Assembly: GCA_028281025.1 (NCBI GenBank)
Contig: JANQKR010000013.1
Location: 1-64,000, forward strand
Source: Croceivirga sp.
GTDB lineage: Bacteria; Bacteroidota; Bacteroidia; Flavobacteriales; Flavobacteriaceae
Direction of reading: 5' to 3'
Length of the DNA: 64,000 nucleotides
This document shows positions 1-64,000 of this stretch, piece by piece. Under the pieces are notes generated by a model, which did no database searches, was not told the DNA's origin, and was given only the letters and a program-made list of their open reading frames with translations. Made by a program: the position numbers and the translations under genes. The number at the start of each line of letters is the position of its first letter. The first letter of the stretch is position 1.

Positions 1-1294
1 CCACTACGGGTGCCCTTTTTAGGGCGTTGGTATCAAATATGGGGTGCAATAATTCATCCAGCTTATTCGCTTCAATCATCAATAGGGCTTCTTTTTCGGA
101 AACCTGTCCTTCTTTCAGCAGATCCATTGCAATCTTGACCATGGCCGCTCCCGTACGCTTTCCATTACGGGTCTGTAAAATCCAGAGTTTTCCGTTCTGA
201 ATGGTGAACTCCATATCCTGCATATCGTGATAATGCTTTTCAAGGCGTTCTTGATATTCGTACAGCTCTGTATAAATCTTTGGCATCAACTCTTCCAGTG
301 ATGGGAAATCCTTCATTCTTTCCACTTCATCAATTTGCGCCAATTCTGCCCATCTTTGTGAACCCATTTTGGTGATTTGCTGCGGGGTTCTCACACCGGC
401 CACAACATCCTCACCTTGTGCATTGATCAAATATTCCCCATTAAACTCATTCACGCCCGTGGCGGCATCCCTGGTAAAACAAACACCGGTACCGGAATTA
501 TCGCCCATATTACCAAAGACCATGGCCTGGACATTAACGGCAGTTCCCCAATCAGCTGGATACCCATTAATCTTTCGATAATATACCGCTCGATCACCAT
601 TCCAACTGTCAAATACGGCCATGACCGATCCCCAAAGCTGCTCCCATGGATCTGTTGGAAAATCACGTCCTGTACTCTTCTTTATGGCATCCTTAAAATC
701 ATAGACCAAATCCTGTAGGTCCTGTACGGTAAATTGGGTGTCCAATTTAATACGCCTCTTCCCTTTTAGGTTATCAATAATCTCCTCAAAGGGATTTTCG
801 TCCTCCTTGGTCTCAGCTTTCATCCCCAAGACCACGCCACCGTACATCTGTACAAAACGTCTGTAGGAATCCCAAGCAAAACGTTCGTTGTTGGTACGTT
901 TGACCAAACCTAAAACGGACTCGTCATTAAGCCCAAGATTTAAAACCGTATCCATCATCCCCGGCATGGACACCCTGGCACCTGATCGTACGGAAAGCAA
1001 TAGAGGGTTTTCATTGTCCCCAAAAGAAGTTTCCATCTCCTTTTCAATGGAGGCCACCGCTTTTTCCACCTCTTCCTTAAGCAGTTTGATCACCTCTTCA
1101 CGACCTACTTCGTTGTATTTGGTACATACTTCGGTGGTGATGGTAAAGCCAGGTGGTACCGGAATGCCCAAATTGCTCATTTCGGCCAGATTTGCTCCTT
1201 TCCCCCCTAATAAATTCCTCATACTTCGGTCACCGTCGGTCTCTTGGGCGCCAAAATGGTATACTTGTTTTTTGGTCTTCGAAATTGTTTCCAT
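1..1294 (-). CDS. ppdK: Pyruvate, phosphate dikinase, N-terminal part (3' end beyond window)
   Basis: Own translation of the minus strand from CAT at 1292-1294: METISKTKKQVYHFGAQETDGDRSMRNLLGGKGANLAEMSNLGIPVPPGFTITTEVCTKY... (GGKGANLAEM / PVPPGFT motifs of PPDK). Open to the window edge, so absent from the ORF track. Confidence 0.95.
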   Translation of the reverse strand, partial: METISKTKKQVYHFGAQETDGDRSMRNLLGGKGANLAEMSNLGIPVPPGFTITTEVCTKYNEVGREEVIKLLKEEVEKAVASIEKEMETSFGDNENPLLLSVRSGARVSMPGMMDTVLNLGLNDESVLGLVKRTNNERFAWDSYRRFVQMYGGVVLGMKAETKEDENPFEEIIDNLKGKRRIKLDTQFTVQDLQDLVYDFKDAIKKSTGRDFPTDPWEQLWGSVMAVFDSWNGDRAVYYRKINGYPADWGTAVNVQAMVFGNMGDNSGTGVCFTRDAATGVNEFNGEYLINAQGEDVVAGVRTPQQITKMGSQRWAELAQIDEVERMKDFPSLEELMPKIYTELYEYQERLEKHYHDMQDMEFTIQNGKLWILQTRNGKRTGAAMVKIAMDLLKEGQVSEKEALLMIEANKLDELLHPIFDTNALKRAPVV

Positions 1295-1516
1295 GGATAC
1301 AGTTTTTGTATTCAAATTTTTTTACGGTTCGAAATTAGAAACCAGTCATAAGGATTTTTATGACAAAAGTCAGGAAAGGGAAAAGCTGCTCATTTTCACC
1401 CTTAAAATTCCCCTTTTTGGGAAATCGATCCTACGCTTTATGGTATTGATTATGAATACGAAGAAGTAATCTGCACGAATAAAAGATTACATTACGGCCG
1501 CCCAACCCAATGGAGA

Positions 1517-2785
1517 TCACACCCTTTTATGTTCTCGAATGTCCTCGGACAGATCCAAGCGTCTAAAGGATGGGGAAACCAATGCGGTGAGCCCTACGGT
1601 AAACAAGGTCATACAGCCCCCAAAAACCACTGCAGTTACCGTGCCCATCAATTTTGCGGTAAGTCCGCTTTCAAAAGCACCCAACTCGTTGGAAGACCCC
1701 ACAAAAATGGAATTGACCGATGCCACCCGACCCCGCATATTGTCTGGGGTTTTTAATTGCAAGATGGTCTGTCTGATAATCATGGAAACCCCATCTACCG
1801 CACCACTTACAAAAAGTGCAATTACAGAAAGCCAGAAAAGCTTTGACAATCCAAAAACAAGGATACAGACTCCAAACCCAAATACGGCCCAAAGCAGTTT
1901 TTTTCCTGCATTTCTGTGTAAAGGGAACCGTGTGGAAAGCACCATGGTAATGGACGCTCCAACGGCCGGTGCCGCCCTTAAAATACCAAACCCTTCGGAA
2001 CCCACTTTTAAAATGTCCTGTGCATAAATGGGCAAAAGGGCCACCGCCCCTCCAAAAAGTACCGCAATCATGTCCAAAGTCAGTGCCCCAAAGACCGCTT
2101 TGGTATGGAACACAAATTTGAGGCCATCTTTTAAGCTTTGAAATATGGGTTCTCCCAATTTTGGATTTAAAATGGGCTTTTTGGATATCTGAAAAAGAAA
2201 AAGCAAGGCCAGCACCGAAGAACCAAAAATGACGCAGAGGGACCAATGTACCCCGATCCAACTGATGGAAAACCCAGCAAATGCAGGGCCTAAAACCGAG
2301 GCCACCTGCCAGGTGGAACTGCTCCATGTGGCCGCGTTGGGATAAATGGGTTTGGGAACAATAAGGGCAATCAGTGAAAAAATGGTGGGGCCTATAAATG
2401 CCCGCACCAAACCGCCCAAAAAGACCAATGCATAAATAAGGTATAAAATGGATTGGGATGAATAGCTAGTTTCCACAGATGGTAAGGTCACCAAAAAAAG
2501 TCCCAAACTAATGACCGAAAACCCCAAAATACATTTGACCAAAAGATTCCGCTTTTCGTTCTGGTCCACAAAATGCCCTGCAAACAATGCAATGCCCACG
2601 GCCGGGATAATTTCCATTAACCCTATGATTCCCAATGAAAGGGGGTCTTTGGTCAATGAATATACCTGCCATTCAATAACGATAAACTGCATACTCCAGG
2701 CAAAGACCATTGCAAAGCGGACCAATAAAAAAACATTGAATTCTTTATACCGCAATGCGGCGTAGGGGTCTAAGGGTTTTGTCAT
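1517..2785 (-). CDS. MFS transporter (MFS_3 / EntS-like exporter)
   Basis: 422 aa, 10-12 hydrophobic segments, MFS-like loop 'GHFVDQNEKRNLL'. Confidence 0.85.
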   Translation of the reverse strand: MTKPLDPYAALRYKEFNVFLLVRFAMVFAWSMQFIVIEWQVYSLTKDPLSLGIIGLMEIIPAVGIALFAGHFVDQNEKRNLLVKCILGFSVISLGLFLVTLPSVETSYSSQSILYLIYALVFLGGLVRAFIGPTIFSLIALIVPKPIYPNAATWSSSTWQVASVLGPAFAGFSISWIGVHWSLCVIFGSSVLALLFLFQISKKPILNPKLGEPIFQSLKDGLKFVFHTKAVFGALTLDMIAVLFGGAVALLPIYAQDILKVGSEGFGILRAAPAVGASITMVLSTRFPLHRNAGKKLLWAVFGFGVCILVFGLSKLFWLSVIALFVSGAVDGVSMIIRQTILQLKTPDNMRGRVASVNSIFVGSSNELGAFESGLTAKLMGTVTAVVFGGCMTLFTVGLTALVSPSFRRLDLSEDIREHKRV

Positions 2786-2788
2786 ATG

Positions 2789-3175
2789 TTATTCCGTGAT
2801 TTCGATACGATTTCCTTCGGGGTCCAACACCACACTTTCATAATATCCATCCCCCGTTGTCCTCGGTTCCCCAACTATGGTATGGCCGTCCCTCCTAAGT
2901 TTTTCGGTGAAATCGTCCACTTTTGTTTTGGCACCCACACTTATGGCAAAATGGGTCAGCCCCAGCGCTTCTTTCCCAGCGTCCAAAATCCGGGCAATGT
3001 CGGGGCGATGCATCAATTCCAGTCGGGCGCCACCTTCAAAACTTAAAAAATAAGAAGTAAACTTTTTTTTGGGGTTAACGTACTTTTCTCCCGGGCGGGC
3101 TTGGAAGTAGGTGGTATAAAACGCTTTGGAGGCTTCAAGATCGGATACCCAAAGGGCCAAGTGTTCTATCTTCAT
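2789..3175 (-). CDS. VOC family (glyoxalase/bleomycin resistance) protein
   Basis: MKIEHLALWVSDLEASKAFYTTYF...GYYESVVLDPEGNRIEI is typical VOC. Start trimmed from the ORF-track M at 3220 to MKIEH at 3175. Confidence 0.85.
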   Translation of the reverse strand: MKIEHLALWVSDLEASKAFYTTYFQARPGEKYVNPKKKFTSYFLSFEGGARLELMHRPDIARILDAGKEALGLTHFAISVGAKTKVDDFTEKLRRDGHTIVGEPRTTGDGYYESVVLDPEGNRIEITE

Positions 3176-4860
3176 CGAAGGTCTTTTAGTTTTAGCTGAA
3201 TAGTTACGGCACCATTCCACTCATTTTCATCGATGGAAAACACCACATCCACTTGTTGACGATTTTTGATGGTCCCCAACTTTTCCCCTAAATTGAACCC
3301 AATGGCCCCGATAGGGCCCGACCCTTTTTGGGTCAATGCCAACTTTAAATGCTTTTCACCTTCCCCGACCCCTTTTCCATAGCCGGTATCCGTAACACCT
3401 TCGGCCATAAAAACGGGACGCATGTTTCCTGGCCCAAAAGGGGCAAATTGCTTGATGATCCGCATCAGCTTTGGGGTGATCTGGGCAAGTTGAATCTTGG
3501 AATCAATGGTAATTTCCGGAGTTAACAATTTTGGATCAATGGTTTCCGAAACCACTTTTTCAAATTGATTTTTGAACTGTTCATACTCCTCTTTTAACAA
3601 AGTCAACCCTGCGGCATATTTATGGCCCCCAAACTGTTCTATGTGTTCCGAACATTCCTGAAGTGCTTCATAAATATCAAAACCTTTTATGGAGCGCGCC
3701 GAGGCCGCCAACCTATCCCCACTTTTGGTAAAAACCAGGGTTGGACGGTAATAGGTCTCCGTTAATCGCGAGGCAACAATACCAATGACCCCTTTATGCC
3801 AACTTTCATTAAAAACCACGGAGGTGTAACGTTCTTCTTCCCGATTCTTCACAATCTGATGTAAAGCCTCCTCCGTTATTTCCTGATCAAGTCCCCTACG
3901 GTCCAGATTAAATTGTTCAATCTCAACCGCAAACTTTTGGGCTTGTTCCAAATCCGTTGCCGTTAGTAGGTTAACCGCGTGCTGTCCGTGTTCCATTCGC
4001 CCGGCAGCATTGATACGTGGGGCAATGATAAAAACCACATCGGTAATGGTCAATTCGGTTTTCTTGAGCTGATTGATGATGGCCCGAAAACCCGTTCTTG
4101 GTTGGGAATTCATTACTTGCAATCCGTAATGGGCCAGTACCCGGTTCTCCCCGGTAATGGGAACAATATCGGCTCCAATTGCCGTGGCCACCAAATCCAA
4201 ATAGGGCAACAAGTCCTGCGCAGATTCCCCCCTTTTGGAAGCTAAAGCCTGAATCAACTTAAACCCAACACCGCAGCCACACAATTCTTTGTAGGGATAT
4301 TCACAATCCTCCCGTTTTGGATCCAGTACGGCAGTGGCATCAGGCAATTCCGGGCCTGGTCGGTGGTGGTCACAAATGATGAAATCAATTCCCTTTTTCT
4401 TGGCATAGGCTACTTTATCCATTGCTTTAATACCACAATCCAGGGCTATGATCAAGCTAAATCCATTATCCTCCGCAAAATCAATTCCTTGATACGAAAT
4501 CCCGTACCCCTCTGAATACCTATCCGGAATATAGGTGGCCACGTTGGGGTAGGTTTCTTGCAAATAGGTGGAAACCAATGCTACGGAGGTAGTACCATCC
4601 ACATCATAATCCCCAAAAACCAATATGTTTTCTTCCAAGTCCATGGCTTTTTCCATGCGTGCAACCGCCTTTTCCATATCCTGCATTAAAAAGGGATCGT
4701 GCAAATCGGTCAGTTGTGGCCTAAAGAATTTCTTGGCTTCACTGTAATTGGTTATTCCGCGCTGCAGTAACAAATGGGCAATTAGGGGATTGACCTTCAA
4801 CTCTTCTGAAAGGCGTTTAATGCTTTCCTGCTCAGGGATGGGTTTAATTGTCCAGCGCAT
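3172..4860 (-). CDS. recJ: Single-stranded-DNA-specific exonuclease RecJ
   Basis: DHH motifs: VFGDYDVDGTTSVAL, IICDHHRPG, PRINAAGRM, GGHKYAAG. Start set at MRWTIKPIPEQES (4860). Confidence 0.95.
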   Translation of the reverse strand: MRWTIKPIPEQESIKRLSEELKVNPLIAHLLLQRGITNYSEAKKFFRPQLTDLHDPFLMQDMEKAVARMEKAMDLEENILVFGDYDVDGTTSVALVSTYLQETYPNVATYIPDRYSEGYGISYQGIDFAEDNGFSLIIALDCGIKAMDKVAYAKKKGIDFIICDHHRPGPELPDATAVLDPKREDCEYPYKELCGCGVGFKLIQALASKRGESAQDLLPYLDLVATAIGADIVPITGENRVLAHYGLQVMNSQPRTGFRAIINQLKKTELTITDVVFIIAPRINAAGRMEHGQHAVNLLTATDLEQAQKFAVEIEQFNLDRRGLDQEITEEALHQIVKNREEERYTSVVFNESWHKGVIGIVASRLTETYYRPTLVFTKSGDRLAASARSIKGFDIYEALQECSEHIEQFGGHKYAAGLTLLKEEYEQFKNQFEKVVSETIDPKLLTPEITIDSKIQLAQITPKLMRIIKQFAPFGPGNMRPVFMAEGVTDTGYGKGVGEGEKHLKLALTQKGSGPIGAIGFNLGEKLGTIKNRQQVDVVFSIDENEWNGAVTIQLKLKDLR

Positions 4861-4867
4861 AGATTTA

Positions 4868-4950
4868 AGTATCAAGTTCAGGAATTAAGTTCAAGAATCA
4901 AGTTCAAGAATCAAGTTCAAGTTTCAAGTTTCAAGTTTCAAGTTCAAAGT
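4868..4950 (+). repeat. Low-complexity tandem repeat (CAAGTTCAAG / TTCAAGT units), left flank of IVS-like gene
   Basis: Reads agtatcaagttcaggaattaagttcaagaatcaagttcaagaatcaagttcaagtttcaagtttcaagtttcaagttcaaag. Confidence 0.85.
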
Positions 4951-4962
4951 TCCAATTTTCAT

Positions 4963-5319
4963 TTAGTCCTGTTTTTTATTCTTGATAATCGTTGCAATTA
5001 TCTTAATTAATTGTTCAGCTTCGTTAAGTAATTCCGTTCGGCCAATATTTTGGCCATATCCTATCTTATTCAAAATCTTTAGGTTTACTCTAGACTCTTT
5101 TAATTCCTTAAGTGAAATTGATGCTTTGTAGATATACTCCTTATTAGAGTAGGTTCCTTGTGCTTCCCCAAAATTCAATGCGGAACTACCTCCTGAACGC
5201 AGAAGCTGGTTTCCGTAATATTGACCGGTTATGTCATTAGGCAAATCTTTACAAAATTTTGCTACTTGGGCAGCAAAAGCCACCAATCTATCCTCCAGAT
5301 CATATTTCTTAATAGGCAT
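4963..5319 (-). CDS. Four-helix bundle protein (23S rRNA-intervening-sequence / TIGR02436-like)
   Basis: MPIKKYDLEDRLVAFAAQVAKFCKDLP...GNQLLRSGGSSALNFGEAQGTYSNKEYIYKASISLKELKESRVNLKILNKIGY resembles the S23/IVP family (QLLRSG.S...N..EA, KE...K.. EL.ES..WL motif). Confidence 0.85.
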   Translation of the reverse strand: MPIKKYDLEDRLVAFAAQVAKFCKDLPNDITGQYYGNQLLRSGGSSALNFGEAQGTYSNKEYIYKASISLKELKESRVNLKILNKIGYGQNIGRTELLNEAEQLIKIIATIIKNKKQD

Positions 5320-5381
5320 AAACTTGAACTTGAAACTTGAACTTGAACTTGAAACTTCCTCTTGATACTTGCTTTTGAACT
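5320..5381 (-). repeat. Low-complexity tandem repeat in inverted orientation, right flank of IVS-like gene
   Basis: aaacttgaacttgaaacttgaacttgaacttgaaacttcctcttgatacttgc is the reverse complement of the left-flank unit (CAAGTTCAAG). Confidence 0.85.
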
Positions 5382-5810
5382 TTATGTTGTGTGAAATACC
5401 GTTTCAACCTCCAATTCGGCAAACCGTCTGAACATTTCCATAACCCCACAATACTTTTCAATGGACAGGTCAACAGCACGTTGCAATTTTTTCTCATCCA
5501 GGTTGTTCCCATGAAAGTGATATTCCAGTTTGACCGTATCATAATACCTTGGGTGTTCGTCCGTAAGGCTGGCAATGGTTTCAATATGAAAATCATCGAC
5601 ATCAAGCTTCATTTTTTTGATGAGCGAAGCCACATCCAGACCGGAACAACCCGCCAAACCCGATAACATCAGCGCTTTTGGACGAAATCCACTGCTTTCA
5701 CCGCCATCTTCGGGGCTTGCATCAATGCGTAAATCGTGCCCGGAAGGGTTATTGCTCTCGAAGGCCATATTTCCAAGCCACTTGGTTGTGATGTGATTTG
5801 TTTCTGCCAT
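5382..5810 (-). CDS. OsmC family protein
   Basis: GGESSGFRPKALMLSGLAGCSGLDVASLIKKMK...VDLSIEKYCGVMEMFR (OsmC/Ohr fold motifs). Confidence 0.85.
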   Translation of the reverse strand: MAETNHITTKWLGNMAFESNNPSGHDLRIDASPEDGGESSGFRPKALMLSGLAGCSGLDVASLIKKMKLDVDDFHIETIASLTDEHPRYYDTVKLEYHFHGNNLDEKKLQRAVDLSIEKYCGVMEMFRRFAELEVETVFHTT

Positions 5811-5928
5811 AATTTGTAGAATTTGTGATTGATAAAAATACGACTTAATTTAGGAGCGAACCGTTCCCCATCTTACCGCAACCATTACTTCGTTTTGGCA
5901 AAAAACCAACGCAACTAAACTATACGCT

Positions 5929-6531
5929 ATGGCATTAGTAAACCCCCTAGATCCAAATCACGATCCCGAAACACAGCAACTGGCTGAATTTTTTAATGAG
6001 ACCTTGGGCTTTTGTCCCAATTCGGTTTTGACCATGCAGCACCGCCCGGCCATTTCCAAGGCATTTATTAATTTGAACAAGGCCGTAATGGCAAATGAAG
6101 GCCGTGTAAGCTCGGCCTTAAAACGAATGATTGCCTGGGTGAGCAGCAATGCCACAGGCTGCCGGTATTGCCAGGCCCATGCCATTAGGGCCGCTGAACG
6201 CTATGGGGCAGCGCAGGAGCAACTGGATAATATTTGGGAGTACCGCACACATCCTGCCTTTTCGGATGCCGAACGCGCCGCCCTGGATTTTTCCCTTGCG
6301 GCCTCCCAGGTTCCCAATACCGTAAGCGCCGATATTAAAAAACGCCTCCACGAACATTGGACCGATGGGGAAATTGTGGAAATGTTGGGGGTGATTTCCC
6401 TCTTTGGCTACCTGAACCGATGGAACGATTCCATGGGAACCTCCATTGAGGATGGTGCCGTGGAAAGTGCCAATCAGTATTTGGGAAAATACGGTTGGGA
6501 AAAAGGGAAGCATGATGGGTCCAGATATTAG
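5929..6531 (+). CDS. Carboxymuconolactone decarboxylase / AhpD-like peroxidase-related protein
   Basis: NETLGFCPNSVLTMQHRPAISKAFINLNKAVM...RMIAWVSSNATGCRYCQAHAIRAAE (CxxC...H of the AhpD-like fold). Confidence 0.85.
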   Translation: MALVNPLDPNHDPETQQLAEFFNETLGFCPNSVLTMQHRPAISKAFINLNKAVMANEGRVSSALKRMIAWVSSNATGCRYCQAHAIRAAERYGAAQEQLDNIWEYRTHPAFSDAERAALDFSLAASQVPNTVSADIKKRLHEHWTDGEIVEMLGVISLFGYLNRWNDSMGTSIEDGAVESANQYLGKYGWEKGKHDGSRY

Positions 6532-6650
6532 AAGTGAGATGTTAGACTTTAGACTTCAGACATTAGACTACATTGTTTTTAGGCCTAATTGGTCATTTAA
6601 GCCCTTGTAAGAAGCCATTGCTTTGTTCCGAATGTAGCATGAAAGATGTA

Positions 6651-6688
6651 TTTGTCTTTTTGTAAAGTTTTATTTACTTTTAGACAAA
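6651..6688 (+). promoter_or_regulatory. Imperfect inverted repeat upstream of membrane protein/HTH pair
   Basis: tttgtctttttgtaaa-gtttta-tttacttttagacaaa; 12 of 16 arm positions pair. Confidence 0.45.
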
Positions 6689-6700
6689 AATAATAGCAAA

Positions 6701-7111
6701 ATGAGTTTTCAGATATTACCAAACTGGTGTAAAAAACTAGGTCTTGGCCTTTTCGTTATTGCAAGTTTATTAACCGGCGGTGATGCCTTCAAAGATGGGG
6801 TCGAGGGTGTTCCTATGGGGACTAACCATTTTTTTAAAAATCTGTATGGAAGTCGATTGGACCATTTTCTAAGTTTACTACCAATTTTTGGTCTCTTGAT
6901 TTATATGTTATCCAAAGAAAAAATAGAAGATGATTATATCAAATTTTTACGATTGAATTCATATCAATTAACTGTTATAATCCTACTTGTGGTTGCTTTT
7001 ATAATCTATATTTTTTCTCCAGAAATTAAATTCAGTCTTGATATTACTTTGTCACTTTTTATAGTGTTATTTCTTGTGATTTTCTATTTTAAGAAAAATC
7101 AAGCCTTATGA
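6701..7111 (+). CDS. Small membrane protein of unknown function, partner of downstream HTH regulator
   Basis: 136 aa with several hydrophobic segments; overlaps the downstream HTH gene by 4 nt. Confidence 0.65.
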   Translation: MSFQILPNWCKKLGLGLFVIASLLTGGDAFKDGVEGVPMGTNHFFKNLYGSRLDHFLSLLPIFGLLIYMLSKEKIEDDYIKFLRLNSYQLTVIILLVVAFIIYIFSPEIKFSLDITLSLFIVLFLVIFYFKKNQAL

Positions 7112-7305
7112 AAAATCTGGTGAAAGTAGAACGTGCACGTCTCAACCTTACCCAAGAGCAATTGGCAAAAAGGCTAGGGGTTTCAAGGCAAACCATTAAT
7201 GCAATTGAGAAGAGTAAATTCAATCCATCAGTCGTCCTTGCCATTAAAATGGCAAAGCTTTTTAATCTAACTGTTGAAGAAGTGTTCTTTTTGGAGGGTG
7301 AATAG
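7108..7305 (+). CDS. XRE/Cro-type HTH transcriptional regulator
   Basis: KVERARLNLTQEQLAKRLGVSRQTINAIEKSKFNPSVVLAIKMAKLFNLTVEEVFFLEGE. Confidence 0.95.
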   Translation: MKNLVKVERARLNLTQEQLAKRLGVSRQTINAIEKSKFNPSVVLAIKMAKLFNLTVEEVFFLEGE

Positions 7306-7329
7306 ATTCCTGCTTTCGCAGGAATGACA
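7305..7329. repeat. Dispersed palindromic repeat-like hairpin (GATTCCTGC-tttc-GCAGGAAT-gac), possible terminator
   Basis: 8-bp perfect stem attcctgc/gcaggaat; reverse translation reads 'VIPAKAGI', as seen in minus ORF 7089..7349. Confidence 0.75.
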
Positions 7330-7470
7330 ATATCAAATTCTCTACACAAAAGTCTAACCTCTCATATCTAAAAGCGAAGCGGTCTTATCCCTACCCAAAT
7401 TTCTTGACCTACATCAACTTTTCCCCATTTGAAATGCCGGACCTTTGGTGCAATCAAAAAACGAACGGTC

Positions 7471-8040
7471 ATGGCGAAACTTTTGTTAACACCGGAAAAC
7501 CAAATCCAACGGTTAAATACCATCCTTAATCGGGTCGAAACATTGCAAGAATTGTCCATCTCCCAATTGTCCACTGCTCCCAATCCAAAGTCCTGGAGTG
7601 TATTGGAGGTTTTGGAACACCTTACCATTGCTTATTCCTCATACCAAAGAAAGATTGAAAACGCCCTTTTGGAAGTAGCCGATTCCCATAACGGGGCCTG
7701 GCAGTACCAACCTAGGACCTGGCAACGTCTGGTTATAAAAGGGCAAAAACCCAAAGGAAATAAACGGCCTTTTAAACTAAAGACCCTAAAAAAGTTTGAG
7801 CCCTTACTTTCATCCACACTTACCAAGGACGAGGCACAAGCCGTTTTCAAACGTTTCAAAACCGCTCATGGGACGTTAAAACAACAGGTTTTGGCCAGTA
7901 GGAATAAACGGATGAGGCATAAACGTTTTTCCTCCGCCATTGGACCCATCGTCACGTTTTATTTGCCCGAAGCTTTTGAGTTTTTGATATGCCATGCAGA
8001 ACGCCATATGATACAGATTGAAGGGATACTGACAGCGTAA
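7471..8040 (+). CDS. DinB-like four-helix protein
   Basis: NRVETLQELSISQLSTAPNPKSWSVLEVLEHLTIAYSSYQRKIE...CHAERHMIQIEGI (DinB-type HxxxH). Start set at MAKLLLTPE (7471). Confidence 0.75.
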   Translation: MAKLLLTPENQIQRLNTILNRVETLQELSISQLSTAPNPKSWSVLEVLEHLTIAYSSYQRKIENALLEVADSHNGAWQYQPRTWQRLVIKGQKPKGNKRPFKLKTLKKFEPLLSSTLTKDEAQAVFKRFKTAHGTLKQQVLASRNKRMRHKRFSSAIGPIVTFYLPEAFEFLICHAERHMIQIEGILTA

Positions 8041-8066
8041 ACTTTGATGTGTATCTTTAAGCCCAA

Positions 8067-8648
8067 ATGGAACAACCCGCCAAACGCATCCTGTTATCAT
8101 TCTTTAAAGCGGCCCAACTTCAATCAGAACAGCAAGGCCATTTTCTAAATCTTTGGAAGGAATATACCTTTAAACAAAATGAACTTATCACGGAAGCCGG
8201 TCGCATTGAAAAGTATTTTTATGTGGTCCTGGAGGGCGTACAGGCTATGTATTTACTCAACCAAAAAGGCGATAAAGTGGTTCTTGGGTTTTCATATACG
8301 GGCAGTCCATCGGGGATATTTGATTCCTTCCTGCACCAAAAGCCGGCAGATACCTTTTTGGAAGCCCTAAAACCTTCTAAGCTCTTGGGTATTTCAAGAA
8401 GTGATTACCTCAGCTTGTTTGAGGCCAATCCTGATTTTTACAAATGGGCACACCAATTTTTCCGGGATGTCCTTTTCGGAAGATTATTTAGGGAAGTAGA
8501 GTTATTGACCCTCTCCGCAGAAGAGCGGTATACCGCTTTCATGCAGCGTTGCCCAGAGGCATTGAAAGTGATACCCCAAAAGTACCTGGCCTCTTATCTT
8601 AACATGAAACCAGAAACCTTTAGTCGACTTAGGCGTTTGATGAGCTAA
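8067..8648 (+). CDS. Crp/Fnr-family cyclic nucleotide-binding-domain protein
   Basis: KQNELITEAGRIEKYFYVVLEGVQAMYLLNQKGDKVVLGF...EERYTAFMQRCPEALKVIPQKYLASYLNMKPETFSRLRR. Confidence 0.9.
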   Translation: MEQPAKRILLSFFKAAQLQSEQQGHFLNLWKEYTFKQNELITEAGRIEKYFYVVLEGVQAMYLLNQKGDKVVLGFSYTGSPSGIFDSFLHQKPADTFLEALKPSKLLGISRSDYLSLFEANPDFYKWAHQFFRDVLFGRLFREVELLTLSAEERYTAFMQRCPEALKVIPQKYLASYLNMKPETFSRLRRLMS

Positions 8649-8708
8649 TGGCCTTTTAGGGTTTACTACGCAATCCAAATGACGCTTTCCAACGGGAGTC
8701 CCTAAATA

Positions 8709-8736
8709 AAAAAACCCGCAGTTTTGCGGGTTTCAT
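8709..8736. terminator. Bidirectional intrinsic terminator between convergent genes
   Basis: AAACCCGCA-gttt-TGCGGGTTT perfect 9-bp stem flanked by A/T tracts. Confidence 0.85.
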
Positions 8737-8753
8737 CTAAACCTCAACTGCAC

Positions 8754-9110
8754 TTAGGCATTGTTGTAGTAAAAGCGTTCATGGACAATATGATCGCCTT
8801 CCCATTGCTGTACGGCAACTTGTTCCATGGTTACCCTGTTGCCATCCTTAAAGGTCACGTCCATGGTAGATTCCACAAAGGAAGTTGCTTCATCTTCATT
8901 TGAACCTACCTTATTGATTTCCAAAGAATGAAATTCCTGGACACTGTTTAAAAACTGTTCCTCATAGGCCCGGCATTCCGCTTTTCCCTCCCTGGTTCCC
9001 CTGGGCTCGGTCATGACCACCTGTTCTGCATAATACTTGTCAAATGCATCCAGAAGTTTTCCTTGTTGCAATTGATGGTAAATGTCCTGTGCTTTTTCTT
9101 TATAACTCAT
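8754..9110 (-). CDS. SnoaL-like / NTF2-fold small protein
   Basis: MSYKEKAQDIYHQLQQGKLLDAFDKYYAEQVVMTEP...ECRAYEEQFLNSV...VAVQQWEGDHIVHERFYYN. Confidence 0.8.
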   Translation of the reverse strand: MSYKEKAQDIYHQLQQGKLLDAFDKYYAEQVVMTEPRGTREGKAECRAYEEQFLNSVQEFHSLEINKVGSNEDEATSFVESTMDVTFKDGNRVTMEQVAVQQWEGDHIVHERFYYNNA

Positions 9111-9150
9111 TGCTATCTATTTTTCGATTACTCAAAAGTAATTATTTTTC

Positions 9151-9172
9151 TATACAATAGTTGTATATACAA
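9151..9172. promoter_or_regulatory. Overlapping palindromes TATACAA-tag-TTGTATA and TTGTATATACAA (operator candidate)
   Basis: Read directly; lies 41 nt upstream of the minus-strand SnoaL-like gene start (9110). Confidence 0.6.
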
Positions 9173-9208
9173 ATGTTTAACAATAATTTAATTATTTCCC
9201 AATGTACC

Positions 9209-9784
9209 CTAGGCATCAAAAACCTTTGCAACATGTTCCTTCAATACGGGCAAGACCTTATTCGCAAACCAGGGATTTTGGCTCAACCAAAATCGATTTC
9301 TTGGGGATGGGTGGGGCAAAACAAAATAGTCTGGCAGATAATCCTGGTAATCGTGTACGGTCTGTGTGAGGTTCTTTTTCCTACGCTCCCCTAAGTAGTA
9401 CTGCTGGGCATATTGCCCAATTAAAATGGTCAGTTTTAAGTCCGTTAATTCCCCAAGCAGCTTTTTGTGCCATAAGGGCGCACATTCCGGTCTTGGTGGT
9501 AAATCCCCCGATTTTCCCTTGCCGGGGTAGCAAAAACCCATGGGAATCAACGCAAATATCTTCTCGTCATAAAACTGGGCATCCGTGACCCCCAGCCATT
9601 TTCTCAATTGCTTTCCACTGGGGTCATCCCAGGGAACCCCCGTTTTGTGGACCTTGGTTCCCGGTGCCTGACCAATTAGGGCTATTTTGGAACTTGGGTG
9701 GGCCGTGACAATGGGTCTTGGTCCTAGGGGCAAATGTTCACCGCACACACTGCACCCTCCAATTTCCTTTAATAGTTCTTGCAT
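9209..9784 (-). CDS. Uracil-DNA glycosylase family protein
   Basis: MQELLKEIGGCSVCGEHLPLGPRPIVTAHPSSKIALIGQAPGTKVHKTGVPWDDPSGKQLRKWLG...LPHPSPRN (UDG superfamily). Start trimmed from 9895 to 9784. Confidence 0.9.
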   Translation of the reverse strand: MQELLKEIGGCSVCGEHLPLGPRPIVTAHPSSKIALIGQAPGTKVHKTGVPWDDPSGKQLRKWLGVTDAQFYDEKIFALIPMGFCYPGKGKSGDLPPRPECAPLWHKKLLGELTDLKLTILIGQYAQQYYLGERRKKNLTQTVHDYQDYLPDYFVLPHPSPRNRFWLSQNPWFANKVLPVLKEHVAKVFDA

Positions 9785-10055
9785 TGGTATCGATTTGTTT
9801 AAATGTATGAAAACCCTATTAGGGTCCCAATGGCCATGAGTGTATTCCCTTTTCGATATGGACCATTCTGTGGATAGAGCACAAATGTTGTTCATACGCT
9901 ATACATTCCCCTTCCATTGGCTGGGGTATCAATCATAGTTCTCCAATTTTGTCCTTTGTGCCATTGTCATACAAAATCATTTTTAAGGTCATAACCACCA
10001 AAGCACGTTGACCAAATGACCAACATGCTTGATGAATAAATCAAAATCCAAAAAA

Positions 10056-10409
10056 TCAAACTGCCAATTCCGGTTTGTGAAGACTGACCACAATCAGTAC
10101 CGCAACACCATTGATCCAATAGTAAAAAGCGTCCATTCCATTAAATGACAACACAAATGGGGTTGCGATAAATACGATAGCCACTAAAAAGTCCACCAAC
10201 AGATGGAATTTATAAGGTATCACACGGACCACCCCCAAATGGTGATCTGCTAATAGGGTCAATACAAAGGCGGCCACCCCTGTGGTTACCGATAAGTACA
10301 GTGCCAAAGGGTTTGAACTCCCCAGTCCCAATAGAAAGGGTAAAACCACTAAAGCTACAGCCACAGGATAGTCCAAAAAAGCATGTATTCGTTTTGTTAC
10401 AAATTTCAT
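10056..10409 (-). CDS. SPW-repeat-like integral membrane protein
   Basis: 117 aa, four hydrophobic segments, 'HAFLDYPVAVALVVLPFLLGLG'. Confidence 0.6.
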   Translation of the reverse strand: MKFVTKRIHAFLDYPVAVALVVLPFLLGLGSSNPLALYLSVTTGVAAFVLTLLADHHLGVVRVIPYKFHLLVDFLVAIVFIATPFVLSFNGMDAFYYWINGVAVLIVVSLHKPELAV

Positions 10410-10439
10410 GATATGTGTTTATGAGATTGTTAATTATTC

Positions 10440-10904
10440 TTATTTGCTCAACTTTTTCCAGTTGGTGTCGGCCGTACGCTTCAATTTGGCTTTATCGTTT
10501 TCGGCCATCCATAATTGTTTTGCATCTACTTCCAAGTCGTTCAAAAACAAATAATACTTGCCATTGTCGACGACAAATTTGTTGGGGTCTATCCTAAACT
10601 TTGCCCCTGCATAAATACCGAAAGCGCAAAACCCACCATACTGCGGCATATACTTCCTTGGGTTCTTTTTAAAAATGGCTTTTTGTTCTGCAGAAGTAAA
10701 ATAATAGGAAATGTCTTCATAAGTGGATTTGTGTTGTTTAGAACCTCTCTGCGCTAATCCCAAATCCAAATAAGATACTGGGCTATACCCCTGAAGGGCA
10801 ATTTTGCTATCATCAATATTGTTTGCTTTCTTATTCTGTGCATACCCCACCACTGAAGTTCCAACAGTAAGTACAAACACCATTATTGTAGCTAAATCTT
10901 TCAT
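10440..10904 (-). CDS. Secreted YHS-domain protein
   Basis: Signal peptide plus IALQGYSPVSYLDLG...SAEQKAIFKKNPRKYMPQYGGFCAFGI (YHS domain). Confidence 0.9.
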   Translation of the reverse strand: MKDLATIMVFVLTVGTSVVGYAQNKKANNIDDSKIALQGYSPVSYLDLGLAQRGSKQHKSTYEDISYYFTSAEQKAIFKKNPRKYMPQYGGFCAFGIYAGAKFRIDPNKFVVDNGKYYLFLNDLEVDAKQLWMAENDKAKLKRTADTNWKKLSK

Positions 10905-11096
10905 TTTTCTTTCTTTTTAAAATTGTTTCTTTTGTGCAGACCTCTATTTGTCATTGGAACCGCTCAAATGCTTCTTTGCGTTCAAAGGATAAATTGGTCT
11001 TTGCCATCGGGCTCTAGTAAAAAGTGAGCTGAAATAAAATCTATCCCGCGTATATGTTCCATTTGGTTTAAACGTATTTGAGGTACTCATTTTAAG

Positions 11097-11450
11097 CTAT
11101 TGTGCATTAAAATATTCTTCACGCGTTACCTTTCCTTCATCGTTCCATGATCTGCGAATAATTTCATGCCAATACACTTTGCTGTTGTCTTTCATATCAA
11201 AGTCAAAGGTGAACTCCGATGCAGATTCATTTCCGTCAACTAGGGTTACATGATGTTCAATTCCGTTCACTTGGGCAATGGCCCCTGCAAAACCTTCCAT
11301 CTTTTCAACCATCTGTTGTTTGTTTGTGGTAGCCATTCCGTTATAGTCTGATGTTGTTGCTTCTTCGGCAAAAAACCGTTTTACCGCCTCAACAATGGCG
11401 CCTTTAGCCACAACACCATCCATTTGCATGGCCAGTGATTTGATATCCAT
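11097..11450 (-). CDS. SnoaL-like / NTF2-fold small protein
   Basis: MDIKSLAMQMDGVVAKGAIVEAVKRFFAEEATTSDYNGMATTNKQQMVEKMEGF... Start trimmed to 11450. Confidence 0.8.
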   Translation of the reverse strand: MDIKSLAMQMDGVVAKGAIVEAVKRFFAEEATTSDYNGMATTNKQQMVEKMEGFAGAIAQVNGIEHHVTLVDGNESASEFTFDFDMKDNSKVYWHEIIRRSWNDEGKVTREEYFNAQ

Positions 11451-11544
11451 TTCAATATTCTTTAAATGATTAAACAAAAATTTGATTTGTAATTACATGG
11501 CAAATTTCTGTCCGTTGTGCGGTAGACGACCTACAAAAAGAACG

Positions 11545-12597
11545 CTAAGGATTGTACTTTTTGTTTTTAAAGTGCTGAGGAGTGGACCCTGTGTATTTTT
11601 TAAAAAAGTGGGAGAAGTGATTGGGTTCCTCGAACCCAAGGGTATAGGCGACCTCCTTTATGGGCATATCCTGTAGAAGCAATCTCTGTGAGCTCAAGAC
11701 CACCTCATTTCGAATCAATTGACCCAAGGAAGCATTCATCTTGAAACGGGTCTTTTTGGAAAGGGCCTTAATGGAAAGGTTCATCTTATCTGCGTAAAAC
11801 GCCAAAGAACGCTGTTGCTTGTGATGGTTTTTGAGCAGTTCCATAAGGTTTTGAACAAAAGTATCCCTGTTCGAATAGTCAAAGCCCTTGCGGAATTGAT
11901 TGGGCGTTTGCCCAGTGGAGTTCTTAAAAAGCCGATTGAAATAAGCCGGGTCTTTATATCCGATGTCATATGTAATTTCCTGGACATTTTTGTCCGTAAA
12001 TGCCAACTGTTTTTTGCTCTCGGTCAATCGCTTTTTTGACAGCAGGGCCTTTACTGAAATACCAACCTTATCCTTCACCAAGGCCTGGGCACTATATCCA
12101 TTTTCTGACATTAAGGCCACCAAATCATTATTGGAAAGTCGATTACCGTATTCCACATCAATAACTTCCTTGACGTCAAAGATGATTTGATACTCTTCCT
12201 TACTGGCCTGAAACGGGTTTTGCCAAAACCATTGTTTTGAAGAAATATCGATGATCTCACTATTGTTTTCAGAAAAAACGGTGCTGGACAGGTATTTCTG
12301 GCATTCATCGCACTCATTAAAATTGATGTAGCCCAACGAAATTAAATGCTTAAAAAGCACCCGGACCTCTTTGTTTTGAAAGATTGTTTTGTTTGGAAAT
12401 TCAATTTTGCGAACCACAAAATCATCCGAAAGAAATTTAATGTACTGCCCTTTTTCCAAATAAATGGCCTTGTCCTGCCAATCGAAATAATTATTGAAAT
12501 CTACTTGGATGCTTCCTGACCCAGAAAGAATGTGGAGCAAGGTATATTGGTTAATAAAATAAACCTTGCCCAGTTCGGGAAAGAATTTCTGAACCAT
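11545..12597 (-). CDS. AraC-family regulator with two consecutive AraC-type HTH domains
   Basis: Two HTH signatures: VQEITYDIGYKDPAYFNRLFKNSTGQTPNQFRK and IKEVAYTLGFEEPNHFSHFFKKYTGSTPQHFKN. Confidence 0.9.
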   Translation of the reverse strand: MVQKFFPELGKVYFINQYTLLHILSGSGSIQVDFNNYFDWQDKAIYLEKGQYIKFLSDDFVVRKIEFPNKTIFQNKEVRVLFKHLISLGYINFNECDECQKYLSSTVFSENNSEIIDISSKQWFWQNPFQASKEEYQIIFDVKEVIDVEYGNRLSNNDLVALMSENGYSAQALVKDKVGISVKALLSKKRLTESKKQLAFTDKNVQEITYDIGYKDPAYFNRLFKNSTGQTPNQFRKGFDYSNRDTFVQNLMELLKNHHKQQRSLAFYADKMNLSIKALSKKTRFKMNASLGQLIRNEVVLSSQRLLLQDMPIKEVAYTLGFEEPNHFSHFFKKYTGSTPQHFKNKKYNP

Positions 12598-12649
12598 TTT
12601 AGTTTAAGGTTGTACGGGGTTCGTCGAAAAAACCCAACAATGCTTACGG

Positions 12650-13321
12650 TTATTTTTTGCCGCCAACCACTATCACAAATTCGCCTTTCGGCGGTTTGCC
12701 CTTAAAATGGGAAATAACCTCCTCAAGGGTTCCCCGTACCGTTTCTTCATACATTTTGGTCAATTCACGTGATATGGAGATCGGTCTGTCCCCTCCAAAA
12801 TAGTCCGAAAATTGAGTCAAGGTCTTCAACAATTTATGGGGTGATTCATAAAACACCATGGTTCGCGTTTCTTCCGCCAACTGTTGCAATCGTGTTTGCC
12901 GTCCTTTCTTAAGGGGCAAAAAACCTTCAAAAACAAAACGGTCGTTGGGCAGTCCGCTATTGACAAGCGCAGGAACAAAAGCTGTTGCCCCTGGCAAACA
13001 CTCCACCTCGATGGCATTCTCCAAACAGGCCCGGGTCAACAAAAACCCGGGATCAGAAACGGCCGGGGTCCCAGCATCAGAGATCAGGGCAATGGTTGTT
13101 CCGGACTTCAATTTCTGTACCAAACCATTCACGGTTTTGTGTTCATTGTGCATGTGGTGACTTTGCAATGGGGTATCAATTTCAAAGTGCTTCAAAAGCT
13201 TTCCACTGGTACGGGTATCTTCGGCCAAAATTAAATCCACCTCATGTAAGACCTTTATACCCCTAAGTGTCATATCCTCCAAATTGCCTATGGGCGTAGG
13301 CACCAAGTACAACTTCCCCAT
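12650..13321 (-). CDS. rsmI: 16S rRNA (cytidine(1402)-2'-O)-methyltransferase
   Basis: MGKLYLVPTPIGNLEDMTLRGIKVLHEVDLILAEDTRTSGKLL...SDAGTPAVSDPGFLL...GLPNDRFVFEGFLP. Confidence 0.95.
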   Translation of the reverse strand: MGKLYLVPTPIGNLEDMTLRGIKVLHEVDLILAEDTRTSGKLLKHFEIDTPLQSHHMHNEHKTVNGLVQKLKSGTTIALISDAGTPAVSDPGFLLTRACLENAIEVECLPGATAFVPALVNSGLPNDRFVFEGFLPLKKGRQTRLQQLAEETRTMVFYESPHKLLKTLTQFSDYFGGDRPISISRELTKMYEETVRGTLEEVISHFKGKPPKGEFVIVVGGKK

Positions 13322-13330
13322 GGTGCAGCG

Positions 13331-13684
13331 CTAGGGTCTGACCTGTTTTCCGGTAAAATAAGAGAGCATCACCGCAACAAAGGCTATTACGGCTCCAATA
13401 TGTTGCCCATCACTGACCATATAATGGGCAAAAAAGGCAAGTATGGTATTAAAGAAAAATCCTGCATAGGCCCACTCTTTTAAAGATGCTGAAAAATTAC
13501 CCCAAATGGTAATCAATCCCAATAATTTGGCAATTGCCAATGGATAGATCAAATAGGTGGGATACCCCATATTCCCGAAAAATTCAACAATCATTTCATG
13601 ATTAAAGAAATAGTTGTAGGCAGAGAATAGCATGATGAGCGTCAAAATAACCGTTGACGCCCAGTAAAGAATCTTCTTGAGCAT
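13331..13684 (-). CDS. DoxX-like family membrane protein
   Basis: 117 aa, four hydrophobic segments, 'VIFTLIMLFSAYNYFFNHEMIVEFFGNMGYPTYLIYPLAIAKLLG'-type sequence. Confidence 0.8.
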   Translation of the reverse strand: MLKKILYWASTVILTLIMLFSAYNYFFNHEMIVEFFGNMGYPTYLIYPLAIAKLLGLITIWGNFSASLKEWAYAGFFFNTILAFFAHYMVSDGQHIGAVIAFVAVMLSYFTGKQVRP

Positions 13685-13728
13685 AATATTGGATGTTGTT
13701 TCTCCCTAAAGGTAAGAATTAATGGGAG

Positions 13729-14409
13729 TCAGGAGAATTTACGTTCTATTATCCCCATAAACCGGTTCTCATAATCCTCTTTGCCCTGCCAGTTGTTATA
13801 TTCCGGTTTGACCATATTGGTAATAAAGGCCATTGAGCGTTCTTCGGAGTCAATGGTATTCAATTGAGAAATGACCCGATTATAATCATCCAAACTTCCA
13901 TTGAACAAATGCTTCACGAAAGCCAAACGGTCATTCAAGCCAATATTCAAATTTTGGGTCAGCTTATCGTTCAAGGATTTTGCCTTTGAAGAGGTGTGTT
14001 CCACGGTTGGTTCCGGGGACAACAGTTCCTTATCATTTTTAATGGTTTCAGGTTTGGCAATGAAATCCCCAAAAATATATTCCAAGGCCTCATTTGGCAT
14101 TTCCGAAACCATATGTTTGATGGTATCCATTCCAGGCGTGATGATATCCTCTTCGTGTGGATTGTTTTCCGGCACGGACTTATTACCACTTATTACCGCA
14201 TTGGCCATTTTCTCAAATCGGGCCGCAACAACATTCTTGGAAACATCCACTTGCACATCGTTCAACTTCTCATCAATGAACTTTAGGACCGCCAGTTTTT
14301 CATAAAGATCCTTGGCCGTTTCGTACAATTCCGTCAACTCCTTGTCTTCCCTGGATGTGATGATATCCGTGGACAGCTTTACCAATTCCTCCCTTAGTCT
14401 ACGTTTCAT
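13729..14409 (-). CDS. Conserved hypothetical protein
   Basis: 226 aa; 'GLNDRLAFVKHLFNGSLDDYNRVISQLNT' motif, as often seen in flavobacterial proteins adjacent to tdk/rsmI. Confidence 0.7.
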   Translation of the reverse strand: MKRRLREELVKLSTDIITSREDKELTELYETAKDLYEKLAVLKFIDEKLNDVQVDVSKNVVAARFEKMANAVISGNKSVPENNPHEEDIITPGMDTIKHMVSEMPNEALEYIFGDFIAKPETIKNDKELLSPEPTVEHTSSKAKSLNDKLTQNLNIGLNDRLAFVKHLFNGSLDDYNRVISQLNTIDSEERSMAFITNMVKPEYNNWQGKEDYENRFMGIIERKFS

Positions 14410-14569
14410 GTCTCTTCAACTTTTACTTTAAATGTACTACCAAAATCCGTGCCTTTTTAAAAACAAAAGGTTAAATTTCGAGGTATTGATGAGGGGGTAT
14501 TTTTACTAATTTTACCACTTCTGCAATCGTAGAACGGACAAACCCCTTAATTTCGTTTAAAAATACAAC

Positions 14570-15214
14570 ATGTTCTTAGAAAACACGGTAAACCCAAAAG
14601 AACAATTTGGTTGGATAGAGGTCATTACCGGATCCATGTTTTCTGGAAAGACCGAGGAACTCATCCGGCGACTGAAACGTGCACAGTTTGCAAAGCAAAA
14701 GGTGGAGATTTTTAAGCCCCTTGTGGATACACGTTATAATGAGGAAATGGTGGTATCCCATGATTCCAATGAAATTCGTTCCACCCCTGTTCCTGCGGCC
14801 GCAAATATTCGTTTACTTGCAGATGACTGTGATGTGGTGGGTATTGATGAGGCCCAATTCTTTGATGATGAAATTGTCACGGTCTGCAACGATTTGGCAA
14901 ATATGGGTATCCGTGTGGTAGTTGCCGGACTGGACATGGATTTCAAGGGCAATCCTTTTGGACCCATGCCCGCACTGATGGCCACGGCAGAATATGTTAC
15001 CAAAGTCCATGCGGTCTGCACAAGAACGGGAAACCTGGCCAATTATAGTTTTCGAAAATCCGACAATGACAAGCTGGTGATGCTAGGCGAAACCGCAGAA
15101 TATGAACCACTGAGCAGGGCCGCTTTCTATGAGGCCATGCTGATGGAAAAAATCAGTAAGATGGACGTGAACGCAGAAGAGGTAGCTCCCAAAAAAAAGG
15201 CGGCCAATGGATAA
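14570..15214 (+). CDS. tdk: Thymidine kinase
   Basis: [37 protein letters not shown]...[13 protein letters not shown]...[19 protein letters not shown]. Confidence 0.96.
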
Positions 15215-16313
15215 AATTGGGGAAACCACACTTGAAATTGACCTCTCGGCTCTTGAACACAACTATAAATTCCTTACATCAAGAATAGCTCCCGGAACCA
15301 AATTTATGGCCGTGGTAAAGGCGGTGGCCTATGGTAGTGAAGTGGTGGCCGTCGCCAAAAAATTAGAGGAATTAAAGGTGGATTATCTTGCGGTGGCCTA
15401 TGTAAAAGAAGGGATCCTGTTGCGGGATGCGGGAATTACCACCCCAATTTTGGTCCTCCATCCCCAACCCGTTCATTTCAAAGAATTGATCGACAGATGT
15501 CTGGAGCCCAGCCTCTATTCCCCAAAAGTATTGCTCCAATTTTTGGACGTGGCCCAAAGACAACAACAGCAGGACTATCCGGTCCACATCAAATTCAATA
15601 CAGGGCTCAATCGTCTGGGCTTTTGGGAAAACGATGTAGATTTCGTCATCGGTACGCTTAAGGGACGAACCGAATTACGGATCAAGGGCGTCCTTTCACA
15701 TCTGGCGGCCTCCGAAGATGAAAATGAGCGCGAATTCAGTCTGAACCAAATACATGCTTTCACAAAAATTTGCCTCGAGCTAAAGGAAAAACTGGGCTAT
15801 TTGCCCATGAGACATGTCCTGAACACCTCCGGGATCCTAAATTATCCCGAAGCACAGTTTGAAATGGTCCGAAGCGGCATAGGTCTTTATGGTTATGGCA
15901 ACCATCCCGACTTTGACAAAAAAATGAAACCAGTGGCCACATTAAAAACGGTAATTTCCCAACGCCATAAAATAGGGCCCGGAGAAAGCGTGGGTTACAA
16001 CAGGGCCTATGCTTCCGATGGTTATCGGATCACCGCCACCTTGCCCATTGGACATGCAGATGGTATTGGAAGGCAATACGGTAATGGAAAGGCCTTGGTC
16101 TATGTAAAGGGAACCCCGGCCCCAATTATAGGAAATGTCTGTATGGACATGATAATGATCGATGTCAGCGGAATTGACTGCAAAGAAGGTGATGAGGTAA
16201 TCATCTTTGGAGCGGGACACTCGGCAGAGGATTTTGCCCATTCCGCCCAAAGCATTTCCTATGAAATCCTAACCGCAATAGCCCCTCGGGTAACACGGGT
16301 CATTAAATGGTAA
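15207..16313 (+). CDS. alr: Alanine racemase
   Basis: [30 protein letters not shown] (PLP Lys region), [42 protein letters not shown]; overlaps tdk by 8 nt. Confidence 0.95.
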
Positions 16314-16379
16314 CCCTTCATAGCGGACCGTGACGTATTTTTTGTATTTTGCCTTTGTAACCACTTAAAAACCATAAAA

Positions 16380-16781
16380 ATGCTCAAGGAATTTAAAGAG
16401 TTTGCAATGAAAGGAAACCTGGTGGATATCGCCGTAGGTTTCGTAATGGGTGCTGCTTTTAAAGAAGTAGTCACCTCTTTTACCGGAGGAATTGTCTCTC
16501 CTTTGATAGGGTTGATTTTTGAGTCGGACTTCAAAAGCTTACGTATGAAACTTAAAGAGGGTACTTTGAACGAAACGGGAGAAATGGTGGGAGAAGTTTA
16601 CCTGGAATACGGCACGTTTTTAACCAACGTCATCGATTTTCTAATTGTGGCTTTTGTGATGTTCCTAGTGGTAAAAGGAGTCAACAAACTGAAAAAGAAA
16701 GAAGAGGAAGCACCCGCTGCACCCGCAGGTCCGACTGCGGAAGAATTGCTTACGGAAATTAGGGATGCCCTTAAAAAATAA
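16380..16781 (+). CDS. mscL: Large-conductance mechanosensitive channel
   Basis: MLKEFKEFAMKGNLVDIAVGFVMGAAFKEVVTSFTGGIVSPLIGLI. Confidence 0.96.
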   Translation: MLKEFKEFAMKGNLVDIAVGFVMGAAFKEVVTSFTGGIVSPLIGLIFESDFKSLRMKLKEGTLNETGEMVGEVYLEYGTFLTNVIDFLIVAFVMFLVVKGVNKLKKKEEEAPAAPAGPTAEELLTEIRDALKK

Positions 16782-16824
16782 TAGCCGTTAGCGGCAGGCC
16801 GCTACACCTTTTAGTAACCTAAAG

Positions 16825-16860
16825 CCGCTTGTTGGGATTCCAACAGGCGGTTTTTCTTTT
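16825..16860 (+). terminator. Intrinsic terminator
   Basis: CCGCTTGTTGG-gatt-CCAACAGGCGG followed by TTTTTCTTTT (one G:U pair). Confidence 0.85.
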
Positions 16861-17095
16861 GTCATATGGATAGGTCAGGGCAAAAAGGAACTTGGCCTTG
16901 GGCAAACCGCTGGGAGTGGTCGGGAATACCTCAACAGGTTTGTGTGGAATGTTTCCCTGCACTAAATTTTGTTTGGAATGGAAATGTTCGCGAATTGTTA
17001 CAAAACAAACATTTTGTTGTTTTTTGAAATCAAAGGTTAAAAACCTTGTTTGCTCCGCGAAGTAAAGTACTTTTGTCTGCTCAAATTTTATAAAG

Positions 17096-18085
17096 ATGAA
17101 AGTAGCGGTTGTTGGGGCCACGGGAATGGTTGGCGAAGTGATGCTAAAAGTATTGGCGGAACGCAATTTCCCCATTTCGGAATTGTTGCTTGTAGCTTCT
17201 GAACGTTCCGTAGGCAAAAAATTGAGCTATAAGGGTGATGAATATACGGTCATTGGCCTGGAAACTGCAGTTTCCGCAAAACCGGACATCGCCATTTTCT
17301 CCGCTGGTGGGGGTACCTCTTTGGAATGGGCCCCAAAATTTGCAGAAGTGGGTACGACGGTAATCGATAACTCGTCCGCATGGCGCATGGATCCCACAAA
17401 AAAATTGGTGGTCCCGGAAATCAATGCCGCTGAATTGACCCCGGCCGATAAAATTATTGCCAACCCCAATTGCTCTACCATCCAAATGGTAATGGCCTTG
17501 AACCCATTGCACAAAAAATACCAAATGAAACGCGTTGTGGTCTCTACTTACCAATCGGTTTCAGGAACCGGTGTGAAGGCCGTTCAACAATTGGAAAATG
17601 AAATGGCGGGCGTTCAGGGTGAAATGGCCTATCCCTATCCCATCAACCGAAATGCCCTGCCCCATTGTGATGTGTTTTTGGAAAATGGGTACACCAAGGA
17701 AGAGATGAAGCTTGCCCGTGAACCTCAAAAAATATTGGATGACCGCACTTTTTCGGTGAGTGCCACCGCAGTGCGCATTCCCACTGCAGGTGGACATTCG
17801 GAATCCGTAAATGTGGAGTTCCACAACGATTTTGAACTTTCGGAAGTTCGAAAACTTCTCAATGAAAGTCCTGGGGTCGTCGTACAGGACAACCCAGATA
17901 CCAATACCTATCCCATGCCCATCTATGCGCATGACAAGGATGAGGTGTTTGTGGGTCGAATCCGCCGTGATGAAACGCAACGGAATACATTGAACATGTG
18001 GATCGTCTCCGATAACCTGCGCAAAGGAGCCGCTACCAATGCCGTTCAGATTGCGGAATATTTAGTGGAGAACGATTTGGTTTGA
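17096..18085 (+). CDS. asd: Aspartate-semialdehyde dehydrogenase
   Basis: MKVAVVGATGMVGEVMLKVLAERNFPISEL...NPNCSTIQMVMAL...RIPTAGGHSESVNVEF. Confidence 0.96.
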   Translation: MKVAVVGATGMVGEVMLKVLAERNFPISELLLVASERSVGKKLSYKGDEYTVIGLETAVSAKPDIAIFSAGGGTSLEWAPKFAEVGTTVIDNSSAWRMDPTKKLVVPEINAAELTPADKIIANPNCSTIQMVMALNPLHKKYQMKRVVVSTYQSVSGTGVKAVQQLENEMAGVQGEMAYPYPINRNALPHCDVFLENGYTKEEMKLAREPQKILDDRTFSVSATAVRIPTAGGHSESVNVEFHNDFELSEVRKLLNESPGVVVQDNPDTNTYPMPIYAHDKDEVFVGRIRRDETQRNTLNMWIVSDNLRKGAATNAVQIAEYLVENDLV

Positions 18086-18087
18086 TT

Positions 18088-18196
18088 TTTTGTCATTTCG
18101 AATCGGCCTTAGGCGAAGTACAATGCGAGCATGGGAAATCCCAATACGCAACAGATGGATTTCCCGATTGTTTCATTCATTTTGAAATGCCAATCG
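18088..18196. repeat. Flavobacterial GTCATTTCGA-type intergenic repeat (degenerate)
   Basis: gtcatttcgaat...gcgaagtacaatgcgagcatgggaaatccc...ttcattttgaaatgcc; outer arms tcatttcga/ttgaaatg are inversely related. Confidence 0.5.
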
Positions 18197-18295
18197 ATTT
18201 AAATCGTTTTCGTTAAAAAACGTTAAGCTTCCTCCCGAATTAACTTTAACACCCTTATTTCATGGTATTTTTAAGGATTGACTAATCCTATAAAA

Positions 18296-20449
18296 ATGAA
18301 ACAACTCACTTTCTCGCTAGGGCTCCTTATTTTTGCCTCCTGCGCTACCGAAACTAAAAGAGAACCTATTGCCGTGAACTATCCTGTAACCGCAAAAGTC
18401 GATACGGTCGACACCTATTTTGAAACCGAAGTACCCGATCCTTTTCGTTGGCTCGAAGATGATATGAGTGAAGAGACCGAAGCCTGGGTAAAAGAACAGA
18501 ACACGGTCACCTTTGGCTATTTGGATAAAATCCCATTCCGCACAGCTTTAAAAAACCGTCTTGAAAAATTATGGAACTACGAAAAATTGGGCTCTCCCTT
18601 TAAAGAGGGGGATTACACCTATTTCTATAAAAACGATGGGTTACAAAACCAATATGTGGTCTATCGCAAAAAAGGGGATGGTGAGGAAGAAGTGTTCCTG
18701 GATCCAAACTCCTTCTCCGAAGATGGTACTACATCCTTAATGGGACTGAGCTTCACCAAGGATGGTTCCAAAGCAGCCTATTTGATTTCCGAAGGAGGTA
18801 GCGATTGGCGTAAGGGCATCGTGATCAATACGGAAAACAGGGAAATTGTTGAAGATACCCTGGTAGACATCAAATTCAGTGGAATTTCCTGGAAGGGCAA
18901 CGATGGATTTTTCTATTCAAGTTATGATAAGCCCAAAGGCAGTGAGCTTTCCGCCAAAACGGACCAGCACAAATTGTACTACCATAAACTGGGCACCCCC
19001 CAGTCCGAGGACAAGATTGTTTTTGGAGGGGCTCCAGAGGAGAAACACCGGTACATACAAGGTTATGTTTCGGAAGATGAAACCTATTTGTTCATTTCCG
19101 CCTCTACGTCCACATCAGGAAATAAATTATTCCTAAAGGACCTGACCCAAAAGAACAGTCCTTTGGTTACCGTTCTGGACCATACGGATTCTGACACCTA
19201 TGTAATGGAAAATGAAGGTTCAAAACTTTGGTTGGTGACCAATTTAAATGCCCCTAACAAAAAAATCGTCGTAGCTGATGCTTCCAAACCCACTCCGGAC
19301 CATTGGAAGGATTTCATCCCGGAAACCGAACATGTGCTGACCGCTGGCACGGGTGGCGGTTATTTCTTTACGGAATATATGGTGGATGCCATTTCCAAGG
19401 TATTGCAGTATGACTACGAGGGAAATTTAGTTCGCGAAGTGGAACTTCCCGGCGTTGGAAGTGCCGGAGGTTTCGGCGGCAAAAAGGAGGACAACGAATT
19501 TTATTTCTCCTTTACCAATTACAATACCCCAGGTTCCTCATACAAATACAATGTGGACAATGGGGAGTACGAGCAGTATTGGAAACCTGAAATTGATTTT
19601 AACCCTTCGGATTACGAATCTACCCAAGTGTTCTATTCCTCCAAGGACGGGACCAAGGTCCCTATGATCATTACCCATAAAAAGGGCATTGAACTTAATG
19701 GCAAAAACCCTACCATCCTTTATGGCTATGGTGGATTCAATATTAGCCTTACCCCTTCTTTCAGTATTGTGAATGCCGTTTGGATGGAGCAAGGTGGTGT
19801 GTATGCGGTTCCCAATTTACGCGGTGGTGGGGAGTACGGTAAAAAATGGCATATTGCGGGCACTAAAATGCAAAAGCAAAATGTATTTGATGATTTTATT
19901 GCTGCTGCGGAATACCTTATTGAGAACAAGTACACTTCAAAAGAATACCTAGCGATAAGAGGGGGATCCAACGGAGGGCTTTTGGTTGGTGCCACTATGA
20001 CACAACGTCCCGATTTAATGCAAGTGGCACTCCCTGCTGTTGGGGTTCTGGATATGTTGCGTTATCACACCTTTACTGCCGGAGCGGGATGGGCATATGA
20101 TTATGGCACTTCGGAAGAAAGCCCGGAGATGTTCGAATACTTAAAGGGATATTCCCCAGTGCACAATGTACAAGAAGGGGTAGCGTACCCCGCCACTCTG
20201 GTCACCACGGGAGATCATGACGATCGGGTGGTCCCTGCCCATAGTTTTAAGTTTGCCGCCCAACTTCAGGAAAAACAGGCCGGCGATAATCCTACACTCA
20301 TTCGAATTGAGACCAACGCGGGTCATGGAGCCGGAACCCCGGTCAGCAAGACCATTGAACAATATTCGGACATTTTTGGATTTACGTTTTTTAATATGGG
20401 CTTTGACGAACTGCCCAATCAAGCTGTTTTAAAAGAATTCAAAGACTAG
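18296..20449 (+). CDS. Prolyl oligopeptidase family serine peptidase, lipoprotein
   Basis: [19 protein letters not shown] (lipobox FASC), [53 protein letters not shown]. Start trimmed to 18296. Confidence 0.95.
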
Positions 20450-20470
20450 GATTTAAAATATAGGGAACGA

Positions 20471-20506
20471 AAAATCCGTTTTTTCAGAAAACGGATTTTT
20501 CTTTTT
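20471..20506 (+). terminator. Intrinsic terminator
   Basis: AAAATCCGTTTT-ttcag-AAAACGGATTTTTC followed by T-rich sequence. Confidence 0.85.
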
Positions 20507-20539
20507 AGCCGTATCCCGAAAAGTTTAAATGAGTTCATT

Positions 20540-21535
20540 ATGTTAACCGTTACCAACCTTTCCTTTTCCTATAAAAACAAAGTGGTTTTATCCAACCTCT
20601 CCTTTGCTTTGGAAAAAGGGGAGCATTTGGCCATTATGGGGGAAAGTGGTTCCGGCAAAAGTACCTTGTTAAAGGCAATTTATGGATTGCTCCATCTGGA
20701 TGCGGGAACTATTTCCTGGGATAATAAACAAGTTCTGGGTCCAAATTATAATTTGGTGCCTGGGGAATCTTTCATGAAGTATGTATCCCAAGAATTTGAT
20801 TTAATGCCCTTTATTAGTGTTGCCGAGAACATTGGTCAGTACCTCTCGGTTTTTGAGGGGGAAACCCATCAATCCAGAATACAGGAGCTTTTGGAACTTA
20901 TTGGCATGGAGCATTTTGCGGATGTGCCTATTAAAAACCTGAGTGGAGGCCAAAAGCAAAGGGTTGCCCTGGCAAGGGCATTGGCCCAAGAACCTGAAGT
21001 ATTGCTCTTGGACGAACCCTTTAGCCATATTGATCAATTCAAAAAAAATGAGCTTCGCTACCGGGTATTCCCCTATTTAAGGGAAAAAGGCATCTCCGTT
21101 TTGACAGCAACCCACGATAGCAATGATGTGCTTTCTTTTGCGGATACCATTTTGGTATTAAAAGATGGGAATATGGAGGATTATCAAGAAACGGAACGGT
21201 TGTTCAAGAATCCAAAAAGCAGGTATGTGGCTTCACTTTTTGGAACGGTCAATGAGCTTCCCCTAAAAGAATTGAAAGCATATGCAGAACAGGATATTTC
21301 CATATTGATCTATCCCCATGAATTTGAGATTTCAAGCAAATCCGGCCTTGAAGTATATGTGGTCAACAATCATTTTAAAGGGAGTCACTATTTGATTGAA
21401 GGTGTCTCTGAAAGTGGCAAGACCCTATTTTTTACAAACACAAAGGCCTTGGAAGTACATGTAAAAGTATTTCTAAATGTCTCCCTACAATTGGTGAACA
21501 GCCGTTTAAGAAATCTGACCGAACATGAATCCTGA
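20540..21535 (+). CDS. ABC transporter ATP-binding protein (standalone)
   Basis: Walker A GESGSGKSTLL, signature LSGGQKQRVALARAL, Walker B VLLLDEPFSHID. Confidence 0.95.
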   Translation: MLTVTNLSFSYKNKVVLSNLSFALEKGEHLAIMGESGSGKSTLLKAIYGLLHLDAGTISWDNKQVLGPNYNLVPGESFMKYVSQEFDLMPFISVAENIGQYLSVFEGETHQSRIQELLELIGMEHFADVPIKNLSGGQKQRVALARALAQEPEVLLLDEPFSHIDQFKKNELRYRVFPYLREKGISVLTATHDSNDVLSFADTILVLKDGNMEDYQETERLFKNPKSRYVASLFGTVNELPLKELKAYAEQDISILIYPHEFEISSKSGLEVYVVNNHFKGSHYLIEGVSESGKTLFFTNTKALEVHVKVFLNVSLQLVNSRLRNLTEHES

Positions 21536-21929
21536 GAGGATTGCAAAGGAACTATCATTTAAGGCTGTTCGTAGCAGTGGTGCAGGCGGGCAACATGTAA
21601 ACAAGGTTTCGTCCAAAGTGGAACTCAGTTTTGATTTGACCAAATCAAAAGGTCTAAGTGCTGTTGAAAAGGAACGTTTGTTACTGAAGTTAAAAAATCG
21701 ACTGACCAAAGAAAGTCTCCTGATCTTGCAGTGTGACGAAGCCCGAAGCCAATACCAAAATAAAAGCTTGGTGACCAAACGCTTTTTTGAGCTGCTAAAA
21801 AAAGCCCTGGAAGTCCCCAAGAAAAGAAGGCCCACAAAACCCACCAAATCCTCCGTGGAAAAACGGTTGAAATCGAAAAGAAAGGATTCTGAGAAAAAGA
21901 CGAACCGTAGAAGGCCGAATCTAGAATAG
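21525..21929 (+). CDS. arfB: Alternative ribosome-rescue factor / aminoacyl-tRNA hydrolase
   Basis: RIAKELSFKAVRSSGAGGQHVNKVSSKVELSFDL (GGQ motif) with a basic C-terminal tail. Confidence 0.93.
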   Translation: MNPERIAKELSFKAVRSSGAGGQHVNKVSSKVELSFDLTKSKGLSAVEKERLLLKLKNRLTKESLLILQCDEARSQYQNKSLVTKRFFELLKKALEVPKKRRPTKPTKSSVEKRLKSKRKDSEKKTNRRRPNLE

Positions 21930-22019
21930 ATTGCACTGTTGGCTCAATGGCCCCATAGTCGTATCCTGCGACCTTTTTGCATGAGGCATCCCATAATTCC
22001 ATCAGATCCGCCTTTATTA

Positions 22020-22076
22020 ATTACCATTTTGTAGAACAAATAATTAATTCCTATATTTGTTCTACAAAATGGTAAT
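22020..22076 (+). promoter_or_regulatory. Perfect 23-bp inverted repeat containing a Bacteroidota-type promoter, upstream of padR
   Basis: ATTACCATTTTGTAGAACAAATA-attaattccta-TATTTGTTCTACAAAATGGTAAT; TTTG (22028-22031) and TATATTTG (22052-22059) fit the -33/-7 TTTG...TAnnTTTG pattern. Confidence 0.88.
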
Positions 22077-22110
22077 ATTGTTTTTCCTTGCAGGCAGGAT
22101 AGGACAACAA

Positions 22111-22461
22111 ATGGGAATAAACATGAAAGACACACGTTTAGGCGAATTCGAAGAAATCATCCTATTGTTGGTGGGCATACTGGAAGAACGGGCCTATGCC
22201 TTCCAGATTGCAGAGGAATTTGAATCACAGACTGGAAAATCCGTTTCCATTGGGGCGACCCATTCCACATTGGACCGTCTGTGTAAGAAAGGTCTTCTGA
22301 CCTCTAAATTGGGAAAACCAACGGCCGTTCGTGGCGGCCGTAGAAAAAGGATCTATACCATTTCAGCTTCTGGTGAGAGGGCATTGATTGCCTCCAGGGA
22401 TTTGAGAACCTCCCTTTGGAACCAATTTCCGGCATTTTCCAAGTTTTCCCTGAATCCATAG
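22111..22461 (+). CDS. PadR-family transcriptional regulator
   Basis: RLGEFEEIILLLVGILEERAYAFQIAEEFESQTGKSVSIGATHSTLDRLCKKGLLTS. The ORF-track start at 22057 lies inside the palindrome, so the real start is probably 22111 or 22123. Confidence 0.92.
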   Translation: MGINMKDTRLGEFEEIILLLVGILEERAYAFQIAEEFESQTGKSVSIGATHSTLDRLCKKGLLTSKLGKPTAVRGGRRKRIYTISASGERALIASRDLRTSLWNQFPAFSKFSLNP

Positions 22462-22513
22462 GCTTTATGAATCCAAATCGCTGCTCCTTACCATAGCCCA
22501 AAAGATAGTTTAA

Positions 22514-25240
22514 ATGTCCAAGAAGAATGCCATACCTCCCCGTTTTGCCAATCGCTTGCTGAGTTGGTTCATTAGGGATGAACTCAAGGAGGAAGTGGAA
22601 GGTGATTTATGGGAACGGTTCCAAGAAGTGGTAAGGACAAAATCCCTTTTCCGGGCAAGGATGGACTATTGGTACCAAGTGTTGAACTATATCAGGCCCT
22701 TTGCTTTAGGAAAATCAATTTTACCCATTGATTTTGGCATGCACAAAAGCCATATCAAAGTAGGTTGGCGTAACCTGTTTCGCCACAAATGGAATTCCTT
22801 CATCACTATTGGGGGACTATCCCTTGGCATGGGGATATGTCTTGTTATCTGTCAGTATGTCCTCTTTGAGGTGGATCATGACCGCTTCCATCCTGACTAT
22901 GACCGCATTTACCGCATTATTGTTAAGGAGGTACAAGATGGTGTCCCTTCCGGTTCGGGTCCGTATGCCACTTATAAGTTAGGGGAAAAGGCAAGGGAGG
23001 TGATTCCCGAAGTGGAGCAGTACGTACGGTTTTATCCCTCCGAGTATAGCGCGGTAATCACCAATCCTGAAACGGAGCAACGTTTTAATGAGGATGGCCA
23101 TACCATGGCCTTTGCCGACAGCACCTTTCTACGGATGTTCAACTTTCCACTGAAACGGGGAGACCCAACCACAGCTTTGAACAGGATTCACAATATTGTG
23201 ATTACGGAAAAAATGGCGAAAAAGTATTTTGGCCAAGAGGACCCCATGGGAAGGACCTTGGTGGTCAAAGGGGGCTCTTCCTATGGCAGCTGTACCGTTA
23301 CTGGGGTACTGGAGGATCTTCCGCTAAACAACCACTTGCAGTTTGCGTTTTTACGCCCTATTGAAAATCTATGGAAGCTGGGCAATGGGGGATCGGTGAA
23401 CCGATATGGTGGATGGGCCAGGGAATGGTTTGGCACCTACCTTAAGATTAGGGAATCGGCAGATATCACCATAGTACAGGAAAAACTGGACCAGCTTATC
23501 AAGGAAAACAAATTAAAAGGGGTGGACCCGGAAAACGTGGTGGAGACAACGCAATTACAACCCATTGCAGACATACATCTACGGTCTGGGGCTTATAGTT
23601 ATCCAGATTATGCCGCGGACAAAGGGAATTTATCGGATATCCAAATCTTTGTAATCATTGCCTTTTTCATACTTTTTATAGGTTGGGTGAATTACATCAA
23701 TCTTTCCACTGCCCAATCCATGGGCCGTGCCAAGGAAGTGGGTGTTCGGAAATCCATAGGGGCATTAAAGCGACAACTGGTAGTACAGTTTCTCACGGAA
23801 TCCGTATTGGTGAATCTAATTTCCGGACTACTGGCCATTGGTATTGCATTGGTATTACTTCCCGTCTTGGGCCATGTTATTGGAAAGGAACTCTACTTCA
23901 CTGTTTTGGGAACCACTGCCTTCTGGTACTGGTTTTTTGTTTTTATTCTTGGAGGCGCCCTTCTGTCCGGACTGTACCCAGCGTTTGTGCTTTCATCCTA
24001 TCGCCCTATTTCCATGTTGGGCAGTACCAAAATGGTGCGTGCAGGCAGTATGCAATTACGTAAAGGACTGATTGTTTTTCAGTTTTTGATCTCCATTGCC
24101 CTGGTATCGGGCACCTATTTGGTGTATAAACAAATTAGCTATATGAAAGCCAGGGAACTCGGAATGGACATTGAAAAAATGCTTGTCGTAATAGGCCCTA
24201 AATTCCTTCTGAATGGACCTAAAGTGACCGATGGCATGGATATGGTTCAGATCAGGGCGGCAAATGCGTATTCCAGGGCCAGATTTCTAGCTTTTCAAGA
24301 GGAAGTGGCCAACCATCACTCCATTGGCAATGTTACCGGATCCCGATTGGTGCCCGGGCAGGTACAGGATATCTCCAATGTATATCTTAAAATATGGGGA
24401 GCGCCGGAGGGGGAAGCGCACCAGTTTTGGTTGATCAATACCGGAATGCACTTTATCCAAACCTATGGATTGGAACTCCTTGCCGGGAACACCTTTCATA
24501 CGGATATGTCCGACGAAAACTTTGTACTGCTTAACGAAGAGGCGGTGAAGACCTTTGGATTCGATTCTCCCCAGGATGCGGTACAGCAGAAGATCACCTT
24601 TGGCGAAAAGCCCATAACGGTTATTGGCGTGGTCAAAAATTTTAACTGGGAATCCCTAAAGAGTCCGTTTATGCCCATGGTGCTCCGATTTGATGGTGGC
24701 GCCAATAATTACATCTCTTTTCGTTTAGGGGTTGCGGATCTTGAGGCATCCCTTGATCATATTAAATCGGTTTACCATGCCATCTATCCTGAAAATGCGT
24801 TTGATTACTTTTTTCTGGATGCCAATTTCAATAGGCAATATCTGGCCGATGTTCAATTTGGCACCTTGTTCCTTGCCTTTTCCATTCTCGCCATTTTTCT
24901 GGCCTGTATAGGCTTGTTCGCTTTGGTTTCCTATTCCGCAATCTTGCGGACAAAGGAAATTGGAATTCGGAAAGTCCATGGGGCAAGTACCACAAAAATC
25001 ACTGTACTGTTATCCAAGGAATACCTATATCTTTTACTGATAGCCATCACAGTGGCCATTCCTTTGATCGGCTATTGGGGGAACCTTTGGCTCGAAAATT
25101 TTGCATTCAGGACCAACCTGGGGATAGACCATTTCCTCTTCCCCGTGTTGGTGATACTGATCATTGCGCTGTTCACCGTGGGCCATAAAACCTTACAATC
25201 GGCCCAGTCGAATCCTGTCGACTCCTTAAAGACCGATTAG
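22514..25240 (+). CDS. FtsX/MacB-type ABC permease #1 with N-terminal permease prefix domain (PadR-linked)
   Basis: Soluble prefix PPRFANRLLSWFIRDELKEEVEGDLWERFQEV, then KVGWRNLFRHKWNSFITIGGLSLGM..., ends SNPVDSLKTD. Confidence 0.93.
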   Translation: MSKKNAIPPRFANRLLSWFIRDELKEEVEGDLWERFQEVVRTKSLFRARMDYWYQVLNYIRPFALGKSILPIDFGMHKSHIKVGWRNLFRHKWNSFITIGGLSLGMGICLVICQYVLFEVDHDRFHPDYDRIYRIIVKEVQDGVPSGSGPYATYKLGEKAREVIPEVEQYVRFYPSEYSAVITNPETEQRFNEDGHTMAFADSTFLRMFNFPLKRGDPTTALNRIHNIVITEKMAKKYFGQEDPMGRTLVVKGGSSYGSCTVTGVLEDLPLNNHLQFAFLRPIENLWKLGNGGSVNRYGGWAREWFGTYLKIRESADITIVQEKLDQLIKENKLKGVDPENVVETTQLQPIADIHLRSGAYSYPDYAADKGNLSDIQIFVIIAFFILFIGWVNYINLSTAQSMGRAKEVGVRKSIGALKRQLVVQFLTESVLVNLISGLLAIGIALVLLPVLGHVIGKELYFTVLGTTAFWYWFFVFILGGALLSGLYPAFVLSSYRPISMLGSTKMVRAGSMQLRKGLIVFQFLISIALVSGTYLVYKQISYMKARELGMDIEKMLVVIGPKFLLNGPKVTDGMDMVQIRAANAYSRARFLAFQEEVANHHSIGNVTGSRLVPGQVQDISNVYLKIWGAPEGEAHQFWLINTGMHFIQTYGLELLAGNTFHTDMSDENFVLLNEEAVKTFGFDSPQDAVQQKITFGEKPITVIGVVKNFNWESLKSPFMPMVLRFDGGANNYISFRLGVADLEASLDHIKSVYHAIYPENAFDYFFLDANFNRQYLADVQFGTLFLAFSILAIFLACIGLFALVSYSAILRTKEIGIRKVHGASTTKITVLLSKEYLYLLLIAITVAIPLIGYWGNLWLENFAFRTNLGIDHFLFPVLVILIIALFTVGHKTLQSAQSNPVDSLKTD

Positions 25241-25454
25241 TTCAGGTTGCCCATGGAAATAATTGTGTTCCACAAAACGAACACTTAATCAAATGGTTAT
25301 CCCATAAAACCATGGCCTCGGAGGACTATTTTCTTGGAATATCCAAAACAACGGTCATGGAAGTGCCCTTCCAATATCGGGATTGGAACAATCGATGCGT
25401 TAAACATCAGGGTATAAACGTACCCCGTACGTTCAAAATGATTCCATTTTAGGG

Positions 25455-25826
25455 TTACCCCATTTCGGGAACCTCATAAAAATACTGTGCCCTTTTGATC
25501 TTACCGTTTTCTACTTGGTACATGCACAATTCATCAAAGGCCCATCTTCCAGTTTCCTTGAACGTTGCATCCATGGACATGGGCACCACAAAATGATTTG
25601 CTGCCACAATGGGATCCCCTACGGAACCACCATGGATTTCCTCAATGCCTTCGGCCCATTGTAAATAGCCGTTCCAAATGTTTTCCTTGCCCTTGGTCAC
25701 TTTTTCTCCCGGCATGCCATCCATTTCAATGCTTTCGGCATCGTCGGCATAAAGGTCATAGGCCTCTTTGTATTTTTGTTCGCGGCAAAGCGAGACCAAC
25801 TGGTCCGCAACTTCTTGTGTAGTCAT
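25455..25826 (-). CDS. SnoaL-like / NTF2-fold small protein
   Basis: MTTQEVADQLVSLCREQKYKEAYDLYADDAESIEM...GKENIWNGYLQWAEG...CMYQVENGKIKRAQYFYEV. Confidence 0.8.
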   Translation of the reverse strand: MTTQEVADQLVSLCREQKYKEAYDLYADDAESIEMDGMPGEKVTKGKENIWNGYLQWAEGIEEIHGGSVGDPIVAANHFVVPMSMDATFKETGRWAFDELCMYQVENGKIKRAQYFYEVPEMG

Positions 25827-25907
25827 GGCTTTCTGTTTTTTGATTATTATCCTTAAAATTAACCAATTAAGCCTGTCATCCCATTAAGGAAAAGTTAAAT
25901 GGGGTCC

Positions 25908-26369
25908 TTATTGAATGGCGGTTATGGTCGAACTTTGTCCATTGAACGTAATGGTATCCGAAAGGGTTTTTCCCAACAGGAGTTTTCCTATTGGTGCATT
26001 TGCCGAAACACAAAAGATAATACGCCCGTCCATCTCAAATCTACCAGCGGAAATCGCAATATAATACCGGGCCCTATTGGTGCTTACCAAACTTCCTAGG
26101 CCCACCTTCTTAGTTCGGGTTTTTAATGGAACTTTCTGAAGGGTTTGCTGCATCCGCTCCGCTTCCAGGAGTTGATATCCCAGTTTCTCCCGTTCCAATT
26201 GTAAAAGGGCACGTCCCGTTTCGTGCTTATCCCCTGCCGTACTTTTTACTTCGGACAACAAGGCTTCCGTTATTTTTTCAATTTCTGCATGAAGCCGATC
26301 TATCCTTAATTGCACATACCGTACACAAAAATGATGGGCGGCCTGTTTTGATTTAGATGGGTTCGACAT
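25908..26369 (-). CDS. Gre-fold (GreA/GreB C-terminal-like) protein
   Basis: N-terminal coiled coil plus LGSLVSTNRARYYIAISAG...VSANAPIGKLLLGKTLSDTITFNG, like the Gre FKBP-like C-domain (SP.SPLG.ALLGK..GD.V). Confidence 0.75.
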   Translation of the reverse strand: MSNPSKSKQAAHHFCVRYVQLRIDRLHAEIEKITEALLSEVKSTAGDKHETGRALLQLEREKLGYQLLEAERMQQTLQKVPLKTRTKKVGLGSLVSTNRARYYIAISAGRFEMDGRIIFCVSANAPIGKLLLGKTLSDTITFNGQSSTITAIQ

Positions 26370-27712
26370 TAAAAAAGCAATGTAAATACCGTTTCTTGAT
26401 CGGTGATTGAATGCAGTTTTAAACTGCCCCCGTGTTGTTGCATAATCTGCTTGGACAAACTCAATCCTATTCCGGTTCCCTTGTCTTTTGTGGTAAAAAA
26501 TGGAACAAATATTTCATCTATCAATTCCTCGGGAATCCCCGGGCCATTATCCCTGACCTCAATATACTTCTTGCCATTGCGGTCCAGTGCCGCCCTTACC
26601 CAGATACTTCCTTTTTCCCTTCCCTCCAAGCTATGGATGGCATTCTTCACCAGGTTGATCAGGACTTGTGTCAATTGTTTTTCATCAATGAACAGTTCCA
26701 AATCCTTTGGTTCCGCTGTCCATTTAATTTCAATATTCTGGATGGGTTCCTTGGAGGTCAACAACTGCGTTTTATCAAATAGTTTCTTGGCAGGCACCAA
26801 GGCTTTGTCGGGTTTTGGAACACTTAAAAAACTACGATAGGACTGCACAAATTCCATCAAATCGCCCCCCTGTTCGCGAATCACTTGCAGGCCTTTTATG
26901 GAACTCGCCATTTTGTCATTGCCAATCCCCTCGGAGGATTCCCGCTCCAATGATTTAAAATGTTTTAGAATGGAATCGGAAATGGAGGTTATGGGGGTAA
27001 TGGTATTCATTATCTCATGGGTCAGGACCCGAATCAAGCGTACCCAGGAATCCGTCTCCTTTTCGTCCAGTTCGTGATGAATGTCCTGGGCCACCACCAA
27101 CAATAAGGATTGCTTGTCCAGGGTCAATGGGGTCGATTTCAACGCCAATTGTTTTTGTTCCCGCTCATTGGTGAGTTGAAACAATTTCCGTTCAAATGGT
27201 TCAAAGGGCATGAAAATTTCATAAAGCCCTTCATCTATCTGCTTCAGTTGTTTAATATGGTTCAAAGGGCTGTAATTGAGCAATCTTTCCAGTGTAGGGT
27301 TGGAAAAAAGGATATGTCCCTTTTCATTGAACGTCATAATGCCAATATTGGCCTGTTTTAGGATTTCCTGATAATAGTTCTCCCTAATCTGAAGCTGCAG
27401 GTGTACCTCCTGGATCAATCCATTGACCCGATTAAGGCTTTGGTTCAGTTCCTTAAAGGATTCTATGGTGACCTTTTCGGGAAAACGAAGCGTAAAATCC
27501 TCGTTTCTAATGGCATCAAAGAAATAGGCAATCTTTCGGTTGGTACTGTTGATAAAGGAAATCAAGGAATATACTTGGGCGGTCAACAGTAAAACTGAAA
27601 ACCCTAATGCAATATACCATTTGGCGGTGATGGAAAATGCAATGGCAATTGTGGTAAGGGTAAGGAAAATGACCCTTATAATGAGCTGTAAGTAAAAGTT
27701 TCTACTGGCCAT
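26369..27712 (-). CDS. Sensor histidine kinase, NtrB/NtrY-like, with two TM segments and a very short loop
   Basis: RVLTHEIMNTITPITSISDSI (H box), LINLVKNAIHSL (N box), DNGPGIPEEL, FFTTKDKGTGIGLSL. Confidence 0.95.
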   Translation of the reverse strand: MASRNFYLQLIIRVIFLTLTTIAIAFSITAKWYIALGFSVLLLTAQVYSLISFINSTNRKIAYFFDAIRNEDFTLRFPEKVTIESFKELNQSLNRVNGLIQEVHLQLQIRENYYQEILKQANIGIMTFNEKGHILFSNPTLERLLNYSPLNHIKQLKQIDEGLYEIFMPFEPFERKLFQLTNEREQKQLALKSTPLTLDKQSLLLVVAQDIHHELDEKETDSWVRLIRVLTHEIMNTITPITSISDSILKHFKSLERESSEGIGNDKMASSIKGLQVIREQGGDLMEFVQSYRSFLSVPKPDKALVPAKKLFDKTQLLTSKEPIQNIEIKWTAEPKDLELFIDEKQLTQVLINLVKNAIHSLEGREKGSIWVRAALDRNGKKYIEVRDNGPGIPEELIDEIFVPFFTTKDKGTGIGLSLSKQIMQQHGGSLKLHSITDQETVFTLLF

Positions 27713-29075
27713 TTGCTTTTAAGCGTTTCATTTTGTTGTACAATGTTTGCCGGGACACCCCAAGTTGATCCGCCGCCGCACTGTAGTTGCCTTCATGTTC
27801 TTCGAGCGCCCGTGTAATCATCCGATATTCCATTTCGTCCAAGGTTTTTGGGCCATCTTCAAAAGACTGTGACGGTTTGGGATGAAGAAGAAAATCGGAT
27901 GGCTTCAACACATTTCCTTCGGAAAGGATTACCGTTCGTTCCATGGTGTGTTGCAATTCCCTAATGTTACCGGGCCAAGGGTAGCCCTGCAATTTTTCCT
28001 GTGCCATATTATTGATACGGAGCCCTTGTTTGTCATATTTGTTGGCATAGCGCTTTAAAAAGAAATCGGCCAAAATCAAAATATCCCCTTTTCTTTCCCG
28101 TAGCGGGGGTACTTGGATGTGAATGGTATTGATGCGATACAGCAGATCTTCCCGAAACAGTCCATCGGCAACCATCTGTTCCAGGTTACAATTGGTGGCG
28201 CAGATCAATCGAATATCCACTGCTATGGATTTGTTCGACCCCACCCGCACAATGGATTTGTTCTGTATTGCCGATAGCAACTTCGCTTGGGTCTGAAGGG
28301 ATAGGTTGCCAATCTCGTCCAGGAACAAGGATCCTTGGTGGGCAGCTTCAAATTTACCGGCACGGTCTTCCTTGGCATCCGTAAACGCTCCTTTTTGATG
28401 CCCAAAAAGCTCACTTTCAAATAGGTTCTCGGCTATGGAGCCCATATCCACCCCAATGAAAACTTCATCCTTTCTGGAGGACAGACGGTGCAGCTCCCTC
28501 GCAATCAATTCCTTTCCAGTTCCATTTTCACCCGTTATGAGGACATTGACGTCGGTTTTGGCCACTTTACGGACCAGATTTAAAACTGCGGTAAGGGCCT
28601 TTGAATTTCCAATGATATAGTTTTTATCTTCATTGATCACCTGCTTTAGGTTGCTTTCCTTCTTTTTAAGCTGATTGATCTGTTTCTTGGATTGGCGTAG
28701 CTCATAGGCCGATTTAACCGTGGTCAACAAACGTTCATTGTTCCAGGGTTTCAATACAAAATCCGAAGCCCCTTCCTTTAGCGCTTTTACGGCCAAATCC
28801 ACTGCACCATAGGCGGTCATCATAATCACCGAAGTGTTTGGGGATTTCTTTTTGATTTCCTTCAACCAAAACAAGCCTTCGTTTCCCGTATTCACCCCTG
28901 CCGAAAAATTCATGTCCAGCAGAATGATATCAATATCCTGTAAATTGGGGAAAGACGATATTTGATTGGGATTAAAGAGCGTTTGAACGCTCTTATAATC
29001 GAACTGCAATAAAATCTCCAAAGCGCTCAATACGCTTTTATTGTCATCGATGACCAAAACCTTGGCGTCAATCAT
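27702..29075 (-). CDS. Sigma-54-dependent response regulator (NtrC family)
   Basis: Receiver domain VLVIDDNKSVLSALEILL; AAA+ GENGTGKELIARELH, GAFTDA (GAFTGA variant); Fis-type HTH NYSAAADQLGVSRQTLYNKMKRL. Confidence 0.96.
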   Translation of the reverse strand: MIDAKVLVIDDNKSVLSALEILLQFDYKSVQTLFNPNQISSFPNLQDIDIILLDMNFSAGVNTGNEGLFWLKEIKKKSPNTSVIMMTAYGAVDLAVKALKEGASDFVLKPWNNERLLTTVKSAYELRQSKKQINQLKKKESNLKQVINEDKNYIIGNSKALTAVLNLVRKVAKTDVNVLITGENGTGKELIARELHRLSSRKDEVFIGVDMGSIAENLFESELFGHQKGAFTDAKEDRAGKFEAAHQGSLFLDEIGNLSLQTQAKLLSAIQNKSIVRVGSNKSIAVDIRLICATNCNLEQMVADGLFREDLLYRINTIHIQVPPLRERKGDILILADFFLKRYANKYDKQGLRINNMAQEKLQGYPWPGNIRELQHTMERTVILSEGNVLKPSDFLLHPKPSQSFEDGPKTLDEMEYRMITRALEEHEGNYSAAADQLGVSRQTLYNKMKRLKANGQ

Positions 29076-29128
29076 GGGAATATTCCTTTACCCTAAAACT
29101 ACAAATTGGAACCAACAACATTTCCCAT

Positions 29129-29169
29129 GTGTAAAAAATTTTGACATATTTTGTATAAATATTTTACAC
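29129..29169 (+). promoter_or_regulatory. Two putative enhancer (UAS) boxes, 22 bp apart
   Basis: GTAAAAAATTTTGAC (29131-29145) and GTATAAATATTTTAC (29153-29167), both preceded by T and followed by A. Confidence 0.65.
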
Positions 29170-29231
29170 TCCAATAGTATTTGTCAAATATGCTTTGCTT
29201 TATGAAATTGATTTTCAGCATGTTAAAATCA

Positions 29232-29247
29232 TGGCACAACAATCGCT
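29232..29247 (+). promoter_or_regulatory. Sigma-54 (-24/-12) promoter upstream of tolC-like gene
   Basis: TGGCACaacaaTCGCT vs TGGCAC-N5-TTGCW; one mismatch, GG-N10-GC spacing correct, 25 nt upstream of the ATG at 29273. Confidence 0.75.
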
Positions 29248-29272
29248 TATAGTTTGGCATAGTATTTAAAAA

Positions 29273-30616
29273 ATGAATTTAAAACACTTCTTTTTCTTAC
29301 TACTCCTTCTAGGTCATGCTCAATTGTCCGCACAAAAAGTGTGGACACTGGACGAATGTGTTGCCTACGCGATAGAGCACAATCTACAGTTGAACGATTT
29401 TGACCTTAACACCCAATCCAACAAGGAAACCTACAGGCAATCTGTCCGTAACCTGTTGCCCATCATCAATGGTTTTGCCGATTATTCCATCAATTTTGGA
29501 CGATCCATTAACCCGGAGGACAACAGTTTTGTAAATACCGAATTTTTCTCGAATAACTATTCCCTTCAATCCTCATTTGATCTTTTCCAGGGATTTCAGA
29601 AGATAAACAGTATCAAAGCTTCAAAGTTTTTGTACAAGGCCACAAAAGAAGAAAGCCTTCAGCAAAAGTACCTATTGGCCTTTAGGGTGATGTCCGCTTA
29701 TTACGATATCCAATTTATTGAAGGACTTATCACCATTTCGGAAGAACAGGTCCAAATCTCCCAAACCAACTATGACCTGGTCAAAAAACAGGTCGATCTT
29801 GGGGCGATGGCAGGAGCAGATCTTTATGAGGCTGAGTCCTTGCTCTTGGCAGACAAATTGTTGCTTACCCAAAACGAAAATAGATTGAAAGCCGCAAAGC
29901 TTACGTTGCTGCAAGCCATGAACATTGAGGACCAAAGCGATATTTCCATACAACCGGAACTGATTTCTTCCGGTGCCAGTGAAGGTTTGGAAACAATGCT
30001 GTCCGATTCCATTTTTGTAGCGGCAAAAGACTTTATGCCTTCCATAAAGGCCCAGGGATACCGGGTAAAGGCGGCAAAAAAGCAATTGGCGGCAACACGG
30101 GGGGGCCTTTTCCCTTCAATTGCATTACAAACCGGAATAGGGACGGGTTATTTTGAAACCATTAGGGACACCCTTGGAGTCACCATTCCATTTCGCGACC
30201 AAATACGCGATAATACCTTTAGGTTCGTTGGAGCTTCCTTAAACGTTCCTATTTTTAATGGTTGGACATCACGTTCCAGGGTAAAGCAACAAAAGATTGC
30301 CCTGGACCGCGCCAAAAACAACGCCAAGATCACCGAACAGGAGCTGTATCAGATCATACAACAATTGGTACAGGAACACGAAGCCCTCGCAGCCGAGACC
30401 GCACAGACCCAAAAAGGGATGGACTCACAAAGACTTGCCTTTTCCATCGCCCAAAAACGATATGAAAGAGGCATGATCAATGCCATAGAACTGGGGCAGG
30501 CCAAAACATTGTTCGCCACCGCCCAAAATCAAAATTTACAAGCACAATTGCGTTTACGCGTCAATAACAGTACACTCGATTTTTATAGAGGTTTACCAAT
30601 ATTTAATATCAATTAG
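29273..30616 (+). CDS. TolC-family outer membrane protein
   Basis: Signal peptide then KVWTLDECVAYAIEHNLQLNDFDLN...RSINPEDNSFVNTEFFSNNYSLQSSFDLFQGF; long coiled-coil segments. Confidence 0.94.
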   Translation: MNLKHFFFLLLLLGHAQLSAQKVWTLDECVAYAIEHNLQLNDFDLNTQSNKETYRQSVRNLLPIINGFADYSINFGRSINPEDNSFVNTEFFSNNYSLQSSFDLFQGFQKINSIKASKFLYKATKEESLQQKYLLAFRVMSAYYDIQFIEGLITISEEQVQISQTNYDLVKKQVDLGAMAGADLYEAESLLLADKLLLTQNENRLKAAKLTLLQAMNIEDQSDISIQPELISSGASEGLETMLSDSIFVAAKDFMPSIKAQGYRVKAAKKQLAATRGGLFPSIALQTGIGTGYFETIRDTLGVTIPFRDQIRDNTFRFVGASLNVPIFNGWTSRSRVKQQKIALDRAKNNAKITEQELYQIIQQLVQEHEALAAETAQTQKGMDSQRLAFSIAQKRYERGMINAIELGQAKTLFATAQNQNLQAQLRLRVNNSTLDFYRGLPIFNIN

Positions 30617-30618
30617 AA

Positions 30619-31869
30619 ATGGACATACAACTGGAAAAGAAAAAAGGATTGCGCCCAAAACACTACGGATATATTGCAGTGGGCGCACTACTGCTTTTTG
30701 TAGGATGGAAGCTGGCCTTTGGTAATTCCAAATCCACCTTCAGGACAGAAAAGGAACGTCTTTCCATTTCGCCGGTCTCCGAGGGAAAGTTTGATGATTA
30801 CATCACCATTAACGGAAATGTAGCACCCATAGCTACCATTTATATGGATGCCTATGAAGGGGGCCGGGTGTCGGAAAAGCTGATCGAAGAAGGGGCCATG
30901 GTGAAAAAAGGCGATATCATCCTTAAGTTGGAGAACATGAACCTCTACGAGCAAATATTGGCCAGTGAGAGCAACCTGGCCCTTAAACAGAACGATTTGC
31001 GTTCTACCAGGCTCACCTTTGATGCCAGACAGGTAGAAGGGCGCAGGTCGTTGGCCACGGCGAGTACGGACCTCCAACGATTGAAACGAAATTACGAGCA
31101 GAACGTAGTCCTATTTGAAGATGAGCTCGTGTCCAAAGAGGTATATCTGACCTCAAAGGAAAACTATGAACTGGCACAGAAGCAGTACGAAATTGTTAAG
31201 CTACAGACCGAACAGGACGATGAACTGCGCAAAACCTCCTTGGCAGGCCTGGATACCGATCTACAGCGTATGAAAAAGACCTTGGGTATGGTCTACCAAC
31301 GGTTGGATCATCTTAATGTAAGGGCCCCCGCCGATGGGCAATTGGGCTTTCTGGACGCCGAAATTGGACAGAACATTACCCAAGGGCAACGTATTGGGCA
31401 AGTCAACGTCCTGACCGATTTTAAAATTGAGGCCGATATCGATGAGCATTATATCGATCGGGTAAAACGGGACCTTTTTGCCAGTCTTGATCGCAATGGA
31501 AAGGAATTTCCCTTACGATTGCGGAAGGTATATCCAGAAGTACGTAACGGACGGTTTAAAGTGGATTTGGTTTTTACCGACGAAAAACCTGAGACCATTA
31601 GGGCCGGCCAAAGCTATAACATCAAACTGCAATTGGGGGCCTCCAGTGACGCGCTCTTATTGCCAAAGGGCGGCTTTTTTACCAGTACGGGGGGACAGTG
31701 GGTGTTTGTAGTGAACCCCAATGGTGGCGAAGCTTTAAGGCGCGACATCCGAATAGGAAAGCAAAACTCCAGATATTATGAAGTGCTTGAGGGCCTACAA
31801 CCTGGCGAACAAGTCATCACCAGTAACTATGACAGCTTTGGGGAAGCAGAACGAATCGTATTAAAATAA
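30619..31869 (+). CDS. HlyD/MFP periplasmic adaptor subunit
   Basis: N-terminal TM, YEGGRVSEKLIEEGAMVKKGDIILKLEN (lipoyl half), VRAPADGQLGFLDAEIGQNITQGQRIGQV, coiled-coil hairpin. Confidence 0.95.
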   Translation: MDIQLEKKKGLRPKHYGYIAVGALLLFVGWKLAFGNSKSTFRTEKERLSISPVSEGKFDDYITINGNVAPIATIYMDAYEGGRVSEKLIEEGAMVKKGDIILKLENMNLYEQILASESNLALKQNDLRSTRLTFDARQVEGRRSLATASTDLQRLKRNYEQNVVLFEDELVSKEVYLTSKENYELAQKQYEIVKLQTEQDDELRKTSLAGLDTDLQRMKKTLGMVYQRLDHLNVRAPADGQLGFLDAEIGQNITQGQRIGQVNVLTDFKIEADIDEHYIDRVKRDLFASLDRNGKEFPLRLRKVYPEVRNGRFKVDLVFTDEKPETIRAGQSYNIKLQLGASSDALLLPKGGFFTSTGGQWVFVVNPNGGEALRRDIRIGKQNSRYYEVLEGLQPGEQVITSNYDSFGEAERIVLK

Positions 31870-31890
31870 ATAATAATAAAACATCAAAAA

Positions 31891-32514
31891 ATGAACAGAT
31901 TAATCATGATTTATGGATGTGTGCTCTTATCAAGCTCCGCCATAGCAGCAGAACAACAACACATTGGGGCGGCACCCTCCATTACGGAAGCCATACAGGC
32001 CCAGGACCGGTTTGAAAACCTTATCACCGGCATTGACCACAAGGCCATGCCTTCAACATTGGTTTCAAACCCTACCCATAAAAAGGACAAAGCGGCCTAC
32101 GATATGGACCTCAGTAAAATTGAATACATAGAGGATGAGACCATTGAATTGGGTTTTGACCCCTATGACTATCTACCGGAACATTTTGATCCCCACTCCT
32201 TTTTCCTTGACCTCAATACGGTTGAATTCATGGAAGGGGAAGAAGAAGGATTTTGTTTGGATTTTGATACCGCCAAATACCTTCCTGAAGGCTTCAATGC
32301 CCTTGCGGAGCCGAACGGTATAGCATCCATTAATTACATCGAAGGGGAGGATGTTGATCTTGGCTTCAAAACCGAGGACTATCTCCCGGAAGGGTTCTCC
32401 CCTTTTGAGCCTTATTTTGATCTGAACACCATTGAATATATTGAAATGGACGATTCCGTATTCGATTTTTTGGCATTCCCGGAAAACGGAAATTACAGCG
32501 ACTTCCACAATTGA
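31891..32514 (+). CDS. Secreted acidic repeat protein of unknown function
   Basis: Signal peptide MNRLIMIYGCVLLSSSAIAA; 3.5-4 repeats of (L)xxIxYIExEDxxLGFxxxDYLPEGFxPxxxxFD, rich in D/E. Confidence 0.85.
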   Translation: MNRLIMIYGCVLLSSSAIAAEQQHIGAAPSITEAIQAQDRFENLITGIDHKAMPSTLVSNPTHKKDKAAYDMDLSKIEYIEDETIELGFDPYDYLPEHFDPHSFFLDLNTVEFMEGEEEGFCLDFDTAKYLPEGFNALAEPNGIASINYIEGEDVDLGFKTEDYLPEGFSPFEPYFDLNTIEYIEMDDSVFDFLAFPENGNYSDFHN

Positions 32515-32553
32515 TTCCAATAACTAATTAACTAAAGATTATAACAGTAAAAA

Positions 32554-33249
32554 ATGATACAAATACAGAACCTAAAAAAGAGTTTTAGAACGGAAGAGGT
32601 AGAAACCCTGGCACTGAATGGGGTCAACCTCAGTATTGAAGAAGGTGAGTTTGTCGCGGTCATGGGGCCTTCTGGCTGTGGCAAATCCACCTTATTGAAC
32701 ATCATTGGCATGTTGGACAACCCTACCGAAGGAAGCTACAATTTTGCAGGCCATGAAGTGGCTGGATTACGGGAAAGCCAGCGGACCCAATTGCGAAAGG
32801 GAAATCTGGGGTTTGTTTTCCAAAGCTTTAACCTTATTGACGAACTCACCGTATTCGAAAATGTGGAACTTCCGCTTATCTATTTAAAAATGGGGAAAGG
32901 GGAGCGAAGGCAAAAGGTGAAGGCCGTTCTGGAACGGATGAAAATTGCACATCGGGAAAAGCATTTTCCGCAGCAACTTTCCGGAGGGCAACAACAACGG
33001 GTGGCCATCTCCAGGGCCGTTGTGACCAATCCAAAACTGATTTTGGCGGATGAGCCTACGGGTAACCTGGATTCCAAAAACGGTATTGAGGTCATGAATT
33101 TGTTGACCGAACTGAACCAAGAGGGTACCACCATAGTGATGGTGACCCACTCCGACCGCGATTCCCATTATGCCCACAGGGTGGTCAATCTATTCGATGG
33201 TCAAATCGTAACCGAAAGTCAAAACAGAACCATTGGCGCCATGGTATAG
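32554..33249 (+). CDS. ABC transporter ATP-binding protein, MacB/LolD type
   Basis: Walker A GPSGCGKSTLL, LSGGQQQRVAISRAV, Walker B LILADEPTGNLDS, VTHSD. Confidence 0.97.
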   Translation: MIQIQNLKKSFRTEEVETLALNGVNLSIEEGEFVAVMGPSGCGKSTLLNIIGMLDNPTEGSYNFAGHEVAGLRESQRTQLRKGNLGFVFQSFNLIDELTVFENVELPLIYLKMGKGERRQKVKAVLERMKIAHREKHFPQQLSGGQQQRVAISRAVVTNPKLILADEPTGNLDSKNGIEVMNLLTELNQEGTTIVMVTHSDRDSHYAHRVVNLFDGQIVTESQNRTIGAMV

Positions 33250-33283
33250 AGAGGCATATTCATCAATCAAAAAACGAACACTC

Positions 33284-34045
33284 ATGAAATCACTTGTCAA
33301 AGGTCTGAACACCAGTTTGGTCATCTCTTTGTTTGTGCTATTTCCAATCCATTGTTTTGGGCAGCCCAAGAATGTAACCGTGGACAGTTTTGACAAGGTC
33401 ATTGTAAGCCCCCACATCTCGGTAACTTTTGTTCAGGGGGCATCCGAAGCCGTAATGGTCCATACAAATACGGAACCCATGGATAAACTGCATATTGAAG
33501 TGGTGGGTTCCACCCTTCGTCTTTATCTGGACGGTGCAAAAATGACCACAAAGCACGAAAGGGTCAGAAATGAAGAATGGAAGGGCAAAAAAGCAATTTA
33601 CCAAGGCACTGTGGTGACGGCCACCGTTACTTACAAAAAACTTGAAGAACTATCCCTAAGGGGAGAAGAGCAATTCCTCTGCGAAAGTCCCATTGAACAA
33701 TCTGAATTCCGGCTAAAGCTGTACGGTGAATCCGAAGTCCATTTCAACGATGTCAATTTAGAACGCTTTACCACAACCATTTATGGGGAAAGCTATTTAG
33801 AGCTTAAAGCGGGCGTGATCGAAAAGCAGAAAATTACGGCCTACGGGGAAACAAAAGTGAATACCCTTGAGGTTGATACCCGCCATACCAAAATCACCGC
33901 TTACGGTGAGGGAAGTTATCGAATAGCGGTAAGGGACAGGCTTAAAGTTACCGCGTTTGGAGAAGCTACCATTGCTTACCAAGGCTCTCCCGAGGTAAAC
34001 AAAGGAATAGTTATAGGGGAGGCAACCATCCAAAAAATCAATTAG
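33284..34045 (+). CDS. Secreted GIN-domain (DUF2807-like) beta-helix protein
   Basis: MKSLVKGLNTSLVISLFVLFPIHCFGQ signal; VDSFDKVIVSPHISVTFVQG; recurring YGES/YGET/YGEG/FGEA turns. Start trimmed to 33284. Confidence 0.85.
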   Translation: MKSLVKGLNTSLVISLFVLFPIHCFGQPKNVTVDSFDKVIVSPHISVTFVQGASEAVMVHTNTEPMDKLHIEVVGSTLRLYLDGAKMTTKHERVRNEEWKGKKAIYQGTVVTATVTYKKLEELSLRGEEQFLCESPIEQSEFRLKLYGESEVHFNDVNLERFTTTIYGESYLELKAGVIEKQKITAYGETKVNTLEVDTRHTKITAYGEGSYRIAVRDRLKVTAFGEATIAYQGSPEVNKGIVIGEATIQKIN

Positions 34046-34048
34046 GAC

Positions 34049-36472
34049 ATGTTCAAAAACTATTTAAAAATAGCATTCAGATACCTAAAAAGCCGCCCAT
34101 CATTTACAATCATTAATATACTTGGGCTGACCTTGGGCTTTTTTTGTTTTTTTCTGCTAAATGCTTATGTATTAAAGGAAACTTCTTTTGACAAAAACCA
34201 AAAAAGGGTTTATCGTTTGCTTCAAAAAACAACACATGAGAATGGTACCGTACGCGAAATGGCCCAAATTGCCCCAAAAGTAGGCGCTGAGGCAAAACGG
34301 CTATTTAAAGAAATAGAAAACTATACCCAAATTTTTTACATGGGTCGTAGAAATGTAGGGAACGACCCAGAGACTGTAACCCATCAGGAGATTGCCATAT
34401 TGGATGATAATTTTTTAAAGGTTTTTGACTTTCCAGTACTGGAAGGCACCGTTGACGAGTTGTCCAACAATCCTAATGGGATCATCTTGACCAAATCCAC
34501 TAAAGCATTCTATTTTGGCCAAGAACCGGCACTAGGCAAAATTTTGAAAATGGGTGAAGAGCTATACCCAGTAGTGGGCGTTTTGGATGATTTTCCAGAA
34601 AACTCCCATTTGGAAAACTTAGTGTTTATGAGTAGCCAGATGGCTTATGGCATTTTTGAATGGTTCAATGAATTTATGTCATCTAGTTGGGCAAACAATC
34701 AATTGATCACTTATTTCAAAATATTGCCTGATACCGATGTTCAACAGTTAGGGAAAAAAATCACCGTACTGGTCAAAGAAAATTATCCTGAAAACCTGAC
34801 GTTCAACAGCACATTTTCAGTACAGCCTATTCAAGATATACATCTTTATGAAAACAATGTTGAAGGTGAAATGAACAAAGCCAAAGGCAATGGCCTTTAT
34901 GTCAATTTATTCTTTTGGATTAGCATTCTAATTCTCTTAGTGGCCTGTTTCAATTATGCCGGTTTACTGAACATTGCCTTTATTGACCGATTCAAAGAAA
35001 TAGCACTTCGTCAAATTGTGGGGGCGGACAAATCAAACTTATTGCAACAATTTTTATTGGAAAGTCTTCTGTTAATATCAGTTTCCATGGTTTTGGCGTA
35101 TGCCCTCTTATGGTTATTGCAGCCATTGGTCCAAAAATGGTTTAGTACCACATTGGATTTGACGCAGGTTCCTTTAACGGGAATGTTGTTGGTAATGGTT
35201 GTTGGTTTAATTCTAGGGCTATTATCTGTAGCTTTTCCTTTTTGGACAATTATTGGAACCGGTATTTCTTCATCCCTAAAGAACACTGTTTCTGGAGGTT
35301 CTAAATTACCCTTTCGAAGATTGATGTTAACTTTTCAATTTATTGCGGTTATTGTATTTATTACGAGCTCCTTGGTTTTCAATAGGCAAATAAATTTCCT
35401 AAAAGACAAAGAACTTGGCTTTGAAAAAGAAGGCTTGGCAACAATAGACATCAATAGTGGAATATTAAGAAGGCAATTCCAGGCTATCAAAAGTGAGTTT
35501 TTAAGAATTCCTGAGGTCAGTAATGCTACCGTAAGTTCCAGGGTGCCCGGAGAGTGGAAGACTATTCCTGTTGCCAAAGTAAAACGGAGTGGACAAGATA
35601 TTTCAGAATCCAAGGATGTGCTCTTTTTTGGTGCGGATGAGGACTTCGTGGAGACTTATGAAATTGAGCTTTTGGAAGGGTCTAATTTTGATGGCAATCC
35701 CAATGATAGTAACAAAATACTTATCAACAAGGCAGCTGCATTGGCCTTAGAGCTGGAAACACCCATAGGACAGTTTATAGAAGTACCCAGTTGGAATTAT
35801 GGCGGTAGCGCTGCGAATCTAACCGAACCTTTTAGGGGCCAAATTAGTGGAATTGTTGAAGATTTTCAAATTGAGGATTTTAAAACAACCATTAAACCTA
35901 TAATCATAGCGAATTGGAACAATCCAATACATTCCATCGATTATTATACCCTTCGAATAAAAACACCGGATTGGGCAGGCACCCTGGCCGCTCTCAAGAG
36001 TGTCAATGATTCTTTTGATCCGAAAACACCCATGGAATTGAATATCCTGGACGATAAGTTTGCTCGTTTTTTTGAAAAAGATTTGGAACATTTTAGGCTC
36101 TTGAACTTTTTCTCGATAATCGTCATATTTCTTTCCTGCATGGGCCTCTTTGCAACAAGCGCTTTTGTAGCAAGAAGCAGGACAAAGGAAATCGGAATCA
36201 GAAAAGTGTTGGGTTCAGGCGTTCTTGAATTGCTTTACCTTCTATCACAAGACTTTATGAGGTTGGTATTGATCGGTTTTCTGATTGCCATACCTATTGC
36301 TTGGTATTTATTGAGCAATTGGCTTTCCGGGTTTGCCTATCGTACAGAATTTGCTTGGTGGGCAATGTTCCTGGCAGGTTTAATTTGTCTGTTCTTGACC
36401 CTACTTACTGTGAGTTTTCAAGCCATAAAATCGGCAATGGCAAACCCGGTAAATAGTTTACGTACAGAATAA
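34049..36472 (+). CDS. FtsX/MacB-type ABC permease #2
   Basis: MFKNYLKIAFRYLKSRPSFTIINILGL...SRTKEIGIRKVLGSGV...ANPVNSLRTE. Confidence 0.95.
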   Translation: MFKNYLKIAFRYLKSRPSFTIINILGLTLGFFCFFLLNAYVLKETSFDKNQKRVYRLLQKTTHENGTVREMAQIAPKVGAEAKRLFKEIENYTQIFYMGRRNVGNDPETVTHQEIAILDDNFLKVFDFPVLEGTVDELSNNPNGIILTKSTKAFYFGQEPALGKILKMGEELYPVVGVLDDFPENSHLENLVFMSSQMAYGIFEWFNEFMSSSWANNQLITYFKILPDTDVQQLGKKITVLVKENYPENLTFNSTFSVQPIQDIHLYENNVEGEMNKAKGNGLYVNLFFWISILILLVACFNYAGLLNIAFIDRFKEIALRQIVGADKSNLLQQFLLESLLLISVSMVLAYALLWLLQPLVQKWFSTTLDLTQVPLTGMLLVMVVGLILGLLSVAFPFWTIIGTGISSSLKNTVSGGSKLPFRRLMLTFQFIAVIVFITSSLVFNRQINFLKDKELGFEKEGLATIDINSGILRRQFQAIKSEFLRIPEVSNATVSSRVPGEWKTIPVAKVKRSGQDISESKDVLFFGADEDFVETYEIELLEGSNFDGNPNDSNKILINKAAALALELETPIGQFIEVPSWNYGGSAANLTEPFRGQISGIVEDFQIEDFKTTIKPIIIANWNNPIHSIDYYTLRIKTPDWAGTLAALKSVNDSFDPKTPMELNILDDKFARFFEKDLEHFRLLNFFSIIVIFLSCMGLFATSAFVARSRTKEIGIRKVLGSGVLELLYLLSQDFMRLVLIGFLIAIPIAWYLLSNWLSGFAYRTEFAWWAMFLAGLICLFLTLLTVSFQAIKSAMANPVNSLRTE

Positions 36473-36491
36473 ATCAAAAAAACGGACAACC

Positions 36492-38927
36492 ATGTTCAAA
36501 AACTATTTAAAAATCGCTTGGAGAAATTTAAAAAAACAACCGTTTTTTACCTTTCTAAATACTTTCGGACTTGCTATTGGCATCGCTGGAAGTTTGCTCA
36601 TTTGTCTGTATATCCATGATGAGTTAAGTTTTGATAGGATGTTCGCGGATGCGGAACGTATACACCGGGTCAATGCCGATATTAAGTTTGGCGGAGAGGC
36701 GCGGAAATTTGCCGTTTCCCCAGCACCGATGGCAGAAACCATGGACGCTGATTTCTCTGAAGTGGAATTGGTCACCCGATTCAGGACCCGGGGGAGTGCC
36801 TTGATCAGAAAAGCGGATACCGAAATCAATGTAAAAGAGCTTCAATCCACCTATGTGGATTCCACTTTTTTTAAGATGTTCGGAATCAAACTTCTTGTAG
36901 GTGATCCCACTACGGCCTTAAAATCCCCCAACACCCTGGTATTGACCAAAACTGCGGCAGAAAAACATTTTGGAATCGAAGAGGCCCTTGGTCAAAACCT
37001 ACTTGTGAACGATACAGAGACGTATACCGTGGCCGGGGTAATAGATGATTTGCCCTCCAATTCGTTTTTAAGGGACTACACAATTTTTATGGCCATGGCC
37101 GGCTACGAGGATTCACGCATTGTGAATTGGGCCGGTAATAACTATCACACCTTTTTTAAGCTTATCCCTACCGCCAATGTTGCCAACCTGCAGGAGCCGT
37201 TGCGTGATTTTTTGGGCAAGTACGTAATTCCCGGTGTCCAACAATTTATGCCCGGCATTACCGAAGAACAATTTAAGGCCGCTGGCAATCATCTGATCTA
37301 CAGCACGATTCCCCTGGTGGATATACATCTACATGCGGATAGAGTGGCCGAAATGAGTGCCAACAACGATATCCAAAGCATTTATATTCTTTCCTTCATA
37401 GCAGCCTTCCTTATTGTATTGGCCTGCGTAAACTTCATGAATTTGTCCACGGCACACTCCCTAAAACGGGCAAAGGAAGTGGGCATTCGAAAAACGTTGG
37501 GTTCCAAAAAAAGGGAACTTATCAGACAGTTTTTAATGGAATCGGGTTTGGTTTCCTTCGGTTCACTATTGATCGCATTGGTCTTGGCAACACTGGCACT
37601 TCCTTTCTTCAATGAATTGGCGGACAAAAGTATTTCCATTCCTTTTGACAGCCCGGGGTTTTGGTCAATTTTAATTGTGGCCGGAATTGTTCTGGGCCTA
37701 TTGTCTGGTAGTTACCCTGCTTTTTTTATGTCAAAATTCATTCCTGTCAAAGTACTAAAAGGAGCCAGCAGTAATAGTATAGGAGGAGGAAAAATCAGAA
37801 ATGCCCTGGTAATTTTTCAATTTTCCATTTCCATCTTTTTGATTATCAGTACATTGGTCGTCTACCAGCAACTCAACTTTATCCAGAACAAGGATTTGGG
37901 TTTTTCAAAAGATCAGGTACTTATTGTGAATGATGTGTATGTGATCGGCAATCAATCCACATCGTTCAAAGAAGAAGTCGGGAAACTCGGTTTTGTGAAG
38001 AACGTCACCTTAAGCAGCTATTTTCCGACCCCTTCAAGTAGGTCCGATAATGTGTTTATGCCCATGGATGGCGTGACCGATCAGGAGAATGCCGTAAGTA
38101 TGCAAACTTGGGGCGTGGATCACGATTACATCACAACGTTGGGACTTGAGGTCATTGCCGGCAGGGATTTTGACCGCCGTTTTAAGAGCGATTCAACCAG
38201 TATCATTGTAAATGAATCCGCCGTTGCCGTAATCGGGGTTTCCCCGGAGGAAGCGCTGGGGATGCAGTACACCCCGGATGTAGGTGAGGACAACCCGCAA
38301 TTTTTTAAAATTATTGGGGTCGTAAAGGACTTCCATTTTTCACCGTTTAGAAATGAGATCGAATCGTTGAGCATGCATTTGGGCAATTTTTCCGATGCCA
38401 TGGCGGTCAAATTGGAACAAGGCAGTTTTTCCACTGCCATAAGCAGTATTGAGCGTATTTGGAACGATTTGGCCCCAGGGCAACCTTTTGACTATTATTT
38501 TATGGAGGATTCCTTCAACAACACCTATCAATCCGAGCAGCGCTTGGGGAGGATCTTTATCATTTTCACCGTTTTATCCATCATCATCGCTTGCCTCGGG
38601 CTCTTTGGCCTGGCTACGTTCAATGCCGAAAAGCGTACCAAGGAAATTGGGGTCAGAAAGGTGATGGGCGCCGGGGTGGGCCAAATTGTTTACAGGCTTA
38701 CCATGGATTTCCTAAAACTCGTTGGGGTGGCCATTTTGGTTTCCATTCCCTTAGGTTGGTATGTCATGGGCAAATGGCTGGAAGATTTTTCGTACCGTAT
38801 AGAAATTGGCTGGTGGGTTTTCATCCTGGCGGCACTATTGGCCCTGATCATATCCATTGTAACCGTTAGCTATCAAAGTATCAAAGCGGCAATCGTAAAC
38901 CCGGTAAAAAGTTTGAGAACAGAATAA
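36492..38927 (+). CDS. FtsX/MacB-type ABC permease #3
   Basis: MFKNYLKIAWRNLKKQPFFTFLNTFGLAIG...KRTKEIGVRKVMGAGV...VNPVKSLRTE. Confidence 0.95.
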   Translation: MFKNYLKIAWRNLKKQPFFTFLNTFGLAIGIAGSLLICLYIHDELSFDRMFADAERIHRVNADIKFGGEARKFAVSPAPMAETMDADFSEVELVTRFRTRGSALIRKADTEINVKELQSTYVDSTFFKMFGIKLLVGDPTTALKSPNTLVLTKTAAEKHFGIEEALGQNLLVNDTETYTVAGVIDDLPSNSFLRDYTIFMAMAGYEDSRIVNWAGNNYHTFFKLIPTANVANLQEPLRDFLGKYVIPGVQQFMPGITEEQFKAAGNHLIYSTIPLVDIHLHADRVAEMSANNDIQSIYILSFIAAFLIVLACVNFMNLSTAHSLKRAKEVGIRKTLGSKKRELIRQFLMESGLVSFGSLLIALVLATLALPFFNELADKSISIPFDSPGFWSILIVAGIVLGLLSGSYPAFFMSKFIPVKVLKGASSNSIGGGKIRNALVIFQFSISIFLIISTLVVYQQLNFIQNKDLGFSKDQVLIVNDVYVIGNQSTSFKEEVGKLGFVKNVTLSSYFPTPSSRSDNVFMPMDGVTDQENAVSMQTWGVDHDYITTLGLEVIAGRDFDRRFKSDSTSIIVNESAVAVIGVSPEEALGMQYTPDVGEDNPQFFKIIGVVKDFHFSPFRNEIESLSMHLGNFSDAMAVKLEQGSFSTAISSIERIWNDLAPGQPFDYYFMEDSFNNTYQSEQRLGRIFIIFTVLSIIIACLGLFGLATFNAEKRTKEIGVRKVMGAGVGQIVYRLTMDFLKLVGVAILVSIPLGWYVMGKWLEDFSYRIEIGWWVFILAALLALIISIVTVSYQSIKAAIVNPVKSLRTE

Positions 38928-38974
38928 ATATAAACAGCGCCAAATGTAGTAGAAGCATCAAAAAACGAACCATC

Positions 38975-41350
38975 ATGTTTAAAAACCATCTTAAAATCGC
39001 CTGGAGAACTTTATTGAAAAATAGGGTATACTTTATCATAAACACTATTGGCCTCTCCACGGCGATCGCAGTTTCCTGTCTGATGTTGCTTTGGGTCGTT
39101 GATGAGTACAATGTGGACAAGTTCCACGAAAAAGATGATGGGCTCTTTTTGGTCAAACGCACCATTCCCCTTGAAGGGGGCGTTCTCGATGTTTACGGTA
39201 GTACAAGTTACCCCCTCTTAAAAACCGCTCAGGAAAGGTTTCCCGAAATTGAGGAATACATTACCCTGGGACCTACTTTTGAGGACAACCTTAGCATTGA
39301 AAATACCGACTTTAGGGCCCCCGGCGCCTTTACCAATACCGCATTTTTTAGATCCTTTTCCTTTCCGGTACTTCTCGGGAGTATTGAAGCATTGGATGAA
39401 AAACCGGAGGCAATTGCCATTTCGGAGAGCTTGGCAAAACGCTTTTGGGGAAAGGAGTGGAAACAAAAGGCTTTGGGAAGTCCCGTCCATATTTATGATA
39501 ACGGTGACTTTGCCGTAGAAATGGTTTACGAGGATTTTCCGGCCCAATCTTCAATACAGAACGATTTTTATTATGGGTTTGAACGCTACTTGGGCGAAAA
39601 CGAATGGATGAACGAATGGGGAAACAATGGAATGCAGGGCGCATTCCTATTGCGCAGCGATGCGAACGTTGCGGAATTGACCCAAAAAATTGAAACGCTC
39701 TTTCAAGAGAACATTTCCGGGGATTTTAAAGAAGGTATCCTACTTCAAAAGTTCTCTGACAACTATTTGTACAATCAATTTGATGAAAAGGCACAAGTTT
39801 CCGGAGGGCGCATAGCCTATGTCCGCATATTTACCTTGGCCGCCATCTTTCTACTGCTGATCTCCTGTATCAATTTCATCAACCTTTCAACCGCATATGC
39901 CACAAAAAGAGCTGGTGAGATCGGTGTGCGAAAAGTCGTTGGCGCCAAAAAGAACTCCTTGATCGGTCAATTTTTTATGGAAACGGCCCTTATAACCTCC
40001 ATCTCGTTCATCATAGGATTGATCATAACGGCCTTGTTCCTGCCCCTTATGAATACCCTTACGGGAAAACAAATTGTTTTTGACCTGACCAATCCAGAAC
40101 TTTGGTTCATTGTCATGGGGGTCTTGGTATTTACCACCTTTCTTTCCGGAGCATACCCCTCATTGATCATATCTTCCTTTAAGCCGGTAGATGCCCTTAA
40201 AGGTGGCCTGGGCAAGGAGCAAAAAAATACCGTTTCCCTAAGAAAAAGCCTGGTGGTGCTGCAATTTTCACTATCAATATTGCTCATTGTTTCCGCTTTG
40301 GTAATTCAAAAACAAGTGGATTATATCAATGAAAAGGACTTGGGAATTGCCAAGGAACACATTATCTCAATACATCAGGATGAAATCATTACGGGAAAAT
40401 ATGGGGCGCTTAAAAATGAATTGTTGAAATCCCCCGGGGTTATGGACGTTACCTTGGTGGGACCGTCCCCCTTGGAAACCCCGGCCTCCAGTAGTGGAGT
40501 AAACTGGCCCGGAAAAACCCAGGAGCAGGAAAATATTGAGTTTTCCCTTTTGTGGACCGCCCACAATTTTCCGACTGCTTTTGATATTCCCTTGGAATAC
40601 GGATCCTACTACAAAGAGGGATCGCAGGACACCCTCAACCTGGTCATTAATGAGACCGCTGCCCATATTATGCAACTTGGTCAAGATCCCATTGGAAAGA
40701 CCATTGAACTTTGGGGAAAACAACGACAGGTAATCGGTGTGCTGAAGGATTTCCATAACCGTTCCTTGTACGAACCCATACAACCTACCGTCTTTATTTT
40801 GGAGCCCAACAATGCTGGTGAATTGTTCATAAGGCTGGATGGTGCAAAGACAGCCGAGGGATTGGCATCGGTTCACAATGTTTTTGAAAAGGTTTTACCG
40901 GACAATCCCTTACACTACGATTTTTTGGATGAAGCGTACGAATCAAATTATCAGGCAGAGCTATTGACGGGGACCCTAGCCCGTTATTTTGCCTTGATTT
41001 CCACCCTGCTTTCCTGTTTGGGATTGTTTGGGCTTGCCATCTTTATGGCCAAACAACGTACTAAGGAAATAGGCATCCGGAAAGTGCTGGGCGCCAGCAT
41101 CAATCACATTACGCTTCTTATTTCCAAAGATTTTTTAAGACTGGTCCTTGTGGCCCTGATAGTGGCCTCCCCATTGGCGTATTATTTTATGGTCCAATGG
41201 TTACAGGGTTTTGAATACAGAACAACCATTCCCCTTTGGACCTTTGTCCTTGCCGGGGTATTGATACTCACCGTTACCTTGATAACAATTGGTTTCCAAG
41301 CAATTAAATCCGCAATGGCCAACCCTGTAAACAGTTTAAAAACCGAATAA
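38975..41350 (+). CDS. FtsX/MacB-type ABC permease #4
   Basis: MFKNHLKIAWRTLLKNRVYFIINTIGLS...QRTKEIGIRKVLGASI...ANPVNSLKTE. Confidence 0.95.
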   Translation: MFKNHLKIAWRTLLKNRVYFIINTIGLSTAIAVSCLMLLWVVDEYNVDKFHEKDDGLFLVKRTIPLEGGVLDVYGSTSYPLLKTAQERFPEIEEYITLGPTFEDNLSIENTDFRAPGAFTNTAFFRSFSFPVLLGSIEALDEKPEAIAISESLAKRFWGKEWKQKALGSPVHIYDNGDFAVEMVYEDFPAQSSIQNDFYYGFERYLGENEWMNEWGNNGMQGAFLLRSDANVAELTQKIETLFQENISGDFKEGILLQKFSDNYLYNQFDEKAQVSGGRIAYVRIFTLAAIFLLLISCINFINLSTAYATKRAGEIGVRKVVGAKKNSLIGQFFMETALITSISFIIGLIITALFLPLMNTLTGKQIVFDLTNPELWFIVMGVLVFTTFLSGAYPSLIISSFKPVDALKGGLGKEQKNTVSLRKSLVVLQFSLSILLIVSALVIQKQVDYINEKDLGIAKEHIISIHQDEIITGKYGALKNELLKSPGVMDVTLVGPSPLETPASSSGVNWPGKTQEQENIEFSLLWTAHNFPTAFDIPLEYGSYYKEGSQDTLNLVINETAAHIMQLGQDPIGKTIELWGKQRQVIGVLKDFHNRSLYEPIQPTVFILEPNNAGELFIRLDGAKTAEGLASVHNVFEKVLPDNPLHYDFLDEAYESNYQAELLTGTLARYFALISTLLSCLGLFGLAIFMAKQRTKEIGIRKVLGASINHITLLISKDFLRLVLVALIVASPLAYYFMVQWLQGFEYRTTIPLWTFVLAGVLILTVTLITIGFQAIKSAMANPVNSLKTE

Positions 41351-41370
41351 ATCAGTCAAAAAAAACAGCC

Positions 41371-43761
41371 ATGTTAAAAAACTATTTAAAAATTGCCTGG
41401 AGATCACTGCTCAATAAAAAAGGACATTCTTTTTTGAATATTGGAGGTCTGGCCATTGGCATGGCAGCAGCCTTGCTTATTGGTCTTTGGATTCATGGTG
41501 AACTTTCCTTCAACACAAAGTTTAAAAACTACGATTCCATTGTGCAAGTAATGCAAAGCCAAACCTTTGCCGACGAAATTCAAACGGGCGTCTTTCAACC
41601 CATGCAATTGGCCCCAGCACTCCGAGCAAGTTATGGGGATTATTTTGAACATATTGTAACCTCCTCATTTACAGGAAATCAACTACTGTCCATTGCCGAT
41701 CATAAAATATCTCGACCAGGGAACTACATGGAACCCGGAATTACGGAAATGTTGTCTTTAAACATGGTCAAAGGCAACAGGGACGCACTACAAGACCCTA
41801 CTTCCATGCTGTTATCGGAATCTACCGCAATGGCCTTATTCGGAAATGGCAATCCCATGGGACAGACGGTAAGAATTGGCACCACCATGGAGGCACAAGT
41901 AGCAGGAATTTACAAGGATTTGCCGGAAAACGGTGATTTCTCAGATCTTGGATTTATCGCACCTTGGGAACTTCTCAAAAGGGCAGCGAACTTTGAGGAA
42001 CGGGTTGGATGGGGCAACAATTGGTTTCAAGTTTACGCCCAAATGAAGGAAGGCACAAACTGGATGACGGTTTCCGAACTGATCAAAAATGTAAAGGCCG
42101 ATAACATAAGGGATACTGCCAATAGTGATAATACCAAGCCCGTGATACATCTGCACCCTATGCCTAAATGGCACCTGTATTCAAAATTTGAGAATGGCGT
42201 CAATACGGGGGGAGCCATTGAGCGAGTCTGGCTATTTGGTATCATCGGCCTTTTTATTCTATTGCTGGCCTGTATCAACTTTATGAATTTGAGTACCGCC
42301 AAATCGGTAAAACGGTCCAAGGAAGTAGGTATACGAAAAACCATAGGATCTATAAAAAATCAGTTGATCGCCCAGTTTCTGTGCGAATCCTTTTTGGTCG
42401 TTGCCCTGGCCTTTATCGTTGCTTTTGTCTCGGTATTAGTTGTAAAGTCCTACTTCAACGACCTTACGGGCAAAACCGTGGAAATTCCCTGGGACAACCC
42501 CATCTTCTGGATGGTATGTGTACTGTTCATGCTGCTTACCGCCCTGATTTCCGGCAGTTATCCGGCCTTTTATCTTTCTTCCTTTGATCCGGTCAAAGTT
42601 TTGAAAGGTACATTCAACAGCGGTCAGGGTGCTGCACGCCTAAGAAAGGTATTGGTCGTTTTTCAGTTTGCCATCTCCGTGATATTGATTATTGGGACCA
42701 TTACCATTTTCAGGCAAATAGAACATGTTAAAGATAGACCTGTGGGCTATGACAGAGATCAATTGCTGTATGTTCCCATTAACACTTCGGAAATCATTAC
42801 CCATTTTGATACCCTCCGAGATGAGCTATTGAGTTCCAGCCATATTAAGGAAGTGGCTGCTTCCGATGTGCTGATCACGGGAACGTTTACCACAAATAGC
42901 GGTTTTGACTGGAAAGGGAAAGACCCCAATATGAGCGAAGAGTTCAATACATTGAGAGCCACCCACGATTATGGGGAAATGGTGGATTGGGAGCTCAAGG
43001 AAGGCCGAAATTTTTCCCGTGACTTCAAAAGTGATTCCCTTGCGTTCATTGTCAATGAAACGGCAGTGGAATACATGGGGCTAAAAAATCCTGTAGGGGA
43101 AATGGTAAAATGGGGCGATAATGGAAATTATAAAATCGTAGGTGTGATAAAGGATATGGTGACCCAGTCACCCTATGATCAAGTACGTCCCATGCTGTTT
43201 ATTCTGCACTATGGCAATTTCTTAAACTTCATTAACATCAAAATCCGCAAAGGCGGAAATACCAGGGAAGCATTGGCCCATATAGAAACCGCATTTAACA
43301 AGTATGACTCACAAAGTCTTTTTTCCTATACTTTTTTGGACGAAGAATACGCAAGAAATTTTGTCAATGAAGAACGCACGGGAAGGTTGGCCAGCTTTTT
43401 TGCCTTTTTGGCCATTTTCATAAGCTGTCTTGGCATTTTTGGACTTGCCTCCTTTGTGGCGGAACAGCGAACCAAAGAAATCGGTGTTCGGAAGGTATTG
43501 GGTGCATCCGTGTACAGTCTGTGGCAATTATTGTCCAAAGACTTTGTGGTATTGGTACTGATTTCATGTGGTGTTGCCATTCCTATTGGATATTATTATA
43601 TGACGGCATGGATAGAAAAATACGCGTATCGAACCGAAGTAAGTTGGTGGATTTTTGCCGTGGCCATATTCATAGCATTGGCCATTACCCTATTGACGGT
43701 AAGTTTTCAAGCCCTTAAAGCGGCCGTGGTAAACCCTGTAAAAAGTTTACGAACAGAGTAA
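41371..43761 (+). CDS. FtsX/MacB-type ABC permease #5
   Basis: MLKNYLKIAWRSLLNKKGHSFLNIGGLAIGM...QRTKEIGVRKVLGASV...VNPVKSLRTE. Confidence 0.95.
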   Translation: MLKNYLKIAWRSLLNKKGHSFLNIGGLAIGMAAALLIGLWIHGELSFNTKFKNYDSIVQVMQSQTFADEIQTGVFQPMQLAPALRASYGDYFEHIVTSSFTGNQLLSIADHKISRPGNYMEPGITEMLSLNMVKGNRDALQDPTSMLLSESTAMALFGNGNPMGQTVRIGTTMEAQVAGIYKDLPENGDFSDLGFIAPWELLKRAANFEERVGWGNNWFQVYAQMKEGTNWMTVSELIKNVKADNIRDTANSDNTKPVIHLHPMPKWHLYSKFENGVNTGGAIERVWLFGIIGLFILLLACINFMNLSTAKSVKRSKEVGIRKTIGSIKNQLIAQFLCESFLVVALAFIVAFVSVLVVKSYFNDLTGKTVEIPWDNPIFWMVCVLFMLLTALISGSYPAFYLSSFDPVKVLKGTFNSGQGAARLRKVLVVFQFAISVILIIGTITIFRQIEHVKDRPVGYDRDQLLYVPINTSEIITHFDTLRDELLSSSHIKEVAASDVLITGTFTTNSGFDWKGKDPNMSEEFNTLRATHDYGEMVDWELKEGRNFSRDFKSDSLAFIVNETAVEYMGLKNPVGEMVKWGDNGNYKIVGVIKDMVTQSPYDQVRPMLFILHYGNFLNFINIKIRKGGNTREALAHIETAFNKYDSQSLFSYTFLDEEYARNFVNEERTGRLASFFAFLAIFISCLGIFGLASFVAEQRTKEIGVRKVLGASVYSLWQLLSKDFVVLVLISCGVAIPIGYYYMTAWIEKYAYRTEVSWWIFAVAIFIALAITLLTVSFQALKAAVVNPVKSLRTE

Positions 43762-43771
43762 ATCATCAACT

Positions 43772-43793
43772 TGCCCTGAGATGGTCGAAGGGT
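43772..43793. repeat. REP-like CCCTGAG...CGAAGGG hairpin in permease intergenic region (copy 1)
   Basis: tgccctgagatggtcgaagggt. Confidence 0.7.
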
Positions 43794-43807
43794 TAAAAAA
43801 AAGCATT

Positions 43808-46186
43808 ATGATCAGAAACTATGTAAAAATCGCCTGGAGAAACCTTTGGAAAAACAAGGCGTATAGTGCCCTAAATATTTTTGGGCTGGCCATAGGAATT
43901 ACCTGTGCCTGTCTCATATTGCTTTGGGTGGAGGATGAAGTAAACTATAACGGTGTTTTCCCCAATCAAGATTTGATTTACATAGTGCCTACCAATCAAA
44001 CTTTTGAAGGAGAAGTTTACACCTTTTATTCCACCCCTGGGCCTTTGGCGGAGGATTTAAAAGAAGAAATCCCTGAAATTGTCCGGTCTTCAACGACGTG
44101 GGGTGGAGAGGTTTTGCTTGCAAATGGAGAAAATGGAATCAACAGATATGGCAGATATGTTCAACCTGATTTTTTGGATATTTTCAGTTTGAACCTTTTG
44201 GAAGGAGAAATGGGCAACGCCCTATCCAGACCAGATGGGATTGTTCTGACCCAAGAAACAGCCTTTGCGCTTTTTGGCTCCGACAAAAACATAGTGGACC
44301 GCGAAATAAAAATCAATAACGAATTTAGTTTTACAGTTACGGGGGTCATAAAGAATTTGCCTTCCAACGTTACATTTGGTTTTAATTGGCTGCTGCCATT
44401 TGAACGTTTTCAATTAGGGGAAGATGATATGTGGTGGACAAGGGACTATGGCAATTACTTTGCCGACACCTTTGTTGAACTTGCCCCCAATTCAGATTTT
44501 GGAGAAGTAGATGGCAAGGTCAGATCAATGATTGCCTCAAAAATGGGCAATATGGACGATACCCCTAAAGAAGCTTTTCTTCACTCCATTAAAGATTGGC
44601 ATTTACGGTCTGATTTTGAGGGAGGAAAGAAAGTCGGGGGTAAAATTAAATTGGTCAGGTCTTTGGCATTCATTGCATTGATTATTCTATTGATCGCCTG
44701 CATCAATTTCATGAACCTTTCAACTGCAAGAAGCGGAAAACGGGCAAGTGAAGTTGGGGTACGAAAGGTATTGGGTTCCGGCAAAAAAAGATTGATTGGG
44801 CAATTTATGGTAGAGGCCATCATTTTAGCAGGTATTTCTGCCCTATTAAGTATCATTTTATTATTGGTTTTGTTGCCTTCTTTCAACACCTTGGTGGAAA
44901 AACAGATTGCGTTACAACTATTTGATCCCATACATGTGCTTTCCCTTTTGGGCATCACCTTGGTATGCGGTCTTTTGGCAGGCTGGTATCCGGCTCTCTA
45001 CCTATCCTCTTTTAGGCCGGCCCAAGTACTTAAGGGCATGGGTAAAAATCAGGGTAATGCAGCCAATATCCGAAAAGGTCTTGTGGTTCTACAATTTACA
45101 GTTTCTATAATCTTTATTGTATGCAGTACCATTATTTATCAGCAAATACAACATGTAAGAACCCGGGATGTTGGCTACGACAAAGGGAACTTACTAAATG
45201 TGGCAGTAAGTGGCGATATGATCGATAAGTTTGATCCCATAAGGGAAGAGATGATTGCTTCGGGCATGGTAACCGACGTTGCATTGACCAATACAAACAT
45301 GCTGTCCAGTGGAAATAATGGTTCGGGATTAACTTGGCAAGGGGGTAGCAATACAGAGGACGTGCTCGTTCGATTCAGATACGTAAGTCCTAACTTTTTA
45401 AGTGCTGTTGGTCTAAAACTGCTTGAAGGGCATCAATTCAATAATGATAGAATGGTTGATAGCACCAATGTTATCATAACGCAATCTTTTGCAAACCTTA
45501 TGGGGGACAATAGTGCTCTGGGTAAAACCATTACGCGCAATAACACCCCCTATAATGTAATAGGTGTAGTAAAAGACTACCTCTATGGGGATATGTACGG
45601 CAATGGAAAAACCGGGCCGGTCATGTTCTTTAACAATGCTGAATATGCTAACTCATTATATATCAATATAAGGCCCAAATCGTCCAGTACCGATGCGCTG
45701 GCATCTATTGAGGATGTTCTGAAAAAATATAACCCCGCTTTCCCATTCGAATATCGTTTTGAAAATGAATTGTTCAATTCCAGGTTCAAAAACGAGGAGT
45801 TGGTAGGTGAGCTTGCCAAAATATTTTCCATCCTATCCATTATTATTTCTTGTTTGGGATTGTTTGGTCTCGCGGCATATACCGCAGAGCAGCGCAAAAA
45901 AGAAATTGGGGTGCGAAAAGTGTTGGGGTCGAGCGTTTCGGGAATAGTTCGATTGCTCTCTAGGGATTTCATGAGCCTGGTCATCATTGCCCTTTTTGTT
46001 GCAGGTCCCTTAGCTTGGTGGTTTATGCAAAAATGGCTGGAGGGTTTTGCCTATCGCATTACTATTGATTTATGGGTTTTTGCAATCGCTGGTTCAATTG
46101 CAATCAGTATAGCATTGTTTACGGTGAGCTTTCAGGCAATGAAAGCAGCCTTGGCCAATCCCATAAATAGTTTACGGACAGAATAA
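43808..46186 (+). CDS. FtsX/MacB-type ABC permease #6
   Basis: MIRNYVKIAWRNLWKNKAYSALNIFGLAIG...QRKKEIGVRKVLGSSV...ANPINSLRTE. Start trimmed from 43781 (upstream part is the REP-like repeat). Confidence 0.95.
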   Translation: MIRNYVKIAWRNLWKNKAYSALNIFGLAIGITCACLILLWVEDEVNYNGVFPNQDLIYIVPTNQTFEGEVYTFYSTPGPLAEDLKEEIPEIVRSSTTWGGEVLLANGENGINRYGRYVQPDFLDIFSLNLLEGEMGNALSRPDGIVLTQETAFALFGSDKNIVDREIKINNEFSFTVTGVIKNLPSNVTFGFNWLLPFERFQLGEDDMWWTRDYGNYFADTFVELAPNSDFGEVDGKVRSMIASKMGNMDDTPKEAFLHSIKDWHLRSDFEGGKKVGGKIKLVRSLAFIALIILLIACINFMNLSTARSGKRASEVGVRKVLGSGKKRLIGQFMVEAIILAGISALLSIILLLVLLPSFNTLVEKQIALQLFDPIHVLSLLGITLVCGLLAGWYPALYLSSFRPAQVLKGMGKNQGNAANIRKGLVVLQFTVSIIFIVCSTIIYQQIQHVRTRDVGYDKGNLLNVAVSGDMIDKFDPIREEMIASGMVTDVALTNTNMLSSGNNGSGLTWQGGSNTEDVLVRFRYVSPNFLSAVGLKLLEGHQFNNDRMVDSTNVIITQSFANLMGDNSALGKTITRNNTPYNVIGVVKDYLYGDMYGNGKTGPVMFFNNAEYANSLYINIRPKSSSTDALASIEDVLKKYNPAFPFEYRFENELFNSRFKNEELVGELAKIFSILSIIISCLGLFGLAAYTAEQRKKEIGVRKVLGSSVSGIVRLLSRDFMSLVIIALFVAGPLAWWFMQKWLEGFAYRITIDLWVFAIAGSIAISIALFTVSFQAMKAALANPINSLRTE

Positions 46187-46197
46187 ATCATCAACCT

Positions 46198-46220
46198 GCC
46201 CTGAGGACGATCGAAGGGTC
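46198..46220. repeat. REP-like CCCTGAG...CGAAGGG hairpin (copy 2)
   Basis: gccctgaggacgatcgaagggtc. Confidence 0.7.
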
Positions 46221-46232
46221 AAAAAAAGCATC

Positions 46233-48617
46233 ATGATCAGAAACCATATAAAAATCGCCTGGAGAAACCTAATCAAAAGAAAGGTTTTCACCACCATTAA
46301 TATTTTAGGTCTTGCCATTGGTTTTGGAAGCGCCATATTGATCTATCTTTTTTTGGGCTACCATTTATCCTTTGATAATTTTCATCCCGACCAAGATCGT
46401 ATCTACAGGATGGCCACCGAAGAGCACATGGACAATATTGGCTATTCTGCCAGTGTTCCCCCGGCTTTCGCAAAAGTATTTCGAGAAAACTATGCGTATG
46501 CCGAAAAAGTGGCCAAAATTGTGGATAGGGAAGGTTTGGTTCTCGATGTTGAACAAAACGGGGCGGTCAACAAATACAAAAAAAATGTGATGTTTGCCGA
46601 GGAGGATTTTTTCAAAATCTTCAATTTTCCACTGCTGAACGGCAGCAATGCCATTTCCCTATCTGCGCCCAATACCGCAGTGATCACTGAAAGTGAAGCT
46701 CTTGAGCTTTACGGAAGTACAGAAGTTGTGGGTAGGACCTTTGTCTTGGAAAATGACGAGACCATAGAAATCACCGGGGTTTTAAAAGACATCCCCAGCA
46801 CCTCTTTCCTGAATGCGGATATCTTTATTGCCTTTGAGAACCTTAGGGAATATTCCGCGTTTGCCCACAGCGAAAGTTGGGGGGGCATCACTACCAACCT
46901 ACAGTGTTTTGTACGCTTAAAACCCGATCAGGACATCGCCAGTATTGAAACTGCCCTGGAGGAGCTTCCCAAAGAGCATAGGGCAACCAGCAAGAACAAG
47001 CATATCTATAAGCTGCAGCCATTGTCGGAAATCCACCTTAATTATGAGTATGGGGGCCTGGATCCCGTATTCTTGATCGTTTTTGGTATTATAGGGCTGT
47101 TTTTGATCGCTATTGCCTGTATCAATTTTATAAATATCTCAACGGCCCAAGCCTTTTACCGATCCAAGGAAATAGGTATCCGCAAAGTGTTGGGCAGTTT
47201 TAAGAAGCAATTGTTTTGGCAGTTTTTAAGCGAAACCTTCCTTATTAGTCTGTTCGCCGCCGTATTGGGTATCATCATGGCCATTCTCTTTTTGCCAGCT
47301 TTCAATGCGCTCTTTGAAATACAATTGACCCTGGACAATCTTGTTAGCCTTCGGTTTTTTGGCTTTTTGCTCGCCTTGCTCTTAATGGTTTCCTTTCTGT
47401 CCGGGAGCTATCCGGGCTTATTGTTATCCAAAATAGTGCCCATTTTGGCCCTTAAGGGGAAGCTTAACCATAACGATACGGGAGGTGCCACGACACGAAA
47501 AGTTTTGGTGGTGACGCAGTTTGTCATCTCCATCTCCCTTATTGTGGCCACCTTGGTAATTTCAAGACAAATAGAATATGCTACCAAGACGGATTTAGGC
47601 TTTGATAAAGAGTCCATTGTGATGCTCGAAGTCCCCGAAACCATGGACTCCGAACAGTTTTATGACCTTAAGGAACGGTTGAAACAAGTAGTGGGCGTTC
47701 AGAAGGTTTCGGGCTGTTTGACCAGTCCTGGAGGATCGAACAACTTTTGGGACACCACGGTTAAATATAACAATCGCCCGGAACGGGAAGATTTCAGTAT
47801 TTCGATAAAGGCAGGTGATGAAGACTACTTGAACGCATTCAACATCCCGCTGGCCGCTGGACGTAACTTCTTTAAAAACGACTCCATTACCGAAATGCTT
47901 GTCAATGAAAAGTTCCTGGAAAAAGTAGGGGTGGCTTCAGCGGAGGAATTATTGGGCAAAACCCTGGCTGTGAACGGAGAGCGTATTGAAGCCGCCATTG
48001 TAGGAGTAGTAAAGGATTTTCACGATAGCAGCTTTACCGATGAAATAAAACCCGTATTCATTGCACCAAATGTAATCTGGTACAATGAGTTGGGTGTTAA
48101 AATCAACCATCTAAATACCAAAGCCACATTGGAGCAACTGGAAAGGGAATGGTCACAAACCTTTTCCAACCACATTTTCGACTATCGCTTTTTGGATGAG
48201 CGGGTGGCCGAACAGTACGAGACCGAACAACGCTATCTGTCGCTGTCCAAGGTATTCTCCGGTCTGGCCATTTTTATAGGGTGTATGGGGCTGTATGGAC
48301 TCATATTGTTCTTTGTGGGGCAACGGAAAAAAGAAGTGGGTATCAGAAAAGTCCTGGGCAGCGATATCACGGACATTCTTACCTTGTTTTCAATGGATTT
48401 CCTCAAATTGATCCTCATTGCCGGTATCATAGCCATACCCATTGCCTGGTACTTTATGGAGCAATGGTTACAAGGATATACCTATAGAACCGAAATACAC
48501 TGGTGGTACTTTGCCATTTCAATAGTGACGGTATTGGCACTTACACTGTTCACCATAAGCTATCAAACCATAAAAGTGGCCATAAAAAACCCAGTGGAAA
48601 GTTTGCGCACAGAATAA
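46233..48617 (+). CDS. FtsX/MacB-type ABC permease #7
   Basis: MIRNHIKIAWRNLIKRKVFTTINILGLAIGF...QRKKEVGIRKVLGSDI...KNPVESLRTE. Confidence 0.95.
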   Translation: MIRNHIKIAWRNLIKRKVFTTINILGLAIGFGSAILIYLFLGYHLSFDNFHPDQDRIYRMATEEHMDNIGYSASVPPAFAKVFRENYAYAEKVAKIVDREGLVLDVEQNGAVNKYKKNVMFAEEDFFKIFNFPLLNGSNAISLSAPNTAVITESEALELYGSTEVVGRTFVLENDETIEITGVLKDIPSTSFLNADIFIAFENLREYSAFAHSESWGGITTNLQCFVRLKPDQDIASIETALEELPKEHRATSKNKHIYKLQPLSEIHLNYEYGGLDPVFLIVFGIIGLFLIAIACINFINISTAQAFYRSKEIGIRKVLGSFKKQLFWQFLSETFLISLFAAVLGIIMAILFLPAFNALFEIQLTLDNLVSLRFFGFLLALLLMVSFLSGSYPGLLLSKIVPILALKGKLNHNDTGGATTRKVLVVTQFVISISLIVATLVISRQIEYATKTDLGFDKESIVMLEVPETMDSEQFYDLKERLKQVVGVQKVSGCLTSPGGSNNFWDTTVKYNNRPEREDFSISIKAGDEDYLNAFNIPLAAGRNFFKNDSITEMLVNEKFLEKVGVASAEELLGKTLAVNGERIEAAIVGVVKDFHDSSFTDEIKPVFIAPNVIWYNELGVKINHLNTKATLEQLEREWSQTFSNHIFDYRFLDERVAEQYETEQRYLSLSKVFSGLAIFIGCMGLYGLILFFVGQRKKEVGIRKVLGSDITDILTLFSMDFLKLILIAGIIAIPIAWYFMEQWLQGYTYRTEIHWWYFAISIVTVLALTLFTISYQTIKVAIKNPVESLRTE

Positions 48618-48634
48618 TCAAAAAACGAAAAATC

Positions 48635-51034
48635 ATGTTTAAAAACTATTTAAAAATTGCCTGGAGGAACCTTTTAAAGAATAAAGGGTATTCGGCCATT
48701 AATATTGGGGGGCTTGCTTTGGGTATGGCCGTTACCTTGATCATTGGCCTATGGATGAACGACGAGCTCACCTATAACCGCTATTTTAAGAACAAGGACA
48801 AGATTGCCCAAATCTTCCAATCCCAAACCTTTAATGGTAGGACAGGTACCGGCCCGGCCATTCCCCAGCCCTTGGAACCTGCCTTAAGGGAAGGTTTTGG
48901 AGATAACTTCAAGCAAATTATGATGTGTTCCTGGACACAGACCAACTATGTAAAATATGGAGAAAAAAGCCTTTCGCGGACTGGAAATTATATGCAGCCC
49001 AACGCTCCGGAACTGTTGAACCTGGAAATTGTTAAAGGGGATGAAAAGGGATTGCAACAAATCAATTCCATTATGATCTCGGAGTCTTTGGCCCAGGCCT
49101 TTTTTGGAGAGGGGGAACCCATTGGCAAGGTATTAAAGATCAGCAATCAGTATGATCTCATGGTAACGGCCGTTTACCAGGATATTCCCTACAACAACTC
49201 CTTTAATGATACGGACTATATCATTCCCTGGGAACACTATGTGGCCAATGCGGAATGGATACAGAACTCCCAGGACAACTGGCAGAACAACTCCTTTCAA
49301 ATGTTTGTGCAAATCGCGGACAACACCACATTTGAACGTGTGACCAATACCATTATTGATGTAAAAAAGAATGCGGATGAGGACGTCGTGCAATACAACC
49401 CCAGAATATTTCTTCTCCCTATGGAAGATTGGTATTTGCGGGGCAATTTTGAAGATGGGGTTCAAACAGGTGGCCGCATCCGTTATGTTTGGCTATTTGG
49501 AATTATTGGGACTTTTGTTTTGATCCTGGCCTGTATCAACTTTATGAACCTCAGCACTGCGCGTTCCGAGAAAAGGGCCAAGGAAGTGGGTATCCGCAAA
49601 TCCATTGGTTCCCAAAAAGGGCAGTTGATCTATCAGTTCCTAAGTGAATCCTTCTTGGTTGTCCTTTTTGCATATGTCATTGCCATAGCTATTGTATTGC
49701 TGTCCTTAAATGGATTCAATGAGCTCGCGCGAAAGGAAATCACCTTTCCATGGAGCAGCTCAAATTTTTGGTTGGTTTCCCTGGTTTTTATTCTTTTTAC
49801 CGCCCTCTTGGCCGGTAGCTACCCTGCACTCTATTTGTCCTCCTTTAGGCCTGTGGACGTATTAAAGGGAACTTTTAAAGCGGGGCGATATGCCGGGTTG
49901 CCCAGGAAAATACTGGTTGTTTTGCAGTTTACGGTTTCCGTGGCTTTTATTATTGGAACGTTTATCGTAATGCAACAGATCAACCATGCCAAAAATAGGC
50001 CCATAGGTTATGATAAGGAAGGCCTGATCCAAGTGCCCACTTTTGCACAGGACTTTGAGGACAAAACGGAACTGATGCGAAGTGAGTTCATAAAATCGGG
50101 TGCTGTGGTCCAAATGGCCACATCAAGCAGCCCCACAACACGAATATGGTCCAACAGAAGTGGTTTTACCTGGGAAGGCAAGCCAGACGGTTTTCAAGAG
50201 GATCTGGCCTGGACCGAGGTTTCCGTTGATTATGCCAAGACCCTGAACCTCAAAATTCTGGAAGGAAGGGATTTTTCAAGGGACTTTGCCTCTGATTCCC
50301 TGGGGGTACTGATCAATGCTACGGCCAAGAAATATCTGGGCATGGAAAACCCTGTTGGAAAATTCTTGAAGGATGATGACGAAGAAGACCCCGACCCTCC
50401 CATGAAGATTATTGGTGTGGTTGAGGACATGATTGCCCAATCGCCTTATGAACCCGTAAAACAGGGCATTTATGTTTATGATAGGCACAACAATTTCAGC
50501 TATTACAATTTAAGGCTTAACCCCAAACAAAGTGCTGGACAAAACATAGCCGTGATTGAACGGGTGTTCAAACAACATTTCCCCGATATTCCTTTTGAAT
50601 ACGAATTTGTGGATGAGGAATATGGTCAAAAATTCGCCGCCGAAGAGCGCGTTGGAAGCCTTTCCGGGATATTTACGGCCCTGGCCATTTTGATCAGCTG
50701 TTTGGGATTGTTTGGGTTGACCTCTTTTGTGGCGGAACAGCGCACCAAGGAAATTGGGGTACGAAAAGTCCTGGGCGCTACCGTATTCAATGTTTGGAAC
50801 ATGCTTTCCAAGGACTTTCTAAAATTGGTGATCATCTCCTGTTTTATTGCCGTACCCATTGCGTATTATGTGATGAACGGTTGGCTACAGGAATATCCCT
50901 ATCGGGTGATTCTTAAGTGGTGGATTTTTGCCCTGGCCATGTTGGGCGCCATGGGAATCACGGTACTTACGGTCAGTTTTCAGGCCATTAGGGCGGCTAA
51001 GCAAAACCCTGTGAAAAGTTTGCGTACGGAATAA
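48635..51034 (+). CDS. FtsX/MacB-type ABC permease #8
   Basis: MFKNYLKIAWRNLLKNKGYSAINIGGLALGM...QRTKEIGVRKVLGATV...QNPVKSLRTE. Start trimmed from 48503, which overlaps permease #7. Confidence 0.95.
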   Translation: MFKNYLKIAWRNLLKNKGYSAINIGGLALGMAVTLIIGLWMNDELTYNRYFKNKDKIAQIFQSQTFNGRTGTGPAIPQPLEPALREGFGDNFKQIMMCSWTQTNYVKYGEKSLSRTGNYMQPNAPELLNLEIVKGDEKGLQQINSIMISESLAQAFFGEGEPIGKVLKISNQYDLMVTAVYQDIPYNNSFNDTDYIIPWEHYVANAEWIQNSQDNWQNNSFQMFVQIADNTTFERVTNTIIDVKKNADEDVVQYNPRIFLLPMEDWYLRGNFEDGVQTGGRIRYVWLFGIIGTFVLILACINFMNLSTARSEKRAKEVGIRKSIGSQKGQLIYQFLSESFLVVLFAYVIAIAIVLLSLNGFNELARKEITFPWSSSNFWLVSLVFILFTALLAGSYPALYLSSFRPVDVLKGTFKAGRYAGLPRKILVVLQFTVSVAFIIGTFIVMQQINHAKNRPIGYDKEGLIQVPTFAQDFEDKTELMRSEFIKSGAVVQMATSSSPTTRIWSNRSGFTWEGKPDGFQEDLAWTEVSVDYAKTLNLKILEGRDFSRDFASDSLGVLINATAKKYLGMENPVGKFLKDDDEEDPDPPMKIIGVVEDMIAQSPYEPVKQGIYVYDRHNNFSYYNLRLNPKQSAGQNIAVIERVFKQHFPDIPFEYEFVDEEYGQKFAAEERVGSLSGIFTALAILISCLGLFGLTSFVAEQRTKEIGVRKVLGATVFNVWNMLSKDFLKLVIISCFIAVPIAYYVMNGWLQEYPYRVILKWWIFALAMLGAMGITVLTVSFQAIRAAKQNPVKSLRTE

Positions 51035-51051
51035 CCAAAAAAAGAGGGGTC

Positions 51052-53451
51052 ATGTTTAGAAACCATTTGAAAATTGCTTTTCGAAATTTGCTCAAAAACA
51101 AAGGGTTTACCATCATAAATATTGGGGGGCTGGCTTTGGGAATGGCCTTGGCGGTCCTAATAGGCCTTTGGATAGAGGACGAGTTTTCACAGAACGATTA
51201 TTTCATCCATAAGGATAGAATTGCCCAGGTGTATCGGTCCATAACACAGAATGGCAACACCAGCACCAACGCGTTTACCCCCCTTCCACTGGAGCAGGCG
51301 CTACGCCGGGATTATGGTGATAATTTTGAGCATGTGGTCATAGCATCATGGACCATGCAACAATTCCTGGAATATGAAGGGAACAAAATTGCCCGCAACG
51401 GTAACTTCATGGCATCCGGGGCTCCCGAACTCCTAAATCTTAACATTATCAAGGGGGAAAGGGATGGCCTGGATGAAATCAATTCCATAATGCTCAATGC
51501 ATCTACCGCAGATGCACTTTTTGGCAAGGAAAACCCCATTGGAAAAGTAATCAACGTGGACAATACCCATGACATGATGGTTACCGCCGTTTATGAGGAC
51601 CTTCCCTTTACTACTTCATTTAGAGAGCTCAATTTTCTAATGCCCTGGGGGCATTATGCCAGCACCAATGAATGGGTCCGGTCCAGTCTTGACATCTGGG
51701 GCCGGAACTCCTTTCAGCTTTTTGTACAAATCGCGGACAACACCACCATGCAGGCCGTTACGAACTCCATTGCAACTATTGTTAAGGACGCCGATGAAGA
51801 TCTGGCGGAATTCGACCCAAAGCTTTTTTTGTTGCCGATGAACGATTGGCACCTGAGGAGCAACTTTGAGCAAGGTCAGCAGGTAGGTGGCCGTATTACC
51901 TACGTATGGCTTTTTGGAATCATTGGAGCGTTTGTGCTCCTTTTGGCCTGTATCAATTTCATGAACTTGAGCACGGCCCGGTCTGAAAAACGGGCATTGG
52001 AAGTGGGCATTCGCAAGTCCATAGGTTCACAACGGCCCCAGTTGATTTCCCAATTTTTGATCGAATCCTTTTTGGTCACCCTGTTCGCCTTTGTATTGGC
52101 CATGATCATTATCAATCTTTCCCTTAACGGTTTTAACCAAATTGCCCAAAAACAAATGGCATTTCCGTGGGGCGAATTCCGGTTCTGGATTGCTTCTTTT
52201 CTGTTTATCCTGTTCACGACCCTTTTGGCAGGTAGTTATCCAGCCCTGTATTTATCGTCCTTTAGGCCCGTGAGTGTTTTAAAAGGGACCTTCAAGGCCG
52301 GTAAATATGCCAGCTTGCCCAGAAGGGCTTTGGTGGTATTACAGTTCACGGTTTCCGTCGTGTTTATTATAGGCACCGTCATTGTCTTTCAACAGATCAA
52401 CCACGCACAAAACCGTCCCATTGGATATGATAAGGAAGGCCTCATCCAAATACCTGCTTTTAGCGCCGACTTTGTTGAAAAAACCGATTTAATGCGTGAG
52501 GAGTTCATTAACTCAGGGGCGGTCACCTCCATGGCCACTGCTTCTGCTCCCGTAACTGATATCTGGTCTGTCCAAGGTGGATTTGATTGGGAAGGAAAAC
52601 CCTCGGACTTCCAGGAAAGCTTGGCCTGGACCGCAATATCCCCTGAATATGCCAAAACCCTGAAACTGAATATTGTTCAAGGCAGGGACTTTTCAAGGGA
52701 TAGGGCTTCTGACTCTTTAGGGGTGCTTATCAACGAATCTGCGGTAAACTATATGGGATTGAAAGACCCTGTTGGGAAACTACTAAAGGACAGTGCCATA
52801 GAAAACCCTGGACCACCGCTTAAGATCATAGGGGTCATAGAAGATGTGGTTTCCCGCTCACCTTATGAACCCGTTCTACAAGGAATATATGTTTACAACC
52901 GGTTTGGAATTGTCAATTACTATTATCTACGGCTCAATCCAAACCAAAGTGTTGAGGAAAGCCTCACTACCATTGAAGGTGTGTTCAACAAACACTTTCC
53001 GGCCATTCCCTTTCAGTATGATTTTGTGGACCAGGAATATGCCAAAAAGTTCAATGCTGAACAGCGCATCGGAACCCTTTCAGGAATCTTTACGGCATTG
53101 GCCATCTTGATCAGTTGTTTGGGGTTATTGGGCCTGACCTCTTTTGTTGCCGAGCAACGTACCAAGGAAATTGGTGTTCGCAAAGTATTGGGGGCCTCTG
53201 TTCTCAACGTATGGAACATGCTTTCCAAGGACTTTCTAAAATTGGTGATCCTCTCCTGTTTTATCGCCGTGCCCATTGCCTATTACCTCATGAGCGGGTG
53301 GTTACAGGAGTATTCCTATCGGGTTGTCCTAAAGTGGTGGATTTTCGCACTGGCCATGTTGGGAGCCATGGGAATAACAGTATTCACGGTTAGTTTTCAA
53401 GCCATTAAGGCTGCAAAACAAAATCCGGTGAAAAGTTTACGGACAGAATAA
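51052..53451 (+). CDS. FtsX/MacB-type ABC permease #9 (close paralog of #8)
   Basis: MFRNHLKIAFRNLLKNKGFTIINIGGLALGM...QRTKEIGVRKVLGASV...QNPVKSLRTE. Confidence 0.95.
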   Translation: MFRNHLKIAFRNLLKNKGFTIINIGGLALGMALAVLIGLWIEDEFSQNDYFIHKDRIAQVYRSITQNGNTSTNAFTPLPLEQALRRDYGDNFEHVVIASWTMQQFLEYEGNKIARNGNFMASGAPELLNLNIIKGERDGLDEINSIMLNASTADALFGKENPIGKVINVDNTHDMMVTAVYEDLPFTTSFRELNFLMPWGHYASTNEWVRSSLDIWGRNSFQLFVQIADNTTMQAVTNSIATIVKDADEDLAEFDPKLFLLPMNDWHLRSNFEQGQQVGGRITYVWLFGIIGAFVLLLACINFMNLSTARSEKRALEVGIRKSIGSQRPQLISQFLIESFLVTLFAFVLAMIIINLSLNGFNQIAQKQMAFPWGEFRFWIASFLFILFTTLLAGSYPALYLSSFRPVSVLKGTFKAGKYASLPRRALVVLQFTVSVVFIIGTVIVFQQINHAQNRPIGYDKEGLIQIPAFSADFVEKTDLMREEFINSGAVTSMATASAPVTDIWSVQGGFDWEGKPSDFQESLAWTAISPEYAKTLKLNIVQGRDFSRDRASDSLGVLINESAVNYMGLKDPVGKLLKDSAIENPGPPLKIIGVIEDVVSRSPYEPVLQGIYVYNRFGIVNYYYLRLNPNQSVEESLTTIEGVFNKHFPAIPFQYDFVDQEYAKKFNAEQRIGTLSGIFTALAILISCLGLLGLTSFVAEQRTKEIGVRKVLGASVLNVWNMLSKDFLKLVILSCFIAVPIAYYLMSGWLQEYSYRVVLKWWIFALAMLGAMGITVFTVSFQAIKAAKQNPVKSLRTE

Positions 53452-53468
53452 ACCTTTAAAAAACAGTA

Positions 53469-55892
53469 ATGCTCAAGAATTATTTCAAAACCATTTTGCG
53501 CCGGGCCAAAAGGGACCGGATGAATACCCTTATCAACCTCTTTGGGCTTTCCATGGCCATTGCCTGTTGTTTGGTCATTTTTTTATTTGTTGATAATGAA
53601 TTGTCATACGACACCTTCCACGGGGACGTAGATAAGATTTACAGGATTACCACCCACGAAACTACCGAAGATGGCATTACCAGAAATTATGCCAATTCCT
53701 TCTTGCCCTATGCCCCACTACTGGAAACCAAGTTGTCTTCCATAGTGGAAACCGTCCGTATGTTACCACAGAATGTCAGCATAAGCGATGATGAGGGCAT
53801 AACTATTTTCCAAGAGGCCAATTTCTTTTATGCAGACCCTGCTTTTTTGGATGTCTTTTCCTTTCCCCTGGTCCAGGGAGATAGGGCATCTGCTTTAGCT
53901 GCTCCTGACAATATATTGATCACCGAAAGTATGGCGAAAAAATATTTTGGTGAAAAAGACGCCTTGGGCCAATTGCTAAGAGTGGAAAAAAGTTTTGTGT
54001 TCAAAGTGGCAGGTGTGTTTAAGGATCCCATTGATCAATCGAGCCTAAAATTTGATTTTATCGTTCCCATGGCCGCTGCAGAGGATCTCTGGGGACCCTG
54101 GATAGCCAATCCCAATAGCACTTGGCACTATCCCCCAGTATATAGTTTTGTGCAACTTAACTCCAAGGTCGATCTAAATGAGACGGTACAGTATATCCAA
54201 AACATTGAAAAAGAGTTCATTCCGGAAAACATAGTGGATACAAGAACACATGCTATCCAGGAATTTACCTCAGTCCATTTCTCCAGTCTGGAAAATGAGT
54301 TGCAGCCCACCATTAACCGAAATGTTCTTTTTCTATTTATAGGTGTTGGGGTCGTCATACTCTTTGTGGCCGCCTTTAATTTTGTAAACCTGTTTCTCAC
54401 CAAAATCGTATTGCATTTAAAATCAGTGGGCATCCAAAAAGTTTTAGGGGCCAATAACAGTGGCATATGGAAACAATTGCTGCTGGAAAGCCTTTCTTTT
54501 CTTTTTATCTCATTGGTCTTGGCATTACTGTATGGGGTACTTATCCTTCCTTGGTTCAATACCCTGATGAAGACACAGCTCCTCTTGTCTTCGGTCTTTT
54601 CCAGCGGGGTCATTTTTTATTTGGTGGGATTATTGTTGCTCATTGGTATTTTCATCTCGTTTATCCCTTTGATCATCATTTCCAGATTTCGGTTGATCGC
54701 CTTTTTGAAAAGTAGGGGGTCGTCCATGTTCAAAGGAAAAAAATCCGCTTCCGTCCAATCCTCCTTACTGGTATTGCAGTTTGTCGTTGCGGTCACTTTA
54801 ATCATTGCCACGGTCATCATGCAATCCCAAATGCATTACATAAAAAATAAGAATTTGGGTATTCAGCAAGATCAGATCCTTGTGGTTCCAGTTCGGGATG
54901 GCACCATTCAGAATAGATTTGATGCCTTTAAGGAAAAATTATTGCAATCCCCTGAAATTCAATCGGTTTCTGCGATTTCCAATCTGCCTTGGGAAAAGGG
55001 TTTTTATGATTTTGAAACGTCAATCAACAACAATGGATTGGTGACCAAAGCCCATGCAAATACCCTTCTGGTTGATGAAAACATCGTAAACACGCTGGAC
55101 ATGACCATGGTAAAGGGACGTGGTTTTTCCATTGAACGCGGAACCGATTCCACAATGGCCTTTGTCATGAATGAAGCGGCCGCAGCAAAATTTGGGATCG
55201 ATGATCTGCAGAACGTGAAATTATCCATGGTTGGGGTAGGATCATCAGGTTCCAAAGAAGGACGTTTGATCGGTATCGTCAAAGATTTTCATATGCAGTC
55301 ACTGCATGACAAAATCCAGCCATTACTTCTTACCGTTTCCCCAAGAAGTTATTTTATAGACAATGTCTTGATTCAAGTGTCCCAATCGGACGTTCCTTCT
55401 GCCATAGCTTCGGTTGAGGCGAATTTTAAGGAATTTGCTCCCGATAGGCCTTTTGAGTACTTCTTCCTGAACGATGCCTTTGACCGACTGTACCAAAGGG
55501 AGTATCTCTTAAGTACGTTGTTCCAATATTTCTCCATCATTGCAATTATCATTGCCTGTTTGGGGTTGCTGGGGATAACGGCCTTTACCGCTACCCAGCG
55601 GCTTCATGAAATTGGCATACGCAAGGTATTGGGCTCTTCCGTTACAGGAATTGTAAACCTGCTCACCTCCGGTTTTCTAAAACTCGTTCTTGTGGCCGTG
55701 GTAATCGCCATTCCCATTGGATGGTGGGCCATGGACAAATGGTTGGAGGGTTTTGCCTACAAGACCAATATTGGCTGGTGGGTATTTGCCTTTGCCGGAA
55801 TTAGCACCATGGCCATTGCCTTACTGACCGTTGGTTGGCAAAGCTTTAAGGCCGCTACTACCAACCCCATAGAGGTTTTACAAAGAGAATAA
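53469..55892 (+). CDS. FtsX/MacB-type ABC permease #10 (divergent)
   Basis: MLKNYFKTILRRAKRDRMNTLINLFGLSMA...QRLHEIGIRKVLGSSV...TNPIEVLQRE. Confidence 0.94.
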   Translation: MLKNYFKTILRRAKRDRMNTLINLFGLSMAIACCLVIFLFVDNELSYDTFHGDVDKIYRITTHETTEDGITRNYANSFLPYAPLLETKLSSIVETVRMLPQNVSISDDEGITIFQEANFFYADPAFLDVFSFPLVQGDRASALAAPDNILITESMAKKYFGEKDALGQLLRVEKSFVFKVAGVFKDPIDQSSLKFDFIVPMAAAEDLWGPWIANPNSTWHYPPVYSFVQLNSKVDLNETVQYIQNIEKEFIPENIVDTRTHAIQEFTSVHFSSLENELQPTINRNVLFLFIGVGVVILFVAAFNFVNLFLTKIVLHLKSVGIQKVLGANNSGIWKQLLLESLSFLFISLVLALLYGVLILPWFNTLMKTQLLLSSVFSSGVIFYLVGLLLLIGIFISFIPLIIISRFRLIAFLKSRGSSMFKGKKSASVQSSLLVLQFVVAVTLIIATVIMQSQMHYIKNKNLGIQQDQILVVPVRDGTIQNRFDAFKEKLLQSPEIQSVSAISNLPWEKGFYDFETSINNNGLVTKAHANTLLVDENIVNTLDMTMVKGRGFSIERGTDSTMAFVMNEAAAAKFGIDDLQNVKLSMVGVGSSGSKEGRLIGIVKDFHMQSLHDKIQPLLLTVSPRSYFIDNVLIQVSQSDVPSAIASVEANFKEFAPDRPFEYFFLNDAFDRLYQREYLLSTLFQYFSIIAIIIACLGLLGITAFTATQRLHEIGIRKVLGSSVTGIVNLLTSGFLKLVLVAVVIAIPIGWWAMDKWLEGFAYKTNIGWWVFAFAGISTMAIALLTVGWQSFKAATTNPIEVLQRE

Positions 55893-55911
55893 CCCCAAAA
55901 AACGAAAAATC

Positions 55912-58281
55912 ATGTTTAAAAACCATTTGAAAATCGCCTGGAGGAATATTGTGAAAAACAAGGTCTTTTCCCTGTTGAACATTACAGGCCTGGCCACTGG
56001 TCTTTTGTGCAGCCTCCTCATATATCTATGGATAGGCAATGAACTCACCATGGATAACTACCACGAAAACATAGATCGATTGTATTCCGTTTACCAAAAG
56101 CAGATTTTCGAAGGTAGGGTAGATGCAGGGTATTTTACTCCAGCGGTACTTTATAGGGAGTTGAAAAATAAAATTCCCGAAATTGAGAAAGCTTCCCCAA
56201 TGAGTTGGAAAGGTGCCAAAACGTTTGCCTACAATGGTAACGTCTTTAAACAAGAAGGGGTTTTTGTTGGGGAGGATTATTTTGATATGTTTTCGTACCA
56301 CTTCTTGGAAGGTACTGTTGCGTCCGTACTAAATTCCCCGGATAACATCGCCGTCTCGGAAGAAATGGCACGGCTTTTTTTTGGAAGTCCCGAAAATGCC
56401 ATTGGTAAATCGATTTCTTATGACAATAGCCGCCCGTTGAACGTATCTGCGGTGCTTAGGGATGCCAGCCCCGACACTTCCAAAAAAAGTGATTTTTTCC
56501 TGCATTGGGATATTTTCCTGGAAGAAAACGGATGGGCACCCGATATTACCAATAGTGGCCCAGCGACTTTTATAATGCTCAGGGAAAATTCGAACACTAT
56601 GGCCGTAAATGCCAAAATCAAGGATTTTCTAACCCCATATAGGGCGGAAGAAGATGATAATTTTACAGTGGAATTGGGGCTACAGCCTTTTGGGGAGAGC
56701 TATCTGAACAACAATTTTAAGAACGGTAGTATTTCCGGTGGTCATATTGATAATGTCCGCATCTTTGGTTTTATAGCCTTTTTCATTTTGCTGATTGCCT
56801 GTATCAACTTTATGAACCTGGCTTCCGCCGGTTCCTTGAAACGAGCCAAGGAAGTGGGAATTAGGAAACACTTGGGGGCCAAAAAAGGAAGTTTGATGTT
56901 CCAATTTTTAGGAGAAGCCCTTTTACTCTCCTTCGTTAGTACAATTTTATCGCTCGTATTGATAGCATTGGCAATGCCTACATTCAATGCGCTTTTGGGA
57001 AAGGATTTAAGTCTTGCCAGCCTCTCTCCTTTATCCTGGTTGGGTATTTTGGGGATTTCCCTTTTGACAGGAATTGTTTCGGGTAGTTATCCCGCATTTG
57101 TACTGTCTTCCTTTAAAGCGATCTATCTATTCAAAAACAACAAAAACGCCAATGCCGGTTCGCAATGGATTCGGAAGGGCCTGGTCGTTTTTCAATTTGC
57201 CCTGACCATCATCCTGATTTCGGGAATGCTGATTACATCACGTCAAATCGATTATATACAGAATGAAAAACTCGGTTTTGACCGTCACAATGTTTTTGTT
57301 TTTGCATTTCAAGGGGATTCCACACGTACTTTTGCTGGCCTAAAGGAAAGGGCTTTACAACTTCCCGGAGTGGAGCATATGTCGATTTCCAATGTAGGAC
57401 CCATGCAGTTTTCAAATGGCTTTGATGATGTACAATGGGCGGGTAAACCCGACAATGACCCAACCGTATTCATGAGTATGGATGTTGGGTCCGATTTTGC
57501 CAAAGCCTGGGGCACGGAAATGCTTATGGGAACCGATTTTTCCGATAAAAGTATGGCCGACAATTCAGGCTATATCATCAATGAGACCGCCTTGGGAATA
57601 ATGGGACTTGAAGACCCCATAGGCCAACCCTTGACCATGTGGGGCAGGGAAGGTACCATTGTCGGGGTAATGAAGGATTTTCCAATAAATACGGTAAAAA
57701 CCGCGATTCCCCCCTTGGTTATTCGCAATGGGGAATATTTGAACAAGGGAGCCGTTTTGGCACGGATCAGTCCTACAAATACGATTGAAACGGTAGAAGC
57801 TTTGGAAAAGTTGTATACCGAAACACTTCCGGAAGTTCCTTTCGACTATGTCTTTACCGATGCGTGGTACAATGCCATGTACAAAAGTGAAACCATATTC
57901 CATAAGCTCTCCCAATACTTTTCACTGATGGCGATATTCATTTCATGTTTAGGGCTATTCGGCCTGGTCATCTTTTCGGCCCAACAAAGGGAAAAGGAAA
58001 TCGGAATACGAAAAGTACTCGGTGCTTCGGCCAGTAAGATTACCCGTCTTTTGGTAAAGGATTTTCTGAGATCGGTGGTCTTGGGCATTGTCATTGGTTG
58101 TCCTATTGCTTGGTATTTTATGGATAAATGGCTTACCAGCTACGAATATCGAATCGACATGCCCTGGCGGGTCTTTGGATTTGCGGGAATTTTGGTAATT
58201 GCAATAGCAATGTTGACCGTTGGTTTTAAATCGATAAAAGCGGCGATGACCAATCCAGTGGAAAGTTTACGAACGGAATAA
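55912..58281 (+). CDS. FtsX/MacB-type ABC permease #11
   Basis: MFKNHLKIAWRNIVKNKVFSLLNITGLATG...QREKEIGIRKVLGASA...TNPVESLRTE. Confidence 0.95.
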   Translation: MFKNHLKIAWRNIVKNKVFSLLNITGLATGLLCSLLIYLWIGNELTMDNYHENIDRLYSVYQKQIFEGRVDAGYFTPAVLYRELKNKIPEIEKASPMSWKGAKTFAYNGNVFKQEGVFVGEDYFDMFSYHFLEGTVASVLNSPDNIAVSEEMARLFFGSPENAIGKSISYDNSRPLNVSAVLRDASPDTSKKSDFFLHWDIFLEENGWAPDITNSGPATFIMLRENSNTMAVNAKIKDFLTPYRAEEDDNFTVELGLQPFGESYLNNNFKNGSISGGHIDNVRIFGFIAFFILLIACINFMNLASAGSLKRAKEVGIRKHLGAKKGSLMFQFLGEALLLSFVSTILSLVLIALAMPTFNALLGKDLSLASLSPLSWLGILGISLLTGIVSGSYPAFVLSSFKAIYLFKNNKNANAGSQWIRKGLVVFQFALTIILISGMLITSRQIDYIQNEKLGFDRHNVFVFAFQGDSTRTFAGLKERALQLPGVEHMSISNVGPMQFSNGFDDVQWAGKPDNDPTVFMSMDVGSDFAKAWGTEMLMGTDFSDKSMADNSGYIINETALGIMGLEDPIGQPLTMWGREGTIVGVMKDFPINTVKTAIPPLVIRNGEYLNKGAVLARISPTNTIETVEALEKLYTETLPEVPFDYVFTDAWYNAMYKSETIFHKLSQYFSLMAIFISCLGLFGLVIFSAQQREKEIGIRKVLGASASKITRLLVKDFLRSVVLGIVIGCPIAWYFMDKWLTSYEYRIDMPWRVFGFAGILVIAIAMLTVGFKSIKAAMTNPVESLRTE

Positions 58282-58292
58282 ATCATCAATCT

Positions 58293-58314
58293 GCCCTTAG
58301 CATGGTCTAAGGGC
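58293..58314. repeat. REP-like GCCCTTAG-catggt-CTAAGGGC hairpin (copy 3, perfect stem)
   Basis: 8-bp perfect arms in the permease #11/#12 intergenic region. Confidence 0.75.
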
Positions 58315-58329
58315 CAAAAACAAACAATC

Positions 58330-60768
58330 ATGTTTAAAAATCATTTAAAAATCGCTTGGAGAAGCTTAAAAAAGCAGCCCTTTTTTACCTTTCTCAACAC
58401 GTTTGGTCTGGCCATTGGTATGGCTGGGGCCTTGCTTATTGCCCTTTACATCAATGATGAACTGAGCTACGACAAAATGTTTGCGGATGCGGACCGCATT
58501 TATCGAATCAATGCGGATGTGAAATTCGGTGGTCTGCCGGAGCAGCTTGGCGAATCACCCGAACCCATGGCAGAAACCCTGATGCGGGACTATCCCCAGG
58601 TGGAGCTGGCAATACGTATTAGGGACCAAGGGAGTGTGTTGATCAGAAAGGCAAATGTAACCAGCAATGTAAAGGAACTGAACAGTGCCTTTGTGGATTC
58701 TACCTTCTTTAAAATGTTTGGGCTTGCGTTTTTGGACGGTGATGTAACTACAGCACTGACGGAGCCCAATACATTGGTACTCACCCGAACGGCGGCCGAA
58801 AAGCATTTTGGGGTAAACAATGCCGTTGGCCAGGAGATGGTACTTAACAATCTAGGAACCTTTAGGGTAACCGGTGTTATGGAGGACATGCCTAAGAATT
58901 CCCTGCTAAGGGACCATACCGTCTTTATTTCCATGCCCAGTTTTCAATTTGCACAGATCGGTCATTGGGGCAGTCTTAACTATTACACTTTTGTGAAAAT
59001 GGTGCCCACAGCAGATATGGCCGCCTTTCAAGAAGGGTTGGACTCTTTGCTCGGGCGTTATTTGATTCCGTGGATACAGGATTATTATCCCGGTATGACC
59101 GAAGCTTCATTCCGCGCTTCCGGAAATTTTATCAATTACAGCGCCATGCCCCTTACGGATATTCATTTGCAGTCCAATATGAAAACCGAACTTAGCGCCA
59201 ATGGAAGCCTCCAAAACATTTATATTCTTTCGTTTGTCGCCATTTTCCTTGTGGTCCTGGCCGTTGTCAACTTCATGAACCTCTCCACGGCCTATTCCTT
59301 GAAACGTGCCAAAGAGGTTGGGGTACGCAAGACCTTGGGTTCCGACAAATCGGATTTGGTTCGCCAATTCCTTACAGAATCCGGATTCATCTGCTTTCTT
59401 TCCCTGCTACTTGCCGTGGGTGTCGCTTTTTTGGTGTTGCCCCTATTCAATGACTTGGCGGACAAGGCCATTTCCATTCCTTTTCAAAACCCCATGTTCT
59501 GGGCCATTTTAATAGGTGCCACCTTAGTGGTGGGTGTCCTATCGGGAACCTATCCTGCATTTTTTATGTCCAGATTTATTCCGGTCAAGGTACTGAAGGG
59601 GAGCGGGCTTTCCGATGTCGGTGGAAGTAAAGTACGCAACTCGCTCGTTGTTTTTCAGTTTGCCATATCCATCCTTTTAATTGTGGCCACCGTAGTGGTT
59701 TATCAGCAATTGAACTTTATCCAAAGTAAGGAACTGGGCTATGACAAAGCACAAATCCTGGTGTTGGAGGATATAAACAATGCAAACGGCCAAGAACAGT
59801 CCTTGAAGCGTGAGGTCCTGCGTTTGGGGCAGGTACAAAGTGCCACCCTCAGTAGTTTTTTGCCCACCCCTTCCGCAAGAACGGGTCAAACCTTCTTTAA
59901 AGAGGGCGCCAACAACCAGGAAGATGCCATAAACATGGAAAACTGGAGGGTAGACCATGATTACCTTTCTACCTTGGGCCTGGAACTGATTGCAGGCAGG
60001 GATTTTGACGTTCGTATTCCGACGGATTCCAGTGCCGTAATCATTAACGAGGCCACACTCAAAACACTGAACGTGAGTGCGGAAAATGCTATTGGACTAC
60101 GCATCTCATCGGATTTGGGGGCGAGTGAGGAAGATATTACCTACCAGACCATTATTGGGGTAGTCAGGAATTTCCACTATGATTCCATGCGGAAGAATAT
60201 TGAGGCCCTCTGTTTGGGCATTGGACGGTTCCCTGGATCTTTGGCCATAAAAATGGGAACCCAGGAGGTTACCGCAACAGTGTCTGCCATTGAGGGAATT
60301 TGGAACACCATAGCCCCTGGACAACCTTTCAACTATTATTTTTTGGATGACTCCTTTAACGACAGTTACGATGCAGAGCAGCGATTGGGACAAATATTTT
60401 CGGTTTTCACCGTCCTTTCCATACTCATTGCCTGTCTGGGACTGTTTGGATTGGCCACTTTTAATGCCCAAAGAAGGACCAAAGAAATTGGAATACGCAA
60501 AGTTTTGGGGGCCAGTATAAGTCAAATATCGTATCGCTTGACCACGGATTTCTTGAAAATGGTGGGCTGGGCAATTGTTATTTCCCTGCCTATTGGGTGG
60601 TACGCCATGGACAAATGGCTCCAAGACTTTTCCTATCGCATCGAAGTTCAATGGTGGATGTTGCTCCTGGCCGCATTTTTGGCCATTGCCATTGCCGTTC
60701 TTACGGTGGGCTATCAAAGCATCAGGGCTGCCGTGGTAAATCCCGTGAAGAGTCTGCGGGCCGAGTAA
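58330..60768 (+). CDS. FtsX/MacB-type ABC permease #12 (close paralog of #3)
   Basis: MFKNHLKIAWRSLKKQPFFTFLNTFGLAIGM...RRTKEIGIRKVLGASI...VNPVKSLRAE. Confidence 0.95.
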   Translation: MFKNHLKIAWRSLKKQPFFTFLNTFGLAIGMAGALLIALYINDELSYDKMFADADRIYRINADVKFGGLPEQLGESPEPMAETLMRDYPQVELAIRIRDQGSVLIRKANVTSNVKELNSAFVDSTFFKMFGLAFLDGDVTTALTEPNTLVLTRTAAEKHFGVNNAVGQEMVLNNLGTFRVTGVMEDMPKNSLLRDHTVFISMPSFQFAQIGHWGSLNYYTFVKMVPTADMAAFQEGLDSLLGRYLIPWIQDYYPGMTEASFRASGNFINYSAMPLTDIHLQSNMKTELSANGSLQNIYILSFVAIFLVVLAVVNFMNLSTAYSLKRAKEVGVRKTLGSDKSDLVRQFLTESGFICFLSLLLAVGVAFLVLPLFNDLADKAISIPFQNPMFWAILIGATLVVGVLSGTYPAFFMSRFIPVKVLKGSGLSDVGGSKVRNSLVVFQFAISILLIVATVVVYQQLNFIQSKELGYDKAQILVLEDINNANGQEQSLKREVLRLGQVQSATLSSFLPTPSARTGQTFFKEGANNQEDAINMENWRVDHDYLSTLGLELIAGRDFDVRIPTDSSAVIINEATLKTLNVSAENAIGLRISSDLGASEEDITYQTIIGVVRNFHYDSMRKNIEALCLGIGRFPGSLAIKMGTQEVTATVSAIEGIWNTIAPGQPFNYYFLDDSFNDSYDAEQRLGQIFSVFTVLSILIACLGLFGLATFNAQRRTKEIGIRKVLGASISQISYRLTTDFLKMVGWAIVISLPIGWYAMDKWLQDFSYRIEVQWWMLLLAAFLAIAIAVLTVGYQSIRAAVVNPVKSLRAE

Positions 60769-60880
60769 TCCATCAAAAACGGGGGTGCATTTTTAAAGTA
60801 GCATTGGGATAGGTAGTTGCCGTTAATTATCGGACAAAAAGGGAAGTATGGGTTTCAAGCCCTTCCCTTTAACGGCCCAG

Positions 60881-60919
60881 TGTAAATATATTATACAGAA
60901 TCTGTAAAATAATTTTACA
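60881..60919 (+). promoter_or_regulatory. Second pair of putative UAS boxes, 22 bp apart
   Basis: GTAAATATATTATAC (60882-60896) and GTAAAATAATTTTAC (60904-60918, perfect 7-bp arms), same motif and spacing as at 29131/29153. Confidence 0.65.
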
Positions 60920-60971
60920 CTATCAATGGTGTGACTAGTTACATATAGCTGTATATCAGGACCTTGTGTTT

Positions 60972-60987
60972 TGGCATGAAAATCGAA
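60972..60987 (+). promoter_or_regulatory. Weak sigma-54-like promoter upstream of permease #13
   Basis: TGGCATgaaaaTCGAA: TGGCA retained, -12 element is GA rather than GC. Confidence 0.4.
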
Positions 60988-61033
60988 CTACACGAATACA
61001 CCGAAGGTGTTACCCAATTTCAAAACACAACCC

Positions 61034-63457
61034 ATGTATACGCTTTTTTTAAAAATCGCAACGAGATACCTTTTCAAAAACAAGCTATACTCCCTCATCA
61101 ATATTCTTGGGCTTTCCATTGGTGTGGCCTCCTTTGTATTGATCATGCTCTATGTGGACCATGAAAAGAGCTATGATACCTTTGAAGGCTCCGAAAATGT
61201 ATATCGGGCCTACATGGACTATCAGGAGGGGGGTAAATGGGTTGCTGGTGATGCCAATACCTATATCGTTACAGGACCCACCTTAAAGGATGAGTTTCCT
61301 GAAATCAAGGATTTTCTTCGGTTTCGCTATGTAAATGGGGTTTTATTGCTCCACGGAAATCAGGTTTTTGAGCACACCAAAGGATCTTTGGCCGATCCCT
61401 CCTATTTCAAAATCTTCCATTCCCAGTTAAAACAAGGCGATGTTGCTACTGCCTTGGATGAACCTTACTCCATAGTACTCACGGAAGCCTTGGCCCATAA
61501 AGTTTTTGGTTCCGAAAACCCAATGGGCAAATCCCTGAAACTTAATGATAGTTACAGTCCGATTTTTACCGTTACCGGAATCCTTGAGGAAACCCATCGA
61601 AATACCCATATAAAGAATGATTTTTTGATCTCGTTTAGCACCTTTCGTGCTTGGGAGGTTTTTGAAGGGGATTGGGAACGGACATGGACTCAAAATGTAT
61701 ATTATACCTATTTCAGCACCGATTCCAATACGAATACGGCATTGTTACAACAAAAAATAAAGGATTTCAAGATTGAGGCATTGCCCTACGAGCGGCATAA
61801 CATTGAACCTTTGGAAGATATCCACCTATACTCCAATAAACCCTATGAGGCAGAGGCCAATGGGAGTATCCAAAGAGTACGGTTTTTATTTATAATCGGG
61901 GTAATCATCATGGTGCTCTCCTGGTTGAACTATATCAATCTTTCGACCGCCAAATCGCTCGAACGGGCCAAAGAGACCGGAGTCCGAAAAGTCGCCGGTG
62001 CCCAAAAGCCACAAATTGTATTTCAATCCCTATTGGAGTCCTTTTTATTGAACGGTATAGCGGTCCTCGTGGCCATTGGCATTGTTTTTATAGCGTTGCC
62101 TTCCTTCAATACTTTTATTGGTAAGGATTTGTCTTTGGGAATTTCCAATATTGACCAAATGCTCCCCATTTTTGGTCTTGTATGCTTAGGTTCCCTGGTT
62201 TCGGGACTATATCCTTCCTTTATATTGAGTAGGTATACCCCTGCCAACACCTTAAAGGGAAAGGTCAACACCTCCCCTGTTGGCCTTAAGGTGCGAAAAG
62301 GACTTATTGTAGGACAGTTCTTCGCCACCATTATCCTACTGGTGGGGACCCTCATGGTCAATAAACAAATCTTGTTTTTAAAGGACCGGCCCATCGGTGC
62401 AGATTTGGAACAAGTGGTCGCCCTGCATTGGCAAGTACTTAATTTGGGATCGGATTCCGATTCCACCCTTGTACAGGGGATAAGGGCCTTCAAGGATGAA
62501 TTGCGTGCCATTCCCTTTGTGGAACAAACGGCAACGGCAAATACCTTTCCAGGAGGCAGGTACGAAGACTTGGGCTCCAGTGCCGGAATCACCTTCCCCA
62601 ACGGAACAAGGGATGAAAAAAGGATTACCTACAATTATTCCGTTAGCCCTACTTTTTTTGAATTAATGGATTTCACCTTTGTCGCGGGAGGGCCTTTTAA
62701 GGAAACCTCACGCGGTTACAGCAATGAAATTGTCATGAACGAAAGATTTGTCCAATACATGGGCATATCCGAGATGGATGAAGCCATTGGAAAAACCGTA
62801 CGATTTTGGGACCAGGATTGGACTATTACTGGGGTACTTAAGGATTATCATCATTTTGGATTGAAAACAGGTATTGAACCCATAATTTTACGATACGCTC
62901 CCAGCTCCAACAACATTCTTGTAAAACTAGATCAGAAGGCACTAGCTTCCGGTGGTATGGAACAGGCCATGGTCCAAATTGAAGGTACCTGGAAGAAAAT
63001 ATTCCCGGAAAGCACTTTTAATTATACGTTTCTCGACCAAAACTTTGAAGCGCAATACAAGGAGGACAAAACCTTTGGCACCGCATTCCAGATTTTTACG
63101 GTTTTATCCATTTTAATTGCATCCATGGGTCTTTTTGGACTTACTTCCTATACCGTTGTACGACGAAAAAAGGAAATCGGGGTACGAAAAGTAAATGGTG
63201 CGACAATACTCCAGATCCTTGCGTTACTGAATACGGATTTTGTAAAATGGATCGGTCTTGCATTTGCCATGGCCATACCCGTTTCATGGTATGCCATGAA
63301 TCAATGGTTGAATGGTTTTGCCTACAAAACAAGTATGAGTTGGTGGGTTTTTGCCCTATCCGGATTTCTGGCATTGGTGATTGCCCTTGTGACCGTAAGC
63401 TGGCAAAGTTTTAAGGCGGCCGCACAAAACCCAGTGGAAAGCTTAAGGACAGAGTAA
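61034..63457 (+). CDS. FtsX/MacB-type ABC permease #13
   Basis: MYTLFLKIATRYLFKNKLYSLINILGLSIGV...RRKKEIGVRKVNGATI...QNPVESLRTE. Start trimmed from 61007 to 61034. Confidence 0.94.
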   Translation: MYTLFLKIATRYLFKNKLYSLINILGLSIGVASFVLIMLYVDHEKSYDTFEGSENVYRAYMDYQEGGKWVAGDANTYIVTGPTLKDEFPEIKDFLRFRYVNGVLLLHGNQVFEHTKGSLADPSYFKIFHSQLKQGDVATALDEPYSIVLTEALAHKVFGSENPMGKSLKLNDSYSPIFTVTGILEETHRNTHIKNDFLISFSTFRAWEVFEGDWERTWTQNVYYTYFSTDSNTNTALLQQKIKDFKIEALPYERHNIEPLEDIHLYSNKPYEAEANGSIQRVRFLFIIGVIIMVLSWLNYINLSTAKSLERAKETGVRKVAGAQKPQIVFQSLLESFLLNGIAVLVAIGIVFIALPSFNTFIGKDLSLGISNIDQMLPIFGLVCLGSLVSGLYPSFILSRYTPANTLKGKVNTSPVGLKVRKGLIVGQFFATIILLVGTLMVNKQILFLKDRPIGADLEQVVALHWQVLNLGSDSDSTLVQGIRAFKDELRAIPFVEQTATANTFPGGRYEDLGSSAGITFPNGTRDEKRITYNYSVSPTFFELMDFTFVAGGPFKETSRGYSNEIVMNERFVQYMGISEMDEAIGKTVRFWDQDWTITGVLKDYHHFGLKTGIEPIILRYAPSSNNILVKLDQKALASGGMEQAMVQIEGTWKKIFPESTFNYTFLDQNFEAQYKEDKTFGTAFQIFTVLSILIASMGLFGLTSYTVVRRKKEIGVRKVNGATILQILALLNTDFVKWIGLAFAMAIPVSWYAMNQWLNGFAYKTSMSWWVFALSGFLALVIALVTVSWQSFKAAAQNPVESLRTE

Positions 63458-63476
63458 CCATTAAAACGCCAAAACC

Positions 63477-64000
63477 ATGTTAAAACACAATCTAAAACTC
63501 TTCTTTAGGAATAGTAACCGCAATAAAGGCACCTTTTGTATCAATGTTATTGGACTTAGCGTGGGAATAGCCTCCTTCCTGGTCTTGGTCATCTACGTAT
63601 ACAATGATTTGACCTACAATCACTTTAACACAAACCTTTCCAATATCTATAGAATCCAAGAAGTGTATGAGGAGGGGACAAGCACCGCCACAAAAGGGCT
63701 TCTGTTACCACAAATGCAGCAAGAAATTCCAGAAATTGTCAACGGAACCCGAATTTTTGATTGGGATGGTCATCGTTTAAGTTATGGCGACAATGCATTC
63801 TTAGAGAATGTTTTTTATGTGGATAAGGGATTCTTTTCCGTTTTTAGTTTTCCTTTTAAAGAGGGTGGGGCCAACGGTGTTCTTGAGGAAAAATACAGCG
63901 CGGTCATCAGTGCTCCCTTCGCCTCCAAATATTTTGGCACTACCTCTGCTTTGGGCAAGCAATTGCAAGTTGGTTTTGACGATGTTTTTTTTACCATTAC
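63477..64000 (+). CDS. FtsX/MacB-type ABC permease #14, N-terminal part (truncated by window end)
   Basis: Own translation: MLKHNLKLFFRNSNRNKGTFCINVIGLSVGIASFLVLVIYVYNDLTYNHFNTNLSNIYRIQEVYEEG...FFSVFSFPFKEGGANGVLEE...; open to the edge and absent from the ORF track. Confidence 0.93.
   Translation, partial: MLKHNLKLFFRNSNRNKGTFCINVIGLSVGIASFLVLVIYVYNDLTYNHFNTNLSNIYRIQEVYEEGTSTATKGLLLPQMQQEIPEIVNGTRIFDWDGHRLSYGDNAFLENVFYVDKGFFSVFSFPFKEGGANGVLEEKYSAVISAPFASKYFGTTSALGKQLQVGFDDVFFTI

Follow-up and report, generated by a model that had tools for sequence, protein, structure and literature searches.

Several small exported proteins are under envelope-stress control, among them the helical proteins Spy, CpxP and ZraP (LTXXQ). 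CpxP and ZraP are secreted feedback proteins that tune the Cpx and Zra systems, respectively, and ZraP expression is governed by a sigma-54 two-component system. In Gram-positive peptide-signal systems, LytTR regulators are combined with exporters and the signal carries a double-glycine leader. MacB-type pumps can take periplasmic substrates. Promoters read by ECF sigma factors have AAC in the -35 element and GTC in the -10 element. In P. gingivalis, a sigma factor gene stands ahead of a small gene and one or more DUF4252 genes (PG_0214-0216 and PG_0985-0987; PMC10101095).

We analysed a 64,000-nucleotide stretch of Croceivirga sp. (GCA_028281025.1, contig JANQKR010000013.1; hereafter the window), in which the gene for a putatively secreted acidic repeat protein, REP, is one cistron of a MacAB-TolC-type operon of the kind found in Bacteroidota. 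REP resembles no part of the pump. Like Spy, CpxP and ZraP, it appears to be a small exported protein under envelope-stress control; unlike them, it has no match to Pfam LTXXQ, and AlphaFold2 predicted no helical fold for it in models of low confidence. In one genomic context REP also recalls the LytTR peptide-signal systems, with a small secreted product encoded beside a LytS/LytTR pair. It departs from them as a long, acidic protein built of repeats, and where they have a double-glycine leader, its N-terminus looks like a Sec-type signal.

A repeat protein gene within an efflux operon

The operon runs TolC, HlyD, REP, ATPase, DUF2807 and two MacB_PCD/FtsX permeases (Table 1). The REP reading frame starts with ATG 21 bp past the end of the HlyD gene and lies 39 bp ahead of the ABC ATPase gene. 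Its product has three full repeats with a period of 34-36 aa and one partial repeat, and the positions given in the initial annotation for YI/FM (residues 79, 113, 149 and 183) and LPE (residues 95, 131 and 165) were exact. The protein had also been called strongly acidic and rich in aromatic residues, and its composition agrees, with a calculated pI of 4.05 past residue 22 and 42 D/E, 8 K/R and 27 F/Y/W. Secretion is predicted from a hydrophobic N-terminus (maximum 12-residue hydropathy mean of 2.1) followed by an AIA-A site, which is support for a signal peptide at the level of hydropathy. Every REP-family copy displayed was acidic and had a hydrophobic N-terminus.

Table 1. Features of the REP locus, with positions in the window
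Feature	Position	Strand	Basis
Histidine kinase, divergent from efflux operon	26369..27712	-	HATPase_c
NtrC-family sigma-54 response regulator, divergent	27702..29075	-	Response_reg + Sigma54_activat + HTH_8
17-bp palindrome TGTAAAAAATTTTGACA, putative regulator site	29130..29146	.	position conserved in relatives
17-bp palindrome TGTATAAATATTTTACA, 22 bp from first	29152..29168	.	position conserved in relatives
Sigma-54-like promoter TGGCAC-N5-TCGC, 41 bp before TolC	29232..29247	+	
TolC-type outer-membrane factor (OEP)	29273..30616	+	Pfam PF02321
HlyD-type adaptor	30619..31869	+	Pfam PF13437/PF16576
REP, putatively secreted acidic repeat protein, 207 aa	31891..32514	+	ORF calls, profile, dN/dS
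Signal-peptide-like N-terminus, aa 1-20	31891..31950	+	sequence, hydropathy
Repeat unit 1, aa 71-104	32101..32202	+	
Repeat unit 2, aa 105-141	32203..32313	+	
Repeat unit 3, aa 142-174	32314..32412	+	
Partial repeat unit 4, aa 175-199, without YLPEGF	32413..32487	+	
ABC ATPase (MacB type)	32554..33249	+	Pfam PF00005
DUF2807 secreted protein	33281..34045	+	Pfam PF10988
MacB_PCD/FtsX permease, first	34049..36472	+	
MacB_PCD/FtsX permease, second	36492..38927	+	

A repeat-unit profile of 24 rows, which already included the three units concerned, matched three units of the window REP with E values of 2e-15 to 3e-13. Since the repeats match this profile and recur in paralogues and orthologues, and the gene is under purifying selection, they are not a chance pattern. 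Between species, dN/dS was about 0.2-0.3 for REP and 0.01-0.04 for the ATPase, with dS saturated in the comparisons that involve G009; REP evolves much faster than the ATPase, under purifying selection that is evident but less tight. AlphaFold2 returned no usable fold, either for full-length REP (mean pLDDT 37; alignment of 7 rows) or for a two-unit piece (mean pLDDT 66; 29 rows). From these models, built on shallow alignments, REP may be largely unfolded.

REP belongs to an uncatalogued repeat family of Flavobacteriaceae

REP is a member of an uncatalogued, previously unnamed repeat family that, among the genomes sampled, occurs only in Flavobacteriaceae. With a 32-position unit profile the family was found in 72/251 Flavobacteriaceae genomes, and no match was obtained outside Flavobacteriaceae in class and phylum genome samples, which over-represent the most complete genomes. 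A protein-level filter required one LGF..YLP-type unit, and 85 proteins with 245 units, spaced mostly at 33-37 aa, gave the consensus D[LI]NSIxYIEEEEE[IV][DE]LGFDTxxYLPEGFDPY. The window protein has the ~35-aa units with LGF[DE]T..YLP..F that define the family. At least one REP gene is present in 11/11 genomes of the genus. The genome of the window has three more, a 245-aa/102-aa pair and a 92-aa gene, and a full-length REP query of genome contigs returned six named Croceivirga-type loci.

The initial annotation had been unable to assign the protein to a known family, which held up: no Pfam, NCBIfam, PADLOC or PHROGs profile matched the window protein. When 31 diverse members were compared with the profile libraries, matches were scattered over one or two members each and none was family-wide; the weak matches to TIGR00295, DUF7652 and phrog_3907 were ascribed to biased repeats. 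REP had no sequence match to a solved structure among PDB chains (best E 0.32), a literature search did not find the string YLPEGF, and a phage, plasmid or IMG/VR origin was rejected after zero matches in those collections.

The YLPxxF string served as the search anchor, so its 100% conservation of L, P and F is by construction; outside the anchor, L (86%), F (87%), T (78%), D (73%), Y (71%) and P (67%) are conserved. Acidic runs occur in most units, and together with a pI of about 4 they would suit a charge or metal sponge that takes up cationic peptides or divalent metals and works with the pump, as would the promoter motif similar to that of MacAB-type exporters and the co-occurrence with them described below. 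We nevertheless regard a sponge as quite unlikely, because conservation is strongest at L, G, F, T, Y, LP and F and not at the acidic residues, the unit has no conserved Cys/His metal motif, and most REP copies have no link to efflux genes.

The efflux-operon copy is a lineage-specific insertion

An orthologous efflux operon was found in roughly 30 genera, and REP is missing from nearly all of the operons measured. The HlyD-ATPase spacing is 10-148 bp in relatives without REP there, compared with 671-684 bp in four Croceivirga genomes (G000, G004, G005 and G009) and 578 bp in a genome of a second genus (G240), all with REP inside. Judged by this distribution, REP was inserted between the HlyD and ATPase genes in particular lineages. 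In a REP tree, the G240 insert clusters with the main-site REP of the same genome (support 97/94), which suggests that REP was captured at this slot a second time, perhaps independently; a single origin was not rejected by an AU test on the tree (p = 0.246).

A duplicated REP gene might have landed in the HlyD-ATPase gap as a neutral hitch-hiker, functionally unrelated to the pump. The patchiness of the insertion, which is absent from G010 even though this is the closest HlyD relative of G009, and the rapid evolution of REP relative to the ATPase both fit such a history, but purifying selection on REP and occupation of the same slot in a second genus, perhaps independently, make it distinctly unlikely. 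Export of REP as a substrate of the MacAB-TolC-type pump, one of the roles offered in the initial annotation, is highly improbable: although the gene lies within the operon, is kept in the four Croceivirga genomes and is present in a second genus, nearly all measured relatives have the operon without REP, most REP genes are located elsewhere, and the Sec-type signal makes an ABC-exporter substrate unlikely.

We classified 68 REP loci by our own clustering of neighbouring genes; because repeat score decided which loci were sampled, with several per genome, the resulting fractions are approximate. The main site (46/68) is a conserved chromosomal position between an SLC13 transporter gene and a metzincin gene, in a region that also holds a Spy-like gene. 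Eight of the 68 lie upstream of LytS/LytTR genes, two (that of the window and one from another genus) within the efflux operon between HlyD and ATPase, ten elsewhere, and two had no REP recognised by pattern. The Spy-like gene, so named here and without a Pfam match, is distinct from the REP gene that it adjoins at this site. In six loci (L114, L157, L163, L165, L167 and L174), REP is directly downstream of a conserved tandem of putative alpha/beta hydrolases of ~292 and ~274 aa. A 92-aa paralogue (L007:4444-4719) is found a few genes downstream, on the same strand, of an HlyD-like/TolC-like pair, both named from sequence.

The initial annotation had tied REP to the exporter and counted homologues unlinked to ABC exporters as evidence against this, and with only 2/68 loci between HlyD and ATPase the homologues are largely unlinked. 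The exporter link itself is real, as seen in the four Croceivirga genomes and the second genus, in co-occurrence and in a similar ECF-type motif, but it is secondary. The family was present in 31/38 genomes with the orthologous efflux operon versus 41/213 without it, in counts uncorrected for phylogeny. As read from these comparisons, the association of REP with the pump is statistical, regulatory and, in two genera, physical.

Three types of candidate control element accompany REP genes

A rigid motif, TGTAACA-N16-GTCTT, was found upstream of main-site REP genes. An ECF-type motif was present upstream of 30/76 REP genes versus 1.8 expected in shuffles, and TGTAAC-N16-18-GTC upstream of 29/84 REP genes versus 4/823 other genes at the same loci; this test is not independent of discovery, because the motif was first seen in those same regions. 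The tests at the sigma gene and in the efflux gap are independent of it. In 23 of the 24 genomes tested, the same motif stands ~75 bp ahead of a conserved ECF sigma gene (0.015 expected), an arrangement that looks autoregulatory. In the genome of the window, this locus (L188:1190-4970; G000:C10) comprises the sigma gene, a small gene without a Pfam match that may encode an anti-sigma factor, DUF4252-type genes and an MscS-like gene, the last named from sequence. By arrangement alone, the module is likened to those of P. gingivalis, whose gene order it shares, and no REP-like gene was seen at the latter in the available portion of the article (PMC10101095); the link between the ECF/DUF4252 module and REP is the promoter motif only. 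The -10 side of the motif is mostly AGTCTT at REP genes and CGTCTT at the sigma gene.

Strict ECF-type sites numbered 12 in the genome of the window versus 5 for a reversed control pattern, so several of the 12 are chance. Some of these sites precede genes, among them the ECF gene and the gene for the 245-aa REP, and others belong to a second MacAB-type operon. In the second operon (L187:1614 and L187:5381; G000:C30), the sites lie before the permease pair and in the HlyD-ATPase gap, the slot that REP occupies in the window operon. Across REP-less efflux operons, the related motif TGT[AC]AC-N17-GTC was found in strict form in the HlyD-ATPase gap of 12 of 36 loci (0.17 expected), with some gaps holding inverted repeats that could mimic it. 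In the gaps of L121 and L141, GTCACATCGAGCGCAGTCGAGATGTC-like sequences resemble a dispersed intergenic repeat and fit the motif with one extra base of spacing. No ECF-type site was present anywhere in the window, including before its REP copy, and none upstream of the Spy-like neighbour gene at the main site (0/21). A literature search found nothing on a TGTAAC-N17-GTC promoter in Bacteroidetes. We infer ECF control of the REP family, its specificity being drawn from likeness of motif, which other ECF factors may share.

REP genes linked to LytS/LytTR carry CGTTTCAC-like direct repeats upstream. Pairs of this type exactly 21 bp apart occurred in 5/9 upstream regions of the LytS/LytTR context versus 0/75 other REP genes, and this phasing is the geometry expected for a LytTR regulator. 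In the window, the palindrome pair and a TGGCA[CT] -24-like element ahead of the efflux operon keep their positions in almost every relative whose sequence extends far enough, across many genera. The -12 part is variable, with the full sigma-54 pattern fitting 9/31, so the case for sigma-54 control comes mainly from the type of regulator together with the palindromes and the TGGCAC element; the latter two are a candidate NtrC-type enhancer and promoter for the operon.

Since REP genes are tied to three kinds of signalling, namely LytS/LytR at the eight loci upstream of those genes, the NtrC-type pair in the window and the ECF-type promoter at the main site, REP could serve in feedback or sensing, as a secreted ligand for the sensor domain of the histidine kinase or anti-sigma factor that controls it, and so tune the response. 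This is unlikely in our view, because the kinases and sigma factors vary by context while the repeat motif is constant, and the main-site REP is far from the putative sigma gene.

A possible role for REP in envelope stress

We tentatively favour, at slightly less than even likelihood, REP as an envelope-stress-induced, largely unfolded, multivalent acidic accessory protein, exported by Sec and captured here by an efflux operon. Upon envelope stress, REP would be made and exported through Sec to the periplasm or the outside. Each ~35-aa unit brings together an acidic run (EEEEE) and an aromatic/proline motif under strong conservation (LGFDTxxYLPEGFDPY), so that a single molecule could present the same binding surface two to five times. 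The ancestral copy is apparently driven by an ECF sigma factor and other copies probably by the LytS/LytTR pair, whereas the window copy sits in a MacAB-TolC-type operon seemingly controlled by an NtrC/sigma-54 two-component system. Owing to its insertion within the adaptor-ATPase operon, this copy would be made together with the pump, and it may bind and buffer whatever envelope insult the pump answers. Against general buffering, the strictness with which the aromatic motif is conserved points to a single dedicated partner. A broader proposal is possible but doubtful as a whole: that this family of disordered, secreted proteins is a shared output of unrelated envelope-stress switches (ECF sigma, LytTR and NtrC/sigma-54) in Flavobacteriaceae, was captured more than once by a MacAB-type operon at the same slot, and contributes to defence of the envelope as a multivalent partner.

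These results add an uncatalogued protein repeat family to Flavobacteriaceae, propose a promoter for a widespread ECF sigma factor linked to DUF4252, and tie a candidate ECF regulon to MacAB-type exporters. Should the repeats prove to bind a defined partner in the envelope, REP would represent a new class of stress protein.
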